From NCBI GenBank assembly GCA_016870325.1, contig VGBV01000002.1:1-57939 (forward strand): a DNA stretch of 57,939 bases. Direction: 5' to 3'. Of the stretch, positions 1-57,939 are shown piece by piece. Position numbers and translations under genes: made by a program. Position 1 is the first letter of the stretch. Each line of letters starts with the position of its first letter. The DNA comes from Actinomycetota bacterium (lineage in GTDB: Bacteria; Actinomycetota; Thermoleophilia; Solirubrobacterales; 70-9). The notes beneath the pieces are model-generated. The model did not search any database, was not told where the DNA came from, and was given only the letters and a program-made list of their open reading frames with translations.

Positions 1-114
1 GCGGCCCTTGGCCGCGCGCGCCTTTCGACCGCGCGCCGGGGCACGCGCAGGCCGCTTCCTGCGCCTGCGCGGGGGCTCGCGCTCGGGCGCGCCGAAGAGC
101 TTGTCTGCAAGCAT
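1..114 (-). CDS. 5' end of a minus-strand gene, possibly FtsK DNA translocase
   Basis: An ATG at 114 opens a frame that runs off the window start. The 38 visible residues begin MLADKLFGAPEREPPRRRR and are then almost wholly Arg, Lys, Ala and Pro. No domain is visible. In many actinobacteria dapA and ribonuclease J are followed by ftsK on the same strand. This gene lies downstream of them on the same strand, separated only by the two-component pair, and FtsK often has a basic cytoplasmic start. The identification is therefore context-based inference. An unrelated small basic protein is possible. Confidence 0.4.
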   Translation of the reverse strand, partial: MLADKLFGAPEREPPRRRRKRPARAPARGRKARAAKGR

Positions 115-221
115 CGGCCCACCCTTCGACGCGCGGCCCCTCTCCCCTGCCTGGCCAGGCACGAATGGCGGCGACGCCTAAAACTTCACTCAAGGTTGCG
201 CGTTGCGTGCCTGGTCACCCT

Positions 222-227
222 TACCCT
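222..227 (+). promoter_or_regulatory. Possible -10 element (TACCCT) of the two-component operon
   Basis: TACCCT ends 8 bases before the ATG at 236, a spacing that would give a leaderless or nearly leaderless transcript. No ribosome-binding site precedes the ATG, which agrees. No convincing -35 is seen. A 14-bp perfect palindrome, TGCCTGGCCAGGCA at 148-161, lies in the same divergent gap and could be an operator. Confidence 0.3.
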
Positions 228-235
228 TCAGCCGT

Positions 236-931
236 ATGGACGAGGGGAACCCAAGCGCCCGCGTGCTCCTAGTCGAGGACGACGAGGCGATCGCGGACGT
301 GCTGCGCCGCTCGGTCAGGGCCGAGGGCCACGACGTCAAGAGCGCGGCCGACGGAGTCGAGGCGCTCAGCCTGGCCGAGCAGTTCGCGCCCGACCTCGTC
401 ATCCTCGACCTCGGCCTCCCGCGCCTGGACGGGATCGAGGTGCTGAAGCGCCTGCGCGCCGAGAGCGACGTGCCGGTGCTGATCCTGACCGCCCGCACCG
501 AGACCGACGACCGCGTCGAGGGCCTCGACAGCGGCGCCGACGACTACCTGCCGAAGCCGTTCGAGCGCGCGGAGCTGCTGGCACGGATTCGGGCGCTGCT
601 GCGCCGCCGGCCCCCGCGCGGAAGCGCGTCGCTCGCGGTCGGAGATCTGCTGCTCAATCCCGGCTCCCGCGAGGCCAAGCGCGGCGACCGCGAGATCGAG
701 CTGACGAACCGCGAGTTCGAGCTGCTCCAGTACCTCGCCGAGAACCAGAAGCTGGTCATCTCGCGCCAGCGCCTGCTCGAGGACGTCTGGGGGTATGACC
801 CGTTCGAGCAGACCAACACGATCGACGTCTTCATCAGCAACGTGCGGGGCAAGCTCGAGGCGGGCGGCGAGCCCCGCATGCTTCACACCAAGCGCGGCGC
901 GGGCTACGTGCTGAGACCCGCCGACTCCTGA
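236..931 (+). CDS. OmpR/PhoB-family response regulator
   Basis: Cytoplasmic DNA-binding response regulator of 231 residues. The receiver domain (about 9-122) has the acidic pair D15/D16, phospho-acceptor D58 in VILDLGLP, T85 and K107 in LPKPF. A winged-helix effector domain (about 135-230) ends with the typical HTKRGAGYVLR strand. An upstream in-frame TTG at 203 would add 11 residues, but the ATG at 236 begins just before the receiver fold and sits behind a plausible -10, so I prefer it. Its TGA overlaps the kinase ATG by one base, so the two are coupled and should form one phosphorelay. The signal sensed cannot be read from the sequence. Confidence 0.93.
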   Translation: MDEGNPSARVLLVEDDEAIADVLRRSVRAEGHDVKSAADGVEALSLAEQFAPDLVILDLGLPRLDGIEVLKRLRAESDVPVLILTARTETDDRVEGLDSGADDYLPKPFERAELLARIRALLRRRPPRGSASLAVGDLLLNPGSREAKRGDREIELTNREFELLQYLAENQKLVISRQRLLEDVWGYDPFEQTNTIDVFISNVRGKLEAGGEPRMLHTKRGAGYVLRPADS

Positions 932-2406
932 TGGCCAAGCGGCTGGCCTGGCCCGAGCGCATCCCGGTCCGCTGGCGCATCGCGGCCACCGCCGCCGGGC
1001 TCACCTTCCTGATCCTGCTCTGCTTCGCCGGGGTGCTGGGAAGCCTGGTCGGCGACCGCATCCGCGACGACTTCGATGACGAGCTGCTTGCGGGAGCCGG
1101 CTCACTCGCGGCCGAGGTCGGCTTCAACACCACCCTCGGCGAGACCGCCGAGACTCGCCGCCTCAACGACTCGGCCATGGCGGGCGACGCGGTGATCCGG
1201 ATCGTCAACCAGCTCGGCCGCCCCGTCAGCCCCAACGCCTCCACCAGCCTCTTCACCGACCTCGGACCACCGCTTGCCGGGATCGTCGACGTCGGCCGCT
1301 ACTCGGTCGCCAGCGAGCAGATCGAGGGAAGCTCCGCCTTCGTCCAGTACGCCAAGCCCCACGCCGACGTGGAGGCGACCGTGGACCGGCTCTGGCTCTT
1401 CCTGGGGGCCGGCGTCATCGGCGGCACCGTGCTGGCCCTGCTCGCGGGCCTGGCCGTCGCCAACAGGGCACTGAAGCCGATCGCCTCGCTGACCTCTCAG
1501 GCCCGCGAGATCGAGGAGACCCGTGACCCCTCCCTGCACATGCCGATCCCCGCCGCGGGCGACGAGATCGGCGAGCTGGCGGAGACGATGGACGGGATGC
1601 TCGCCTCGCTCGACGAGGCGCGGGGAGAGCGCGAGCGCGCCTTCGATCGCCAGCGCGAGTTCGTTGCGGACGCATCCCATGAGCTGCGCACGCCGCTGAC
1701 CAGCGTCCAGGCGAACCTGGAGCTGCTGCAGGCCTCGCTCGACGGCGCCTCCGAGGAGGACCGGCACGCGATCTCCTCCGCGCTGCGCTCGACGCGGCGC
1801 ATGTCGCGCCTGGTCAGCGACCTGCTGCTGCTCGCCCGCGCAGACGCCGGCCGCCGCTCGGCGACCACGAGGGCTGACCTGGTGCGGGTGGTGCGCGAGG
1901 CGATCGCCGAGGTCCAGCCGCTGATCGAATCGCATTCCCTGCGTGACAGCATTCCGAGCGGAGAGCTCGCGGTCGAGGGCAATCCCGACGAGTTGCACCG
2001 CCTGGTGCGCAACCTGCTGGAGAACGCGCTTCGCCACACGCCGCCGGACTCGCGGATCGAGCTGCGGCTGGATCGGGACGGCGAAGACGCCGTGCTCGAG
2101 GTCAGCGACGACGGCCCCGGGATCCCCGACGAGATCGGCAAGCAGGTCTTCGAGCGCTTCGTCAGGGGCACCGGTCCCGCCGACACCGCCGCCGCGGACG
2201 GCAGTGGCCTCGGGCTGGCGATCGTCCGCGCCGTCGCCGCCTCGCACGGCGGCTCGGTCGAGGCCGGCGACTCGAAGGCCGGCGGCGCCCGCTTCACCGT
2301 CCGCATTCCTTTAGTCCGGATTGACGAGCCCGGCGTAGCTTCAGTCGCGGACGAGACAGCACCCGCGGGGGCCGCCCTCCCTCGGCCCCCGCGGGCTGTT
2401 CCTTAG
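931..2406 (+). CDS. Membrane sensor histidine kinase
   Basis: 491-residue HAMP-type histidine kinase, partner of the preceding regulator. Two hydrophobic segments (about 17-40 and 150-175) bracket an extracytoplasmic sensor of about 110 residues, followed by HAMP. The phosphorylated His is H250 in SHELRTPL. The ATP-binding domain has the N box (NLLENALRHT), G1 (DDGPGIP) and G2 (GSGLGLAIV). The catalytic fold should end near RFTVRIPLV. About 29 further residues are encoded across a strong terminator hairpin, and the stop overlaps the stop of the convergent ribonuclease J gene. A one-base shift near 2310 would end the protein at once, so the tail may be a recent extension or an indel. Confidence 0.93.
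   Translation: MAKRLAWPERIPVRWRIAATAAGLTFLILLCFAGVLGSLVGDRIRDDFDDELLAGAGSLAAEVGFNTTLGETAETRRLNDSAMAGDAVIRIVNQLGRPVSPNASTSLFTDLGPPLAGIVDVGRYSVASEQIEGSSAFVQYAKPHADVEATVDRLWLFLGAGVIGGTVLALLAGLAVANRALKPIASLTSQAREIEETRDPSLHMPIPAAGDEIGELAETMDGMLASLDEARGERERAFDRQREFVADASHELRTPLTSVQANLELLQASLDGASEEDRHAISSALRSTRRMSRLVSDLLLLARADAGRRSATTRADLVRVVREAIAEVQPLIESHSLRDSIPSGELAVEGNPDELHRLVRNLLENALRHTPPDSRIELRLDRDGEDAVLEVSDDGPGIPDEIGKQVFERFVRGTGPADTAAADGSGLGLAIVRAVAASHGGSVEAGDSKAGGARFTVRIPLVRIDEPGVASVADETAPAGAALPRPPRAVP
2362..2395. terminator. Perfect 13-bp hairpin terminator inside the kinase 3' end
   Basis: Arms 2362-2374 (CCCGCGGGGGCCG) and 2383-2395 (CGGCCCCCGCGGG) are exact reverse complements around an 8-base loop. 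The arms are GC-only and little T-rich sequence follows on either strand. It lies between convergent genes, so it probably serves both, yet it is wholly inside the kinase reading frame. Confidence 0.75.
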
Positions 2407-4070
2407 ACCTCGACCACGACAGGCAGCACCAGCGGGCGGCGGCGGAGCTTCTCGTGGACGAACTCGGCGACGTCGTCGTGCAGGTCCTCCTGGATCAGGG
2501 CGAGCTCTTGGACCTTGTCCTCGGCCAGCTCCTCGAGGGTCTCCGCCACGACCTCGGCAAGCTCCTCGCGGAGCCCGTCGGGCTCGCCCTCGTCCCCGAA
2601 GGGAACGCCGCGGAAGATGATCTCGGGATCGGCGACCTGGGAGCCGTCGTCGGCCGAGATCGTGGCGACGACGATGAAGACGCCGTCGTCGGAGAGCTTG
2701 CGCCGGTCGCGCAGCGCGAACTCGTCGGGCTCGCCGACCGAGACGCCGTCGACGAAGATGACGCCGGCGCGGAAGTCCTCGCCGAACCTCGCGCCCTTCT
2801 CGTCGATCTCGAGCGTGAGCCCGTTGCGGCCGATGAAGATGCGGTCGCGCTCGATCCCGACCGCCTCGGCGAGCTCGGCGTGCAGGCGCAGCCGCTTGTG
2901 GTCGCCGTGGAAGGGGAACACGTAGCGGGGCTTGGTCAGGTTCAGCATCAGCTTCATCTCCTCCTGCCAGCCGTGGCCCGAGGCGTGAATCGGCGCGTCG
3001 GCCGCGGTCACAACCGAGGCCCCGATCTGGAAGATGCGGTCGATCGTCTCGTTCACCGAGCGCTCGTTGCCCGGGATCGGGGTGGCCGAGAAGATCACCG
3101 TGTCGCCGGAGTGCAGCTCGACGTCGCGGTGATCGTTGTTGGCCATGCGCCGCAGCGCCGACAGCGGCTCGCCCTGGCTGCCGGTCGAGATCACGACGAC
3201 CTTGTCGTCGGGGTGATCCTCGATCTCCTTGGGCTGGATGAAGATGCCGTCGGGCGCGTCGGCGATGCCCAGGTTGTCGGCGATGTTGAAGTTCTTGCGC
3301 ATCGAGCGGCCGACCAGCGCAACCTTGCGGTCCAGGTGGGCAGCGGCGTCGATCGCCTGCTGCACCCGGTGGATGTTGGACGCGAACGAGGTGACGACGA
3401 TGCGTCCCTCGCAGCGCCCGAAGACCTCGAGCAGCGCCGGCCCGACCGCCGACTCCGAGGGCGCGACCCCTGGGCGGTCCGCGTTGGTGGAGTCGGCGCA
3501 GAGGCAGAGCAGGCCCTCGCGGCCGAGCTCGGCCAGGCGCGAGACGTCGGCCGGGATTCCGTCCACGGGCGTCTGGTCGAACTTGTAGTCGCCCGTGATC
3601 AGGACCGTGCCGACGTCGGTGCTGAGCGCCACCGCTCGGGCATCGGGGATCGAGTGCGACATGTGGATCAGCTCCAGGCCGAACGGTCCCAGCTCGACCC
3701 GCTCGCCCGCCGGCAGCTCCTCCAGAGGGACGTCGCGCAGCTTGTGCTCGTCGAGCTTCGAGCGCACCATCCCGATCGTCAGCAGGCCCCCGTAGATCTT
3801 CGGCGGCATCCCGATCTCGCGCAGCACGTAGGGCAGCGCACCCACGTGATCCTCGTGGCCGTGGGTGAGCACGATCGCCTCGATGTCCTCGGCGCGCTCG
3901 CGCAGCATCGAGAAGTCGGGCAGCACCAGGTCGATGCCGAGCATCTCGGCCGTCGGGAACATCAGCCCGGTGTCGACGACGACGATCCGGCCCTCGTGCT
4001 CGACGACCGTCATGTTCTTGCCGATCTCCCCCAGTCCGCCTAGGGGAAGGATCCGTAGGTTCGAGCTCAC
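2403..4070 (-). CDS. rnj: Ribonuclease J
   Basis: 555-residue metallo-beta-lactamase/beta-CASP ribonuclease, combining endonuclease and 5'-3' exonuclease activity in RNA processing and turnover. The metal site HxHxDH is H70, H72, D74 and H75 in THGHEDHVG. The start MSSNLRILPLGGLGEIGKN is typical, as is the beta-CASP segment with the late GHGWQEEMK and FPFHGD motifs. The GTG at 4070 lies one base beyond the dapA stop, so translation is coupled. A dapA-rnj pair is a conserved actinobacterial arrangement. Its stop overlaps the convergent kinase stop. Confidence 0.96.
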   Translation of the reverse strand: MSSNLRILPLGGLGEIGKNMTVVEHEGRIVVVDTGLMFPTAEMLGIDLVLPDFSMLRERAEDIEAIVLTHGHEDHVGALPYVLREIGMPPKIYGGLLTIGMVRSKLDEHKLRDVPLEELPAGERVELGPFGLELIHMSHSIPDARAVALSTDVGTVLITGDYKFDQTPVDGIPADVSRLAELGREGLLCLCADSTNADRPGVAPSESAVGPALLEVFGRCEGRIVVTSFASNIHRVQQAIDAAAHLDRKVALVGRSMRKNFNIADNLGIADAPDGIFIQPKEIEDHPDDKVVVISTGSQGEPLSALRRMANNDHRDVELHSGDTVIFSATPIPGNERSVNETIDRIFQIGASVVTAADAPIHASGHGWQEEMKLMLNLTKPRYVFPFHGDHKRLRLHAELAEAVGIERDRIFIGRNGLTLEIDEKGARFGEDFRAGVIFVDGVSVGEPDEFALRDRRKLSDDGVFIVVATISADDGSQVADPEIIFRGVPFGDEGEPDGLREELAEVVAETLEELAEDKVQELALIQEDLHDDVAEFVHEKLRRRPLVLPVVVEV

Positions 4071-4071
4071 G

Positions 4072-4953
4072 TCAGGTGGCGCTCGCTGTCAGCAGGCCGT
4101 GGGCCTCGAGCGCGGCGCGCACGACCGCCCGCTGCTCGTCATCGGCCGCCACCATCGGCAGCCGCATCCGGTCCGACGGGATCAGGCCGAGCATCTCGGC
4201 CGCGGCCTTGACCGGGATCGGGTTGGTGGTGACGGCGAGCGCCTCGAATATGGGACGAATATCCGCGTCGAGCTGCGCCGCGCGCCCCGGCTCGCCGGCC
4301 TTGACCGCGTCGAAGATCGCGCGCATCTCGTTGCCGACCACGTGCGAGGCGACCAGGATGCCGCCGGCGCCGCCGCTCCGCAGGCAGCGCAGGAAGATGT
4401 CATCGTTGCCGGCCAGCACCCTGAGCCCCTCGACCCGGTCGATCTCGTCGTTGTTGGCCTGCTTGACGGCGACCACGTTGTCGATCTCGGCGAGCTCGGC
4501 GAGCAGCTCCGGCCCGATGTTGACGACCACGCGCGAGGGGATGTTGTAGACGATCACCGGCGTCTGCCCCGCCGCCGCGGCGACCGCCTCGTAGTGGGCC
4601 AGGATCCCGGCCCGGTTGGGCTTGTTGTAGTAGGGCGTCACCACCAGCACCGCGTCGGCCCCCGCCTCGACGGCCGCGGCGGTGAGCTGCTCGGAGTGGC
4701 GGGTGTCGTTGGTGCCGGTGCCGCAGATCACGGTGACGCCGTAGCCGAGCTCGTCCCGCACCGCCCGCAGCAGCGCCACGTCCTCGCTGTCGCTCAGCGT
4801 CGGCGACTCCCCCGTCGTGCCCGCGACGACGACGCCGTGCGAGCCGTTCTCGACCAGGTGGCGGGCGAGCTTGCGCGCCGCTGCCTCGTCCACCGAGCCG
4901 TCCTCGGCGAACGGGGTGACCATCGCCGTCAGCACTCCTCCGATCTCAGCCAT
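4072..4953 (-). CDS. dapA: 4-hydroxy-tetrahydrodipicolinate synthase
   Basis: 293-residue TIM-barrel aldolase that condenses pyruvate with aspartate semialdehyde, the first step of the diaminopimelate/lysine branch. GTTGES (about 45-50) is the pyruvate-binding motif, TPYYNKP precedes the active-site Tyr in VIVYNIPSR, and the Schiff-base Lys is in VVAVKQAN near residue 163. Length is normal. dapB lies two genes upstream on the same strand and rnj follows by one base, so the lysine and peptidoglycan precursor step is co-transcribed with RNA decay. Confidence 0.96.
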   Translation of the reverse strand: MAEIGGVLTAMVTPFAEDGSVDEAAARKLARHLVENGSHGVVVAGTTGESPTLSDSEDVALLRAVRDELGYGVTVICGTGTNDTRHSEQLTAAAVEAGADAVLVVTPYYNKPNRAGILAHYEAVAAAAGQTPVIVYNIPSRVVVNIGPELLAELAEIDNVVAVKQANNDEIDRVEGLRVLAGNDDIFLRCLRSGGAGGILVASHVVGNEMRAIFDAVKAGEPGRAAQLDADIRPIFEALAVTTNPIPVKAAAEMLGLIPSDRMRLPMVAADDEQRAVVRAALEAHGLLTASAT

Positions 4954-4983
4954 CGCAGTCAGTATCGCGAAACGGCCGCATAT

Positions 4984-6462
4984 CTAGGCGGCCGCCGCCG
5001 GCTGACCCGCCCACAGCGGCGGGTGACGGCCGGCCCAGGGCAGCGCCTGCTCGAGCTGGGAGGCCACCCGGATCAGGACGTCCTCGCGGCCCTGGGGAGC
5101 GACGAGCTGGATCCCGGTGGGCAGGCCGTCGTCGGTCTCGTACAGCGGCACCGAGATCGCCGGGTGCCCGGTCGCGTTGAAGAGCGCGTTGAAGATCGCA
5201 GTCCTGCGCGCCCGCACGATCGCGTCGAGCGGTTCCGGGCCGGAGTCGTCGAAGCTGCCGAGCGGTGGCGGCGGCTCACCCGTGGTCGGCGTCAGCAGCA
5301 GGTCGTGGCCCTGCTCGAACCAGGTGCTGATCAGGCGCGCGAGGCTCTGGTGCACCCCGACCGCGTTCAGGTAGTCGCCGGCGCTCTTGCCACGACCCTG
5401 CTCGGCGAGCGCCCAGGTCAGCGGCTCGACGTCGCCTGGACCGAGCTCGCGGCCGAGGATGAAGCTGAACTGGGCCAGCGAGGCGGCCTGTCCGGCCTGC
5501 CAGCGGGTCATGAAGGACTCGATCAGGTCGAGCGGGCTGCCGGGCTCGGCCTCGGGAACCTCCGGGCCCCCCTCCTCGACCTCGTGCCCGAGCTCTACCA
5601 GCAGCACGGCCGCCCTGCGCGCGGACTCCTGCACCCTCGGGTCCACGTCCTGATCGCCGAAGGCGTCGAGCTTGAGGCCGATCCTGAGCTTGCCCGGGTC
5701 GGCGCCCGCCTCCTCGGTGTAGGGCCGCTCGGGCGCCGGCGCGAAATACGGATCGCCGGGGACCGCCCCGTGGACCTCCTCGAGGATCGCGGCGACGTCG
5801 CGCACCGAGCGGGCCACCACCAGCTCCTCGGTCAGGCCGGAGAGCGCATCCCCGATCAGCGGCCCCTGGGTCGTTCGCTGGCGGGTCGGCTTCAGCCCGA
5901 CGAGGCCGTTGTGGCTTGCCGGGATCCGGATCGAGCCGCCGCCGTCGTTGGCGTGGGCGACCGGCACGATCCCCGCCGCGACCGCGGCGCCGGAGCCGCC
6001 GCTGGAGCCGCCCGGGGTGTGCCCGAGGTTCCAGGGGTTGCGGGTGGCGCCGTAGGCCTCGGGCTCGGTGGTCGGCAGGATGCCGAGCTCGGGCGTGTTG
6101 GTCTTGCCGATCGTGACGAAGCCGGCGTCGCGGAAGCGCGCACCCAGGTAGGTGTCCGTCGGCAGCCGGAAGTCCGCCTGCTTCAGCGCCCGCATGCCCA
6201 TGTGCATCGGCTGGCCCTCGAGCCCGGCGCCCAGGTCCTTGAACAGGAAGGGGACGCCGCGGAAGGGCCCGTCGGGCAGCTCGCCGGCCGCCTGCTCGCG
6301 CGCCTCGTCGTAGAAGCTGTGGATGATCGCGTTGATCTCGGGGTTGATGCGCTCGGCGCGCTCGATCGCGGCCTCGACGAGCTCGCTCGGCGAGGCCTCG
6401 CCGCTGCGCACCAGCTCGGCCTGCGCGGTCGCGTCCATCTCGGTCAGATCGTGCTCGCTCAT
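4984..6462 (-). CDS. Amidase-signature family hydrolase
   Basis: 492-residue Ser-cisSer-Lys amidase. The catalytic Lys is in FLFKDLGAG (about residue 73), and the signature GGSSGGSGAAVAAG carries the cis-Ser. The nucleophilic Ser is in GGGSIRIPA. Substrate specificity is not readable: relatives hydrolyse cyclic amide oligomers, amides or acylated amines. GatA is less likely because no gatB or gatC is nearby. It sits between dapB and dapA, starting 28 bases after the dapB stop, so it is probably co-transcribed with diaminopimelate synthesis. Confidence 0.9.
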   Translation of the reverse strand: MSEHDLTEMDATAQAELVRSGEASPSELVEAAIERAERINPEINAIIHSFYDEAREQAAGELPDGPFRGVPFLFKDLGAGLEGQPMHMGMRALKQADFRLPTDTYLGARFRDAGFVTIGKTNTPELGILPTTEPEAYGATRNPWNLGHTPGGSSGGSGAAVAAGIVPVAHANDGGGSIRIPASHNGLVGLKPTRQRTTQGPLIGDALSGLTEELVVARSVRDVAAILEEVHGAVPGDPYFAPAPERPYTEEAGADPGKLRIGLKLDAFGDQDVDPRVQESARRAAVLLVELGHEVEEGGPEVPEAEPGSPLDLIESFMTRWQAGQAASLAQFSFILGRELGPGDVEPLTWALAEQGRGKSAGDYLNAVGVHQSLARLISTWFEQGHDLLLTPTTGEPPPPLGSFDDSGPEPLDAIVRARRTAIFNALFNATGHPAISVPLYETDDGLPTGIQLVAPQGREDVLIRVASQLEQALPWAGRHPPLWAGQPAAAA

Positions 6463-6490
6463 CCATCTCCCTCTCGGTTGCTGACGTTCC

Positions 6491-7171
6491 TCAAAGCAGG
6501 TTCTCCAGCCCGACCACGAAGCGCTCCGGCATGGTCCCGACCTCGCGAACCGCGAGCACGACCCCGGGCATGAAGCTGTGGCGGTCGATCGAGTCGTGGC
6601 GGATCGAGAGCGTCTGACCCTCGCCGCCGAAGATCACCTCCTGGTGGGCCACCAAACCCGGTAGTCGCACCGAGTGGATCGGCTCGTGCACGTTGCCTCC
6701 GGCCTCGGCGATCAACTCCGCCGTCCGCTTCGCCGTCCCCGAGGGAGCGTCGAGCTTGCGGTCGTGGTGCAGCTCCACGATCTCGCACTCGGGCATGTGC
6801 CTGGCGGCCTGCTTCGCGAACTGCATCATCAGCACCGCGCCGATCGCGAAGTTGGGCGCCACGAAGCACTTGGCCCCGCCGCCGGCCCCCTCCACCCTGC
6901 TGCGCAGCTCGTCGAGGTCGAACCCCGTCGCGCCGACGACGGCGTGAACGCCCGCCTCGACCGCGGCGATCGCGTTCTCGGCCACCGTCTCCGGCGTCGA
7001 GAACTCCACCATCACGTCGCCCGCGGGCAGCGCCTGCTCCAGGGTGGTGCCCAGCGAGGGGTCGGCCTTCGCCGCCACCTCCATCCCGTCGGCGGCCTCG
7101 ACCGCCTCGCAGACGGTGGCGCCCATGCGCCCTGCGGCGCCGGAGACGACAACGCGAATCGGATCGGCCAT
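6491..7171 (-). CDS. dapB: 4-hydroxy-tetrahydrodipicolinate reductase
   Basis: 226-residue NAD(P)H-dependent reductase, second enzyme of the diaminopimelate branch. The Rossmann motif GAAGRMG lies at about residues 11-17. The substrate-binding stretch ELHHDRKLDAPSGTAKR (about 134-150) carries the catalytic His pair and the Lys. Slightly shorter than the usual 240-270 residues but with all motifs. The upstream gap to the M16 peptidase is 357 bases and holds an antisense gene relic, so dapB probably has its own promoter there. Confidence 0.95.
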   Translation of the reverse strand: MADPIRVVVSGAAGRMGATVCEAVEAADGMEVAAKADPSLGTTLEQALPAGDVMVEFSTPETVAENAIAAVEAGVHAVVGATGFDLDELRSRVEGAGGGAKCFVAPNFAIGAVLMMQFAKQAARHMPECEIVELHHDRKLDAPSGTAKRTAELIAEAGGNVHEPIHSVRLPGLVAHQEVIFGGEGQTLSIRHDSIDRHSFMPGVVLAVREVGTMPERFVVGLENLL

Positions 7172-7184
7172 GGCGGAAGCCTAG

Positions 7185-7496
7185 TTGGGCCGTGCCGTCC
7201 ACCTCACGCTCCCTCTCACCATGAACCGCAACATGGCGGGTTGCGCCGTGCTCGCCACCGCCGGTCAGGGCAATACGCAGTACGCGACGACGGCGAACCA
7301 GGCCGGCGCCGGCGGACTCAACGGCATAGAGGTGTTCATCAAGTTCGATACTGGCGCCGCGACCGACGGGGTCTCAGGACAGAATCCTGGGGTCGAGGTC
7401 TCCGTCAAACCCAGCCTGGCTCACCCAACCGGCGTCTCGCGCTTTTCGCGACCCTATTCGGCTTGCGGACGGAATAGATCCCCGAAAGTGGGGTGA
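7185..7496 (+). pseudogene. Relic of a secreted Cys-containing repeat protein
   Basis: The frame after the stop codon at 7182 reads VHLTLPLTMNRNMAGCAVLA, later GGLNGIEVFIKFDTGAATDG, then PGVEVSV. This resembles the beta-rich repeat of small secreted proteins common in Solirubrobacterales-type genomes (a Cys-Ala-x-x-Ala-T-x-G strand, a GxGGxNxIxVxxFDxxG loop and a closing strand). There is no signal peptide, no proper start and no convincing end: similarity fades after about 7410. It is antisense to the flanking operon and fills most of the 357-base gap between dapB and the M16 peptidase. Family membership is from memory of the pattern, not a search. Confidence 0.45.
7444..7487. terminator. 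Imperfect hairpin downstream of the M16 peptidase gene
   Basis: Two nested complementary pairs share one centre: TTTCG (7444-7448) with CGAAA (7483-7487), and CTATTC (7454-7459) with GAATAG (7472-7477). It lies 42 bases beyond the M16 stop on the minus strand and may terminate the rpsO-pnp-M16 transcript. The CTATTCGG word recurs in the hairpin at 41886-41910. Confidence 0.35.
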
Positions 7497-7528
7497 CGCC
7501 CCGCCGATTCTCGAGGCGGTCAGCGCTC

Positions 7529-8815
7529 TCAGGCAGGCGCTGCCGCGAGGGACTCGTTGATCGGCGCCAGCGCCCTGCGGAAACGCTCCTCGGAGGGCGC
7601 GATGGCGGCTGCGGCCAGGCCCTCGGGGGCGTAGAGCTCCTCGGCCAGGGCCGAGACGTCGTCGGTCTCGACCGCGTCGACGCGGGCGATCATGTCGTCG
7701 AGCGTCAGCAGCTCGGTTCCGAAGAGGACGGCCTTGCCGATCCGAGACATGCGCGCCGCGGTGGACTCGGACGAGAGGACCATGCGGCCCTTCACGTGCT
7801 CCTTGGCCCGGACCAGCTCGTCGGCGCTGATGCCGTCGGAGTGGATCGAGCCGAGCTCGCGGCCGATGATCTCGCAGGCCTCCTCGATGTTGTCCTCGCG
7901 GGTGCCGACGTAGAGCCCGATCAGTCCGCCGTCCACGAACTGCTGCGTGTATGAGCCGACGGCGTAGGCGAGCCCGCGCTTCTCGCGGATCTCGCGGAAC
8001 AGGCGGGAGGAGCTCGAGCCTCCGAAGACGGCGTCGAGAATCGCCAGGGCGTAGCGGCTGTCGTCGCCGCGGGACAGCCCGGGGCCGCCCAGCGTGACGT
8101 GGTACTGCTCCGTCTCCTTGCGGTGGAAGCCGACCCGCGCCTGGGCCTGGGGGGCCTCCCCGCCGGCTCCATCGGCCGAGGCCCGGGGCGGCTGGACGTG
8201 CCGGCCGGCCAGCTCGACCACGGCGTCGTGCTCGAGGTTGCCGGCGGCCGCGACCACGATGTTCGAGGACGTGTAGTGGCTTCGGTGGTAGGCGGCGATG
8301 TCGGGGACGGGGATCGACTTGATCACCTCGGCGGCGCCGAGCACGCGCCGGCCGAGCGGGTGCTCGCCGAAGATCGCCTCGTCGAGCACGTCGTGGACGC
8401 GGTCCTGGGGCTCGTCCTCGTACATCGCGATCTCCTCCAGCACGACCTCGCGCTCGGAGTCGATCTCGGGATAGGTCGGCCCCAGCAGCATCTCGGCCAG
8501 CAGGTCGAAGGCGCGCTCGGTGTGGGTGTCGAGGAAGCGCGCGTAGAGGTGGGTGGACTCCTTGCCGGTGGCGGCGTTGATGGAGGCGCCGAGGCCGTCG
8601 AAGATCTCGGCGATCTCGATCGCGGAGTGGCGCTTGGTGCCCTTGAACAGCAGGTGCTCCAGAAAGTGAGAGACCCCGGCCTGCGCCGGGGTCTCGTCAC
8701 GGGAACCCGTCTTGACCCAGAGCCCGAGGGCGACCGAGCGAACCGAGGGAACGGCCTCGGTGACGACGCGGACGCCTCCCTCGAGCTCGGTGACCGTGGC
8801 GCCGGATTCAGTCAC
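7529..8815 (-). CDS. M16 family zinc metallopeptidase
   Basis: 428-residue inverzincin of the processing-peptidase type. The inverted zinc motif HxxEH is H50, E53 and H54 in HFLEHLLFKGT, with the distal Glu in REVVLEEIAMYEDEP about 76 residues on. The second half is the inactive M16 domain with the family loop FGGSSSSRLFREIREKRGLAY. I take the GTG at 8815, eight bases after the pnp stop. Longer readings of this frame run into pnp sequence and are spurious. Position after pnp and before dapB is conserved in actinobacteria; the natural substrate is unknown. Confidence 0.93.
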   Translation of the reverse strand: MTESGATVTELEGGVRVVTEAVPSVRSVALGLWVKTGSRDETPAQAGVSHFLEHLLFKGTKRHSAIEIAEIFDGLGASINAATGKESTHLYARFLDTHTERAFDLLAEMLLGPTYPEIDSEREVVLEEIAMYEDEPQDRVHDVLDEAIFGEHPLGRRVLGAAEVIKSIPVPDIAAYHRSHYTSSNIVVAAAGNLEHDAVVELAGRHVQPPRASADGAGGEAPQAQARVGFHRKETEQYHVTLGGPGLSRGDDSRYALAILDAVFGGSSSSRLFREIREKRGLAYAVGSYTQQFVDGGLIGLYVGTREDNIEEACEIIGRELGSIHSDGISADELVRAKEHVKGRMVLSSESTAARMSRIGKAVLFGTELLTLDDMIARVDAVETDDVSALAEELYAPEGLAAAAIAPSEERFRRALAPINESLAAAPA

Positions 8816-8823
8816 GCTTGGGG

Positions 8824-11070
8824 CTAGCGGCGCTCTCTGCGGCCGCCCCGGTCGCCGCCGCGTCCGCCCCGGTCGCCGCCGCGGCCGCGATTGCCGTCGC
8901 GGCGGGGCGGGCCCGGGTCGCCGGTACCGACCTTGGCCAGCTCCTCGGCGCTCTTGCCCTGGACGTCGGGATCCTCGGTCAGGCGCAGGCCGATGCGGCC
9001 GCGCTCCTTGTCGATCTCGACCACGGTGACGTCGATCTCGTCGCCGGAGCTGAGCACGTCCTCCACCGCTCCGACGCGCTCGCCGGGCTTCACGTTGGAG
9101 ATGTGCAGCAGGCCGTCGGTGCCCTTGGTCAACTCGACGAAGGCGCCGAAGTTGGTCGTCTTCACGACCTTGCCCGTCGTGTAGCGGTCGCCGATCTCGG
9201 CCTCCTTGGTGATCGACTCGATCTTCGCCACGCACGCCTCGACGAGCTGGCCGGTGGGCGCGTATACGCGGACCGAGCCATCGTCCTCGACGTCGATCTG
9301 GGCCTCGAACTCCTCGGAGATCGAGCGGATCGTCTCGCCGCCCTTTCCGATCAGGGCGCCGATCTTCTCGGGGTCGATGTGGATCGTGGTGATCCGCGGC
9401 GCGTACTGCGAGAGCTCCCCGCGCGGCCCGTCGATCGACTCGGCCATCCGCTCGAGGATGAACAGGCGGCCCTTGCGAGCCTGCTCGAGGGCGTCCGTGA
9501 GGATCTCCATCGTCACGCCGGTGATCTTGATGTCCATCTGCAGCGCGGTGATGCCGTCTGAGGAACCGGCGACCTTGAAGTCCATGTCGCCCAGGTGGTC
9601 CTCGACGCCGGCGATGTCGGTGAGCACGACGTAGTCGTCACCCTCCTTGATCAGGCCCATCGCCACTCCGGCGACGGGTGCGGAGACCGGAACGCCGGCC
9701 GCCTGCAGCGCCATCGAGGAGGCGCAGACCGAGCCCATCGAGGAGGAGCCGTTGGACTCCAGCGTCTCCGAGACGACCCGCGTCACATAGGGAAACTTGT
9801 CGAGATCGGGGATCGTCGGCTGCAGGGCGCGCTCGGCGAGCGCGCCGTGGCCGATGTCGCGGCGCTTGGGGCCGCGCATGAAGCCCGCCTCTCCCACCGA
9901 GTACGGCGGGAAGTTGTAGTGGTGCCAGAAGGTCTTGCTCTCCTGGAGGCCGAGGTTGTCGACCTTCATGTCCATCCGCGTCGTGCCGAGCGCGACCACT
10001 GAGAAGATCTGCGTCTCCCCGCGGGTGAAGAGCGCCGAGCCGTGAGTCCGGGGCGCGATGTCGACCTCGGTCTCGATCGGCCGGATCTCGTCGCTTGCGC
10101 GGCCGTCGGGGCGCTTCTTGTCGACGGCGATGCGCCTGCGGATCGTGTCCTTCTCGAGCTTCCCGAAGGCGGCCTTGACCTCGCTGCGGCGCTCGCGGTC
10201 GGCCTCCTGGTCGTCACCGGCGGGCGCGTACTGCTCCAGCGCCTCGTCCTCGACGGCGTCGATCGCGTCCTGGCGCTCGAGCTTGGCCTGTATCTGGGTG
10301 GCCTCGTCGAGCTTGGCGCCGTGCGAGCCCTTGATCGAGGACAGCAGCTCCTCGTCGACCTGCGGGGCCTCGACGCTGATCTTCTCCTTGCCGACCTTCT
10401 GGGCCAGCTCCTCCATCGCGGCGGTGAGCTTCTTTATCTCGCCGTGCGCGATGTCGAGCGCGTCGAGGATGTCCTGCTCGCTGACACCGGAGGCGCCCGC
10501 CTCGACCATCAGGATCGCCTCGTCGGTTCCGGCGACGATCAGGTCCAGGTCCAGCTCCTCGTGGGTCTCCTCCTCGGGGTTGACGACGAAATCGCCGTCG
10601 AGCTTCCCGACTCGGACAGAGCCGACGTGCTTGGCCACCGGGATCTCGCTGATCGCGAGGGCCGCGGAGGCGCCGTTCATGGCGAGGATGTCGTAGGGGT
10701 GGACGTGGTCCACCGACATCGGTGTGGACACAAGCTGGGTCTCGCGGTGCCATCCCTTGGGGAACAGCGGCCGCAGCGGACGGTCGATCATGCGCGCGGT
10801 AAGCGTCGCCTTCTCGCCCGCTCGCGCCTCGCGGCGGAAGAAGCTTCCGGGGATCTTGCCCGCGGCGTAGTGGCGCTCCTCGACGTCAACCGTGAGGGGC
10901 AGGAAATCCACGTCGCGGTCGTTGCCGGCTGTGGCTGTGCAGAGGACCATCGTGTCGCCGGCGCGGACGACGACGGATCCGCTCGCCTGCTTGGCGAGTT
11001 TCCCGGTCTCGAAGGAGACCTCGTTGCCTCCAACCTCCGCCGAGACGCGGGTGACTTCGAGCATGCTCAT
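8824..11070 (-). CDS. pnp: Polyribonucleotide nucleotidyltransferase (PNPase)
   Basis: 748-residue phosphorolytic 3'-5' exoribonuclease. Two RNase PH domains (about 10-145 and 330-460) flank an all-helical linker. They are followed by KH ([14 protein letters not shown], about 563-576) and S1 ([17 protein letters not shown], about 635-700). The C-terminus ends in an RGGDRGG-rich tail of about 25 residues, likely RNA-binding. The ATG at 11070 has an AAGGAG ribosome-binding site ten bases upstream, and a second ATG two codons on is less well placed. rpsO lies upstream, separated here by two redox genes and a relic. Confidence 0.97.
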
Positions 11071-11199
11071 CTCTTATGTACTCCTTCAGCCGCCCGGATG
11101 GCGGCTCTTTCGCTTAAGAACTCTCGTTCTCTGTCGCGGGCATGGTAGCGGCTGCCGGCGCCGCGACCGCCGGCGCAGCTTGACCACGCGACCGCCGGG

Positions 11200-11490
11200 C
11201 CGTGGGGTTCCTTACGCCACGGTCAACCCGACGGGAACCGTGAGCGACATCAAGGGCATCTCGCAGGCGAACGTCACCCGCCCCGCCACCGGCACCTACT
11301 GCACCAACGGACTCTCCCGGGCGTGGGGAACGCCGTGGCAAGCTTGGACTGGGGCGCCCCATTCAAGGCGCAGATCCACGTGATCCTGGAGCCGACCGCC
11401 TTCTGCGCCGGCAGTCAGCTCTCGGTTAGGACTTACACCAGTCTCGAAGCCCCCTTCGATATGCCATTCCATCCGGTGGTCACCTCCTAG
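11200..11490 (+). pseudogene. Frameshifted C-terminal relic of a secreted protein
   Basis: The first frame reads YATVNPTGTVSDIKGISQAN and VTRPATGTYCTNGLS. After a one-base shift in a C/G run near 11310-11318 it continues PGVGNAVASLDW, then FCAGSQLSVRTY and FHPVVTS, ending at TAG 11488-11490. Adding one C to the CCC run restores an unbroken C-terminal domain of the small secreted repeat type with two conserved Cys. The 5' part and any signal peptide are missing, so it is dead whether or not the frameshift is real. It is antisense to pnp and its stop overlaps the DsbA-like stop. Confidence 0.55.
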
Positions 11491-11969
11491 GCCGGCCCGC
11501 TCGAGGCCAGCTGCGCGAGGACCGACTCAAGCTCGCCTTCGAGTAGAGCACCGGCCGCGAAGGCTGCGGGCGTGCCGGTGACGCCGGCGCGGATGCCGCC
11601 GCGGAAGTTTCGGGCGATGCGCTCGGAGACCGCCGAGGAGCGCCGGTCGCGCTCGAAGCGGTCGAGATCAAGGCCAAAGCTCTCCACGCGTTCCCACAGG
11701 TGCGGGTCGTCGACCCGGCCGCGCTCGCCGAACAGCGAGTCGACCATCTCCCAAAACGCACCTTGGGCGCCCGCGGCCTCGGCCGCGGCGTGGAGAGCCG
11801 GCGAGCGGGGGCGCTTCGAGCGCATCGGGAAGTGGCGGAAGCAGAGCCGCAGCGGCAGCGCGCGGATCCGCGGCCATGTGGCCGCGCAGCGCGGGCAGGC
11901 GAGGTCGATGTAGAGGATCGCCTCCGGGCCGTCGCCGGCGACGTGGTCGTCGGGCCCGACGGGTGGCAC
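11487..11969 (-). CDS. DsbA-like thioredoxin-fold protein
   Basis: About 160 residues with a DsbA/FrnE-type fold: a CPRC motif in YIDLACPRCAATWPRIRAL, a long helical insert rich in Ala and Glu, and the late cis-Pro loop GVTGTPAAF. No signal peptide is visible, so it is probably cytoplasmic, unlike periplasmic DsbA. The start is uncertain. GTG 11969 precedes the conserved DHVAGD stretch, and no canonical start with a good ribosome-binding site is seen between it and the peroxiredoxin stop. Proximity to the peroxiredoxin suggests a role in thiol redox repair. Confidence 0.75.
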   Translation of the reverse strand: MPPVGPDDHVAGDGPEAILYIDLACPRCAATWPRIRALPLRLCFRHFPMRSKRPRSPALHAAAEAAGAQGAFWEMVDSLFGERGRVDDPHLWERVESFGLDLDRFERDRRSSAVSERIARNFRGGIRAGVTGTPAAFAAGALLEGELESVLAQLASSGPA

Positions 11970-12073
11970 GACCGCGCTCGTCAGCTCACTCAGCTTTGCA
12001 CCCCCGGCCCGGCGGTCGCGGCCGCCGACTCGGCTCCGGGCGGCCGCGGCATCAGCTCGGCGCGCACGGCGAG

Positions 12074-12526
12074 CTACTCGGCGAGCGCGTCGAAGATCAC
12101 GTTGGCGCCCGGGAACTTGAGCGGCGTCGGCGCCTCGTAGACCCACTCGACCACCCCGTCGGCGTCGATCAGGACGAGCGAGCGGTTGCTCGTGCCCCAC
12201 TTCGGCAGATAGGCGCCGTAGGCGCTCGCGACCTCGCCCTTGGGGTGGAAGTCGGCGAGCAACGGCATCGAGAGCCCGTTCTTCTCGCCGAAGGCCTTGT
12301 GGGCGTAGGCGTGGTCGACGCTGATGCCAAGCAGCTTGGTTCCTGTCGCCTCGATCTCGCCCAGCACCTCCTGATAGACGGAGAGCTGATCGGTGCAGAC
12401 CTCGCTGAAGTCGAGCGGGTAGAAGGCCAGCAGCACCCTGTCGCCGCGCAGGTCCGAGAGCGCCACCTGCTCGCCGTTCTGGTCGGGTAGGGAGAAGTCG
12501 GGCGCCCGAGTTCCAGGCTCGATCAA
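12074..12526 (-). CDS. Peroxiredoxin, AhpC/TSA family
   Basis: 150-residue thiol peroxidase that reduces peroxides. The peroxidatic Cys is in YPLDFSEVC (about residue 44), matching the PxxxS/TxxC motif. The C-terminal half lacks a clear conserved resolving Cys, as in AhpE or 1-Cys types. Starts at TTG 12526, 14 bases after the rpsO stop, so it is in the ribosomal operon. Together with the DsbA-like gene it separates rpsO from pnp, an unusual insertion in a conserved pair. The DsbA-like protein or another thioredoxin-fold protein could be its reductant (inference). Confidence 0.92.
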   Translation of the reverse strand: MIEPGTRAPDFSLPDQNGEQVALSDLRGDRVLLAFYPLDFSEVCTDQLSVYQEVLGEIEATGTKLLGISVDHAYAHKAFGEKNGLSMPLLADFHPKGEVASAYGAYLPKWGTSNRSLVLIDADGVVEWVYEAPTPLKFPGANVIFDALAE

Positions 12527-12540
12527 GGCTTGCCTCGGCC

Positions 12541-12810
12541 TCAGCGGCGCAGGCCGAGCTCGGCGACGAGCGAGCGGTAGCGCTCCAGGTCGCTCTGCTC
12601 GAGGTACCGCAGCAGGCGCCGGCGGCGTCCGACCATCTTCAGCAGTCCGACGCGGGAGTGGTGGTCGTTCGTGTGGGTGCGCAGGTGCTCGGTCAGCTCG
12701 TTGATCTGCTCGGTGAGCAGCGCGACCTGCACCTCGGCCGAACCGGTGTCGCCGGCATCGCGGCCGTACTTGCCGATCAGCTCGGCCTTCTTGTCCTTGG
12801 TCAGCGGCAT
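12541..12810 (-). CDS. rpsO: 30S ribosomal protein S15
   Basis: 89-residue primary 16S rRNA-binding protein. [17 protein letters not shown] and the core [30 protein letters not shown] and [10 protein letters not shown] are all present, with the normal C-terminus [12 protein letters not shown]. The reading frame is open for 15 further codons upstream, but the ATG at 12810 is the family start. Preceded by ribF by 22 bases. Confidence 0.97.
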
Positions 12811-12832
12811 TTCGCTCGCGACAGGGTAGCGA

Positions 12833-13729
12833 TCACGCCGCCGGCCCACCGCCATAGGCGGCGCATGCCTCGCGGGCGCGCTCCACGTCGTCCTTCATCG
12901 CCGCGACCAGCTCGTCGACGCTCTCGAAGCGCTTCTCGCCCCGCAGCCTCTCGACGAAGGCGACGCGCAGGTTCCTGCCGTAGAGGTCGCCGTCGAATTC
13001 GAGCATGTGGGACTCGACCAGCAGGCCGCGCCCGGTCTCGAAGGTCGGGCGCACGCCGACGTTGACCGCGGCGGGATGGCCGTTGGCGAAGGCGGCATAG
13101 ACCCCGTGTCCGGGGACCACCAGCTCGTCGTCGGGGACGATGTTCGCGGTCGGGAAGCCGAGCTCGCGGCCGCGCTGGTCGCCGCTGACGACCGCGCCCT
13201 CCAGCATGTAGGGCGCGCCGAGGCAGTGCATGGCCTGCTCCACGTCGCCGGCCGCGACCAGCCCCCGGATCCGGGTCGAGGAGATCGTCTCACCGTCCAC
13301 CTCGACCAGCGGCACCACGCGCGTCTCGAAGCGGCCGTCGCCGGCCAGCATCCCGGCGTCCCCCCTCGCCTTGTTGCCGAAGCGGAAGTTCTCGCCGACC
13401 GAGACCTTGCCGGCGCCGAGCCTCTCGACCAGCACGTGACCGATGAAGTCCTCGGCGCTTCTCTGCGAGAACTCGCGATCGAACGGGATAACCACCAGCT
13501 CCTCCACCCCGAGCCCGTCCAGCACGTCCCGCTTCACGTTGAACGGCATTATCAGCTTCGGGGCCACCTCGGGATGGATCACCGTCAGAGGATGAGGCTC
13601 GAACGTCAGCACCGTGTCCGCGTCGTCGATCACCGCCTGGTGTCCCAGGTGCACTCCGTCGAAGGTCCCGATCGCGACATGGCGATCCCGCGGCTCGGAG
13701 TCTGGAAGTCGGGTGACCTTGATGCTCAT
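12833..13729 (-). CDS. ribF: Bifunctional riboflavin kinase/FAD synthetase
   Basis: 298 residues. The N-terminal nucleotidyltransferase has [10 protein letters not shown] (about 22-31) and TFEPHP. The C-terminal flavokinase has [15 protein letters not shown] (about 195-209), the ATP/Mg loop. It makes FMN, then FAD. The distance from the GHxxx helix to TFEPHP is only about ten residues, some 12-15 shorter than in the usual enzyme, so the first Rossmann helix is trimmed. Lies between truB and rpsO as in many bacteria. Confidence 0.95.
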
Positions 13730-13739
13730 GGGATTGCAC

Positions 13740-14570
13740 TCACGCGAGGACTACCTCGGGCCGCAGATTCTCACCATCCGGCCGCCCGATTGCGATCAGC
13801 CTGCCCTCGTGCGTCATCCGGAAGCGCTGGTCGGGGTCGCGGGGCTCCCCCGACGAACAGTCCCCCGTGAGGATGGGGGCCCCCGCGTCCCCTCCCACCG
13901 CCCGCCCGTGGCTGACCGCACCGGCCTCAGAAGCATCGAGGGCCCGCTCGGGGAGGAAAGCCATGAGGTCCTCCGCCGTGATCTCGCGGCTGGAACCCTG
14001 TGGAACACGGTGCGGGCCGATGGCGGTCCGGCGCAGGGACTCGCAATAGGAGTCGCCGAGGGCCTCGATCAGGGTGCGGATGTAGGTCCCGGAAGAGCAT
14101 TCGATCTCGAAGGTTGCGCGTTCGGAATCGCTGTTCAGCAGCTCGGCGCGGTGGATCGTGACGGTCCGGGTCGGGCGCTCGGGGGCCTCCTCGCCGCGGT
14201 GGGCCTTCTTGTAGAGGCGCTCGCCGCCGACCTTGACGGCGGAGGTCATCGGCGCGGTCTGCTCGATCTCGCCTCTGGGCAGCTCGAGGCGCTCGGGGAT
14301 CGCGCCCGTCTCGGTCAGCTCGCCGTCGGGATCGCCGGTCGTCGATGTCCAGCCCAGCCGCGCGGTCGCCAGATACGTCTTGGGCAGCTCCAGCAGATAG
14401 CGCTGGAGGCGGGTGGCCCTGCCGAGCAGCACGATCAGCAGGCCGGAGGCGAACGGATCGAGCGTGCCGGCGTGGCCCACCTTGACGCCTTCGCGCTCGC
14501 GACGAACCCGGATGACCACATCGTGCGAAGTCGGTCCGGCGGGCTTGTCCACCAGCAGGGCGCCGCTCAC
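13740..14570 (-). CDS. truB: tRNA pseudouridine-55 synthase
   Basis: 276 residues. The start GALLVDKPAGPTSHDVV and the catalytic-Asp motif KVGHAGTLDPFASGLL (Asp near residue 40) define TruB, which isomerises U55 in the T loop of tRNAs. The second conserved region SSGTYIRTLIEALG is also present. The C-terminal part is a small PUA-like region. Ten bases separate its stop from the ribF start. Confidence 0.96.
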   Translation of the reverse strand: MSGALLVDKPAGPTSHDVVIRVRREREGVKVGHAGTLDPFASGLLIVLLGRATRLQRYLLELPKTYLATARLGWTSTTGDPDGELTETGAIPERLELPRGEIEQTAPMTSAVKVGGERLYKKAHRGEEAPERPTRTVTIHRAELLNSDSERATFEIECSSGTYIRTLIEALGDSYCESLRRTAIGPHRVPQGSSREITAEDLMAFLPERALDASEAGAVSHGRAVGGDAGAPILTGDCSSGEPRDPDQRFRMTHEGRLIAIGRPDGENLRPEVVLA

Positions 14571-14583
14571 GGCCTGGTCCGGG

Positions 14584-15582
14584 TCAGAGCTGGGCTGTGA
14601 CGTGGGCGCGGAGGAACTCCACGACCTCGTCGTAGGAGAGGTCGGTGCCGAAGCCGGCCGCGCGCTGATGGCCGCCTCCGCCCTGCTCCCGGGCGATCGC
14701 CGAGACGTCGATGCGGCCGTCGGTCGAGCGCAGGCTGACCTTGCGGCCCGCGCGTCCGCGCTCGGGCTGGTCGCGGACGACGCCCGCGACCAGCGTCCCG
14801 TCGATCGTGCGCAGGTGGTCGATGATGCCCTCGGTCAGGGTCTCGCTGGCGCCGGTCACCTCGTAGTCGTGCTCGGAGATGTAGGTGACCGCGAGCGCGC
14901 CGTCGTCGTGGAGCTCGATCTTCTCGAGCGCCCGCGCGATCAGCTTCAGCTTCTCGAGCGGCGCGTGCTCGTAGAGGCGGCGGTAGATGTCGTTGACGTT
15001 GACGCCGGCCTCGACAAGCGCGGCGGCCATCCGGTGCGTGCGGGCGTCGGTGTTCTCGTACATGAACTTGCCCGTGTCGGTGACCAGGCCGACGTAGAGC
15101 GCGGTCGCGATCCCGGGCGTGATCTCGACGCCGAGGCGACCCGCCAGGTCGAAGACGATCTCGGCCGTGCTCGAGGCCTCGACGTCCACCAGGTTTGTCG
15201 TGCCGAAGCGCGTGTTGTCGTGGTGATGGTCGACGTTCAGCACCTTCTCGCCGTCGCGGGTGAGGAAGTCGACCGGCATCCGGTCGATGTTGCCGCAGTC
15301 GAGGAAGACCACGACCCGGTCGGCCATGTCCGCGGGCGGCTCGTGGAAGACCTCCTCCAGCGGCATGAAGCGGTACTCGACCGGAAGGGGGAACTCCTTG
15401 GCGGCCAGGAACATGATCGAGTCCTTGCCGAGCGCCCGCAGGATGCTGTGGGTCGCGAGCAGGGAGCCGAGCGCGTCCCCGTCGGGGTTCTCGTGCGTGG
15501 TCAGCAGGAAGCGGTCGCCGTCGCGGATCTCCTCGACGACCCGGTCGAGCTCCGACTTCACGATCTGGGCCGCCTCGGTCAT
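14584..15582 (-). CDS. nrnA: DHH-family oligoribonuclease / pAp phosphatase
   Basis: 332-residue DHH/DHHA1 phosphoesterase. Metal motifs are HENPDGDALGS (about 30-40), VFLDCGNIDR and the signature DHHHDN (about 117-122). The C-terminal DHHA1 glycine motif is GGGGHQRAAGF. NrnA proteins degrade short RNA oligomers and dephosphorylate pAp, fitting an RNA-processing operon. Overlaps the rbfA stop by four bases and precedes truB by 13 bases. Confidence 0.93.
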   Translation of the reverse strand: MTEAAQIVKSELDRVVEEIRDGDRFLLTTHENPDGDALGSLLATHSILRALGKDSIMFLAAKEFPLPVEYRFMPLEEVFHEPPADMADRVVVFLDCGNIDRMPVDFLTRDGEKVLNVDHHHDNTRFGTTNLVDVEASSTAEIVFDLAGRLGVEITPGIATALYVGLVTDTGKFMYENTDARTHRMAAALVEAGVNVNDIYRRLYEHAPLEKLKLIARALEKIELHDDGALAVTYISEHDYEVTGASETLTEGIIDHLRTIDGTLVAGVVRDQPERGRAGRKVSLRSTDGRIDVSAIAREQGGGGHQRAAGFGTDLSYDEVVEFLRAHVTAQL

Positions 15583-15917
15583 TCGTCCTCTGCGAGCAGC
15601 TCGGAGAGCCGCGCCCCTCGCTCGATGCTCTCGTCGTACTGGAAGGTCAAGGTCGGTGTCCGCTTGGTCCTCATCTCCGAGGCGATCCGGGACCGCAGGA
15701 AGCCGTGTGAGGAGCGTAGGCCTTCGAGCGCGCTCTCGCGCTCCTGATCGCTTCCGAGCACGCTGACGAACACGCGCGCGGCGCGCAGGTCAGGAGAGGT
15801 GTCTACGTCGGTCACGGTCACGAAACCGATCCGCGGGTCTTTCAGGTCCATCGCTATCGCGGCAGCGAGGACCTCGCGAATCGCCTCGTTGACGCGCCGC
15901 ATTCGAGCGGTTGGCAT
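15579..15917 (-). CDS. rbfA: Ribosome-binding factor A
   Basis: 112-residue KH-like 30S maturation factor. The N-terminal TARMRRVNEAIREVLAAAI helix, the DPRIGFVTVTDVDTSPDLRAARVFVSV sheet core (split by short variable positions) and the closing LTFQYDESIERGARLSELL are typical. Follows the DUF503 gene in the conserved nusA-infB-rbfA order. It begins at ATG 15917. Confidence 0.95.
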   Translation of the reverse strand: MPTARMRRVNEAIREVLAAAIAMDLKDPRIGFVTVTDVDTSPDLRAARVFVSVLGSDQERESALEGLRSSHGFLRSRIASEMRTKRTPTLTFQYDESIERGARLSELLAEDE

Positions 15918-15978
15918 CCCTTTGTTGACGTTAACAGCATCCCCGCAACCCAGGACCGGTCCCCGTGGCCGCGTGAAC

Positions 15979-16275
15979 CTATGCGCGGATGTCCTCGAGG
16001 CTCAGCAGGTCGCGCTCGAACGAGCAGTCCCCGTCGCAGGCGCTCTCGACCAGCCGCTCGAGCTCGTCGGCTCGATCGCCGACCCTCGAGTCCCCCACCA
16101 GCGCGCAGACCAGCGTCGCCCGCTGCCACTTGTCGTGACCCTCGGTCTCGGAGACCGCCGCCCCGAAGTTGTGCAGCCGGTCCTTCAGCGACTTCAGCCG
16201 CTTGCGCTTCCCCTTCAGGTCGTGCACGTCGCCGAAGTGCAGCTCTGCCTCGACGACGCATACGAAGACGGTCAC
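15979..16275 (-). CDS. DUF503 (YlxP-like) family protein
   Basis: 98-residue small alpha/beta protein. MTVFVCVVEAELHFGDVHDL and LKGKRKRLKSLKDRL followed by ATLVCALVGDS match the DUF503/YlxP family. These are found between infB and rbfA in many Gram-positive genomes and are thought to act in ribosome maturation, but the molecular function is not established. The stop-to-rbfA gap is 61 bases. Confidence 0.9.
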   Translation of the reverse strand: MTVFVCVVEAELHFGDVHDLKGKRKRLKSLKDRLHNFGAAVSETEGHDKWQRATLVCALVGDSRVGDRADELERLVESACDGDCSFERDLLSLEDIRA

Positions 16276-16309
16276 GGAGCCTGCTCCGCTTCGCGTCCGC
16301 CGGCTCCGG

Positions 16310-18631
<2,322 letters not shown>

Positions 18632-18640
18632 TGCCGTCCG

Positions 18641-20359
18641 CTACCCCTCGCTTCCCTGCTTCTCGGCGGCCTCTTCGGTGATCTCCTCTGCCTCGGCGAC
18701 CACCTCTTCCTCCTGCTCTTCGGTTTGCTCGTCCTCCTCGGCCTCGGCGGCGGGCTCCTCCTCCGTCTCTTCCTCGGCCGCCTCGGGCTCGCCCTCCTGC
18801 TCGGACTCGGCCTCGAGCTCCTCCTCGGCCTCGGCGACGCCCTCGATCGCGGCCTCGGCCTCCGCGGCCTCGGCCTCCGCGGCGGCGGCCTCGGCGGCCT
18901 CCGCCTCCTCCGCGGCCCTGCGCTCCGCCTCGGCCTCGTCGAACTCGGCCTCCGCGCGCTTCACGATCGTCGCCACGGCCGAGCTCTCGGCGTCGGGATC
19001 GGCGAGCACGGTGACGTCCTCGTCGCTGAGCGGGGTCAGCACCGCCGCCTGGTTGGTCGAGAAGCGCGCCAGCGCCTGATGCTGGGGCAGGCCGCAATAG
19101 CGGGAGCCCTCGAGCCCGGCGTTGGGGCAACGGCGGCCGGTGGTGAGCACGGCGGCGCAGCGCCCGTCGGCGACCTCCTCGCCCTCGTACTCCATCTCCT
19201 CCTCCTGCTGGGAGAACTCGGTCTCCGAGGTGATGTCCACCTTCCAGCCGGTCAGGCGCGCCGCCAAGCGCGCGTTCTGGCCGTCGCGGCCGATCGCCAG
19301 CGAGAGCTGGTCGTCGGGCACGATCACCGTCGCCTCCTTGGTCTCGTCATCGACCAGGACCTCGCGGACCCGGGCGGGCGAAAGCGCCTTGGCGACGAAA
19401 CGGGCCGGCTCGTCGTTGTAGGGGATGATGTCGATCTTCTCGCCGCGCAGCTCGCTGACGACCATGCGCACGCGCGAGCCGCGAGGGCCGACGCAGGCGC
19501 CGACCGGATCGACGCCGTCGGCGTGGGAGATGACCGCGATCTTCGAGCGCCAGCCGGGCTCGCGGGCCACGCCGGTGATCTCCACCAGCTTGTCCGCGAT
19601 CTCGGGGACCTCGAGCTCGAACAGCTTCTTGATCAGCTCCGGATTGCGGCGCGAGACCACGATGCTCGGCCCCTTGTTCTCGGAGGAGACGTCGGTGATC
19701 ACGGCCTTGACCCGCATGCCGTGGTCGTAGCGCTCGTTGTAGACCTGCTCGGATCGAGGCAGCAGCGCCTCCACCCGCTCGCGAAGCTGCACCAGGGTGT
19801 AGCGGTTGTCGGACTGCTGGATGATCCCGGTCACCAGCTCTCCGACGCGGTCCTTGTACTCCTCGTACATCATCCCGCGCTCGGCCTCGCGGATCCGCTG
19901 CAGGATCACCTGCTTGGCGGTCTGGGCGGCGATGCGCCCGAAGTCGTCGGGTGTCACGTCCTTGGTCTTGAGGTCGTCCATGTAGGGCGCCAGGCGCTCC
20001 TGCTCGACCTCGGGCTCCTCGGCCTCGCGGCGCTCGCCCGTCTCGGGGTCGACGCTGGGGCCCGTCTGCTGGATCTCGGGCACCGGCTCGCCCGCGGCCT
20101 CGGCTGCCTCGGCGGCCTGCAGCTGCTCCTCGAACTGCTCGTCCAGCAGCCTCGTCTCGAGGTCCTCGGGGACCATCAGCTCGAAGACCCGGAAGTCTGC
20201 GGTGTCGTGGTCGAGCTCGACCTTCGCGTACTTGGCCGCGCCGGGAGTCTTCTTGTAGGCCGAGAGCAGCGCGTCGGCGAGCGCGTCCATCAGGGTGTCG
20301 GCGTCGATCCCCTTCTCCTGCTCGAGCGCCTTGACTGCGTCCACGATCTCCTGGGTCAC
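18641..20359 (-). CDS. nusA: Transcription factor NusA with zinc-knuckle-like and acidic tail
   Basis: 572 residues against about 350 in typical actinobacterial NusA. The N-terminal RNAP-binding domain, S1 (about 155-225) and two KH domains ([18 protein letters not shown] and [20 protein letters not shown]) are normal to about residue 388. Then comes C-x8-C-x10-C-x3-[21 protein letters not shown] (about 405-430). This resembles the small Cys/His knuckle in which GxRC and YCxxH are conserved. A helical segment and about 120 mostly Glu/Ala residues end the protein. GTG start 20359 overlaps the rimP stop by four bases. Confidence 0.96.
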
Positions 20360-20850
20360 GAGGTCACCTCGGTGTTGGCGTTGTCGGGGGCGGGCTCGGC
20401 GTCGCCGGCGAGCGACTCGCCGGCGTCCACCAGGTTGGCGCGACGCACCTCCGCGAGCGGGATCGCGATCGGGTCGCCGTCGACCTCGACCGTGAGCCCA
20501 TCGGCACCGGCGGCCTCGAGCGGACCGGTGAAGCTGCGGCGGCCGCCGATCTCGCGCTCGGTCCGGACGCGGACGCGGCTGCCCAGGAAGCGCTCGAAGT
20601 GCTCGGGCTTGGTCAGCGGACGCTCGGGGCCGGGCGATGAGACCTCCAGCGCCCAGTCCTCATTCAGGTCCTCGAGCCGGCGTGTGACTCGCTCGCACAG
20701 CTCCAGGTCGACGCCCTCGGGCCGGTCGATGACCAGACGCAGCCGCTCGGCCGCGACCTGCTCGAGAGAGATCAGCTCGACCTCGGGCATCGCCTCGGCG
20801 AGCCTGCCCTCGACCTGATCCTGGATCCGCTCTAGCTCTTCGGTGCTCAT
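20356..20850 (-). CDS. rimP: Ribosome maturation factor RimP
   Basis: 164 residues: MSTEELERIQDQVEGRLAEA, a two-domain RimP fold with the family segments LRLVIDRPEGVDLELCERVTR and LEVSSPGPERPLTKPEHFERF. It is needed for 30S maturation. I use the ATG at 20850. The frame is open for another 200 bases, but that extension crosses the promoter and leader terminator. First gene of rimP-nusA-infB. Confidence 0.94.
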   Translation of the reverse strand: MSTEELERIQDQVEGRLAEAMPEVELISLEQVAAERLRLVIDRPEGVDLELCERVTRRLEDLNEDWALEVSSPGPERPLTKPEHFERFLGSRVRVRTEREIGGRRSFTGPLEAAGADGLTVEVDGDPIAIPLAEVRRANLVDAGESLAGDAEPAPDNANTEVTS

Positions 20851-20912
20851 CTGGGGATTGACTGCAGCTCTCCGTCGCTCATCTGACTCCGTCGCGCACC
20901 GGGTCCGGGCCC

Positions 20913-20937
20913 AAAAAAAGGCGGGCGCTCGCCCACC
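20913..20937 (-). terminator. Leader terminator/attenuator upstream of rimP-nusA-infB
   Basis: On the minus strand GGTGGGC (20937-20931), loop GAGC and GCCCGCC (20926-20920) form a 7-bp hairpin with one G-T wobble, followed at once by seven T (20919-20913). This is a canonical intrinsic terminator. It lies about 35 bases after the predicted transcription start and 63 bases before the rimP ATG, where a terminator makes sense only as an attenuator. Confidence 0.85.
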
Positions 20938-20978
20938 TTCCGTACCACGAATCAGGTGCGAAAAAAGTTCCGAAGGCG

Positions 20979-21007
20979 AGTATAGCCCCGGCCCACGCTC
21001 GCGCCAA
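20979..21007 (-). promoter_or_regulatory. Promoter of rimP-nusA-infB (TTGGCG-17-TATACT)
   Basis: On the minus strand -35 TTGGCG (21007-21002) and -10 TATACT (20984-20979) are separated by exactly 17 bases, a strong housekeeping-sigma match. The expected start is near 20972. The 40-bp palindrome lies 26 bases upstream of the -35. Confidence 0.85.
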
Positions 21008-21033
21008 GCGTCACAACCCGCCCGGGTCGCCCA

Positions 21034-21073
21034 CTGAACGTCTGACCACACCATGGTGTGGTCAGACGTTCAG
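21034..21073. repeat. Perfect 40-bp palindrome between dtd and the rimP promoter
   Basis: Positions 21034-21053 (CTGAACGTCTGACCACACCA) and 21054-21073 are exact reverse complements with no loop. The next base pair outwards does not match. It starts nine bases after the dtd stop on the minus strand and has no T tract. It may terminate dtd transcription as a long GC-moderate hairpin. Alternatively it is an operator: each arm holds TGGTCAGAC, similar to GntR-family half sites. Confidence 0.97.
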
Positions 21074-21082
21074 GCGCCGGTT

Positions 21083-21502
21083 TCACGCTTCCAGCATGAC
21101 CGTGACCGGCCCGTCGTTGATCAGGGCGACGCCCATGCAGGCGCCGAACACGCCCTTCTCGGCCCCGAGCCGCTCGCAGAAGCGGTCATACAGCGGCTCG
21201 GCCCGGTCCCCCGGCGCCGCCTGCACGTAGCTCGGCCGGTTGCCCTTGCGGGTGTCGCCGTAGAGGGTGAACTGGCTCACGCAGAGCACCTCGCGCTCGT
21301 CCCCGAGCGGCTCGTTCATGCGCCCCTCGGCGTCGTCGAAGATGCGCAGGTTGGCGACCTTGTCGGCGAGCCTGTCCGCGTCTGCCTCGGTGTCGTCAAC
21401 CGAGACCCCGAGCAGCACCAGCATCCCGGGCCCGATCTGCGCGACGCGGTCGCCCTCGACGTCGACGGCGGCCTGGCTGACCCTCTGAACGAGCGCTCTC
21501 AT
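21083..21502 (-). CDS. dtd: D-aminoacyl-tRNA deacylase
   Basis: 139-residue chiral proofreading enzyme that frees tRNAs from D-amino acids and glycine. It starts [15 protein letters not shown]; the conserved [17 protein letters not shown] (about 79-95) and the Gly-cis-Pro loop in NDGPVTVML (about 129-137) are present. The reading frame is open upstream to 21559, but ATG 21502 is the universal family start. Confidence 0.95.
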
Positions 21503-21563
21503 CGCGCGCGGCCCACGGCCTCGCCATCTGGTGGCGCCTGCGAGCGGCCGCCCACCCAAGTCG

Positions 21564-21980
21564 CTACGGCTGCGCCTCCGCTCCGGAAGAGGGCGGCCTG
21601 GCAGCCGCTAGCTGCTCGCGGTAACGGCGGTAATCGCGGCGCTCGGGGCGCAGGTTCGAGGCCAGCGCCAGATGGTGGCGGGCTCGCTTGGTCTCGCCGG
21701 TCTTCGACAGCGCACGGCCGAGGCAGAAGTGGGCGTAGTCGTTGACCGGGTGGGTCTCGACGACGGCCTCGAACTCGGCCGCGGCCTCGGCGTAGTGGCG
21801 GCTGCGAAAGAGCGCGCGGCCGAGCGCCTCGCGCACGGAGCTCTTCTCCGGCGCCTGCCGCGCGGCCTCGCGCAGCGGGATCGCCGCCTCGGCGAAGTCG
21901 CCGTCCTCGAGCAGCTCCATGCCCCTCCGATAGAGGTTGTAAAGCGACTCGCCGCTCTCGATCTGCTCGCTCTGGGCCAT
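21564..21980 (-). CDS. Small TPR-repeat protein
   Basis: 138 residues starting [20 protein letters not shown] at ATG 21980. At least three tetratricopeptide repeats follow ([60 protein letters not shown]), then a basic segment and a short Pro/Ser tail. Such proteins act as protein-interaction scaffolds. The partner is unknown. No signal peptide or membrane segment, so it is cytoplasmic. Confidence 0.85.
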
Positions 21981-22008
21981 GCCGCAAGTGTACGAGGGGG
22001 ATCCGGCG

Positions 22009-23295
22009 CTACTCCGAGGCGCGCTCGCCCGAGCGGGCGCGAAGCGCCTCGACGCGGTCGAGGATCGCGTCGGCGACCGAATGCTTGGAGGCGAGCGGCA
22101 CGGGGTGCTCACCGTCGGCCTCGACGATCACGACCTCGTTCTCGGCCGACTCGAAGCCGATCTCGGGACGCGAGACGTCGTTGAAGACGATCGCGTCCGC
22201 CCCCTTGCGCTCGAGCTTCTCGCGAGCCCGCTCCAGCCCGGCCGATCCCCGACGGGCAGCGGAGGAATCGGCGTTGTGTTCCGGCGTCTCGGCGGCGAAG
22301 CCGACGATCGTCTGGCCCTCGCGCCTGCGCGCGCCCAGTCCGGCCAGGATGTCCTCGGTCGGCTCCAGGTCGAGCTCGATCGAGCCCTCGCGGGCGATCT
22401 TCGAGTCCGCCGAGACGCTGGGCCGGAAGTCGGCGGGGGCGGCCGCCATCAGCAGCACGTCGGTGGAGGCGAACTCCGCCTCCAACGCGGTCGCCAGCTC
22501 GGCGGCGGTCTCGACGTCGACGCGGCGCACTCCCGGTGGAGCGGGCAGGGCGACGTTGGCGGCGACCAGGGTGACCTCGGCGCCGCGGGCGACGGCGCGC
22601 TCGGCGAGCGCCATGCCCATGCGGCCGCTGGAGCGGTTGCCGATGAAGCGGACCGGGTCGATCGGCTCGCGGGTGCCTCCGGCCGAGATCAGGACGCGCA
22701 GGCCGTCCCAGGGCCCGCTCGGTCCTGGGAGCACCGCCTCGATCGCCTCGAGCAGCCGAAGCGGGTCGGGCAGACGCCCGACGCCGTGCTCGCCGCGTGA
22801 GGCGAGGGCACCCTGCTCGGGCTCGATCACGGTGATGCCACGCTCCCGCAGCGCCCGCAGGTTGGCCTGCGTCGCCGCATCGCGGTACATGCGGTCGTTC
22901 ATCGCGGGAGCGACCAGCCGCGGCGCCGAGCAGGCGAGGAAGGAGGTCGTGACCATCGAGTCGGCGTGGCCGGCGGCGAGCTTGGCCAGGGTGTTGGCCG
23001 AGGCCGGCGCGACCAGGTAGGCGTCGGCGTTGGCGACGACCTCGAGGTGGCCGATCGGGTCGTGCTCGGGGGCGGGGTCGCCGGGAAAGGCGCCCCGCGA
23101 GGGGTCGCGCTCGAACTCGTCGGTCAGCACAGGGGCGCCGACGATGCCCTCGAAGGAGGCCGCGCCGACGAAGCGGTGGGCCGCCTCGGTCATCAGCACG
23201 CGGACGGCGTGGGCCTCGCGCGTCGCGAGGCGGGCGAGCTCCAGCGCCTTGTAGGCGGCGATGCCGCCGCTGACCCCCAGCAGGATGCGGGCCAT
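22009..23295 (-). CDS. coaBC: Bifunctional phosphopantothenoylcysteine decarboxylase/synthetase
   Basis: 428-residue flavoprotein covering two coenzyme A steps. The CoaC half (1-180) has GVSGGIAAYKALELARL, the active-site His in FVGAASFEG-adjacent sequence and the substrate clamp APAMNDRMY. The CoaB half (about 190-400) has the ISAGGTREPIDPVRFIGN nucleotide motif and NRSSGRMG. A longer than usual Ser/Ala/Arg-rich stretch (about 345-360) interrupts the CoaB domain. Follows rpoZ in the conserved gmk-rpoZ-coaBC order. Confidence 0.95.
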   Translation of the reverse strand: MARILLGVSGGIAAYKALELARLATREAHAVRVLMTEAAHRFVGAASFEGIVGAPVLTDEFERDPSRGAFPGDPAPEHDPIGHLEVVANADAYLVAPASANTLAKLAAGHADSMVTTSFLACSAPRLVAPAMNDRMYRDAATQANLRALRERGITVIEPEQGALASRGEHGVGRLPDPLRLLEAIEAVLPGPSGPWDGLRVLISAGGTREPIDPVRFIGNRSSGRMGMALAERAVARGAEVTLVAANVALPAPPGVRRVDVETAAELATALEAEFASTDVLLMAAAPADFRPSVSADSKIAREGSIELDLEPTEDILAGLGARRREGQTIVGFAAETPEHNADSSAARRGSAGLERAREKLERKGADAIVFNDVSRPEIGFESAENEVVIVEADGEHPVPLASKHSVADAILDRVEALRARSGERASE

Positions 23296-23361
23296 CAGCT
23301 CATTCCCAACGCGATCGGGAGCATCGGGCCTCCTAGGGCGGGACGCCCCAGCCGAAGCCGG

Positions 23362-23601
23362 CTAGGACTTGTACTCGGACTTGATCTTGCCCGCCGCCGT
23401 CTCCTCGAGGGCGATGGTGAGGTAGTTGCCGCCGCCGTCGGTCTCGACCATCGGCGGCGTGTACTCACCGTACGCGCCCTCGGAGAGGGAGTGGTAGTAG
23501 GCGTTGATCTGACGGGCCCGCTTGGCCGCCACGACGACCGCGGCGTAGTGCGAATCCGTGTGCTCGAGAAGTGTGTCCACTCGGGGCTTGACCATGCTCA
23601 T
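23362..23601 (-). CDS. rpoZ: RNA polymerase omega subunit
   Basis: 79 residues. KPRVDTLLEHTDSHYAAVVV and AAKRARQINAYYHSL correspond to the omega core (usually ...SKYxLVxxAAKRARQIN), followed by ALEETAAGKIKSEY. Omega helps assemble the beta' subunit. It starts five bases after the gmk stop in the gmk-rpoZ-coaBC order, which supports the call despite the divergent N-terminus. Confidence 0.93.
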   Translation of the reverse strand: MSMVKPRVDTLLEHTDSHYAAVVVAAKRARQINAYYHSLSEGAYGEYTPPMVETDGGGNYLTIALEETAAGKIKSEYKS

Positions 23602-23606
23602 GGGGA

Positions 23607-24176
23607 TCAGTGTAGTGAGAGCTCGGAGCGAACGAGCTGCTCGAGCTCGGTCGCCGCCTTCTGCACGTCGTCGTTCACGACCACGTGGGGGAAGTCAACC
23701 TGCGCCTCCAGCTCCACCTCGGCTCGGCGCAGCCGCTTCTCGATCTCCTCTTCGGAGTCGGTGTCGCGGCCGACGAGGCGCTCCCGCAGGACCGCGGGAT
23801 CAGGCGGGGCGATGAAGATCTGGATCGCCTCGGGCATCGACTGGCGCACCTGGCTCGCTCCCTGGACCTCGATCTCGAGCACCACCGAGCGGCCGGAGCG
23901 CAGCCGGTCATCTAGGGCCGAGCGAAGCGTCCCGTAGCGGTTGCCGGAGTAGGTCGCGAACTCGAGGAAGTCGTCCTCGCCGACCCGGCGCTGGAACTCC
24001 TGCTCGGTCAGGAAGTGGTACTCGCGGCCATCCTCCTCCCCGGGCCGCGGCCCCCGGGTCGTCGCCGAGACCGACAGCTCGAGCTCGGGGACGGCGGCGA
24101 GCAGCCGCTTGATCAGCGTCCCCTTCCCGACCCCGGAAGGCCCGGTGATCACGAACACCTTCCCGCGCTCGGACAT
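23607..24176 (-). CDS. gmk: Guanylate kinase
   Basis: 189-residue kinase that converts GMP to GDP. The P loop is GPSGVGKGT (about 12-20). The GMP-binding region has SATTRGPRPGEEDGREYHFL (about 37-56), and the lid has RLRRAEVELE. Normal length. Between mihF and rpoZ, consistent with one transcript from the mihF promoter. Confidence 0.96.
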   Translation of the reverse strand: MSERGKVFVITGPSGVGKGTLIKRLLAAVPELELSVSATTRGPRPGEEDGREYHFLTEQEFQRRVGEDDFLEFATYSGNRYGTLRSALDDRLRSGRSVVLEIEVQGASQVRQSMPEAIQIFIAPPDPAVLRERLVGRDTDSEEEIEKRLRRAEVELEAQVDFPHVVVNDDVQKAATELEQLVRSELSLH

Positions 24177-24227
24177 TGCCGGGATGATGAAACCGCCGAC
24201 GGCGCGAAAGGCGCGGCGAGCGTGCCG

Positions 24228-24569
24228 CTACCTGCGCAGCTGGGCGACCAGTTCCGAGCGCTGGCGCTCGCTGAGCCCGCCGATCGTCTTGCTCGGCGAG
24301 ATCCGGCACTGGTTCAGGATCCGGTTCGTCTTCACCCGGCCGTACTTGGGGACCGCCATCAGCATGTCGATCACCTTCGCGGTGAGGACGTACTCGGGGG
24401 GATCGAGGAGCAGGGTCTGGATCTTGACCTTGCCCGCCTTCAGGTCCCGCTTCAGCTGGGCGCGCTTGGAGCGGATGTTGTTGGCCCGCTTCAGCGCTTC
24501 CATCCTCTGGTCCGGTGACCTTTCCGGCGCTGCGTTTGCGGGGGAGGATGACTGGACCGAGGCCGACAT
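24228..24569 (-). CDS. mihF: Actinobacterial integration host factor (mIHF type)
   Basis: 113-residue nucleoid protein. After a disordered start the core LKRANNIRSKRAQLKRDLK and the helix-two-turn-helix region (YGRVKTNRILNQCRISPSKT) with ending LSERQRSELVAQL match the mycobacterial/streptomycete IHF family, unrelated to alpha/beta IHF. It bends DNA and affects global transcription. Location just before gmk is conserved in actinobacteria and is a strong taxonomic marker. ATG 24569 follows a -10 by eight bases, so the message is probably leaderless. Confidence 0.93.
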   Translation of the reverse strand: MSASVQSSSPANAAPERSPDQRMEALKRANNIRSKRAQLKRDLKAGKVKIQTLLLDPPEYVLTAKVIDMLMAVPKYGRVKTNRILNQCRISPSKTIGGLSERQRSELVAQLRR

Positions 24570-24577
24570 CGGCCGGG

Positions 24578-24583
24578 AGTATA
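24578..24583 (-). promoter_or_regulatory. -10 element (TATACT) for mihF-gmk-rpoZ-coaBC
   Basis: TATACT on the minus strand ends eight bases before the mihF ATG, placing the start of transcription within two bases of the ATG. No clear -35 is seen 16-18 bases upstream. Confidence 0.65.
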
Positions 24584-24635
24584 AGACCGCATCCGCGACG
24601 GCGATGGAGAACAGCGGCTATTGCGAGAAATTTCT

Positions 24636-25511
24636 TCAGACGCTGGACAACCGGCGTAACTCTCGCTCCAGCTCCGAAGCCACCCGCCGGCCCGCCATTG
24701 GGTCGCGGAAGCTCTCCGTTCCGACCGCCACCGCGGTGGCGCCGGCCTCGATCAGGTCGCCGGCGTGGGCCCCGGTGGAGACCCCGCCCATCCCGATCAC
24801 GGGGACCGTGACGGCCGCGGCGACCTCACGGACCTGGAGCAGGGCGATCGGCCGCACCGCGGCTCCGGAGAGTCCGCCGCGCCCGCCGCCGAGCCAGGGC
24901 CGGCCGCCGCCGGGATCCGTCGCCGTAGCCCTCAGGGTGTTGATCAGGGAGACCGCGTCCGCCCCTCCCTCGGCCGCGGCGACGGCCACCGGCGCCGGCG
25001 AGACGTTGGGGGTCAGCTTCACGATCAGGGGCTTGGGGGTGAGCGGGCGCACCGCCTCCAGCAGCGAGCAGGTCTCGCCGGGAGACTCGCCGACGATCAG
25101 GCCCGACTCGACGTTGGGACAGGAGACGTTCAGCTCGAGCGCCGAGACCTCCTCGCGGGCCGCGACGCCGGTGACGAGCCGGGCGAACTCGGCGTGGCTC
25201 GTCCCCATCACCGAGACGATCAGCGGCACGCCCAGCTCGGCGAGCTGGGGCAGGTCGGATTCGAGGAAGCTCTCGAGCCCCCTGTTCGGGAGGCCGATCG
25301 AGTTGATCAGGCCCGACGGCGTCTCCCACAGCCGCGGGGGTGGGTTGCCGGCGCGGGGCTCGGGGGTGATCGTCTTCGAGACGAAGGCCGAGAACGGGAA
25401 CTGCGCGAGCAGCTCGTCGCCGAAGGCGCGCCGCGCCGCGATCGCGTCGAAGGTGCCCGAGCCGTTCAGCACGGGGTGGGCGAGCTCGATCCCGCACAGG
25501 CGCACCGACAT
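24636..25511 (-). CDS. pyrD: Dihydroorotate dehydrogenase, catalytic subunit
   Basis: 291-residue class 1B FMN enzyme that oxidises dihydroorotate to orotate. It starts [39 protein letters not shown] (active-site Cys near 133), VKLTPNV and IGMGGVSTGAHAGDLI (FMN phosphate site) are all present. The ATG overlaps the pyrK stop by one base. The partner PyrK identifies it as the NAD-linked PyrDK type. Longer upstream readings of this frame lie within pyrK and are spurious. Confidence 0.96.
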   Translation of the reverse strand: MSVRLCGIELAHPVLNGSGTFDAIAARRAFGDELLAQFPFSAFVSKTITPEPRAGNPPPRLWETPSGLINSIGLPNRGLESFLESDLPQLAELGVPLIVSVMGTSHAEFARLVTGVAAREEVSALELNVSCPNVESGLIVGESPGETCSLLEAVRPLTPKPLIVKLTPNVSPAPVAVAAAEGGADAVSLINTLRATATDPGGGRPWLGGGRGGLSGAAVRPIALLQVREVAAAVTVPVIGMGGVSTGAHAGDLIEAGATAVAVGTESFRDPMAGRRVASELERELRRLSSV

Positions 25512-26382
25512 CAGTGACCGCCCCCACCCGGGACCAGCGCCGTCTCGATCTCCTCGCCCCCGACCACGGGGCCGTCCACGCAGAGGCGCATGTAGCCGCC
25601 GCCGGCGAGCGGGACCGCGCAGCCGAAGCAGGCCCCGAAACCGCACGCCATCGGCGCCTCCAGCGCCAGCTCGCAGGCGACCCCGTGCTCGCGACAGAGC
25701 AGCCGAACCGCCTCCAGCATCGCCGGCGGGCCGCAGGCGTAGACGGCGGCCGAGCCGGCGTCGTCGCCCTCCAGCATCACCTCGAGCAGGTCGGTGACGT
25801 GGCCGTGGTGGCCGCGGTGGCCGTCTTCGCTCGCGAGCTTGATCTCGCTGCAGCGGAACAGGTCCAGCCCTCCCGAGCGCTCGCTGTCCCGGAACCCGAG
25901 CAGCACCCGCGAGGGGATTCCGGCGCCGGCCAGCCGGCGCCGCCACAGCGCCAGCGGCGCGATGCCGATGCCGCCTCCGACGAGGATCGCGCCGGCGGTC
26001 ACCGGCGCCAGCTCGGCGGGCGGGGCGAAGGGCCGGCCGAGCGGGCCGTGCAGCCAGAGCCGCTCGCCCTCGCCGAGCGCGCACAGCCTCCGGGTCGCGG
26101 GGCCCACGGCGTGGACGAGGAAGTCGAGCCGCACCCCCTCAGGACCGGGCTCGCAGTCGGCCACCGAGAAGGCCCGGGCGAGGTAGGGCCTGCCCTCCTC
26201 GGCGCTCCAGCCCGCCTCGGTGGCGAGCATGTAGAACTGCCCCGCGGCCGGCTCGGGGCCGTCGCGATCGAGCGCCGAGAAGATCCGGTAGCCGCCCGCC
26301 TGGACGTTGCGGGTCACCTCGCAGGCGCGCCGGCCGAGCGAGGCCGTGACCCGGGCCCCGAGTCCCGGCGTCGCGGCCGACC

Positions 26383-26386
<4 letters not shown>
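25511..26386 (-). CDS. pyrK: Dihydroorotate dehydrogenase electron-transfer subunit
   Basis: 291-residue FAD/2Fe-2S reductase subunit passing electrons from PyrD to NAD. The FAD domain is followed by the NAD-binding [12 protein letters not shown] (about 139-150) and the cluster ligands C-x4-C-x2-C-x12-C in CGFGACFGC and LCVDG near the C-terminus. The GTG start at 26386 overlaps the carB stop in a GTGA arrangement. That gives about ten extra residues before the first strand. Confidence 0.94.
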
Positions 26387-29538
<3,152 letters not shown>

Positions 29539-29605
29539 CAGCCCTCGCTCCGGCGCTTGGCTTCGCTGCGAGCCTGATCGTGAGCGAGGAAAGCCCGCCG
29601 GTCGC

Positions 29606-30718
29606 TCATGCGCTCAGCTCGAGGAAGCGGTCGAACAGGTAGCGCGCGTCATGAGGGCCGGGACCGGCCTCGGGGTGGTACTGGACGGTGCAGCCCGGCA
29701 CGTCCTTGAGCTCGAGGCCCTCCACCGTGCGGTCGTAGAGGTTCAGGTGCGAGAGCTCGGCCTCCCCGAAGTCCGTGCTCCAGCGCACCGGCTCGTCGCC
29801 CTCGATCGTCTCCTCCGCGCCCGGCCCGCTGACCGCGAAGCCGTGATTCTGCGAGGTGATGTCTATCTTCCCGGTCGAGAGGTCCTTGACTGGATGGTTG
29901 GCGCCCCGGTGCCCGAAGGGGAGCTTGAAGGTCTCCAGCCCGACCGCCCGGCAGAGCAGCTGGTGGCCGAGGCAGATCCCGACCACGGGCTTCTCGCCGA
30001 CGAGCCCTCGCACCGTCTCGACCACGTAGTCCAGGGCGCCCGGGTCCCCCGGGCCGTTGGCGAGGAAGACCAGGTCGGGATCGCGACCCAGCACCTCAGC
30101 GGCGGACGAGCCACAGGGCAGCAGCGTCACCCGGCAGTCGCGCTCGCGCAATTGCCGAATGATGCTGAGCTTGATGCCGGTGTCGAGCGCGACCACGTGC
30201 GGGCCCTCGCCCGCGAACTCGACCGGCTCATCCGGGCTCACCTCGCGCGCGAAGTCGGCGCCGTCCATCGGGGGCTCCGCGGCGACGGCCTCGGCGGCCT
30301 CGGACTCGGCCAGCCCGGCCCCGAAGACGCCGCCGCGCATCGCTCCCCCGTCGCGGATGTGGCGCACCAGGGCACGGGTGTCGACCCCTGTGATCGCGGG
30401 GACGCCGCAGTCGGCCAGCCAGTCGAGCCAGCCGCCCTCCGAGCCGGCGGCGCTGTCGCAGTTCTTGGCGTCGCGCATGATCACGGCGCGGGCGTGGACG
30501 CGGTCGGACTCCATCGCCTCGGCCGAGACCCCGTAGTTGCCGATCAGGGGGTAGGTGAAGGTGATGATCTGCCCCGCGTATGAGGGGTCGGTGACCGCCT
30601 CCTGGTAGCCGGTCATCGAGGTGTTGAAGACGACCTCCCCCGTCGCAAGCCCGGCCTCGCCGCAGAGCTCGCCGTCGAAGCGGCTGCCGTCCTCCAGCAG
30701 CACGTATCCGTCGCTCAT
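29606..30718 (-). CDS. carA: Carbamoyl-phosphate synthase, small (glutaminase) subunit
   Basis: 370 residues. An N-terminal CPSase_sm domain ([29 protein letters not shown]) precedes a class-I glutaminase: Cys nucleophile in [12 protein letters not shown] (about residue 257), then GHRGANHPV and the catalytic His/Glu in [12 protein letters not shown]. It delivers ammonia to CarB. The ATG at 30718 overlaps the upstream isochorismatase-like stop by four bases. Confidence 0.97.
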
Positions 30719-31287
30719 CGCGCGTCCCCGGCGTTCGGGGCGTACTCGAGGATCAGCTTCTGCACGGCCTTGAACTCGTCGGTGCCGGCGCGACCGAGCA
30801 GCTCGAACAGCGCCATCTCGACGCTCGAGAGCACGGCTCCGGCCCGCTCCATCTTGGCCAGGCCGATCCGCTTCGAGTCGGGGAAGCGCGAGGCGACCGC
30901 GTCCTCGACGACGTGGACCTCGCTCCCGGAAGCCAGCAGGTCGAGCGCCGTCTGGTTGACGCATACGTGGGTCTCGATCCCGCAGACGATCGCCTGGTCG
31001 CGGCCGGCCAGGTCGAAGCCGTCGGCCTCGGCGGCCGAGAAGACCGTCTTCTCCAGCGGCTCCACCCCCTCGGGAAGCCGCTCGGCGACCTCGGGCGCGG
31101 TCCCGCCCAGGCCCTTGGGGTACTGCTCGGTGATCACGACCGGGACGTCCATCGCCTCGGCGCCCCTGACCAGGGCGGCCGCGGCGCGGGCGACCTGGTC
31201 GAACTCGGGGACCGCCTTGCGGAACGCCTCCTGGATGTCGACCACGACGAGCGAGGCCCGCTCGCGGTCGAGGCGCCCGACGCTCAA
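30715..31287 (-). CDS. Isochorismatase-family cysteine hydrolase in the pyr operon
   Basis: 190 residues with the triad Asp (VVVDIQEAF, about 17), Lys (LEKTVFSAAEADGF, about 86) and Cys (CGIETHVCVNQTA, about 120). Members hydrolyse amides, ureas or isochorismate, and the closest visible style is the YcaC/nicotinamidase-like hydrolases. It starts at TTG 31287 overlapping the pyrC stop and ends overlapping carA, so it is translationally tied to pyrimidine synthesis. Substrate unknown; an N-carbamoyl or ureido compound formed as a by-product would fit the context (inference). Confidence 0.9.
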   Translation of the reverse strand: MSVGRLDRERASLVVVDIQEAFRKAVPEFDQVARAAAALVRGAEAMDVPVVITEQYPKGLGGTAPEVAERLPEGVEPLEKTVFSAAEADGFDLAGRDQAIVCGIETHVCVNQTALDLLASGSEVHVVEDAVASRFPDSKRIGLAKMERAGAVLSSVEMALFELLGRAGTDEFKAVQKLILEYAPNAGDAR

Positions 31288-32654
31288 CCCGCGACCTCCG
31301 CCGCCGCGCTGATCGCAAAGCTGCGCCGGCGGTAGGCGACCTGGCCTGCGGCGACCGTCATCAGCACGCGCCCGGTCAGCGTGCGACCGGCGAAGCAGCT
31401 GTTGAAGGCGCGGCTCTCGTAGCCGTCCTCGCCCACCACCCATTCCTTCGCGGGGTCGATCAGCACCAGGTTCGCCGGGGCGCCGGGCTCGATTCGCGGC
31501 GCCGGGATCCCGAACGGCTCGCCTCCGAAGGTCATCCGTTCCACCAGCGTCTCCAGCTCGAGCACCCCGGGGAGCACCAACTCGGTGTGCAGCACCGCGA
31601 ACGCCTTCTCGAGCCCTGTCACCCCCATCGCTGCCTGCTCGAAGGGAACCTCCTTCTCCTCGGGCGCGTGGGGGGCGTGATCGGTCGCGACGCAGTCGAT
31701 CGTGCCGTCGCGGAGACCCTCGATCAGCGCCTGGCGGTCGTCCTCCGAGCGCAGCGGGGGATTCATCTTGAAGCCGGCGTCGAGGCTGCGAACCGCCTCG
31801 TCGGTCAGCGTCAGGTGGTGTGGGCTCGCCTCGCAGGTCACCTCAACCCCGGCGGCCTTGGCGCGCGCCACTTCCTCCACCGAAGCGCGGGCGGAGAGGT
31901 GCTGGATGTGGATCCGGGCCCGCTCGTAGAGGGCAAGCGAGCAGTCGCGGGCGATCATCGTCGACTCCGAGACCGCCGGCACTCCCGCCAGGCCGAGCAC
32001 CGCCGAGACCTCTCCCTCGTGCATGACGCCGTCGCCCGAGAGGTCGGGGTCCTCCTCGTGCAGCGCGATCACGCCGCCGGAGAGCCGCTGATACTGGAGC
32101 GCGCGGCGCAGCACGCGGGCGCTGCGGATCGGCAGGCCATCGTCGGAGAAGCCGACCGCGCCGGCCTCGCGCAGCTCGGCCATCTCGGTCAACTCGCCGC
32201 CAGCCATGCCCTGGGTGACGTTGGCGACGAAGCCGACCGGCACCGAGGCCTCGAACAGCGCGCGCTCGCGGACCGAGCCCAGCACCGCGGCGGAGTCGAT
32301 CGGCGGCTCGGTGTTCGCCATCGCGATCACCGCGCAGTAGCCGCCGGCGGCGGCGGCTCGGGTGCCCGTCTCCAGATCCTCCTTGTGCTCCTGGCCCGGG
32401 ACTCGGAGGTGGACATGGGGATCGACGAACGCCGGCAGCACGAGCAGCCCTACGCCGCCGACCGACTCCGCGCCGGCGGGCGCCTCGGCCGCCCCGGGCT
32501 CGGCCAGCTCTGCGATCTCGCCGCCGCGGACGACGATGTCGCGCACGGCGTCGAGGTCAGCCCTGGGATCGAGCACCCGCGCGCCGCGGATCACCATTTC
32601 GGCGGCGTCGCCGGGTCGCTGCAGGAGTGCGGGAGACGGCTTCGCCATCATCAT
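31284..32654 (-). CDS. pyrC: Dihydroorotase
   Basis: 456-residue type I amidohydrolase that closes carbamoyl aspartate to dihydroorotate. The metal-binding DPHVHLRVPG (about 72-81), VTCEASPHHLTLTDE, and the DHAPH metal Asp (about 318) are present. The ATG at 32654 has GGAG upstream at good spacing. The conserved domain begins at MVIRGARVLDP about 20 residues later, so a short N-terminal extension is predicted. Confidence 0.96.
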   Translation of the reverse strand: MMMAKPSPALLQRPGDAAEMVIRGARVLDPRADLDAVRDIVVRGGEIAELAEPGAAEAPAGAESVGGVGLLVLPAFVDPHVHLRVPGQEHKEDLETGTRAAAAGGYCAVIAMANTEPPIDSAAVLGSVRERALFEASVPVGFVANVTQGMAGGELTEMAELREAGAVGFSDDGLPIRSARVLRRALQYQRLSGGVIALHEEDPDLSGDGVMHEGEVSAVLGLAGVPAVSESTMIARDCSLALYERARIHIQHLSARASVEEVARAKAAGVEVTCEASPHHLTLTDEAVRSLDAGFKMNPPLRSEDDRQALIEGLRDGTIDCVATDHAPHAPEEKEVPFEQAAMGVTGLEKAFAVLHTELVLPGVLELETLVERMTFGGEPFGIPAPRIEPGAPANLVLIDPAKEWVVGEDGYESRAFNSCFAGRTLTGRVLMTVAAGQVAYRRRSFAISAAAEVAG

Positions 32655-32706
32655 GTTCGCGCTCCGGTTCGCGCCATCATCAGATCAGCCATGCTCACCT
32701 CCGCGC

Positions 32707-33672
32707 TCACGCCGGCTGTCCGATCCGCGGCGGCGTCTCGGCCGGCGCCGGCCCGCGATCGGGGCGGGCCCGGTCGCTGCCCGCCAGCAGCTCGTAGAGG
32801 ATCGCCATCCGCACAACCAGGCCGCTCTCGACCTGGGCGGTGATCAGCGACTGCGGCGAGTCGATCACCTCGGGTGCCAGCTCGACCCCGCGGTTGACGG
32901 GGCCGGGGTGCATCAGCAGCTGCCGGGGTCCCAGCCGCCGCTCGTCGATCTGGTAGCGCGCCGCGTACTCGCGCAGGGAGGGCACGAAGCTCTCGCTCAT
33001 TCGCTCGCGCTGCATCCGCAGCGCGTAGACGACGTCGGCCTCGGCCAGCTCGTCGAGGTCGTACCGCACCGCGACGCCGGTCGCGTCGGCGATCCCGCGC
33101 GGGATCAGCGTCGGCGGCCCGCAGAGCGTCACCTCGGCGCCCATCAGCTTGAAGGCGAGCAGGCAGGAGCGCGCCACCCGCGAGTGCGAGACGTCGCCGA
33201 CGATCCAGATCCTCGTCCCCTCCAGCGAGCCCAGCCGCCCGCGCAGCGTGTACACGTCGAGCAGGGCCTGGCTCGGGTGCTCGTGCTTGCCGTCGCCGGC
33301 GTTGATCACCGAGGCGTCGGTCCAGCCGGCGACCAGCTTCGCGGCCCCGGCCTGCGGCGCCCGGATCACGATCGCGGCGGGATCGTAGGCGGACAGGGTC
33401 GAGGTCGTGTCCTTGAGGCTCTCCCCCTTGTCCACGGCCGAGCCGACGGCCTTGATCGAGACCAGGTCGGCCGAGAGCCGTTTCGCGGCCAGCTCGAAGG
33501 AGCTGCTGGTCCGGGTGCTGGACTCGTAGAAGAGGCTGATGATCGTGCGTCCGCGCAACGTCGGGACCTTCTTGATGTCGCGGCGGCCGACCTCGGCGAA
33601 GCTCTCGGCGCGTTCGAGGATGCGCTCGGCCTGCTCGCGGCTCAGATCCTCGACGGCCAGTAGATGTCTCAT
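32707..33672 (-). CDS. pyrB: Aspartate carbamoyltransferase, catalytic chain
   Basis: 321 residues. The carbamoyl-phosphate site STRTSSSFELAAKRL (about 51-65), the swapped-loop Ser/Lys region (SAVDKGESL) and the aspartate loop HPSQALLDVYTL (about 130-141) are intact. It makes carbamoyl aspartate. The ATG overlaps the pyrR stop by four bases. No pyrI is present, so it is probably an unregulated trimer. Confidence 0.97.
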   Translation of the reverse strand: MRHLLAVEDLSREQAERILERAESFAEVGRRDIKKVPTLRGRTIISLFYESSTRTSSSFELAAKRLSADLVSIKAVGSAVDKGESLKDTTSTLSAYDPAAIVIRAPQAGAAKLVAGWTDASVINAGDGKHEHPSQALLDVYTLRGRLGSLEGTRIWIVGDVSHSRVARSCLLAFKLMGAEVTLCGPPTLIPRGIADATGVAVRYDLDELAEADVVYALRMQRERMSESFVPSLREYAARYQIDERRLGPRQLLMHPGPVNRGVELAPEVIDSPQSLITAQVESGLVVRMAILYELLAGSDRARPDRGPAPAETPPRIGQPA

Positions 33673-34247
33673 CGCTGATCCTCCTTGCCGCCCGCGGGGG
33701 CGGCGGTCGCAGGCGCGGGCACGATCGCGACCTCGTCGCGGCCGTCGGACTCCTCCAGGCGCACGTTGACCCGCTCGTCCGCCGCCGTCGGCAGGTTCTT
33801 GCCGACGTAGTCGGGCCGGATCGGAAGCTCGCGGTGGCCGCGGTCCACGAGCACCGCGAGCTGCACGCGCGCGGGGCGGCCGTAGTCGAACAGGGCGTCG
33901 ATGCCGGCGCGGACCGTCCGCCCCGTGTAGAGCACGTCGTCGACCAGGATCACGGTGCGGCCCTCGAGGTCGAAGTCGAGGTGGGAGGAGTGGACGACCG
34001 GAGCTGTCAGCGGCTCGCGGCGGTCGATGTCGTCGCGGTAGAAGGCGATGTCGATGTCGCCGAGGGGGACGTCGGACCCGCTCAGCTCGCTGACCAGCGT
34101 GTGCAGGCGGGCCGAGAGCAGGGCGCCCCTGGTGTGGATCCCGACGAGGGCGATCGCCTCGCTGGAGTTCTTCTCGACGATCTCGTTGGCGATGCGCACC
34201 AGCGCCTTGCGCACATCGTCGTGGCTGAGCACGACCTTGTCCTCCAT
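33669..34247 (-). CDS. pyrR: PyrR, pyrimidine regulator / uracil phosphoribosyltransferase
   Basis: 192 residues. The PRPP loop VILVDDVLYTGRTVRAGIDAL (read in two parts around residue 100) and the N-terminal AIALVGIHTRGALLSARL are typical. PyrR binds UMP and then a leader RNA hairpin to repress the operon. The matching hairpin is directly upstream of its own start codon and overlaps the ribosome-binding site. Confidence 0.96.
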   Translation of the reverse strand: MEDKVVLSHDDVRKALVRIANEIVEKNSSEAIALVGIHTRGALLSARLHTLVSELSGSDVPLGDIDIAFYRDDIDRREPLTAPVVHSSHLDFDLEGRTVILVDDVLYTGRTVRAGIDALFDYGRPARVQLAVLVDRGHRELPIRPDYVGKNLPTAADERVNVRLEESDGRDEVAIVPAPATAAPAGGKEDQR

Positions 34248-34251
34248 CTTC

Positions 34252-34285
34252 GCTCCTTCCTGGCCTCTCGGGACCTGGTTAAAGG
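34252..34285 (-). promoter_or_regulatory. PyrR-binding leader hairpin over the pyrR ribosome-binding site
   Basis: On the minus strand the leader reads CCTTTAACCAG, then GTCCCGAGAGGC, then CAGGAAGGAG before the ATG at 34247. The central word matches the PyrR binding-loop consensus AGUCCnGnGAGGYU, with the closing A-U pair replaced by G-C. The flanking CCTT/AAGG arms pair, and the 3' arm includes the Shine-Dalgarno AAGGAG. There is no terminator, so control is most likely translational. Confidence 0.85.
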
Positions 34286-34295
34286 TGCTGAGCTG

Positions 34296-34301
34296 AGCCT
34301 A
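34296..34301 (-). promoter_or_regulatory. Probable -10 element (TAGGCT) of the pyr operon
   Basis: TAGGCT on the minus strand would start transcription near 34289, giving a leader of about 42 bases that contains the whole PyrR hairpin. The -35 is weak (CTGCGG at a 19-base spacing). Confidence 0.45.
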
Positions 34302-34357
34302 CCAGCGGCCCTGGCGGCCGCCGCAGGGCGATCGCCCAAATAGCGGGCTCTCGATGA

Positions 34358-35344
34358 CTAGTCGGGTTCGGCGGGGGCGGGCTCGGCTTCCGGTCGCGCG
34401 CTTGCGCCGCGCTCCACCAGCCGCGGCTCGCCGCGCTCCGGGAAGGGGACCTCGACCAGATCGAAATCGCGGACCGCGTGGGACTCGGGGAAGGCTTTGC
34501 GCGCCTCCTCCAGCACCGTGCTGACGTGGTAGCGGGTGGAGATGTGGACCAGTGCGAGCATGCGGACCCCGGCCTCGGCGGCCAGCTCCGCCGCCTGCCT
34601 CGCGGTCGAGTGCCCGGTCTCGGCGGCGCGGACACGGTCCTCGTCGGCGAAGGTCGCGTCGTGCACCAGCAGCTCGGCCTCGTGGGCGGCGATCCGAGTC
34701 ATCTCACAGGGCTCGGTGTCGCCCGTGAGCACGAGCTTGCGGCCCCGGCGCGCCTCGCCCAGCACCTGCTCGGGCACGACCGTCCCGGCCTCCCCCTCGA
34801 CGGCCTCGCCGCGCTGCAGACGGCCGTAGTCGCGGGGGTCGGTCACCCCGAGCGCCTTCGCGGCCTTCGCGTCGAAGCGGCCCGGGCGCTCGGCCTCGAC
34901 GAAGGCGTAGCCGTTGGCCGGCATCCGGTGCGAGACCTCGAAGGCGCGCAGCTCGAAGTCTTGATCGGGATGCTCAAGCGCCTCCCCCGCCCCCAGCTCG
35001 ACCAGCTCGATCTCGTAGCGGACCTTGCCGAAGATCCGGCGCAGGGCGTCGAACAGCCCTCGCAGCCCGGGGGGCCCGGCGATCCGCAGCGGCGCCTCGC
35101 GGTCCTGGAGGTCGTAGGTCTTGAGCAGGCCGGGCAGCCCCAGGTAGTGGTCCGCGTGCAGATGGGTGATCAGGATCTCGTCGACCTGGACGAGGCCCGT
35201 GGAGCTCATCATCTGGCGCTGGGCGCCCTCGCCGCAGTCGACCAGCACCCGGCTGCCGCCCGCGCGGATCAGGACGCAGGCGGTGGCGCGACGCGGGGTC
35301 GGCACCGAGCCGCCGGTGCCGTAGAAGACGACGGAGAGGTCCAT
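34358..35344 (-). CDS. rnz: Ribonuclease Z
   Basis: 328-residue metallo-beta-lactamase tRNA 3'-processing endonuclease. It starts MDLSVVFYGTGGSVPTPRRA. The metal motif is THLHADHYLGLPGLL (about 61-75), with later ligands in GDTEPCE and HSTARQAA and the distal His in LVHISTRY. The frame is open upstream to 35485, but ATG 35344 is the family start. A Pro/Glu-rich tail of about 20 residues follows the fold. Confidence 0.95.
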   Translation of the reverse strand: MDLSVVFYGTGGSVPTPRRATACVLIRAGGSRVLVDCGEGAQRQMMSSTGLVQVDEILITHLHADHYLGLPGLLKTYDLQDREAPLRIAGPPGLRGLFDALRRIFGKVRYEIELVELGAGEALEHPDQDFELRAFEVSHRMPANGYAFVEAERPGRFDAKAAKALGVTDPRDYGRLQRGEAVEGEAGTVVPEQVLGEARRGRKLVLTGDTEPCEMTRIAAHEAELLVHDATFADEDRVRAAETGHSTARQAAELAAEAGVRMLALVHISTRYHVSTVLEEARKAFPESHAVRDFDLVEVPFPERGEPRLVERGASARPEAEPAPAEPD

Positions 35345-35430
35345 CGGGCAAGCGTAGATCTCCGATCCCCGGTCGGCGGGTACGATCGCCCTGGTTCCGC
35401 TGCTCGGGAGAAGGAAGGACAGGCCGCCGC

Positions 35431-35822
35431 GTGAGCGGCTCGGCCACGAGAAGCCGGGCGCGGTCCTGCGCGGCCCGCCGATCACGCTCAGCTGCGAGTG
35501 CGGCGAGAAGGCTGAGGTCGCCTACGGGGAGACGTGGCGCTGCGAGAGCTGCGGGCGCAGCTACGACACCAACAAGATCCCACGCGAGGACTACGAGCGG
35601 ATCCGCGGCACCCAGCTCCGATTCAGGATCCTGCCCGTCGCCTACGGCATCCTGATCTCGGCGATCGCGGTCTTCTTCATCGCCACGGGCAACGTCTTCA
35701 GCGTCTTCTTCCTGTTGCCGGTCGGTCTCACCGCCTGGTTCATGCTGATCAGGCCGGTGCACCGCAGCCGCTACCGGCAGGCGATCGCGAACCTCCCACG
35801 CTGGGACCTGAGAGCGGATTGA
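35431..35822 (+). pseudogene. Zinc-ribbon, two-transmembrane protein gene with a frameshift near its start
   Basis: The frame ending at TGA 35822 encodes LSCECGEKAEVAYGETWRCE and SCGRSYDTNKIP, a C-x-C-x13-C-x2-C zinc ribbon. Two hydrophobic segments follow (VAYGILISAIAVFFIATG and VFSVFFLLPVGLTAWFML), then a basic tail. This frame has no ATG, GTG or TTG. A GTG at 35431 with ribosome-binding site AGGAAGGA lies one frame off, and one missing base near 35444 in GGCCACG would join MSGSA to HEKPGAVLRGPPITLSCECG. Either a genuine loss of function or a base-call error. Family function unknown. Confidence 0.65.
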
Positions 35823-35826
35823 GGGA

Positions 35827-35858
35827 GGAGCGGGGACCGGCACACCGGCCCCCGCTCC
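35827..35858. terminator. Bidirectional hairpin terminator
   Basis: Arms 35827-35840 and 35845-35858 pair over 13 of 14 positions (one A-C mismatch) around the loop CACA. It lies between convergent genes, just after the zinc-ribbon gene and 14 bases before the permease stop. Confidence 0.75.
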
Positions 35859-35871
35859 CGACCCTCCAGAT

Positions 35872-37343
35872 TCAGCCGGCTGTGGCCGCCGTCGCCCGTG
35901 CGGCTTCCTCCGGCGTCGCCGGAGTCTCCTCGCGCAGACGCAGCGTGCCGCGATCCTCGACCAAGTGCCTCCAGACATAGAGCAGCAGCGAGATCCCGAG
36001 GACCCCGAGCCCGATCCAGGTCTTGTCCACGCCGTACCCGTAGGTGTCGGCCTGGGTGAAGCCGCCGACGATCACGAACACGAGGTTCGCAAGCACCAGC
36101 AGGGCCGCGATCGGCAACCAGATGGTCGCGAGCCTGATCGGTCGCGGCCAGTTCGGCCTGTCGCGGCGCAACAGCAGGAACCCGGTGAGCGCGAACACGT
36201 GGGCCATCATGTAGCCGAGTTTGCCCGCCGCCAGGATCTCGATCGCGCTGGCGAAGAACGTCAACAGGAATATGTTGAGGATCGCGTCCAGCGTCATCGC
36301 TCTCGCCGGCACGTTTCTCCTGTTCAGCACCCCGAGGGCCTTTGTGGTCATCCCGTCCTTCGAGATGCCGTACAGGGCTCTCGAGCCGTCCATCGTCGCC
36401 GTGTTCATCGACAGGATCAGCCCCGCGACCAGGCAGAAGATCATCACGTTGCCCAGCGCGTCGCCGACGAGGATGTCGAACGCCTGCGTGTAGAACGAGA
36501 TCAGCGTGGGGTCGGCCGCCACCGCATCAGTGCCCAGCGTCCCGCCGACACCCAGCGGCAGCAGGGCGTAGACGAGCACCGAGAACGCCGCCGAGGCGCG
36601 AAGCGCCCTCGGCGTATCCGTCTCCGGTGAGTGGTATTCGGGCGCGAACGCCGCCACCGTCTCGAATCCGTACGAGGACCAGCCCATGAAGTAGAGCCAC
36701 GTCAGCGCAAGGGGCAACCCTCCACCCACGCCGATGTTCCACTGCATGTTGTCGCTCGTCCAATCGCCCGTGATGTAGGGAAGGAACATCAGCACGAAGG
36801 CGGGGATCACCACGAGCGCCCCGGTCACGTACCCGAACCAGACCGCTGGTCTCATCCCGAAGACGTTCAGGATCCAGACGAGAAGGATCGCCCCGATGCC
36901 ATCGCGAGGCTGAAGTCGAAGTCGCCCCCGAGGAAGCCGACGCTCTCGGCCCAGGTCGAATCGGAGAACCACTCGGCCTGGATCAGGGTGCCAACCACGA
37001 GCCCGTTGATCGCAAGCACGCTCGACCACGCGAACCAGTAGCCGAAGGTCGCGATCGGCCCGATCAGCGTCAGGTACTTGCGCCAGGCCTCGTGCGCGAA
37101 CAGCGCGATGCCTCCGGGCTTGTTGGGGAACATCGTCGCCAGCTCGGCGTAGATGTTGTTCTGGAGCGCGCCCAGACAGACGGAGATCGTCCACAGCACG
37201 AAGGCCCCGGTCGTCCCCAGCGCGCCGATCGAAGCTCCCAGCGCGGCGATCAGGAATCCGGGGTTCGCGAGCGCCACTACGAACCCGTCCCACCACGACA
37301 TAGCCTTGAGAAGCTGTCGCTCCTCGACCTGGGCGGTTGCCAT
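35872..37343 (-). pseudogene. APC-family amino acid/amine permease, split by one frameshift
   Basis: The first part (ATG 37343 to about 36900) encodes MATAQVEERQLLKAMSWWDG and several membrane helices up to DFDFSLAMA. The second continues from about 36897 in another frame with IGAILLVWILNVFGMRP to 35872. Joined they give a 12-helix permease of normal length (about 490 residues) with the APC motif NPGFLIAALGASIGALG. Restoring one G (GGCATCGGGG to GGCGATCGGGG) near 36900 repairs it. If the break is real the transporter is lost; the rest shows no decay. Probable substrate: an amino acid or amine. Confidence 0.8.
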
Positions 37344-37490
37344 CAGCCACTCCGCTCCCGCTCCCGCTCCAGGCCTCTGATGAGAAGCCTCGCCGGAGGC
37401 GAATCTCTCCTCTGGCGCGGTTGTACCCGTTCGTCCACTCGGAAGTCAAGCCGGGACGTCCGAAGGGGGCCGGTTCGCGCACCTACACTT

Positions 37491-37991
37491 ATGCACATCC
37501 AGGTCAAGGACCACAGCCGCTCGACCGGAATCGCCGACCCGGAGATCGGGTCAGGCCGGCCCGTCGTGCTTGGAACGCTGGCCTGTCCGATCGACCCGGC
37601 CGCGGAGCGCATGGCGATCGAGTCTGCCATCGACGCCGCCTCGCCGCTGCTCGTCACCAACGTCGTCCACCTGCGCAACTACCCGACGACCCTGATGCTC
37701 GCCGGTCCCGGCGCCGCCACCCTGCCGCACGAGGAGTCGCTCGAAGAGGTTCGGGGCACCGCGCAGCGGGCGGCCGCGCTGGGGATCAAGGTCGAGCACC
37801 TGCGGGTGAGCAGCAAGCGACCGGTGAAGGCGCTGCTCGAGGTAGCGCGCGACGCCGCCGCCGGGCTGATCGTGTTCGGGCCCGATCCCGCGCAGATCGG
37901 CGAGCGGGCGTTCCGGCGCGCGGCGAAGCGGATTCGAGCCGATGCGGGCTGCCTGGTCTGGATCACCCCGGACGGACAGGGCCTGATCTAG
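37491..37991 (+). CDS. UspA-like stress protein
   Basis: 166 residues from ATG 37491. VVLGTLACPIDPAAERMAIE begins like UspA, followed by VTNVVHLRNYPT, a helix with RGTAQRAAALGIKVEHLRV, and AAGLIVFGPDPAQIG near the end. The usual GSxGxG(S/T) ATP loop is replaced by GPDPAQIG, so it may not bind ATP. It is divergent from the permease and upstream of the dehydrogenase-fold gene. A role in the transport/catabolic locus is only a guess. Confidence 0.75.
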   Translation: MHIQVKDHSRSTGIADPEIGSGRPVVLGTLACPIDPAAERMAIESAIDAASPLLVTNVVHLRNYPTTLMLAGPGAATLPHEESLEEVRGTAQRAAALGIKVEHLRVSSKRPVKALLEVARDAAAGLIVFGPDPAQIGERAFRRAAKRIRADAGCLVWITPDGQGLI

Positions 37992-38073
37992 GGTCTCCCC
38001 GGCTTGCGATCGCCGCCCCGGTGCGGCAGAATCGTTTCTTGTACAGATTCGTCCAATCGAGGAGAGAGGCCGC

Positions 38074-39477
38074 ATGACCGAGAAGATGTGGGGATCGGAG
38101 CCGTTCTGGGGGCTGGACTACGACTGGGACCCCGACTGGGTCCTGACCGACCGGCAGAAGGAGCTCCGCGAGACGCTGATCGGTCTCTGCGAGCAGGAGA
38201 TGCGCGCGAACGCGAAGCGCTTCGACGACGAGCTGCTCTACCCGAGGCGGAACTTCGAGATCCTTGCCGAGAACGGCTTCCTCGGCCTCACCGTCCCCGA
38301 GGAGTACGGGGGCCTGGGCCAGAACCACGTCGGCTTCGCGATGGTCTGCGAGACGCTCGCCCGCTACGGCTGCGCTTCGACCGCGATGTGCTACGTGATG
38401 CACATCGGCGCCGTCGCGACGATCATGCTGCGCCCGACCGAGGCGCTGATCGACAAGTACATCCGGCCGCTGGACGAGAAGGTCCGGATCGGGACGCTCT
38501 CCTACTCGGACCCCGAGACCGGCTCGCACTTCTGGTACCCGGTCAGCTCGAACGCGCAGAAGTCGAACGGCGGCTACAAGGTCAACAAGAAGTCAAGCTG
38601 GACGACCTCGGGCGGCTTCGCCGATTTCTACGTGGTGCAGACCACGAGCCCCGACTTCACGGGCTACGACGACCTCTCGGTCTTCGTCATCGACGGCGAC
38701 GACGTCAAGGCCCAGCCGTCGCTCTGGGACGCGCTCGGGCTGCGCGGCAACCAGTCCGGCCCGATCCAGGTCGAGGACATCGAGATCCCCGGCGAGCAGG
38801 TCGTCGGTCCGCTCGGCGACGGCGCCAACTCGAACGACGAGGCCGTCGACCCCTGGTTCCTCGTCGGCTCCTCGTCGGTCTGGAACGGGATCACGCTGGG
38901 AGCGATCGACATCGCCAAGCGTCACACCACGCGCAAGAAGCACGTCGATGTCGGCATGCGGGTCGCGGACTACCCGACGATCCAGGACTACGTCGGCGAG
39001 GCCGTGATGGACACCAACGCCTGCCGCTCGTTCGTGTTCTCGGTCGCCCAGGCGATGGACCGAGCCACCGACGACAACACAAAGGTGCTGAAGCCCAGCG
39101 AGACGGCCCGCGCCGACTACCTGCACTGGGCATGGCAGATCAAGTTCGAGGCGGCCAAGAACACCGCGCAGCACGTGGACAAGATGCTGCATGCCTGCGG
39201 CGGGTCCGGCTACAAGAAGGACATGGAGCTGGAGCGCTACCTGCGCGACGCCAAGGCCGGCTGGGTTATGGGCCCGACCAACGAGGTGCTGCGCCAGTTC
39301 GTCGGCAAGGCGGTGCTCAACGGCTTCGACTCGCTCGACTACTGGAACCAGACCTACAACAGGCGCGTGGTCGAGAACGAGGTGAAGAAGCTCGACTCCA
39401 AGGGCAAGCGCGAGCTCGCCGAGCAGCTGATGGAAGAGGCCGACAAGGCCGAGAAGACCGAGCCGGCGAAGGCCTGA
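38074..39477 (+). CDS. Acyl-CoA-dehydrogenase-fold flavoprotein lacking the usual catalytic Glu
   Basis: 467 residues with the ACAD order: helical N-domain (TVPEEYGGLGQNHVGFAMV), beta middle domain (TLSYSDPETGSHFWYP; KSSWTTSGGFADFYVV) and helical C-domain ending CGGSGYKKDMELERYLRDAK, GPTNEVLRQF. In many acyl-CoA dehydrogenases the C-terminal motif is YEGTNEIQR with Glu as base; here it is MGPTNEVLR (about residue 400), with Gly in place of that Glu. GAGGAGAGAGG before the ATG is a good ribosome-binding site. Seven bases separate it from the DUF1989-GcvT gene. With a flavin reductase nearby it could be a flavin monooxygenase rather than a dehydrogenase (inference). Confidence 0.85.
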   Translation: MTEKMWGSEPFWGLDYDWDPDWVLTDRQKELRETLIGLCEQEMRANAKRFDDELLYPRRNFEILAENGFLGLTVPEEYGGLGQNHVGFAMVCETLARYGCASTAMCYVMHIGAVATIMLRPTEALIDKYIRPLDEKVRIGTLSYSDPETGSHFWYPVSSNAQKSNGGYKVNKKSSWTTSGGFADFYVVQTTSPDFTGYDDLSVFVIDGDDVKAQPSLWDALGLRGNQSGPIQVEDIEIPGEQVVGPLGDGANSNDEAVDPWFLVGSSSVWNGITLGAIDIAKRHTTRKKHVDVGMRVADYPTIQDYVGEAVMDTNACRSFVFSVAQAMDRATDDNTKVLKPSETARADYLHWAWQIKFEAAKNTAQHVDKMLHACGGSGYKKDMELERYLRDAKAGWVMGPTNEVLRQFVGKAVLNGFDSLDYWNQTYNRRVVENEVKKLDSKGKRELAEQLMEEADKAEKTEPAKA

Positions 39478-39484
39478 CCGCAGC

Positions 39485-41818
39485 ATGGCCTCGGCCACCG
39501 GCCCGGTACTCCTCGACGCCGGCCTGAAGCCGGTAGACCGCTCCTTCGAGTCGCACTGGGTGCGGCCGGGGGCGGCGACGGCGGTGCGGTTGCATCCCGA
39601 CGACGTCGTCAGGGTCGTCAACCGCGACGGTGGCCAGGTCGCCGAGCTGACCGTCCTGGACGCCGACGGCGGCGAGGACCTCGCCGCGATCGGCGCCCGC
39701 GCCGACTCCGAGGCCGGCGTGCTGCGCGGCCTGCTTGGGAATGGCGCGGCGGCAGGGTTCCTGGGCACGCTCGGGGCCGAGGGTCTGGTCCCCGAGGACG
39801 CCCGAGCCCTGCGGTTGTTCGACGCCAAGACGCCGCGCGGTGCGTCCGAGTCCTTCACCGTCGAGCGCGATGCGACCGCGATCGTGGCGGCGCCCGGCGG
39901 CCGGGTCGTCGACGGGGACTGGCCGTCCTCGCCCCTGCTGGTCGAGGTGCAGCGGGCGGCGCCGAGGCCGTTCGAGGAGGTGGAGCTTCCGCCCCCCCTT
40001 GCCGAGCCCCGCCTCGACTTCCGCGTCAGCGCGGCGACGGCCGAGGGCTATGAGGTGAAGCGCGGCGAGTACATCCAGATCATCGACGTGCGCGGCAAGC
40101 AGTGCTCGGACTTCCTCGCCTTCAACTGGCAGAAGCTCCAGGACGGGGTCGAGCGGGGGCTCGACGCGACCACCACCAGGACGCTGATGGGGATGAAGTA
40201 CCCGGCGCCCGGACTGCACCGCAAGACCTTCGACAAGGACATGGACCCGCTGACCGAGCTGATCCAGGACACCGTCGGCCGTCACGACAGCTTCGCCCTC
40301 GCCTGCACGGCCAAGTACTACGAGGAGCTGGGCTATCCCGGGCACATCAACTGCTCGACCAACTTCAACGGCGAGGTGACGCCCTACGGGGTCGAGGAGC
40401 GCCGCGGCTGGGAGGCCCTGAACTTCTTTTACAACACCGACTTCGACGACGACCACAACTTCATCCTGGACGAGCCTTGGTCACGGCCCGGCGACTACGT
40501 GCTGCTCCGCGCCGCCAACGACCTACTCTGCGCATCGTCGTCGTGTCCCGACGACGTTGACCCGGCCAACGGCTGGGAGATCAGCGACATCCACGTCCGC
40601 GTCTACTCGCCCGAGAACACCTTCTCGCAGGCGATCGCCCATCGCGTCACACCGGAGGCCGAGCCCGTAATGACCAAGGAGACCGCTTTCCACCGCCGTA
40701 CCTCCGCCCTCACGGGCGACATGGTCGAGTACCGCGGCTACTGGCTGCCGGACTGCTTCCCCGGAGAGGGCTCGATCGGCGAGTACTGGGCCTGCCGCGA
40801 GCGGGCCGCGATCATGGACCTCTCGGCCCTGCGCAAGTGGGAGGTGCTGGGCCCCGACGCCGAGATGCTGATCCAGCGCGCGATCACCCGCGACGCGCGC
40901 AAGCTCTCGGTCGGCCAGGTCACCTACACCGCGGTCTGCAACGAGACCGGCGGCATGCTCGACGACGCGACCGTGTACCGGCTCGCCGACGACAACTTCC
41001 GCTTCGTCGCCGGCGACGAGTACACCGGCGTTCACCTGAACAAGCTCGCCGACGCCGAGGACATGCGGGTCTTCGTCAAGCCCTCGACCGACCAGCTCCA
41101 CAACGTCGCTGTCCAGGGCCCCGAGAGCCGCGAGATCCTGAAGAAGATCGTCTGGACCAACCCCCAGCAGCCTGCGTTCGACGAGCTCAAGTGGTTCCGT
41201 CTGCTGATCGGCCGCATCGGCGACTACGACGGGATCCCGATCGTCGTCTCGCGCACCGGCTACACGGGCGAGCTGGGCTACGAGGTCTGGTGCCACCCCG
41301 ACGACGGGGAGGCCGTCTGGGACGCGATCACCGAGGCCGGTGAGGGTCACGGCCTGCAGCCGCTCGGCTTCTCGGCGCTCGACATGCTGCGAATCGAGTC
41401 GGGCCTGATCTTCGCCGGCTACGAGTTCGACGACCAGGTCGACCCCTTCGAGGCCGGCATCGGCTTCGCCGTCGCTCTGGACTCCGAGGACGACTTCGTC
41501 GGCAAACAGGCCCTGGTCGAGCGCTCCGAGCATCCCCAGCGCAAGCTCGTCGGCCTCGAGTTGGAGGGCTCCGAAACGGCCGGCCATGGTGATTGCGTCC
41601 ACGTCCCCGCCGAGCGCGCCAGCGTCGGCGTCGTCACCAGCGGCACCCGCAGCCCGGTGCTGCGCAAGAACATCGCCCTCTGCCGCCTCGCCGTGCAGCA
41701 CACCGAGCCCGGAACCGAGATCGAGGTCGGCAAGCTCGACGGCGCCCAGAAGCGGATCCCCGCCAAGGTCGTCCCGATCCCCTTCTATGACCCGAAGAAG
41801 GAGCGCCCGCGGAGCTAG
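39485..41818 (+). CDS. DUF1989-GcvT fusion protein
   Basis: 777 residues in three parts. Residues 1-170 look like a degenerate half of the second part. Residues about 175-390 match DUF1989 (urea-carboxylase-associated type): RGEYIQIIDVRGKQCSDFLA, then a GRHDSF...C region, HINCSTNFNGEVTPYGV and NFFYNTDF. Residues about 400-777 are a GcvT aminomethyltransferase-like fold (RAAIMDLSALRKWEVLGPDA, RTGYTGELGYEVW, GLQPLGFSALDMLRIESGLI, VGVVTSGTRSP). GcvT-fold enzymes move one-carbon groups to tetrahydrofolate. The operon partner is the ACAD-fold gene. Substrate unknown. Confidence 0.85.
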   Translation: MASATGPVLLDAGLKPVDRSFESHWVRPGAATAVRLHPDDVVRVVNRDGGQVAELTVLDADGGEDLAAIGARADSEAGVLRGLLGNGAAAGFLGTLGAEGLVPEDARALRLFDAKTPRGASESFTVERDATAIVAAPGGRVVDGDWPSSPLLVEVQRAAPRPFEEVELPPPLAEPRLDFRVSAATAEGYEVKRGEYIQIIDVRGKQCSDFLAFNWQKLQDGVERGLDATTTRTLMGMKYPAPGLHRKTFDKDMDPLTELIQDTVGRHDSFALACTAKYYEELGYPGHINCSTNFNGEVTPYGVEERRGWEALNFFYNTDFDDDHNFILDEPWSRPGDYVLLRAANDLLCASSSCPDDVDPANGWEISDIHVRVYSPENTFSQAIAHRVTPEAEPVMTKETAFHRRTSALTGDMVEYRGYWLPDCFPGEGSIGEYWACRERAAIMDLSALRKWEVLGPDAEMLIQRAITRDARKLSVGQVTYTAVCNETGGMLDDATVYRLADDNFRFVAGDEYTGVHLNKLADAEDMRVFVKPSTDQLHNVAVQGPESREILKKIVWTNPQQPAFDELKWFRLLIGRIGDYDGIPIVVSRTGYTGELGYEVWCHPDDGEAVWDAITEAGEGHGLQPLGFSALDMLRIESGLIFAGYEFDDQVDPFEAGIGFAVALDSEDDFVGKQALVERSEHPQRKLVGLELEGSETAGHGDCVHVPAERASVGVVTSGTRSPVLRKNIALCRLAVQHTEPGTEIEVGKLDGAQKRIPAKVVPIPFYDPKKERPRS

Positions 41819-41981
41819 TGGCCCTCCTCAAAACGTCTCACCGGAAATGACTGGTCCGGATCACCACCATGCTGCGTCCTCGGTCGTCCGAATAGCGCTG
41901 CTATTCGGACTCCCTGCCTCCTTGCCTGGCGGCGCCTGGCCTGCGTCATTTCCTGGCGAACGTTCCGAGAAAGGCCACTAG
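41815..41981. mobile_element. 167-bp MITE-like element with 37-bp imperfect terminal inverted repeats
   Basis: The left end 41815-41851 begins CTAGTGGCC and ends GGAAATGAC. The reverse complement of the right end 41945-41981 begins and ends identically, with 28 of 37 positions matching and no gaps. The centre holds a perfect 11-bp hairpin. No coding sequence. The terminal CTAG words supply the stop codons of both convergent neighbours. It may be a non-autonomous element or a two-way terminator structure. Confidence 0.6.
41886..41910. terminator. Perfect 11-bp hairpin inside the 167-bp element
   Basis: GTCCGAATAGC (41886-41896) and GCTATTCGGAC (41900-41910) pair fully around the loop GCT. It lies between convergent genes and could terminate both, although no T tract follows. 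Confidence 0.6.
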
Positions 41982-42601
41982 GCGAGCTCGGCGCCCGAGG
42001 CCAGGTCGCCGTACTGGCCTCCGTGGAAGAGGAGGGGGCGGGCGTTCTCGTCGTAGCAGGCGTATTCGACCCTGCCTAGGAAGAGGGAGTGGTCGCCGCC
42101 CCAGTAGGACTTGGCGACCTTGGCGACGAACTGGGCGGCCGAGCCGTCGACCACGGGGGTCTCGTGGACCAGGTCGAACGCGGGCGCGGCCCCGCCGTCG
42201 GCGACCCGGCCGGCGAACCGGTCGGAGAGCTCGCGCTGGTCGGTTGCCAGCACCGAGACGCCGTAGCGCCGGCCCTCGTACAGGAGCGAGCACATCTTCG
42301 TGCGGCGGTCGACCGAGATCAACACCAGCGGAGGCTCGAGACTGACCGACATGAACGCGTTCGCGGTCATCCCGTGGACCTCGTCCCCTACCTTGGTCGT
42401 GATCACGGTGACGCCGGTGGCGAACATGCCGAGCGTCTGGCGCAGCGCGCGCGCGGGGTCGTCGCCCTCGATCTCCAGCAGCTCCTCCTCGGCCGCGTCG
42501 GGGACGCCCTGCCCGATTCCGTCCGGCCCCGTACCGACCCAGGCGGCGACCTCGGCCAGCTTCAGGTCGAACTCGGGTGGCTTGCCGGGCGACTCGGGCA
42601 C
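41978..42601 (-). CDS. Flavin reductase-like (HpaC-type) protein
   Basis: 207 residues. The split-barrel FMN domain starts near residue 52: ALRQTLGMFATGVTVITTKV, then GMTANAFMSVSLEPPLVLIS, SVLATDQRELSDRFAG and a closing FLGRVEYACYDENARPLLFHGGQYG. Such proteins supply reduced flavin to two-component monooxygenases. A 50-residue acidic N-terminal extension (MPESPGKPPEFDLKLAEVAA onward) is unusual. It is convergent with the DUF1989-GcvT gene and may serve the ACAD-fold enzyme upstream. Confidence 0.88.
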   Translation of the reverse strand: MPESPGKPPEFDLKLAEVAAWVGTGPDGIGQGVPDAAEEELLEIEGDDPARALRQTLGMFATGVTVITTKVGDEVHGMTANAFMSVSLEPPLVLISVDRRTKMCSLLYEGRRYGVSVLATDQRELSDRFAGRVADGGAAPAFDLVHETPVVDGSAAQFVAKVAKSYWGGDHSLFLGRVEYACYDENARPLLFHGGQYGDLASGAELA

Positions 42602-42708
42602 GCCCGCATTATCCCGGTAACTCGCCCCGCGAGCGTGAAATGGACCAGCCTGAGCGTCGGATCGAACACATGTTCTTCTTCACGCTGCGAGTAACCTGAC
42701 TGCTCCCC

Positions 42709-42782
42709 GCGCCCGTAGCTCAGCTGGATAGAGCGCCGCCCTCCGGAGGCGGAGGCCGCAGGTTCGAATCCTGCCGGGCGCG
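42709..42782 (+). tRNA. tRNA-Arg (anticodon CCG)
   Basis: A complete cloverleaf of 74 bases. The acceptor GCGCCCG pairs with CGGGCGC (42775-42781) before discriminator G. The D arm is GCTCAGCTGGATAGAGC. The anticodon stem CCGCC/GGCGG carries loop CTCCGGA, giving anticodon CCG for CGG codons. The T arm has GGTTCGAATCC. CCA is not encoded. Confidence 0.97.
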
Positions 42783-42784
42783 CT

Positions 42785-42804
42785 CGGGGGCAGCGCCGCC
42801 CCCG
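42785..42804 (+). terminator. Hairpin after tRNA-Arg
   Basis: CGGGGGC (42785-42791) and GCCCCCG (42798-42804) pair perfectly around AGCGCC, three bases after the tRNA. There is no T tract. It also lies just beyond the convergent SnoaL-like stop and could act on both strands. Confidence 0.6.
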
Positions 42805-42808
42805 CGCG

Positions 42809-43210
42809 TCAGGAAAGCCCGGCGGCCTGGCGGGCCTCGTCGTGGCTGGTGAACGCGTCGAGCCGCACGATCTTGCCGTCGGCGAAGGTGTAGACGACGC
42901 CGGTGTCGAACTCGAGCGGTTCCTGCTCGCGCTCGATCCGGCTCACACCCAGGCCGAGCACCCGGTCTTCGGCCACCTCGGAGAACTCGGTGATGTCGGC
43001 GGCGAAGCGCTCCCCGTGCTCCTCGCCGAGCTTCTCGACGTCCCTGATGAACTCACGAACGCCTGCCTGGCCGCTGTAGCGGACCCTGCCGGTCAGCATC
43101 GCCGACACGTACCACTCGGTGTCCTCGCTGAAGCAGTCGACGTACGCGTCCATGTCGCCTCGCGAGAACGCCTCGTACGACCGCTTGGCCAGCTCGACGT
43201 TCGACCTCAC
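42809..43210 (-). CDS. SnoaL/NTF2-like protein
   Basis: 133 residues of the cone-shaped NTF2/SnoaL fold. NVELAKRSYEAFSRGDMDAY and VDCFSEDTEWYVS form the first helices, then GVREFIRDVEKLGEEHGERF, and a closing sheet with VVYTFADGKIVRLDAFTSHDEA. The pattern is that of small polyketide-cyclase or ketosteroid-isomerase-like proteins, usually of unknown substrate. Starts at GTG 43210. A lone gene between the tRNA and the sugar genes. Confidence 0.85.
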   Translation of the reverse strand: MRSNVELAKRSYEAFSRGDMDAYVDCFSEDTEWYVSAMLTGRVRYSGQAGVREFIRDVEKLGEEHGERFAADITEFSEVAEDRVLGLGVSRIEREQEPLEFDTGVVYTFADGKIVRLDAFTSHDEARQAAGLS

Positions 43211-43250
43211 CCCCGGTGAGTATCACACTCGGAGCGGCGGGCAGGGCGGG

Positions 43251-44210
43251 TCAGGGACGAACGTCGGGGTGCTCGCGGTACCACGCGAGGGTCCGCTCGA
43301 TGCCCTCCCGCAGCTCGACTCGAGGCTCCCAGCCGGTCAGCTCGCGAAGCTTGGAGAAGTCCAGGTACTGGCGGTCGATCTCGCCCTCCGGGTTGCCGCT
43401 GCCGCGGAAGTCGGGCTCGACGCCGGACCCCGACAGCTCGCAGACAAGCTCGACCACCTCGCGCACGGAGTTGGGGCGGCCCCAGCCGGCGTTGAAGGCC
43501 TCCCCCGCGCCGCGCTCCTCGGTCAGCGCGTCGGCCACGGCGAGGTAGGCGGAGGCGACGTCCTCGACGTAGAGGAAATCCCGCTCTGGGCTGCCGTCCG
43601 ATCGGATCACCGGGCGGCGCCCGTCCAGCGCAGCGCTCACCGCCTCGGGGATCAGCCGCGAGAAGTTGAGGTCGCCGCCGCCGTAGATGTTGGCGAACCG
43701 CGTCACCGCCACCGGCAGCCTGTAGCTGTGCCAGTAGGAGCGCGCGATCAGGTCGGCGGCGGCCTTGGAGACGTCGTAGGGGAAGGTGGGCTGCAGGGCC
43801 GCGTCCTCGGTGTAGGGCAGGTCCCGACGGGCCCCGTAGGCCTTGTCGGAGGAGGCGACGACGACGCGGGCGCCGCCGGCCTCCCTGACGGCCTCGAGCA
43901 GGTTCCAGGTGCCTTCGACGTTGGCGCGGAAGGTGGGCACCGGCGAGGCGAGGGCGTCGCCGACGATCGCCTGGGCGGCGAGGTGGAAGACTGTGTCGGG
44001 GGTGTGGGCGGCGACCGCCGAGCGGATCGACCCCGGGTCGAGCAGGTCGGCGACGTGCTCTTCGACCTCGCCCTCGATCCCCAGCAGCGCCAGGCCCGAG
44101 GCCCGCTCGGTGGCGCGGTCGAGGCCGACCACCGCGTCGCCGCGCTCGAGCAGCGCCCGCGCGAGCCAGGAGCCGCCGAAGCCGCGGGCGCCGGTGACGA
44201 GCGCCTTCAC
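43251..44210 (-). CDS. NDP-sugar epimerase/dehydratase, CDP-glucose 4,6-dehydratase-like
   Basis: 319-residue extended short-chain dehydrogenase/reductase. NAD motif TGARGFGGSWLARAL (about 6-20), catalytic Ser in VVASSDKAYG (about 120), Tyr-x3-Lys in YDVSKAAADL (about 143), and substrate loops RFANIYGGGDLNFSRLIP and RDFLYVEDVASAYL. With a sugar-1-phosphate nucleotidyltransferase directly upstream (ten-base gap) it fits RfbG, which makes CDP-4-keto-6-deoxyglucose. GDP- or dTDP-sugar chemistry is possible. Starts at GTG 44210. Confidence 0.85.
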   Translation of the reverse strand: MKALVTGARGFGGSWLARALLERGDAVVGLDRATERASGLALLGIEGEVEEHVADLLDPGSIRSAVAAHTPDTVFHLAAQAIVGDALASPVPTFRANVEGTWNLLEAVREAGGARVVVASSDKAYGARRDLPYTEDAALQPTFPYDVSKAAADLIARSYWHSYRLPVAVTRFANIYGGGDLNFSRLIPEAVSAALDGRRPVIRSDGSPERDFLYVEDVASAYLAVADALTEERGAGEAFNAGWGRPNSVREVVELVCELSGSGVEPDFRGSGNPEGEIDRQYLDFSKLRELTGWEPRVELREGIERTLAWYREHPDVRP

Positions 44211-44220
44211 GCCTCCCTCC

Positions 44221-44949
44221 TCATCCGCTCTCCTCCTCGGACCAGATCCGCCACGGCGCCCGCCCCGACTCCCAGAGGTCGTTCAGCAGCACCGCGTCCT
44301 TGTAGGTGTCCATGCAGTCCCAGAAGCCCTCGTGCCGGTAGGCGGCGAGCTCGCCGTCCGCGGCGAGCCGCTCCAGCGGCTCGCGCTCGAGCACGCTGTC
44401 GGGCGCCAGGTAGTCGAGCGCGCCCGGCTCGAAGCAGAAGAAGCCCCCGTTGATCCAGCGATCGAGGCTCGGCTTCTCCTCGAAGCGCAGCACCCGGTCG
44501 TCCTCGCCCAGCTCGGCGACCCCGAACTGGAGGGTCGGGCGGACGACCGTGACGGTGGCCTGCGCGCCGGCCAGCTCGTGCGCCTCCAGCAGCGCGCCGA
44601 GGTGGATGTCGGCGACCCCGTCCGCGTAGGTGGCGCAGAACGCACCCCCGTCCAGCCGGTCCTCCAGCAGCTTGATCCGCCCGCCGGTGGGCGTGTCCGT
44701 CCCCGTCTCGATGCACTCGACCTCCAGCCCGGCGGGCCAGTCGCTGTCCGCGACCCAGTCCTCGATCTGCTCGCCCTTGTACCCGGTCGCGAGCAGGAAG
44801 CGCTCGAAGCCCTGGGCAGCGTAGATCGAGATCACGTGCCAGAGGATCGGCCGGCCGCCGATCTCCACCAGCGCCTTCGGGATCGACTCGGTGCGCTCGC
44901 GCAGGCGCGTGCCGCGGCCGCCGCAGAGGATGACGACGGGGCGCTTCAG
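44221..44949 (-). CDS. Sugar-1-phosphate nucleotidyltransferase, RfbF-like, with probable CTG start
   Basis: 242 residues if read from CTG 44949. LKRPVVILCGGRGTRLRERT carries the nucleotide-binding GGxGTRL motif, followed by SIPKALVEIGGRPILWHVIS. Later motifs are CATYADGVADIHL, FGVAELGEDDRV and GFWDCMDTYKD, typical of glucose-1-phosphate cytidylyltransferase. The first canonical start is ATG 44868, which would delete the active-site loop. CTG 44949 overlaps the upstream cysO TGA in the sequence CTGA, the usual geometry of coupled genes here. Confidence 0.87.
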   Translation of the reverse strand: MKRPVVILCGGRGTRLRERTESIPKALVEIGGRPILWHVISIYAAQGFERFLLATGYKGEQIEDWVADSDWPAGLEVECIETGTDTPTGGRIKLLEDRLDGGAFCATYADGVADIHLGALLEAHELAGAQATVTVVRPTLQFGVAELGEDDRVLRFEEKPSLDRWINGGFFCFEPGALDYLAPDSVLEREPLERLAADGELAAYRHEGFWDCMDTYKDAVLLNDLWESGRAPWRIWSEEESG

Positions 44950-45218
44950 CCGCCCGCGACGGCGGGCAGGATCGTGACCTCGTCGCCGTCGTTGACGGCG
45001 GTCTCGAGGCCGTCCTGGAAGCGGATGTCCTCGCCCTCCACGTAGACGTTGACGAAGCGACGCAGATCGCCGTCGGAGGTGATTCGCTCGCGCAACCCGT
45101 CGTGCTGGTCGAAGACGGCGTCGAGCGCCTCGCCGACGGTGCCGCCCTCGACCTCGACCTCGCCCTCGCCCCCGGTGGCGGCGCGGAGCTGGGCCGGGAT
45201 CTTGACGGTGATGCTCAT
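44946..45218 (-). CDS. cysO: CysO-like sulfur carrier protein (ThiS/MoaD family)
   Basis: 90-residue beta-grasp protein ending in Gly-Gly, the site of thiocarboxylation. MSITVKIPAQLRAATGGEGE and the late segment RRFVNVYVEGEDIRFQ, GDEVTILPAVAGG closely follow mycobacterial CysO, which ends in the same VTILPAVAGG. CysO donates sulfur to the PLP enzyme CysM and is released by the Mec hydrolase. Here the preceding gene is a threonine-synthase-family enzyme 24 bases upstream, and no mec is in the window. It therefore probably serves that enzyme. Confidence 0.9.
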   Translation of the reverse strand: MSITVKIPAQLRAATGGEGEVEVEGGTVGEALDAVFDQHDGLRERITSDGDLRRFVNVYVEGEDIRFQDGLETAVNDGDEVTILPAVAGG

Positions 45219-45242
45219 GCCGACGGCATCCTAGTCAAGCCG

Positions 45243-46478
45243 TCAGGCGACCTGCGCCGGAGCGAACTCGCGCTCGAAGGACTCGAGGGTGGGATCGATC
45301 TCGTGCATCTGGAAGGAGTCGCGCACGGCGTCGAGCGTCTTCAGGCCCTCGCCGGTGATGTAGACGACGACGCGCTCGCCCGGGTCGATCGCTCCCTGCT
45401 CGGCGAGCTTCGCGAGCACCCCGACGGTGACCCCGCCGGCCGTCTCGGTGAAGATGCCCGTCGTCTCGGCGAGCAGCCGGATCCCGGCCCGGATCTCGTC
45501 GTCGTCGACCGACTCGATCGCGCCGGCGGTGCTGCGCGCGAGGTCGAGCGCGTAGGGCCCGTCCGCCGGATCCCCGATCGCGAGGCTCTTGGCGATCGTG
45601 TCGGGCTTCTGGGGCTTGCAGACGTCGGATCCGTCGGCGAACGCGGTCGCGACCGGCGAGCAGCCCTCGGCCTGGGCGCCGCAGAAGATCGGCAGCTCGC
45701 CCTCGACCAGCCCGATCTCGAGCCACTCGCTGATCCCGCGGCCGAGCTTGGTGAACATCGAGCCCGAGGCGATAGGGCCGACGATCCGGTCGGGCAGGGT
45801 CCAGCCGAGCTGCTCGATCGTCTCGTAGGCCAGGGTCTTCGAGCCCTCGGCGTAGTAGGCGCGCAGGTTGACGTTGACGAAGGCCCAGGGGCGCTCGGCG
45901 GCGAGTTCGGTGCAGAGACGGTTGACGTCGTCGTAGTTGCCCCGGATGCCGACGAGCTTGGTGCCATAGACACCGGTCGCGAGCAGCTTCTGCTCCTCCA
46001 GGTCGGAGGGCACGAACACGTACGAGTCGAGGCCGGCGGCGGCCGCGTGCGCGGCGACGGCGTTGGCCAGGTTCCCGGTCGAAGCGCAGGCGACGGTCTC
46101 GAAGCCCAGCTCCTTGGCCTTGGCGACCGCGACCGCGACCACCCGGTCCTTGAACGAGTGCGTGGGGTTTGCGGCGTCGTTCTTGACCCAGACCTCGCCG
46201 AGGCCGAGCCGCTCGGCCAGCCGGTCGGCCTTGACCAGCGGCGTCATGCCGGGCTCGAGCGGGTCGCCCGGGCGCTCGCCCTCGGCGAACGGCAGGAAGT
46301 CCGCATAGCGCCAGATCCCGCGAGATCCCGCCTGGATCTTGCGCTTCAGCTCCACGGCGTCGAGGCCGGAGTGGTCATATCGGACCTCGAGCGGCCCGAA
46401 GCAGCTCTCGCAGAAGAAGGCGGCGCCGAGCTCATAGGACGCTCCGCACTCCTTGCAGTTCAGTGATTCGACCGCCAA
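45243..46478 (-). CDS. thrC: Threonine synthase-family PLP enzyme under SAM control
   Basis: 411 residues from TTG 46478. The N-terminal zinc ribbon C8-x2-C11-x11-C23-x2-C26 is followed by a fold-type II PLP domain. The PLP Lys is in NPTHSFKDRVV (about 108), the phosphate loop is ACASTGNLANAVAAHAA, and GPIASGSMFTKLGRG and FTETAGGVTVGVL complete the site. The family acts on O-phosphohomoserine. A SAM-I riboswitch and terminator precede it and a CysO-like carrier follows, which suggests homocysteine rather than threonine synthesis. The name thrC is by family, the proposed role is inference. Confidence 0.93.
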   Translation of the reverse strand: MAVESLNCKECGASYELGAAFFCESCFGPLEVRYDHSGLDAVELKRKIQAGSRGIWRYADFLPFAEGERPGDPLEPGMTPLVKADRLAERLGLGEVWVKNDAANPTHSFKDRVVAVAVAKAKELGFETVACASTGNLANAVAAHAAAAGLDSYVFVPSDLEEQKLLATGVYGTKLVGIRGNYDDVNRLCTELAAERPWAFVNVNLRAYYAEGSKTLAYETIEQLGWTLPDRIVGPIASGSMFTKLGRGISEWLEIGLVEGELPIFCGAQAEGCSPVATAFADGSDVCKPQKPDTIAKSLAIGDPADGPYALDLARSTAGAIESVDDDEIRAGIRLLAETTGIFTETAGGVTVGVLAKLAEQGAIDPGERVVVYITGEGLKTLDAVRDSFQMHEIDPTLESFEREFAPAQVA

Positions 46479-46480
46479 CG

Positions 46481-46510
46481 AAAAAACCTCCGCCTGGCTG
46501 TGGGCGGAGG
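46481..46510 (-). terminator. Riboswitch expression-platform terminator
   Basis: On the minus strand CCTCCGCC... in transcript order arms 46510-46503 and 46494-46487 pair over 8 bp around an 8-base loop, followed by six T (46486-46481). The 3' arm ends GGAGG, eight bases before the TTG start of thrC, so the terminator stem also holds the Shine-Dalgarno sequence. Confidence 0.92.
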
Positions 46511-46530
46511 TTCCGGGGGGAATCTCTTCC

Positions 46531-46650
46531 CACATCTTCCAGGCCTCTCGAATTGCTTGCCTGATGGATTTGGCACCTTCCTCGAATCGCGACGATCCGA
46601 GGGGGTTGCCGGGGTTTCAACGGGCCATTCCCTCCACCCCTCTTGATGTG
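46531..46650 (-). ncRNA. SAM-I (S-box) riboswitch aptamer
   Basis: Minus-strand order: P1 5' arm CACATC (46650-46645), AAGAGGGGTGGAGGGAATGG, CCCGTTGAAACC, CCGGCAACC, a variable P3 arm, AGGTGCCAAATCC, a P4 hairpin and P1 3' arm GATGTG (46536-46531). These are the invariant S-box elements (GAUGAAA-like kink-turn/core, CGGCAACC, GGUGCCAA-UCC) in correct order and spacing. SAM binding stabilises P1 and should favour the downstream terminator, turning thrC-cysO off when SAM is plentiful. Confidence 0.95.
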
Positions 46651-46669
46651 GTGCAGCTATGTGCGGGTG

Positions 46670-46675
46670 ACTATA
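46670..46675 (-). promoter_or_regulatory. -10 element (TATAGT) for the riboswitch-thrC-cysO transcript
   Basis: TATAGT on the minus strand places the transcript start near 46663, about 13 bases before the first aptamer base. The -35 is not clear. Confidence 0.6.
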
Positions 46676-46715
46676 GCGCGGGCATCGGCTTGCGGTCCCG
46701 GATGCGGCCGTTGCG

Positions 46716-46721
46716 TAGAGT
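46716..46721 (+). promoter_or_regulatory. Possible -10 element (TAGAGT) for corA
   Basis: TAGAGT ends ten bases before an ATG at 46732 and 44 bases before the corA ATG. It is divergent from the thrC promoter, 41 bases away. Confidence 0.4.
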
Positions 46722-46765
46722 GCCATTCGCCATGGAACAGCTGACCGCACACGAGGAGCCGGCCG

Positions 46766-47788
46766 ATGCCGAACCTCCCTCGCCCCAGGCTGCGCAGGAC
46801 CGCGCGCGCCGGCCGAGCCGCGGTCGCTCCCGAGCAGGCTGAGCCCCGCGCTCCCAACATCGAGGAGGTAGCGGCCGAGGGCCTGCGCTGGATCAACGTC
46901 GAGCACCCGACCGCGATCGAGCAGACCTGGCTCGAGGAGAACTTCGAGTTCCACCCGCTCGACTACGAGGACGTGCTCTCGCGCAACCAGCGCCCGAAGA
47001 TCGACAAGTACGACGACTACCTGTTCATCGTCCTCAACTTCCCTGTCTTCGACAGCTCCGCGGGCCGGCTGGGAACGGGCGAGCTCGACATCTTCGTCGG
47101 CCCCGGCGTGCTGATCACGATCCCGAACCAGCCGCTGCAGCCCGTCGAGTACCTGTTCGAGCGCTGCCACCAGAAGGAGGAGCTCCGCGACCAGATCTTC
47201 TCGCGCGGCTCCGGCTACCTGCTCTACCGGATCGTCGACGACGGCTTCGACTACTGCTTCCCGATGCTGCGCAAGATCGGCAACAAGCTGGACGCGCTGG
47301 AGCAGGAGATATTCGAGGGCCGCTCGGAGGAGATCGTGCGCGACATCTCCAACGTCAAGCAGGAGATCATCAACTTCCGCAAGGTGATCCGCCCCCAGCG
47401 CCCGGTGCTGCGCGACCTCGAGCGCGTCAAGGACCGCTACCTGGCGCCGGAGATGGACCTGGAGATCTACTTCGACGACATCGTCGACGCCCACGAGCGC
47501 ATCTGGGACATGCTCGAGAACTACAAGGAGGTCGTGGTCGCGCTCGAGGAGACGAACGAGTCGGTGCTCTACCACCGCGTCAACGACATCCTGCGCGTGC
47601 TGACCGCGATCTCGGTGATCGTGCTGCCGCTGACGATGATCGCGAGCATCTTCGGCATGAACGTGGGCCTCCCCGGCGGCGGCGACCCCAGTGGTGGGAC
47701 CACCGTCAGCTTCTGGGTGATCGTCGGCGTCATGGTCGCCGTGCTGCTCGGCATGGTCGGCTACTTCCGCCGCCGCGGCTGGCTGTAG
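46766..47788 (+). CDS. corA: CorA-family magnesium/divalent cation channel
   Basis: 340 residues. A cytoplasmic alpha/beta funnel domain (YDDYLFIVLNFPVFD; GELDIFVGPGVLITIPN) is followed by long helices. Two C-terminal membrane segments are joined by the selectivity motif GMN in FGMNVGLPGGG (about 293-303). ATG 46766 follows GAGGAG at seven bases. A different-frame ATG at 46732, closer to the -10, opens a 36-codon frame ending at 46842 that overlaps corA. It may be a leader peptide, or evidence that the basic first 25 residues of CorA are misframed. Confidence 0.94.
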   Translation: MPNLPRPRLRRTARAGRAAVAPEQAEPRAPNIEEVAAEGLRWINVEHPTAIEQTWLEENFEFHPLDYEDVLSRNQRPKIDKYDDYLFIVLNFPVFDSSAGRLGTGELDIFVGPGVLITIPNQPLQPVEYLFERCHQKEELRDQIFSRGSGYLLYRIVDDGFDYCFPMLRKIGNKLDALEQEIFEGRSEEIVRDISNVKQEIINFRKVIRPQRPVLRDLERVKDRYLAPEMDLEIYFDDIVDAHERIWDMLENYKEVVVALEETNESVLYHRVNDILRVLTAISVIVLPLTMIASIFGMNVGLPGGGDPSGGTTVSFWVIVGVMVAVLLGMVGYFRRRGWL

Positions 47789-47887
47789 CGGCGGTCAGGC
47801 CGCCCTGCTTCTGAGCGGCGCGCAGCGCCGCGACTGATGCGGGCGGCCGCTCGTGGCCGCGACCTGATGGCGGAGCCGACGGCAACT

Positions 47888-47922
47888 GAACGGTTTGCCC
47901 CCTATAGGGGGGTCAAGCGTTC
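47888..47922. terminator. Bidirectional hairpin between corA and the HNH gene
   Basis: Outer arms GAACG (47888-47892) and CGTTC (47918-47922) and an inner CCCCC/GGGGG stem around TATA form an imperfect hairpin between convergent genes. TTG/CAA extends the middle. Confidence 0.65.
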
Positions 47923-47941
47923 ATTCGGTTGGCTATTGGCC

Positions 47942-48868
47942 TCAAGCCGCCGCGGCGGAGAACTCCTCGAAGCGGACCTCGAGCCGTTCCGGTTCCGGGC
48001 GATCGGCTGCCCGACGCGGCTGCAGGATCGCTGCGCCGTGAAATTGCTGCAGCCCGTTGCCGAGCATCGGACCGTCGATCTCGCGCAAGAGACGCTCGCT
48101 GATGTGAACTTCCCCTCGGGGATCGATCCCGAGCAGGTTCCGGTCGTAGGCCCGATGATGAATCGCGCAGAGGGAGAGCCCGTTGATCACCGACGCGATG
48201 CCGTCCGGCGCCCCATCTCGAATGATGTGGGAAGCCTCGAGCAGGTCGGGTTCTCTGAGCGAACAGACCGCGCACTTCTGTCGATAGGCGGCCAAGACTT
48301 CCTCGCGAAACCTCCGCTGATGAGTTCGGGCGGCGACCAATGTCAGCGCGTAGCGACGTGTGTCTGGTGAAGAGACCAGGCCGTTCCCCTGCGTGTCAGC
48401 GTGCGGTAACCCAACCTCGAGTACGACCGCGGAACGATCCGGAAGATCTGCGACCACGAACACGGGCGCCACGACCTGGTACTGGCTTGGAGCAATCCCG
48501 CGAAAGTAGATCATCGGGGCTTGTAGCTCGAGCGCCGCCCTGAGGACGCGGTTGTCGAACTGCTCGGATGATCCTGCTCGATACCGGTACTCGATCACCC
48601 CGGAGTCCTCGTCGATGCGATCCTCATAGGGCGGGGGTCTTCCTGGCTTCGGGGCCGTGGTGAGAATGGTCAGCGCGGCCGGGCCTTGTTGCTGGCGCGC
48701 TCGGTGGATGCCCTTCTTGAAGGATCCGAAGCTGATCTGCTCACCCTCATGAACGAATCCCTCCTGCAGAACCCTGAGCGGGACGATCTCATCGAACAGC
48801 TTCTGGAGCTCGCGCGCTTTGGCGATCGCGGCCTGGCGCAAGCCGATGTCCGGGTCGGGCGGCGGCAC
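47942..48868 (-). CDS. HNH endonuclease, McrA-like putative restriction enzyme
   Basis: 308 residues from GTG 48868. The N-terminal domain (about 30-190: FGSFKKGIHRARQQQGPAAL, the aromatic VIEYRYRAG, and APMIYFRGIAPSQYQVVAPV) is the conserved module that precedes HNH in putative modification-dependent enzymes. The C-terminal HNH nuclease has CAVCSLREPDLLEASHIIRD and LSLCAIHHRAYDRNLLGI with both Cys pairs and the HH. A TTG at 48925 would add 19 residues but overlaps the divergent HIT start. No methyltransferase is adjacent, which fits a modification-dependent or solitary nuclease. Confidence 0.83.
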   Translation of the reverse strand: MPPPDPDIGLRQAAIAKARELQKLFDEIVPLRVLQEGFVHEGEQISFGSFKKGIHRARQQQGPAALTILTTAPKPGRPPPYEDRIDEDSGVIEYRYRAGSSEQFDNRVLRAALELQAPMIYFRGIAPSQYQVVAPVFVVADLPDRSAVVLEVGLPHADTQGNGLVSSPDTRRYALTLVAARTHQRRFREEVLAAYRQKCAVCSLREPDLLEASHIIRDGAPDGIASVINGLSLCAIHHRAYDRNLLGIDPRGEVHISERLLREIDGPMLGNGLQQFHGAAILQPRRAADRPEPERLEVRFEEFSAAAA

Positions 48869-48881
48869 CCGATGATCCTCG

Positions 48882-48911
48882 CCGACAGCGGGCTCGCCCG
48901 CAACGTACGAT
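48882..48911 (+). promoter_or_regulatory. Promoter of the HIT gene (CCGACA-18-TACGAT), leaderless
   Basis: -10 TACGAT (48906-48911) ends six bases before the GTG at 48918, so the transcript should begin at or next to the start codon. CCGACA (48882-48887) is a fair -35 at 18 bases. Confidence 0.6.
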
Positions 48912-48917
48912 GGCCCT

Positions 48918-49418
48918 GTGGTCAACGACCGGATCTGGGCGCCCTGGCGGCTGGACTACGTGAAGGACGCGAGCAAGGACATCGAGGAGGACTGCATCTT
49001 CTGCGCCAAGCCCGCGGAGGATGACGACGAGGGGAACCTGATAGTCCATCGCGGCGCCAGCTGCTTCGTGATCCTGAACAAGTACCCGTACACGAACGGG
49101 CACCTGATGGTCTCCCCCTACGAGCACGTCGCCTCGCTGCCCGCGATCGAGGCCGCCGCGATCGCCGAGATGATGTCCCTGGCCCAGGAGGCGATGACGA
49201 TCCTCGAGCGCACCTACTCCCCCCACGGCTACAACGTCGGCTTCAACCAGGGCCGCGTCGCCGGCGCCGGCGTCGAGCACCACATTCACATGCACGTGGT
49301 TCCTCGCTGGGGCGGGGACACCAACTTCATGCCGGTGCTGGCCGACACCAGGGTGATGCCACAGACCCTCGAGCAGAGCTACTCGGCGCTCGCGGGCGCC
49401 TTCGGGCGCCCGGCCTGA
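48918..49418 (+). CDS. HIT-family hydrolase, AP4A phosphorylase-like
   Basis: 166 residues. It starts RIWAPWRLDYVKD and has a CIFCAK Cys pair, the NKYPYTNGHLMVSPYEHVAS strand-loop and the histidine triad EHHIHMHVVPRW (about 116-127, nucleophilic middle His). The WAPWR start and overall form match the actinobacterial Ap4A-phosphorylase/hydrolase group that breaks down diadenosine tetraphosphate. GTG start, leaderless. Confidence 0.92.
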   Translation: MVNDRIWAPWRLDYVKDASKDIEEDCIFCAKPAEDDDEGNLIVHRGASCFVILNKYPYTNGHLMVSPYEHVASLPAIEAAAIAEMMSLAQEAMTILERTYSPHGYNVGFNQGRVAGAGVEHHIHMHVVPRWGGDTNFMPVLADTRVMPQTLEQSYSALAGAFGRPA

Positions 49419-49454
49419 GGCGCGGTCCGGTGCGCCCGGCCTGAGGCGCGGTCC
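49406..49454. repeat. 23-bp direct repeat spanning the HIT stop codon
   Basis: GCGCCCGGCCTGAGGCGCGG plus TCC occurs at 49406-49428 and again at 49432-49454 without mismatch, period 26. The first copy contains the HIT stop TGA, the second the same sequence in the intergenic gap. A recent small tandem duplication. Confidence 0.9.
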
Positions 49455-49474
49455 ACCGGGGCCCCGGCGGGCCG

Positions 49475-49480
49475 TAACCT
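49475..49480 (+). promoter_or_regulatory. Possible -10 element (TAACCT) upstream of the phosphohexomutase
   Basis: TAACCT ends ten bases before ATG 49491, which would give a leader of only a few bases. No clear -35. Confidence 0.4.
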
Positions 49481-49490
49481 GCGCCGACCG

Positions 49491-50870
49491 ATGGCCGCTC
49501 CCTCCCCACCGCCCCCGCAGATCTTCAAGGCCTACGACGTCCGCGGCCTCTCTGGCGAGGAGCTGGACGGCGACACCGCCTTCCTGATCGGGCGCGGCTT
49601 CGCCCGGGTGCTCGCCGAGCTGCGAGAGAAGCCGGCGGGCGATCTCGTCGTCGGGCTCGGCCACGACATGCGCGAGAGCTCGCCGGAGATGGCCGAGCGG
49701 GCCTGCGAGGGCATGGTCGCCGAGGGCGTGCGCGTGCTGGACGCGGGGCGGGTGGCCACCGAGCAGCTCTACTTCCTCGTCGGCTCGCGCGAGCTCGACG
49801 GGGGCGCCATGGTCACCGCCTCCCACAACCCGCGGGCCTACACCGGGATGAAGCTGCTGCGAGAGCGCGCGCTGGCCCTCTCCGGCGACGCCGGCATCCA
49901 GGAGGTGCGCGCCCAGATCGAGGCCGGCCTGCCCGACCCCCCGGGCGGCGGCTCCGCCGAGCCGGTCGAGGTCGGCGAGGCGTTCCACCGGTACGTGATG
50001 GGGTTCGTCGACCCGAAGGCGATCGGCCCCCTGCGGGTGCTGGCCTACGGCAGCGACGGCATGGCCGGCCCGATGGTCGGCCCCGTGCTCGAGCAGCTCG
50101 GCGTCGAGCTGCGCACCGCGGCCTGGGAGCCCAGCTCGGACTTCCCCGAGCGCGGGCCCAACCCGATGCTCGAGGAGAACCGCGAGCTGATCGCGGAGCG
50201 CATCCGCGAGGACCGCGTCGACCTGGCGATCGCCTGGGACGGTGACGCCGACCGCTGCTTCTTCTTCGACGAGGAGGCCAACTTCTGCGACGGCGACTTC
50301 GTCTGCGCCCTGCTTGCCGAGGCGCTGCTGCGCAAGGAGCCGGGAGCGATGGTCCTCTGCGACCCGCGCTCGAGCCGCGCCGTTCCCGACAGGGTCGCCG
50401 AGCTGGGCGGGCGCACCGGCCTCAGCCGCGTCGGCCACGCCTTCTTCAAGCGCCGCATGCGCGACGAGGGCGCCGTCTTCGGCGGCGAGGTCTCGGGCCA
50501 CTACTACTTCCGCGACTTCTACTGCGCCGATTCCGGCGCGATCCCGGCGCTGTTGATGCTGGAGCTGGTCTCCTCGCGCGGGAGCTCGCTGGGCGAGCTG
50601 ATGGCCGGATTCCGCTCTCGCTACTTCATCTCGGGTGAGATCAACTCCGAGGTCCCGGACCAGGACGCGAAGATGGCCGAGATCGAGCGGCGCTGGTCCG
50701 ACGGGGACGTCTCCCACCTCGACGGCATCTCGATCGACTACCCGGACTGGCACTTCAACGTGCGCCCGTCCAACACCGAGCCGCTGCTCCGGCTCAACCT
50801 CGAGTCGCTGGTCTCCCGTGAGCACATGGCCGACAAGCGGGACGAGGTGCTGGGGCTGATCCGGTCATGA
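49491..50870 (+). CDS. manB: Phosphomannomutase/phosphoglucomutase
   Basis: 459-residue alpha-D-phosphohexomutase converting hexose-6-phosphate and hexose-1-phosphate. FKAYDVRGLSGEEL (N-terminal phosphate site), active Ser in MVTASHNPRAYTGMK (about residue 111), the metal loop DGDADRCFF (about 247-255), the sugar loop GGEVSGHYYF and the phosphate loop RPSNTEPLLRLN are all intact. Provides mannose-1-phosphate or glucose-1-phosphate for cell-wall sugars, which could feed the nucleotide-sugar genes 5 kb away. Ends overlapping the next gene by four bases. Confidence 0.95.
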   Translation: MAAPSPPPPQIFKAYDVRGLSGEELDGDTAFLIGRGFARVLAELREKPAGDLVVGLGHDMRESSPEMAERACEGMVAEGVRVLDAGRVATEQLYFLVGSRELDGGAMVTASHNPRAYTGMKLLRERALALSGDAGIQEVRAQIEAGLPDPPGGGSAEPVEVGEAFHRYVMGFVDPKAIGPLRVLAYGSDGMAGPMVGPVLEQLGVELRTAAWEPSSDFPERGPNPMLEENRELIAERIREDRVDLAIAWDGDADRCFFFDEEANFCDGDFVCALLAEALLRKEPGAMVLCDPRSSRAVPDRVAELGGRTGLSRVGHAFFKRRMRDEGAVFGGEVSGHYYFRDFYCADSGAIPALLMLELVSSRGSSLGELMAGFRSRYFISGEINSEVPDQDAKMAEIERRWSDGDVSHLDGISIDYPDWHFNVRPSNTEPLLRLNLESLVSREHMADKRDEVLGLIRS

Positions 50871-51952
50871 GCCACGGCGAGCGGGGCGAGGAGGCCGCCG
50901 TCCCCAACGAGGTCTGGCAGCGGATCACCGACGCCGGCATCCGCATGCTCCGCATCCCCACCCCTTTCCGGGTCGGGCGGGTCAACTGCTATTTGCTCGA
51001 GGACGAGCCTCTGACCCTGATAGACGCAGGCCCCAACTCCGGCAAGGCGCTGAACGAGCTCGAGCACCAACTCGACGCGCTCGGGCACCGGATCGAGGAC
51101 CTCGAGCTGGTGATCATCACCCACCAGCACATCGACCACCTGGGACTGGTCCAGAACGTCGCCGAGCGCTCCGGCGCCAGGGTCTCGGCGATCGACGCGG
51201 TCGTCCCCTTCGTCGAGAACTTCGGCGAGGACGCCGAGCGAGAGGATCGGGAAGCGGCCGAGCTGATGCTGCGCCACGGGATCTCCGACGAGGTCGTGAC
51301 CGCGCTGCGGCGGGTGACCGGGAGCTTCCGCGCCCTGGGCGCGAAGACCAGAGTCACCGACCCCATCCGAGACGGGGAGCGCCTGCGCTTCCGCGACCGT
51401 GAGCTGGAAGTCCAGCTCCGTCCCGGGCACAGCCCCTCGGACACCCTCTTCTGGAACGAGGAGCGGAAGATCCTGATCGCGGCCGACCACCTGATCGCAC
51501 ACATCTCCTCGAACCCGCTGATCTCGCGCCCGCTCGACGGCTCGAGCGATCGCCGTCAGGCCCTGGTCGAGTACCTGCAGTCGCTGCAGCGGACCAGGGA
51601 GCTGCCCGCCGAGGTCGTGCTCTCGGGCCACGGTGAGCCGATCACCAACCACCGCGAGTTGATCGAGAAGCGCCTGGCGATGCACCAGCGCCGCGCCGAG
51701 AAGCTCCACGGGCTGATCGCGGAGCGGTCGCGCACCGGGCACGAGCTGGCGCAGGCGATCTGGGGAGACGTCGCCGTGGCCCAGGCCTTCCTGACCCTCT
51801 CGGAGGTGATCGGGCACGTCGACCTGCTGATCAACGCCGGGCACGTGGGCGAGGTCAGCGAGGACGGCGTGATCCGCTACGAGGCGGCGGCCGAGGCCGG
51901 CTCGGCCGAGCTCGGTGACCTGATCGGGCGCCTCGAGCCCGAGCGGGGCTAG
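50867..51952 (+). CDS. Metallo-beta-lactamase-fold hydrolase
   Basis: 361 residues. VNCYLLEDEPLTLIDAGPNSG and the metal motif THQHIDHLG (about 84-92) lead into the fold, with further ligands in RPGHSPSDTLFW, AADHLIA and LSGHGEPITNH. The C-terminal 100 residues form a helical winged domain like that of LACTB2-type hydrolases (RAEKLHGLIAERSRTGHELA; a helix-turn-helix-like region). May cleave RNA ends or thioesters; substrate unknown. ATGA overlap with the mutase. Confidence 0.9.
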   Translation: MSHGERGEEAAVPNEVWQRITDAGIRMLRIPTPFRVGRVNCYLLEDEPLTLIDAGPNSGKALNELEHQLDALGHRIEDLELVIITHQHIDHLGLVQNVAERSGARVSAIDAVVPFVENFGEDAEREDREAAELMLRHGISDEVVTALRRVTGSFRALGAKTRVTDPIRDGERLRFRDRELEVQLRPGHSPSDTLFWNEERKILIAADHLIAHISSNPLISRPLDGSSDRRQALVEYLQSLQRTRELPAEVVLSGHGEPITNHRELIEKRLAMHQRRAEKLHGLIAERSRTGHELAQAIWGDVAVAQAFLTLSEVIGHVDLLINAGHVGEVSEDGVIRYEAAAEAGSAELGDLIGRLEPERG

Positions 51953-51958
51953 GGTTCG

Positions 51959-52978
51959 GTGCCCGTGTCGCCGACAGCCTCCCCCAGCCGCGAGCGCGAC
52001 CCCGCTCCGGCCCAGCCGCTCACGCCCGACTCCGAGAAGAAGCGGATGCTGATCATCGTCAACCCGTACGCGACCACGGTCTCGGACCGTCTCAAGAACC
52101 TGGTCGTCTACGCGCTCCAGGCCCGCTACGAGGTCGAGGCCATCGACACCGAGGCATCCGAGCACGCGATCGAGATCGGGCGCGACGCGGGCCACGGCGA
52201 GTACGACGTCGTCGTCGCCTTCGGCGGCGACGGCACCCTGAACGAGGTCGCCAACGGCCTCGCCGGCACCGGCGTGCCCGTCTCGGTGCTGCCGGGCGGA
52301 TCGACCAACGTCGTCGCCCGCACGCTCGGGATCCCCAACGACGTGGTCGACGCGACCGAGCACCTGATCGGCATCGCCGACGACTTCCGCCCCCGCAAGA
52401 TCGACCTGGGGCGCATCAACGGCCGCCACTTCGTCTTCGCCTGCGGTATGGGGCTGGACGCGAGCGTCGTCAAGCGCGTGGACGCCCACCCGAGGACGAA
52501 GGCGCGCGCCGGCCAGTGGTACTTCACCTGGGCGGCGATCTCGGGCTTCTACAGGGAGTACCTGCGCAGCCCGGTGCGGATGTCGGTCGAGCTCGAGGGC
52601 AACCGCTTCGAGGGGGTGACGGCGATCATCCAGAACTCCGACCCCTTCACCTACTTCGGCGACCGCCCCGTGCGCGTCTGCGACGGGGCCGCATTGGACA
52701 ACGGCACCCTCTCCCTGGCGGTGCTGCGGCGCTCGGCCCAGCGCGACATGCCGACGATCGCGGGCCGGGTGCTGGCCTCGGGCAAGGGCATGCGCCCCGC
52801 GTCCCACCGCCAGATCGACCACGCCGAGGGCGTCACCGAGGCGCTCGTGCAATCGCTCTCGGACGACTCCGAGGGCGCCCGCCGCCGCTTCCCGGTCCAG
52901 GTCGACGGCGATTACATCGGCGACTTCAGCGAGGTCGAGGTCGGGGTCGCCCCGCGGGCCCTGACCGTCGTCTCGTAG
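51959..52978 (+). CDS. Diacylglycerol/sphingosine kinase-like lipid kinase
   Basis: 339 residues from GTG 51959. After about 28 disordered residues, MLIIVNPYATTVSD, then VVVAFGGDGTLNEVANGLAG (the GGDGT ATP loop, about 88-92) and LPGGSTNVVARTLGIP define the DAGK catalytic domain. The C-terminal half has MGLDASVVKRVD and ends QVDGDYIGDF. It phosphorylates a lipid such as diacylglycerol or an undecaprenol/isoprenoid alcohol. Six bases after the beta-lactamase-fold gene; its TAG abuts the stop of the convergent secreted protein. Confidence 0.92.
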   Translation: MPVSPTASPSRERDPAPAQPLTPDSEKKRMLIIVNPYATTVSDRLKNLVVYALQARYEVEAIDTEASEHAIEIGRDAGHGEYDVVVAFGGDGTLNEVANGLAGTGVPVSVLPGGSTNVVARTLGIPNDVVDATEHLIGIADDFRPRKIDLGRINGRHFVFACGMGLDASVVKRVDAHPRTKARAGQWYFTWAAISGFYREYLRSPVRMSVELEGNRFEGVTAIIQNSDPFTYFGDRPVRVCDGAALDNGTLSLAVLRRSAQRDMPTIAGRVLASGKGMRPASHRQIDHAEGVTEALVQSLSDDSEGARRRFPVQVDGDYIGDFSEVEVGVAPRALTVVS

Positions 52979-53875
52979 CTACCGGCAGTAGGAGTCCGTG
53001 ATCAGGGTGATCGAGGTGGTGGCGCTGGCGGCGCTCGCGGAGCTCGACCAGGTGGCGCCGCCGAACCTCGAAAATCTGGCGCGCCGGCTCTCATAGACGA
53101 TGGCGGCGTTCGTGAGCCCGCCGGTCGGGGTGCTGGTGGCGAAGCCGCCGCCCCGCGAAGTGGACTTCTTCGGGCACTTGGGCGTGGTCGCCGTGAACAG
53201 CGAGCCCTGGGGGCCGACGACGGCGGCATCCTCGAACAGCTTGGTGATCTTGCCGACCTCCGCGCAGTAGACCTGCGCGGTCAGGTTGCGCCCGCCGGGA
53301 ACGGCGCCGACGTTCGTCGCGTCGACGACCCAGCGGGTGCCGCCCGCGCGGATCGAGCGCGAGACCATGGCCAGGTCGGTGGGCGTGCCCGGCTCGCTGA
53401 CGAAGCCGCCCGAGAGGGCCTTGGTCCCCTCCGGACAGGAGGCCTGGACGACGCTGCCGCTGCCCGGGATCGGCGGCATCACGGCGGTGTTTGAGCGCGC
53501 CTTGATCTTGGGGGTCGTCGCGTCGCAGTAGGCGTAGGCGGTCAGCTTGTCCGAGCCCGCGTAGATCTCGACCCCCGAGACGCGCCAGGCCCGGGCGCTG
53601 ATGCGCTGGGACTCGTGCACGTTCAGCCAATGCGAGCCGAGCGCCGGAGTGGAGGTGGCGAAGCCGCCCGAGACCACCTTCGTCCCCTTGGGGCAGGTGG
53701 CGACGGCGGCGACGGGGTCCTGGGCGCCCAGGGCGACCTCGCTGGCGGTAGCGACGCGGAGCTTCGCGCTCTTCTTCTTGGCGGCCGAAGGGGGCGCCGC
53801 CGCGAGCGACACGGCAAGGGCGGACGCGATCGCGGCGAGCGCGAGTCGGCGCAGCTGGTGTGTGGTCCCTGTCAC
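52979..53875 (-). CDS. Secreted protein with three Cys-containing repeats
   Basis: 298 residues. Signal peptide: RRLALAAIASALAVSLAAAP with likely cleavage near ASAAK-like sequence at 30-33. Three repeats follow, each with CPKGTKVVSGGF or CPEGTKALSGGF or CPKKSTSRGGGF, a Ser/Thr-rich loop, a WRV or WVVDA strand and a closing YC (YAYC, VYCAE, DSYC). Each repeat probably forms one disulfide. The arrangement is common in secreted proteins of this lineage. Function is unknown; no catalytic residues are evident. Likely extracellular. Confidence 0.85.
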   Translation of the reverse strand: MTGTTHQLRRLALAAIASALAVSLAAAPPSAAKKKSAKLRVATASEVALGAQDPVAAVATCPKGTKVVSGGFATSTPALGSHWLNVHESQRISARAWRVSGVEIYAGSDKLTAYAYCDATTPKIKARSNTAVMPPIPGSGSVVQASCPEGTKALSGGFVSEPGTPTDLAMVSRSIRAGGTRWVVDATNVGAVPGGRNLTAQVYCAEVGKITKLFEDAAVVGPQGSLFTATTPKCPKKSTSRGGGFATSTPTGGLTNAAIVYESRRARFSRFGGATWSSSASAASATTSITLITDSYCR

Positions 53876-53898
53876 GCCATCTCCTCCACGGCGAAGTC

Positions 53899-53904
53899 TA
53901 GGCT
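53899..53904 (+). promoter_or_regulatory. -10 element (TAGGCT) of the second HIT gene
   Basis: TAGGCT ends six bases before GTG 53911, the same spacing as at the other HIT gene, again implying a leaderless message. Confidence 0.5.
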
Positions 53905-53910
53905 GGGACG

Positions 53911-54348
53911 GTGGCCGATGACGGCGGCGATTGCCTTTTCTGCAGGATCGCGGCGGGGCACGAGCCCGCCGAGGTCGTCTACTCGGACGAGCTCACGCTC
54001 GCGTTCCTGGACACCCGGCCCCTCTTCCACGGACACAGCCTGCTGATCCCGCGGGCCCACCACGAGACCCTGGCCGACCTGCCCGACGAGCTCGTGGCGG
54101 CCGTCTTCGCCAACGCCAGGCTGCTCTCGGCCGCGATCCCCGAGGCGATGGAGAGGCCGGGGTCGTTCGTCGCGCTCAACAACGTCGTCAGCCAGAGCGT
54201 CCCCCACCTTCACGTCCACGTGGTCCCGCGCCGCAAGAAGGACGGGCTGCGCGGGTTCTTCTGGCCGCGGACCCAGTACGAATCGGCCGCGGAGCTGGAG
54301 GCGACGGGCGAGCGGGTCCGCTCGGCGATCGCGGCGCGAGCCGGCTGA
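53911..54348 (+). CDS. HIT-family nucleotide hydrolase
   Basis: 145 residues. DCLFCRIAAGHEPAEVVYSD and FLDTRPLFHGHSLLIPRAHH (the typical HIT first half) lead to the triad VPHLHVHVVPR (about 91-101). The C-terminal part has FFWPRTQY. Closer to the HINT/bis-nucleotide hydrolase type than to the other HIT protein in this window. It probably cleaves nucleoside phosphoramidates or dinucleotides. GTG start, probable leaderless transcript. Confidence 0.92.
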   Translation: MADDGGDCLFCRIAAGHEPAEVVYSDELTLAFLDTRPLFHGHSLLIPRAHHETLADLPDELVAAVFANARLLSAAIPEAMERPGSFVALNNVVSQSVPHLHVHVVPRRKKDGLRGFFWPRTQYESAAELEATGERVRSAIAARAG

Positions 54349-54354
54349 GCCGCC

Positions 54355-55050
54355 CTACTTCAGGTTCGCCTTGGCGGTGTCGGAGGCGCCGAAGCGGACG
54401 TCGCCGATCACCTTCACGGTGGCCTTCGACTTCTTGCGGAGCTGCTTCTTGCCGGCCTTGGTCAGCTTCACCGAGAGCTTGCGCTGCTGGCCGGCGGCGA
54501 GGTTGAACTCCGGCTGGGAGCCGATCTTCGACATGCCGAGCTTCAGCGTCAGGGTGATCTTGTCGCTGTCGGTCAGCGCCCTGACGGTGACGGGCAGCTT
54601 GCCCTTCTTCGCGACCTTCGCGACCTTGCCCTTGGCGGCTGTGACGTCGATGCTGGGGCGCCGGACGGGGGTCCCGGCCGAGGAGACCTGGAGGGCCGCC
54701 TGCATCGAGAGGGGGTGGATCGTGCAGAGGAAGGCGTAGCTCCCGACCGTCAGGTACTGGGCCCCCTCGGCCGGGGTAGTGACGCCGTTTCCGACCGTCG
54801 CGCTCTCGAACAGGACCATGCCGTCGGGCCCGTTCAGCTTGGCGGTGGCGTTGTGCAGGTTGACGCCGTTGTTTAAGAGGGTGGGCTTGTCGCCCTGGTC
54901 CATCGTGTAGGTCGCGGCGCTGAAGAAGTCGTCATCGGCCTGGATCTGCGGCGCGACGGCGAGGGCGCCGCCCGCGAGGATCCCGGAGACGAGCCCCGCG
55001 GATGCGAGCGCGGCTACGAAGACCCTGCCTGCTGTCCCTGGCCTCAGCAT
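54355..55050 (-). CDS. Secreted cupredoxin-like protein
   Basis: 231 residues from ATG 55050. A signal peptide (VFVAALASAGLVSGILAGGA) is followed by a blue-copper fold (about 40-140): His in VNLHNATAK, then YAFLCTIHPLSMQ with the Cys, His and Met ligands, the pattern of plastocyanin-like proteins. The second half (about 150-231) is a basic Lys-rich beta domain (KKGKLPVTVRALTDSDKITL) of the kind repeated in secreted proteins of this group. Probably carries copper outside the membrane. The redox partner is unknown. Confidence 0.82.
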   Translation of the reverse strand: MLRPGTAGRVFVAALASAGLVSGILAGGALAVAPQIQADDDFFSAATYTMDQGDKPTLLNNGVNLHNATAKLNGPDGMVLFESATVGNGVTTPAEGAQYLTVGSYAFLCTIHPLSMQAALQVSSAGTPVRRPSIDVTAAKGKVAKVAKKGKLPVTVRALTDSDKITLTLKLGMSKIGSQPEFNLAAGQQRKLSVKLTKAGKKQLRKKSKATVKVIGDVRFGASDTAKANLK

Positions 55051-55059
55051 GCGGGCACG

Positions 55060-55065
55060 ACTATA
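55060..55065 (-). promoter_or_regulatory. -10 element (TATAGT) of the cupredoxin gene
   Basis: TATAGT on the minus strand ends nine bases before the ATG at 55050, giving a leader of about two bases. Confidence 0.6.
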
Positions 55066-55132
55066 GCGACAGCGGTGAGCGGGTGGCCAATTCGGTGGCC
55101 GCAGGTCGCTGCCGCACGTCGCTGCCCGCACC

Positions 55133-57427
55133 TCAGGCGCCCGGGGTGACGCGGTAGGCGTCGAAGACCGCATCGAGGTTGCGAAGCCGGCTGATGCACT
55201 GCTTGAGCTGGTCGGTGTCCCCGACCTCGACCACGAAGCGGTTCTTGACCATCGGGTGCTTGGTCGCGCAGCGGGCCTCGAGGATGTTGATGCCGGCCTC
55301 GGCGAAGGTGCGCGAGAGGTCCTCGAGCAGGCGGGTGCGATCCCAGGCGTCCACCTGCAGCTCGACCCGGTATCCGGCCTCGTTGTCTCCGCCCCAGCTG
55401 ACCTCGGTGAAGCGCTCGGGCGCCTTCTTCAGCGCCTCGACGTTGCGGCAGTCGGCGCGGTGCACGGTGATCCCGCGGCCGAGCGAGACGTAGCCGACGA
55501 TCTCGTCGCCGGGGACCGGCCGGCAGCACTTGGCGAGGCGGACGGCGACTTCGTCGACGCCCTTGACCTCGATCCCGAAGCTGGTCGCCTCCTTGACCCG
55601 GCGCTGGCGCTCGTCGGTTCCCTTGATCAGACCCTCGGCGGGCTGCTCCTCCTCCACCGCCTCGCCGCGCTTGAGGCGCTGCATCACCTTGTTGGCGACG
55701 ACCTTGGTCGAGATCTTGGACTCGCCGATCGCGATGTAGAAGTCCTCGGCCCTGCGGAAGCCCATCTCGCGGATCACATCGACGAGCAGCGGCGAGCCGG
55801 CGACCTTTGAGTGCGGCAGCCCGCGCTTCTTCAGCGCCTCGGCGAGCGCCTCGCGGCCCCTGCGCTCGGCGTCGTCGCGGCCCTCGCGCTGGAACCAGGC
55901 GCGGATCTTGTTGCGCGCGCGCGAGGTGCGCACCAACTTCAACCAATCGCGCGAAGGGCCGCGGCCCTGCTTCGCTGCCATCACCTCGACGATGTCGCCG
56001 CTGCGCAGCGTGTAGTGCAGGGGGACGATCTTGCCGTTGACCTTGGCGCCGACGCAGCGGTGGCCGACGTCGGTGTGGATCGAGTAGGCGAAGTCGAGCG
56101 GCGTCGAGCCGGCTGAGAGGTTCTTGACCTCCCCCTTCGGTGTGAACACGAAGACCTCGTCCTCGAACAGATCCACCTTGAGGGCCTCGAGGAAGCGCTT
56201 CGGGTCCGCCTCCTTCTCGTTCTCCAGCAGCTGGCGCAGCCAGGTCATCTTCTCGCGGCCCGGCACGCCCTCGACCGAGCCCTCCTTGTAGATCACGTGC
56301 GCCGCGATCCCGTACTCCGCCAGGTCGTGCATCTCCTGGGTGCGGATCTGGATCTCGAGCGGCCTGCCCTCGGGCCCGATCACCGTCGTGTGCAGGGCCT
56401 GGTACATGTTCGCCTTGGGCATCGCGATGAAGTCCTTGAAGCGGCCCGGCAGGGGCTTCCAGAGCGAATGGATGATCCCGATCGCCCCGTAGCAGTCCTT
56501 GACCGAGCCGACCAGGACCCGCATCGCGGTCAGGTCGAAGATCTCATTGAACTCCCGCCCCTTGCGGGTCATCTTCGTGTAGATCGAGTAGAAGTGCTTG
56601 GCGCGGCCCGAGATCTCGGCCTCGATGCCGACCTCGCCCAGCTCCTCGGCCAGGAACCTGCCCGCGTCGTCGACGTAGGTCTCGCGCTCGACGCGCTGCT
56701 GGGCGACCAGATCCTTGATCTCCTCGTACTTGCGGGGGTGCAGCGTCGCGAAGGCAAGGTCCTCGAGCTCCCACTTGATCGCGTGGATCCCCAGCCGGTG
56801 CGCGAGCGGCGCGAAGATCTCGATCGTCTCGCGCGCCTTCTCCTGCTGCTTCTGCTTCGGCAGGGCGCCGAGCGTGCGCATGTTGTGGAGGCGATCGGCC
56901 AGCTTGATCAGGATCACCCTGACGTCGGTGGCCATCGCCACCATCATCTTCCGGTAGTTCTCCGCCTGGCGCTCGTCGCGGCTCTTGAAGGTGATCTCGG
57001 TCAGCTTGGTGACGCCGTCCACGAGCTGGGCGACCTCGTCGCCGAACTGCTCGCGCACCTGCTCGAGACTGGCGCTCGTGTCCTCGACCGTGTCGTGCAG
57101 GAGCGCGGAGCAGAGCGTGGCGGTGTCGAGCCGCAGGCCGGCGCAGATCCGGGCCACGCCGAGCGGATGGGTGATGAAGTCCTCGCCGGACTTGCGCTCC
57201 TGCCCCTCGTGGCTCTCGCAGGCGAAGGCGAAGGCGCGCTCGATCTCGTCGCGCTCGTCGGGCTCCGTCGGATCGATCGCGTGCTCCTGCATGACGGCGA
57301 AGAGGTCGCCCAGCAGGGCGCGCTGCTCGGCCGTCAGGTCGCGCGTGATCGCGTCGGCGCGCGGCGGACTGCCGGCCTCCGGAGTCTCGCCGACGCGCAG
57401 GTGCCCCCCGCGGTCGTCGTCCCTCAG
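55133..57427 (-). CDS. relA: Bifunctional (p)ppGpp synthetase/hydrolase RelA/SpoT
   Basis: 764 residues from the proposed CTG 57427; the first canonical start is ATG 57292 (719 residues). The hydrolase HD domain has the metal motif HDTVEDT and THPLGVARICAGL. The synthetase domain has GRFKDFIAMPKANMYQALHTTV, of the RFKD class seen in bifunctional enzymes. TGS (VFVFTPKGEVKNLSAGSTPLDFAY), a helical region with the conserved CCRPVPGDEIVGY, and a C-terminal ACT domain follow. The ATG would cut the first helix; CTG overlaps the recJ stop as CTGA. Confidence 0.94.
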   Translation of the reverse strand: MRDDDRGGHLRVGETPEAGSPPRADAITRDLTAEQRALLGDLFAVMQEHAIDPTEPDERDEIERAFAFACESHEGQERKSGEDFITHPLGVARICAGLRLDTATLCSALLHDTVEDTSASLEQVREQFGDEVAQLVDGVTKLTEITFKSRDERQAENYRKMMVAMATDVRVILIKLADRLHNMRTLGALPKQKQQEKARETIEIFAPLAHRLGIHAIKWELEDLAFATLHPRKYEEIKDLVAQQRVERETYVDDAGRFLAEELGEVGIEAEISGRAKHFYSIYTKMTRKGREFNEIFDLTAMRVLVGSVKDCYGAIGIIHSLWKPLPGRFKDFIAMPKANMYQALHTTVIGPEGRPLEIQIRTQEMHDLAEYGIAAHVIYKEGSVEGVPGREKMTWLRQLLENEKEADPKRFLEALKVDLFEDEVFVFTPKGEVKNLSAGSTPLDFAYSIHTDVGHRCVGAKVNGKIVPLHYTLRSGDIVEVMAAKQGRGPSRDWLKLVRTSRARNKIRAWFQREGRDDAERRGREALAEALKKRGLPHSKVAGSPLLVDVIREMGFRRAEDFYIAIGESKISTKVVANKVMQRLKRGEAVEEEQPAEGLIKGTDERQRRVKEATSFGIEVKGVDEVAVRLAKCCRPVPGDEIVGYVSLGRGITVHRADCRNVEALKKAPERFTEVSWGGDNEAGYRVELQVDAWDRTRLLEDLSRTFAEAGINILEARCATKHPMVKNRFVVEVGDTDQLKQCISRLRNLDAVFDAYRVTPGA

Positions 57428-57939
57428 CTGCTGGGTGCCTTGCTTTGCAGGAATCGCTTGCCCTCCTCGTGCCTGGCGACGCAGGCAGCGTATGCCCGCG
57501 ACCGCTCCAGCTGGGTCCGCTCCGAGGATACGACCCGCAGGCCGCGTTCGGCGCCATCGCCCCCCCACTCGCAGAGGCCGAGCTCGCTCAGCACGGCGAC
57601 GGCGCGGGCCGAGGTCTCCGGGGTGCGGGGATGCTCGCCCGCGCCGGCGAGCAGGCCGGCCAGATCCGCACCCGCGGCCTCGCCCCCGCCCTTGATCAGC
57701 AGCCGCCAGACCTGGCCGGCCGGGCCGCGGGGCTCCCACTCGAGCGCCAGGCAGTTCGCCGCGAGCGCGGCCTCGGCGGGGCCCCAGGCCAAGTGCAGGT
57801 ATCCCGGGCCCTCCGCGCCCTCGCCGGCCTCGGCGAGCGCCGCCATCGCCTCAAGCTCGGCGAACGGCGGCGGGTCGACGAGCACCACGTGCCGAAAGCG
57901 GGCGGCGGCGGCGGGGCGGCGCGCGAGCGCGCCCCAGTC
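57424..57939 (-). CDS. recJ: 3' end of recJ, single-strand DNA exonuclease
   Basis: 172 residues running in from the window end, without a start. HVVLVDPPPFAELEAMAALA, HLAWGPAEAALAANCLALEW, a winged region with SARAVAVLSELGLCEW and the final LERSRAYAACVARHEEGKRF resemble the C-terminal domain of actinobacterial RecJ. It has no DHH catalytic motifs because those lie outside the window. Being directly upstream of relA on the same strand also fits. The identification rests on the C-terminal domain pattern alone. Confidence 0.65.
   Translation of the reverse strand, partial: DWGALARRPAAAARFRHVVLVDPPPFAELEAMAALAEAGEGAEGPGYLHLAWGPAEAALAANCLALEWEPRGPAGQVWRLLIKGGGEAAGADLAGLLAGAGEHPRTPETSARAVAVLSELGLCEWGGDGAERGLRVVSSERTQLERSRAYAACVARHEEGKRFLQSKAPSS

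What the first reader, a model, noticed from the sequence alone, without database searches (positions are those of the whole stretch)
20913..21007. Promoter and early attenuator before rimP-nusA-infB
A near-consensus promoter is followed within about 35 bases by an intrinsic terminator with seven T, still 63 bases before rimP. Most transcripts should end there unless read-through is promoted. NusA stimulates intrinsic termination, so autoregulation of nusA by this terminator is the simple explanation, as proposed for leader terminators of nusA operons in other bacteria.
Basis: partly seen in the sequence, partly recalled or inferred. Interest (0 to 1): 0.58.

Follow-up and report, generated by a model that had tools for sequence, protein, structure and literature searches.

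The report
Attenuator leader of rimP-nusA-infB operon
A short, very conserved stretch of RNA in front of the genes for NusA and IF2 can fold into a stop signal for transcription, probably letting NusA limit its own production; the basic device is known, but here the start of the RNA also appears able to undo the stop signal.

Summary
On the minus strand a promoter (TTGGCG-17-TATACT) is followed 38 nt later by a strong intrinsic terminator (GAAGGTGGGC-GAGC-GCCCGCCTTTTTTT), 63 nt before rimP-nusA-infB. It is the terminator that Naville and Gautheret (2010) named the rimP-leader (GGGc...gCCC plus U-run). It is present in 28 of 28 readable relatives, and in the wider phylum it sits before rimP/nusA.

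Two things go beyond the finding. (1) In eleven genomes of three families without a detectable RimP N-domain the leader is still present; in the ten fetched, nusA follows it directly, so the device follows nusA, not rimP. (2) In the window's order (Solirubrobacterales) the first transcribed bases are complementary to the base of the terminator's 5' arm and change together with it: discovery set, hold-out set and a relatedness-controlled test agree; outside the order there is no such signal. This predicts an antiterminator that the general rimP-leader was said to lack. In the window itself the nascent arm is predicted to be caught by a somewhat different upstream hairpin.

NusA feedback remains the best reading, but no transcript or protein data were available. 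Verdict: new variant of a known kind.

The parts
21002..21007 (-). -35 hexamer TTGGCG
   Evidence: the sister-genus leader L002 also has TTGGCG 17 nt before TATACT (read)
20979..20984 (-). -10 hexamer TATACT
   Evidence: TATACT in 27 and TATAAT in 1 of 28 leaders
20913..20972 (-). leader RNA, about 60 nt if terminated; start inferred as 7 nt after the -10 box
   Evidence: inference
20961..20968 (-). U-rich 5' element ACUUUUUU, the counterpart of the AGCUUUC/AGCUUUUC element of relatives; can pair with GGAAGGU of the terminator arm (7 pairs, 3 of them G-U)
   Evidence: weak in the window itself
20934..20958 (-). predicted alternative (antiterminator) hairpin CACCU-ga-UUCGU-ggu-ACGGA-AGGUG, which holds the terminator's 5' arm before the 3' arm is made
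   Evidence: prefix folding: in the MFE of the 39- to 48-nt transcripts, replaced from 51 nt on
20917..20940 (-). terminator stem-loop GAAGGUGGGC-GAGC-GCCCGCCUUU
   Evidence: in A1 the six inner pairs are kept in 28 of 28 sequences
20913..20919 (-). T7 run of the terminator
20356..20850 (-). rimP (RimP_N and RimP C-terminal SH3 domains)
18641..20359 (-). nusA (NusA_N, S1, KH_5 domains)
16310..18631 (-). infB (IF2)

Best explanation
It is a transcription attenuator that controls the rimP-nusA-infB operon, with nusA as the gene that matters. RNA polymerase starts about 7 nt after TATACT. As the leader emerges, its 5' part first pairs with the lower 5' arm of the terminator (antiterminator state); once the GCCCGCC arm is made, the much stronger terminator hairpin can displace it over the U-run. 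NusA, which slows polymerase and stimulates intrinsic termination, would favour the terminator, so much NusA means less read-through and little NusA means more. Shown by sequence: promoter match, terminator, conservation, position before nusA even where RimP is not detectable, covariation of the 5' element with the arm in Solirubrobacterales. Inferred: start site, amount of read-through, order of folding in the cell, NusA as effector.
For: 28 of 28 relatives carry it. Covariance-model hits: 53 of 299 class genomes and 35 of 296 phylum genomes, one each in all but one genome; nusA is just downstream in 55 of the 57 loci fetched from these hits, rimP alone in 1, neither in 1 that ends at a contig edge. 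RimP_N is absent in 9 of 9 genomes of families f16 and f34 and in G311 and G313, all with the leader; RimP's C-terminal domain is absent in the 10 of these 11 that were tested (G311 not tested). Element-arm helix: own pairing 13.75 against 12.02 (sd 0.21) for swapped arms, 0 of 20000 (n=89); one leader per distinct arm, 4 of 20000 (n=36); in A3, 15 doubly changed cells against 3.9 in shuffles, 0 of 500; hold-out n=64: 14.11 against 12.75 (sd 0.23), 0 of 20000, distinct arms n=29, 6 of 20000; path-disjoint pairs on a NusA tree: 15.3 for, 2.0 against, 16.7 neutral (means of 400 draws), median one-sided p 0.0012. Review passage: B. [quoted passage not shown]
Against: No RNA-seq, TSS or binding data. 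The terminator is strong (-22.4 kcal/mol), which leaves little room for a stimulator unless something opens it. A first, cruder pairing test on 28 leaders was negative (permutation p 0.22; mean below shuffles). Single-site tests on the tree have no power. Outside the order the complementarity is absent (9.24 against 8.95, sd 0.30; 900 of 5000). Several leaders inside the order lack the element by eye (L155, L161, L188, L311, L328, L332, L337, L345). In the window the element itself is weak and the predicted alternative hairpin is another one. RNAalifold on A3 predicts the terminator only.
Confidence: 0.62

Rival explanations
1. A fixed brake: promoter plus strong terminator simply set a low constant level of operon transcription, without regulation.
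For: Strong hairpin; no ligand-binding domain or known Rfam element here.
Against: The GGGC/GCCC core is kept in 28 of 28 leaders and even in AT-rich genomes, more than any strong hairpin needs; the covarying alternative helix.
Confidence: 0.15
2. An attenuator with another effector: RimP, a ribosomal protein, translation of a nearby short ORF, or start-site nucleotide levels set the switch.
For: The 5' element lies at the very start of the RNA; the operon serves ribosome maturation and translation initiation.
Against: RimP is unlikely because the leader stays where RimP domains are not detectable. No conserved ORF was seen in the leaders (read, not tested).
Confidence: 0.15
3. The 5' element:arm helix is a pause hairpin or a stability hairpin of a short stable RNA, not an antiterminator.
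For: It is predicted to form while polymerase is still just downstream.
Against: Its 3' side is exactly the lower 5' arm of the terminator, so the two cannot coexist in full.
Confidence: 0.08

Closest known systems
rimP-leader (Naville and Gautheret 2010, PMC2965389; section on it read in full)
   Same: Same place, same GGGc...gCCC stem signature, U-run, 4-130 nt from the gene start; NusA proposed there as effector.
   Different: There the general form showed no visible antiterminator; here, in Solirubrobacterales, a covarying one is found. The antiterminator they saw in several Gammaproteobacteria belongs to a second, upstream terminator with the inverse motif, which I did not see in the leaders read.
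B. subtilis nusA operon leader, autoregulated by NusA-stimulated termination (passage of review PMC12288461; primary paper not read)
   Same: Leader terminator before the nusA operon, promoter upstream.
   Different: NusA effect measured there, not here; sequences were not compared here.
E. coli rimP-nusA-infB control (nusA represses its operon; cited in PMC2965389)
   Same: Feedback by NusA on the same operon.
   Different: Mechanism and leader layout not compared here.

Membership tests
rimP-leader attenuator | Lies in the 5' UTR of the rimP-nusA-infB operon | tested here: met
rimP-leader attenuator | Terminator stem with GGGc...gCCC | tested here: met
   GGGC-GAGC-GCCC; core pairs kept in 28 of 28
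rimP-leader attenuator | U-run directly after the stem | tested here: met
   T7, 20919-20913
rimP-leader attenuator | 4-130 nt between terminator and gene start | tested here: met
   63 nt
rimP-leader attenuator | No visible antiterminator (description of the general form, not a requirement) | tested here: not met
   covarying helix in the order; hence filed as a variant
rimP-leader attenuator | Match to an Rfam model of the element (that such a family exists is recalled) | tested here: inconclusive
   no such family among the matches up to E=10; the model may describe another clade's form
NusA-dependent autoregulatory terminator (B. subtilis type) | NusA raises termination at the site and represses the operon | not testable with these tools
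   needs in vitro transcription or NusA depletion
T-box, riboswitch or other known cis-regulatory RNA | Match to an Rfam cis-regulatory family at the gathering score | tested here: not met
   none at this site

The most novel reading that the evidence does not exclude
In Solirubrobacterales the nusA leader is a real two-state RNA switch: the first about 10 nt of the transcript form an antiterminator with the conserved terminator arm, and NusA itself decides which state wins. Across the phylum the device belongs to nusA and is kept when rimP is lost.
Probability: 0.4. Interest if true: 0.6.

Novelty: new variant of a known kind. Interest (0 to 1): 0.45.

Why it matters
The rimP-leader was described as the most ubiquitous transcription attenuator of bacteria (PMC2965389), without a visible antiterminator. 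A clade where the 5' end of the RNA covaries with the terminator arm gives concrete mutants to make, including in cultivated bacteria (Solirubrobacter, Conexibacter). The lineages without RimP say which gene the leader serves, and so support NusA, not RimP, as the thing controlled.

Tried and rejected
Generic antiterminator test on 28 leaders with a 12-nt arm including the GGGC core: negative, because C-rich stretches pair with GGGC anywhere; the test was then narrowed to the 8 nt ending in the variable lower arm and the first 26 nt after the -10 region. This narrowing was chosen after looking at the sequences, so the hold-out and the tree-controlled test carry more weight. The hold-out comes from the same order and was found with a model that contains the 5' element's sequence; its swap test compares own with foreign arms, so mere presence of the element does not produce the result.

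Rows dropped: L020 and L022 (contig ends). 101 leaders to 94 distinct, 5 of 94 without a recognisable -10 in range. A3 holds 42 of 43 listed leaders (L180, of another family, left out by me). One search, of 123 loci 13 without hairpin by the rule, 43 repeated or already in discovery, 3 without -10, 64 tested., 38 of the 44 rows: left out L069, L100, L215, L216 (members of the order) and L092, L093 (hairpin read on the wrong strand); with all 44 rows one search gave 27 of 5000. The scan of 30 genomes: 18 by strict rule, 24 of 30 when weaker stems are accepted by eye; no candidate in L105, L118, L124, L127, L128, L129.

Single-site independent-pairs test: no opposite case, but too few pairs to reach significance. 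Chance alternative (any GTGGGC..GCCCRC in the genome): 30 matches to the loose pattern in the own genome (14 forward, 16 reverse; control 33 and 35), so the core alone is not rare; of the five matches whose flanks I printed, only this one has a T-run. Boxes for the Nus complex and T-box likeness were thought of but not tested. Papers: PMC2965389 passages and section 7; PMC12288461 one passage; others only as search listings. I found no paper on this leader in Solirubrobacterales or on an antiterminator of its general form in those searches.

Full report
Observation. The genes lie on the minus strand: dtd, then the promoter and terminator, then rimP (20850-20356), nusA (20359-18641), infB (18631-16310). 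The promoter TTGGCG-17-TATACT is the only promoter-like site in 10 kb. The terminator GAAGGTGGGC-GAGC-GCCCGCCTTTTTTT ends 63 nt before rimP.

Conservation. NusA found the operon in 55 of 61 genomes; 30 loci were fetched, 28 hold the upstream part, and all 28 have TATACT (27) or TATAAT (1), then 27-46 nt up to the matched terminator segment, then G[TC]GGGC...CCC[AG]C with a T-run. The six inner stem pairs are standard pairs in 28 of 28; two pairs change on both sides (GC/AU 16:11 with one GU; UA/UG/CG). A covariance model of these 28 leaders hits 53 of 299 genomes of the class and 35 of 296 of the phylum at E<=0.01, one per genome except one genome with two; 55 of 57 fetched loci have nusA just downstream, 1 only rimP, 1 ends at a contig edge. 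A second, independent scan of 30 genomes finds the hairpin upstream of nusA in 18 by strict rule, none in three kinds of control, and in 24 by a looser reading. Of 80 named relatives (mostly Solirubrobacterales), 73 hit, controls 0 of 80. So the window is from this order (inferred from the nearest named records; its own record is not named).

What it is. The stem signature GGGc...gCCC, the U-run, the operon and the distance agree with the rimP-leader of Naville and Gautheret 2010, called there the most ubiquitous transcription attenuator, with NusA as proposed effector. A 2025 review states that in B. subtilis NusA is autoregulated by NusA-stimulated termination in its leader.

Which gene it serves. 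In genomes of two families (f16, f34) the leader is directly before nusA and RimP_N is absent in 9 of 9; two more genomes (G311 of family f14, G313 of f16) show the same. RimP's C-terminal domain is absent in all 10 of these 11 that were tested; the eleventh, G311, was not tested. For one of the eleven (G503) the leader hit was not fetched, so adjacency to nusA was read in 10. Several of these genomes are AT-rich, yet GTGGG(C)...CCCAC is kept. Completeness of 83-98% means that a single absence could be a gap; eleven in three families hardly can. The leader therefore follows nusA. This supports NusA as controlled gene and likely controller, and speaks against RimP as effector.

The antiterminator. 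In Solirubrobacteraceae the leader has a conserved layout: -10, ACAGCUUUCG, a hairpin, then (C)CGAAAGUGGGC...GCCCGCUUUUUUU. The CUUUC element can pair with GAAAG, the lower 5' arm of the terminator. The pairing holds in 94.9% of 294 cells, with 15 doubly changed cells against 3.9 in shuffles (0 of 500); slid versions reach at most 4. Examples seen: AGCUUCUU with AAGAAGU, AGCUUUUC with GGGAAGC, GACUUUCAG with CUGAAGGU. Over 89 leaders own arms pair better than swapped ones (0 of 20000; 4 of 20000 with one leader per distinct arm). A hold-out of 64 new leaders from 123 fetched loci repeats it (0 of 20000; 6 of 20000 for distinct arms). With relatedness controlled by path-disjoint pairs on a NusA tree: 15.3 pairs for, 2.0 against, 16.7 neutral, median p 0.0012. 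Single positions alone are not significant, RNAalifold reports only the terminator, and my first broad test was negative. Outside the order there is no signal. In MFE folds of twelve nascent leaders cut before the 3' arm the element:arm helix was present in most, but not in the window or L018.

In the window. Here the element is ACUUUUUU and pairs only weakly with GGAAGGU; folding of growing transcripts instead gives a hairpin CACCU..AGGUG stacked on UUCGU..ACGGA (20958-20934) from about 39 to 48 nt, replaced by the terminator from 51 nt on. It also sequesters the terminator arm. That this particular hairpin is functional is a prediction; its conservation was not tested.

Mechanism and confidence. 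Attenuator of the operon: near certain by anatomy, untested by RNA. NusA feedback: likely (published for relatives of the device, plus the families without RimP). Antiterminator state in Solirubrobacterales: well supported by covariation, about 0.75 in my judgement; in the window, about 0.5. All overlap in the stated 0.62 for the whole statement.

Noticed in passing
window 20847-20882, minus strand: A short ORF of 11 codons with GGAG 5 nt upstream ends in the rimP start (ATGA overlap); the stretch resembles the following rimP start, like a diverged tandem duplication of about 32 bp. The sister genus (L002) starts rimP at the first copy. rimP has no Shine-Dalgarno of its own there, so translation may be coupled.
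   Followed up: partly
window 21034-21073: A perfect 40-bp palindrome between dtd and the rimP promoter, without a T-run; its 28-bp core occurs once in the genome (up to 3 mismatches) and was not seen in the sister genus. Possibly the end of the dtd transcript.
   Followed up: partly
window 18641-20359, minus strand (NusA): NusA carries a long Glu/Ala-rich C-terminal tail after a Cys/His-rich stretch ([16 protein letters not shown]...YCGLPQHQ) that no Pfam family covers; it looks like a metal-binding motif.
   Followed up: no
window 46529-46652, minus strand: SAM riboswitch (RF00162, 87 bits).
   Followed up: no
window 42709-42782, plus strand: tRNA gene (RF00005).
   Followed up: no
L104, L111, L116, L213-L221: Another group of the class shows a conserved AAACTGCGA after the -10 box and TCGGAGTGGG in the arm: complementary except for a central G-G, perhaps a related alternative helix.
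   Followed up: no
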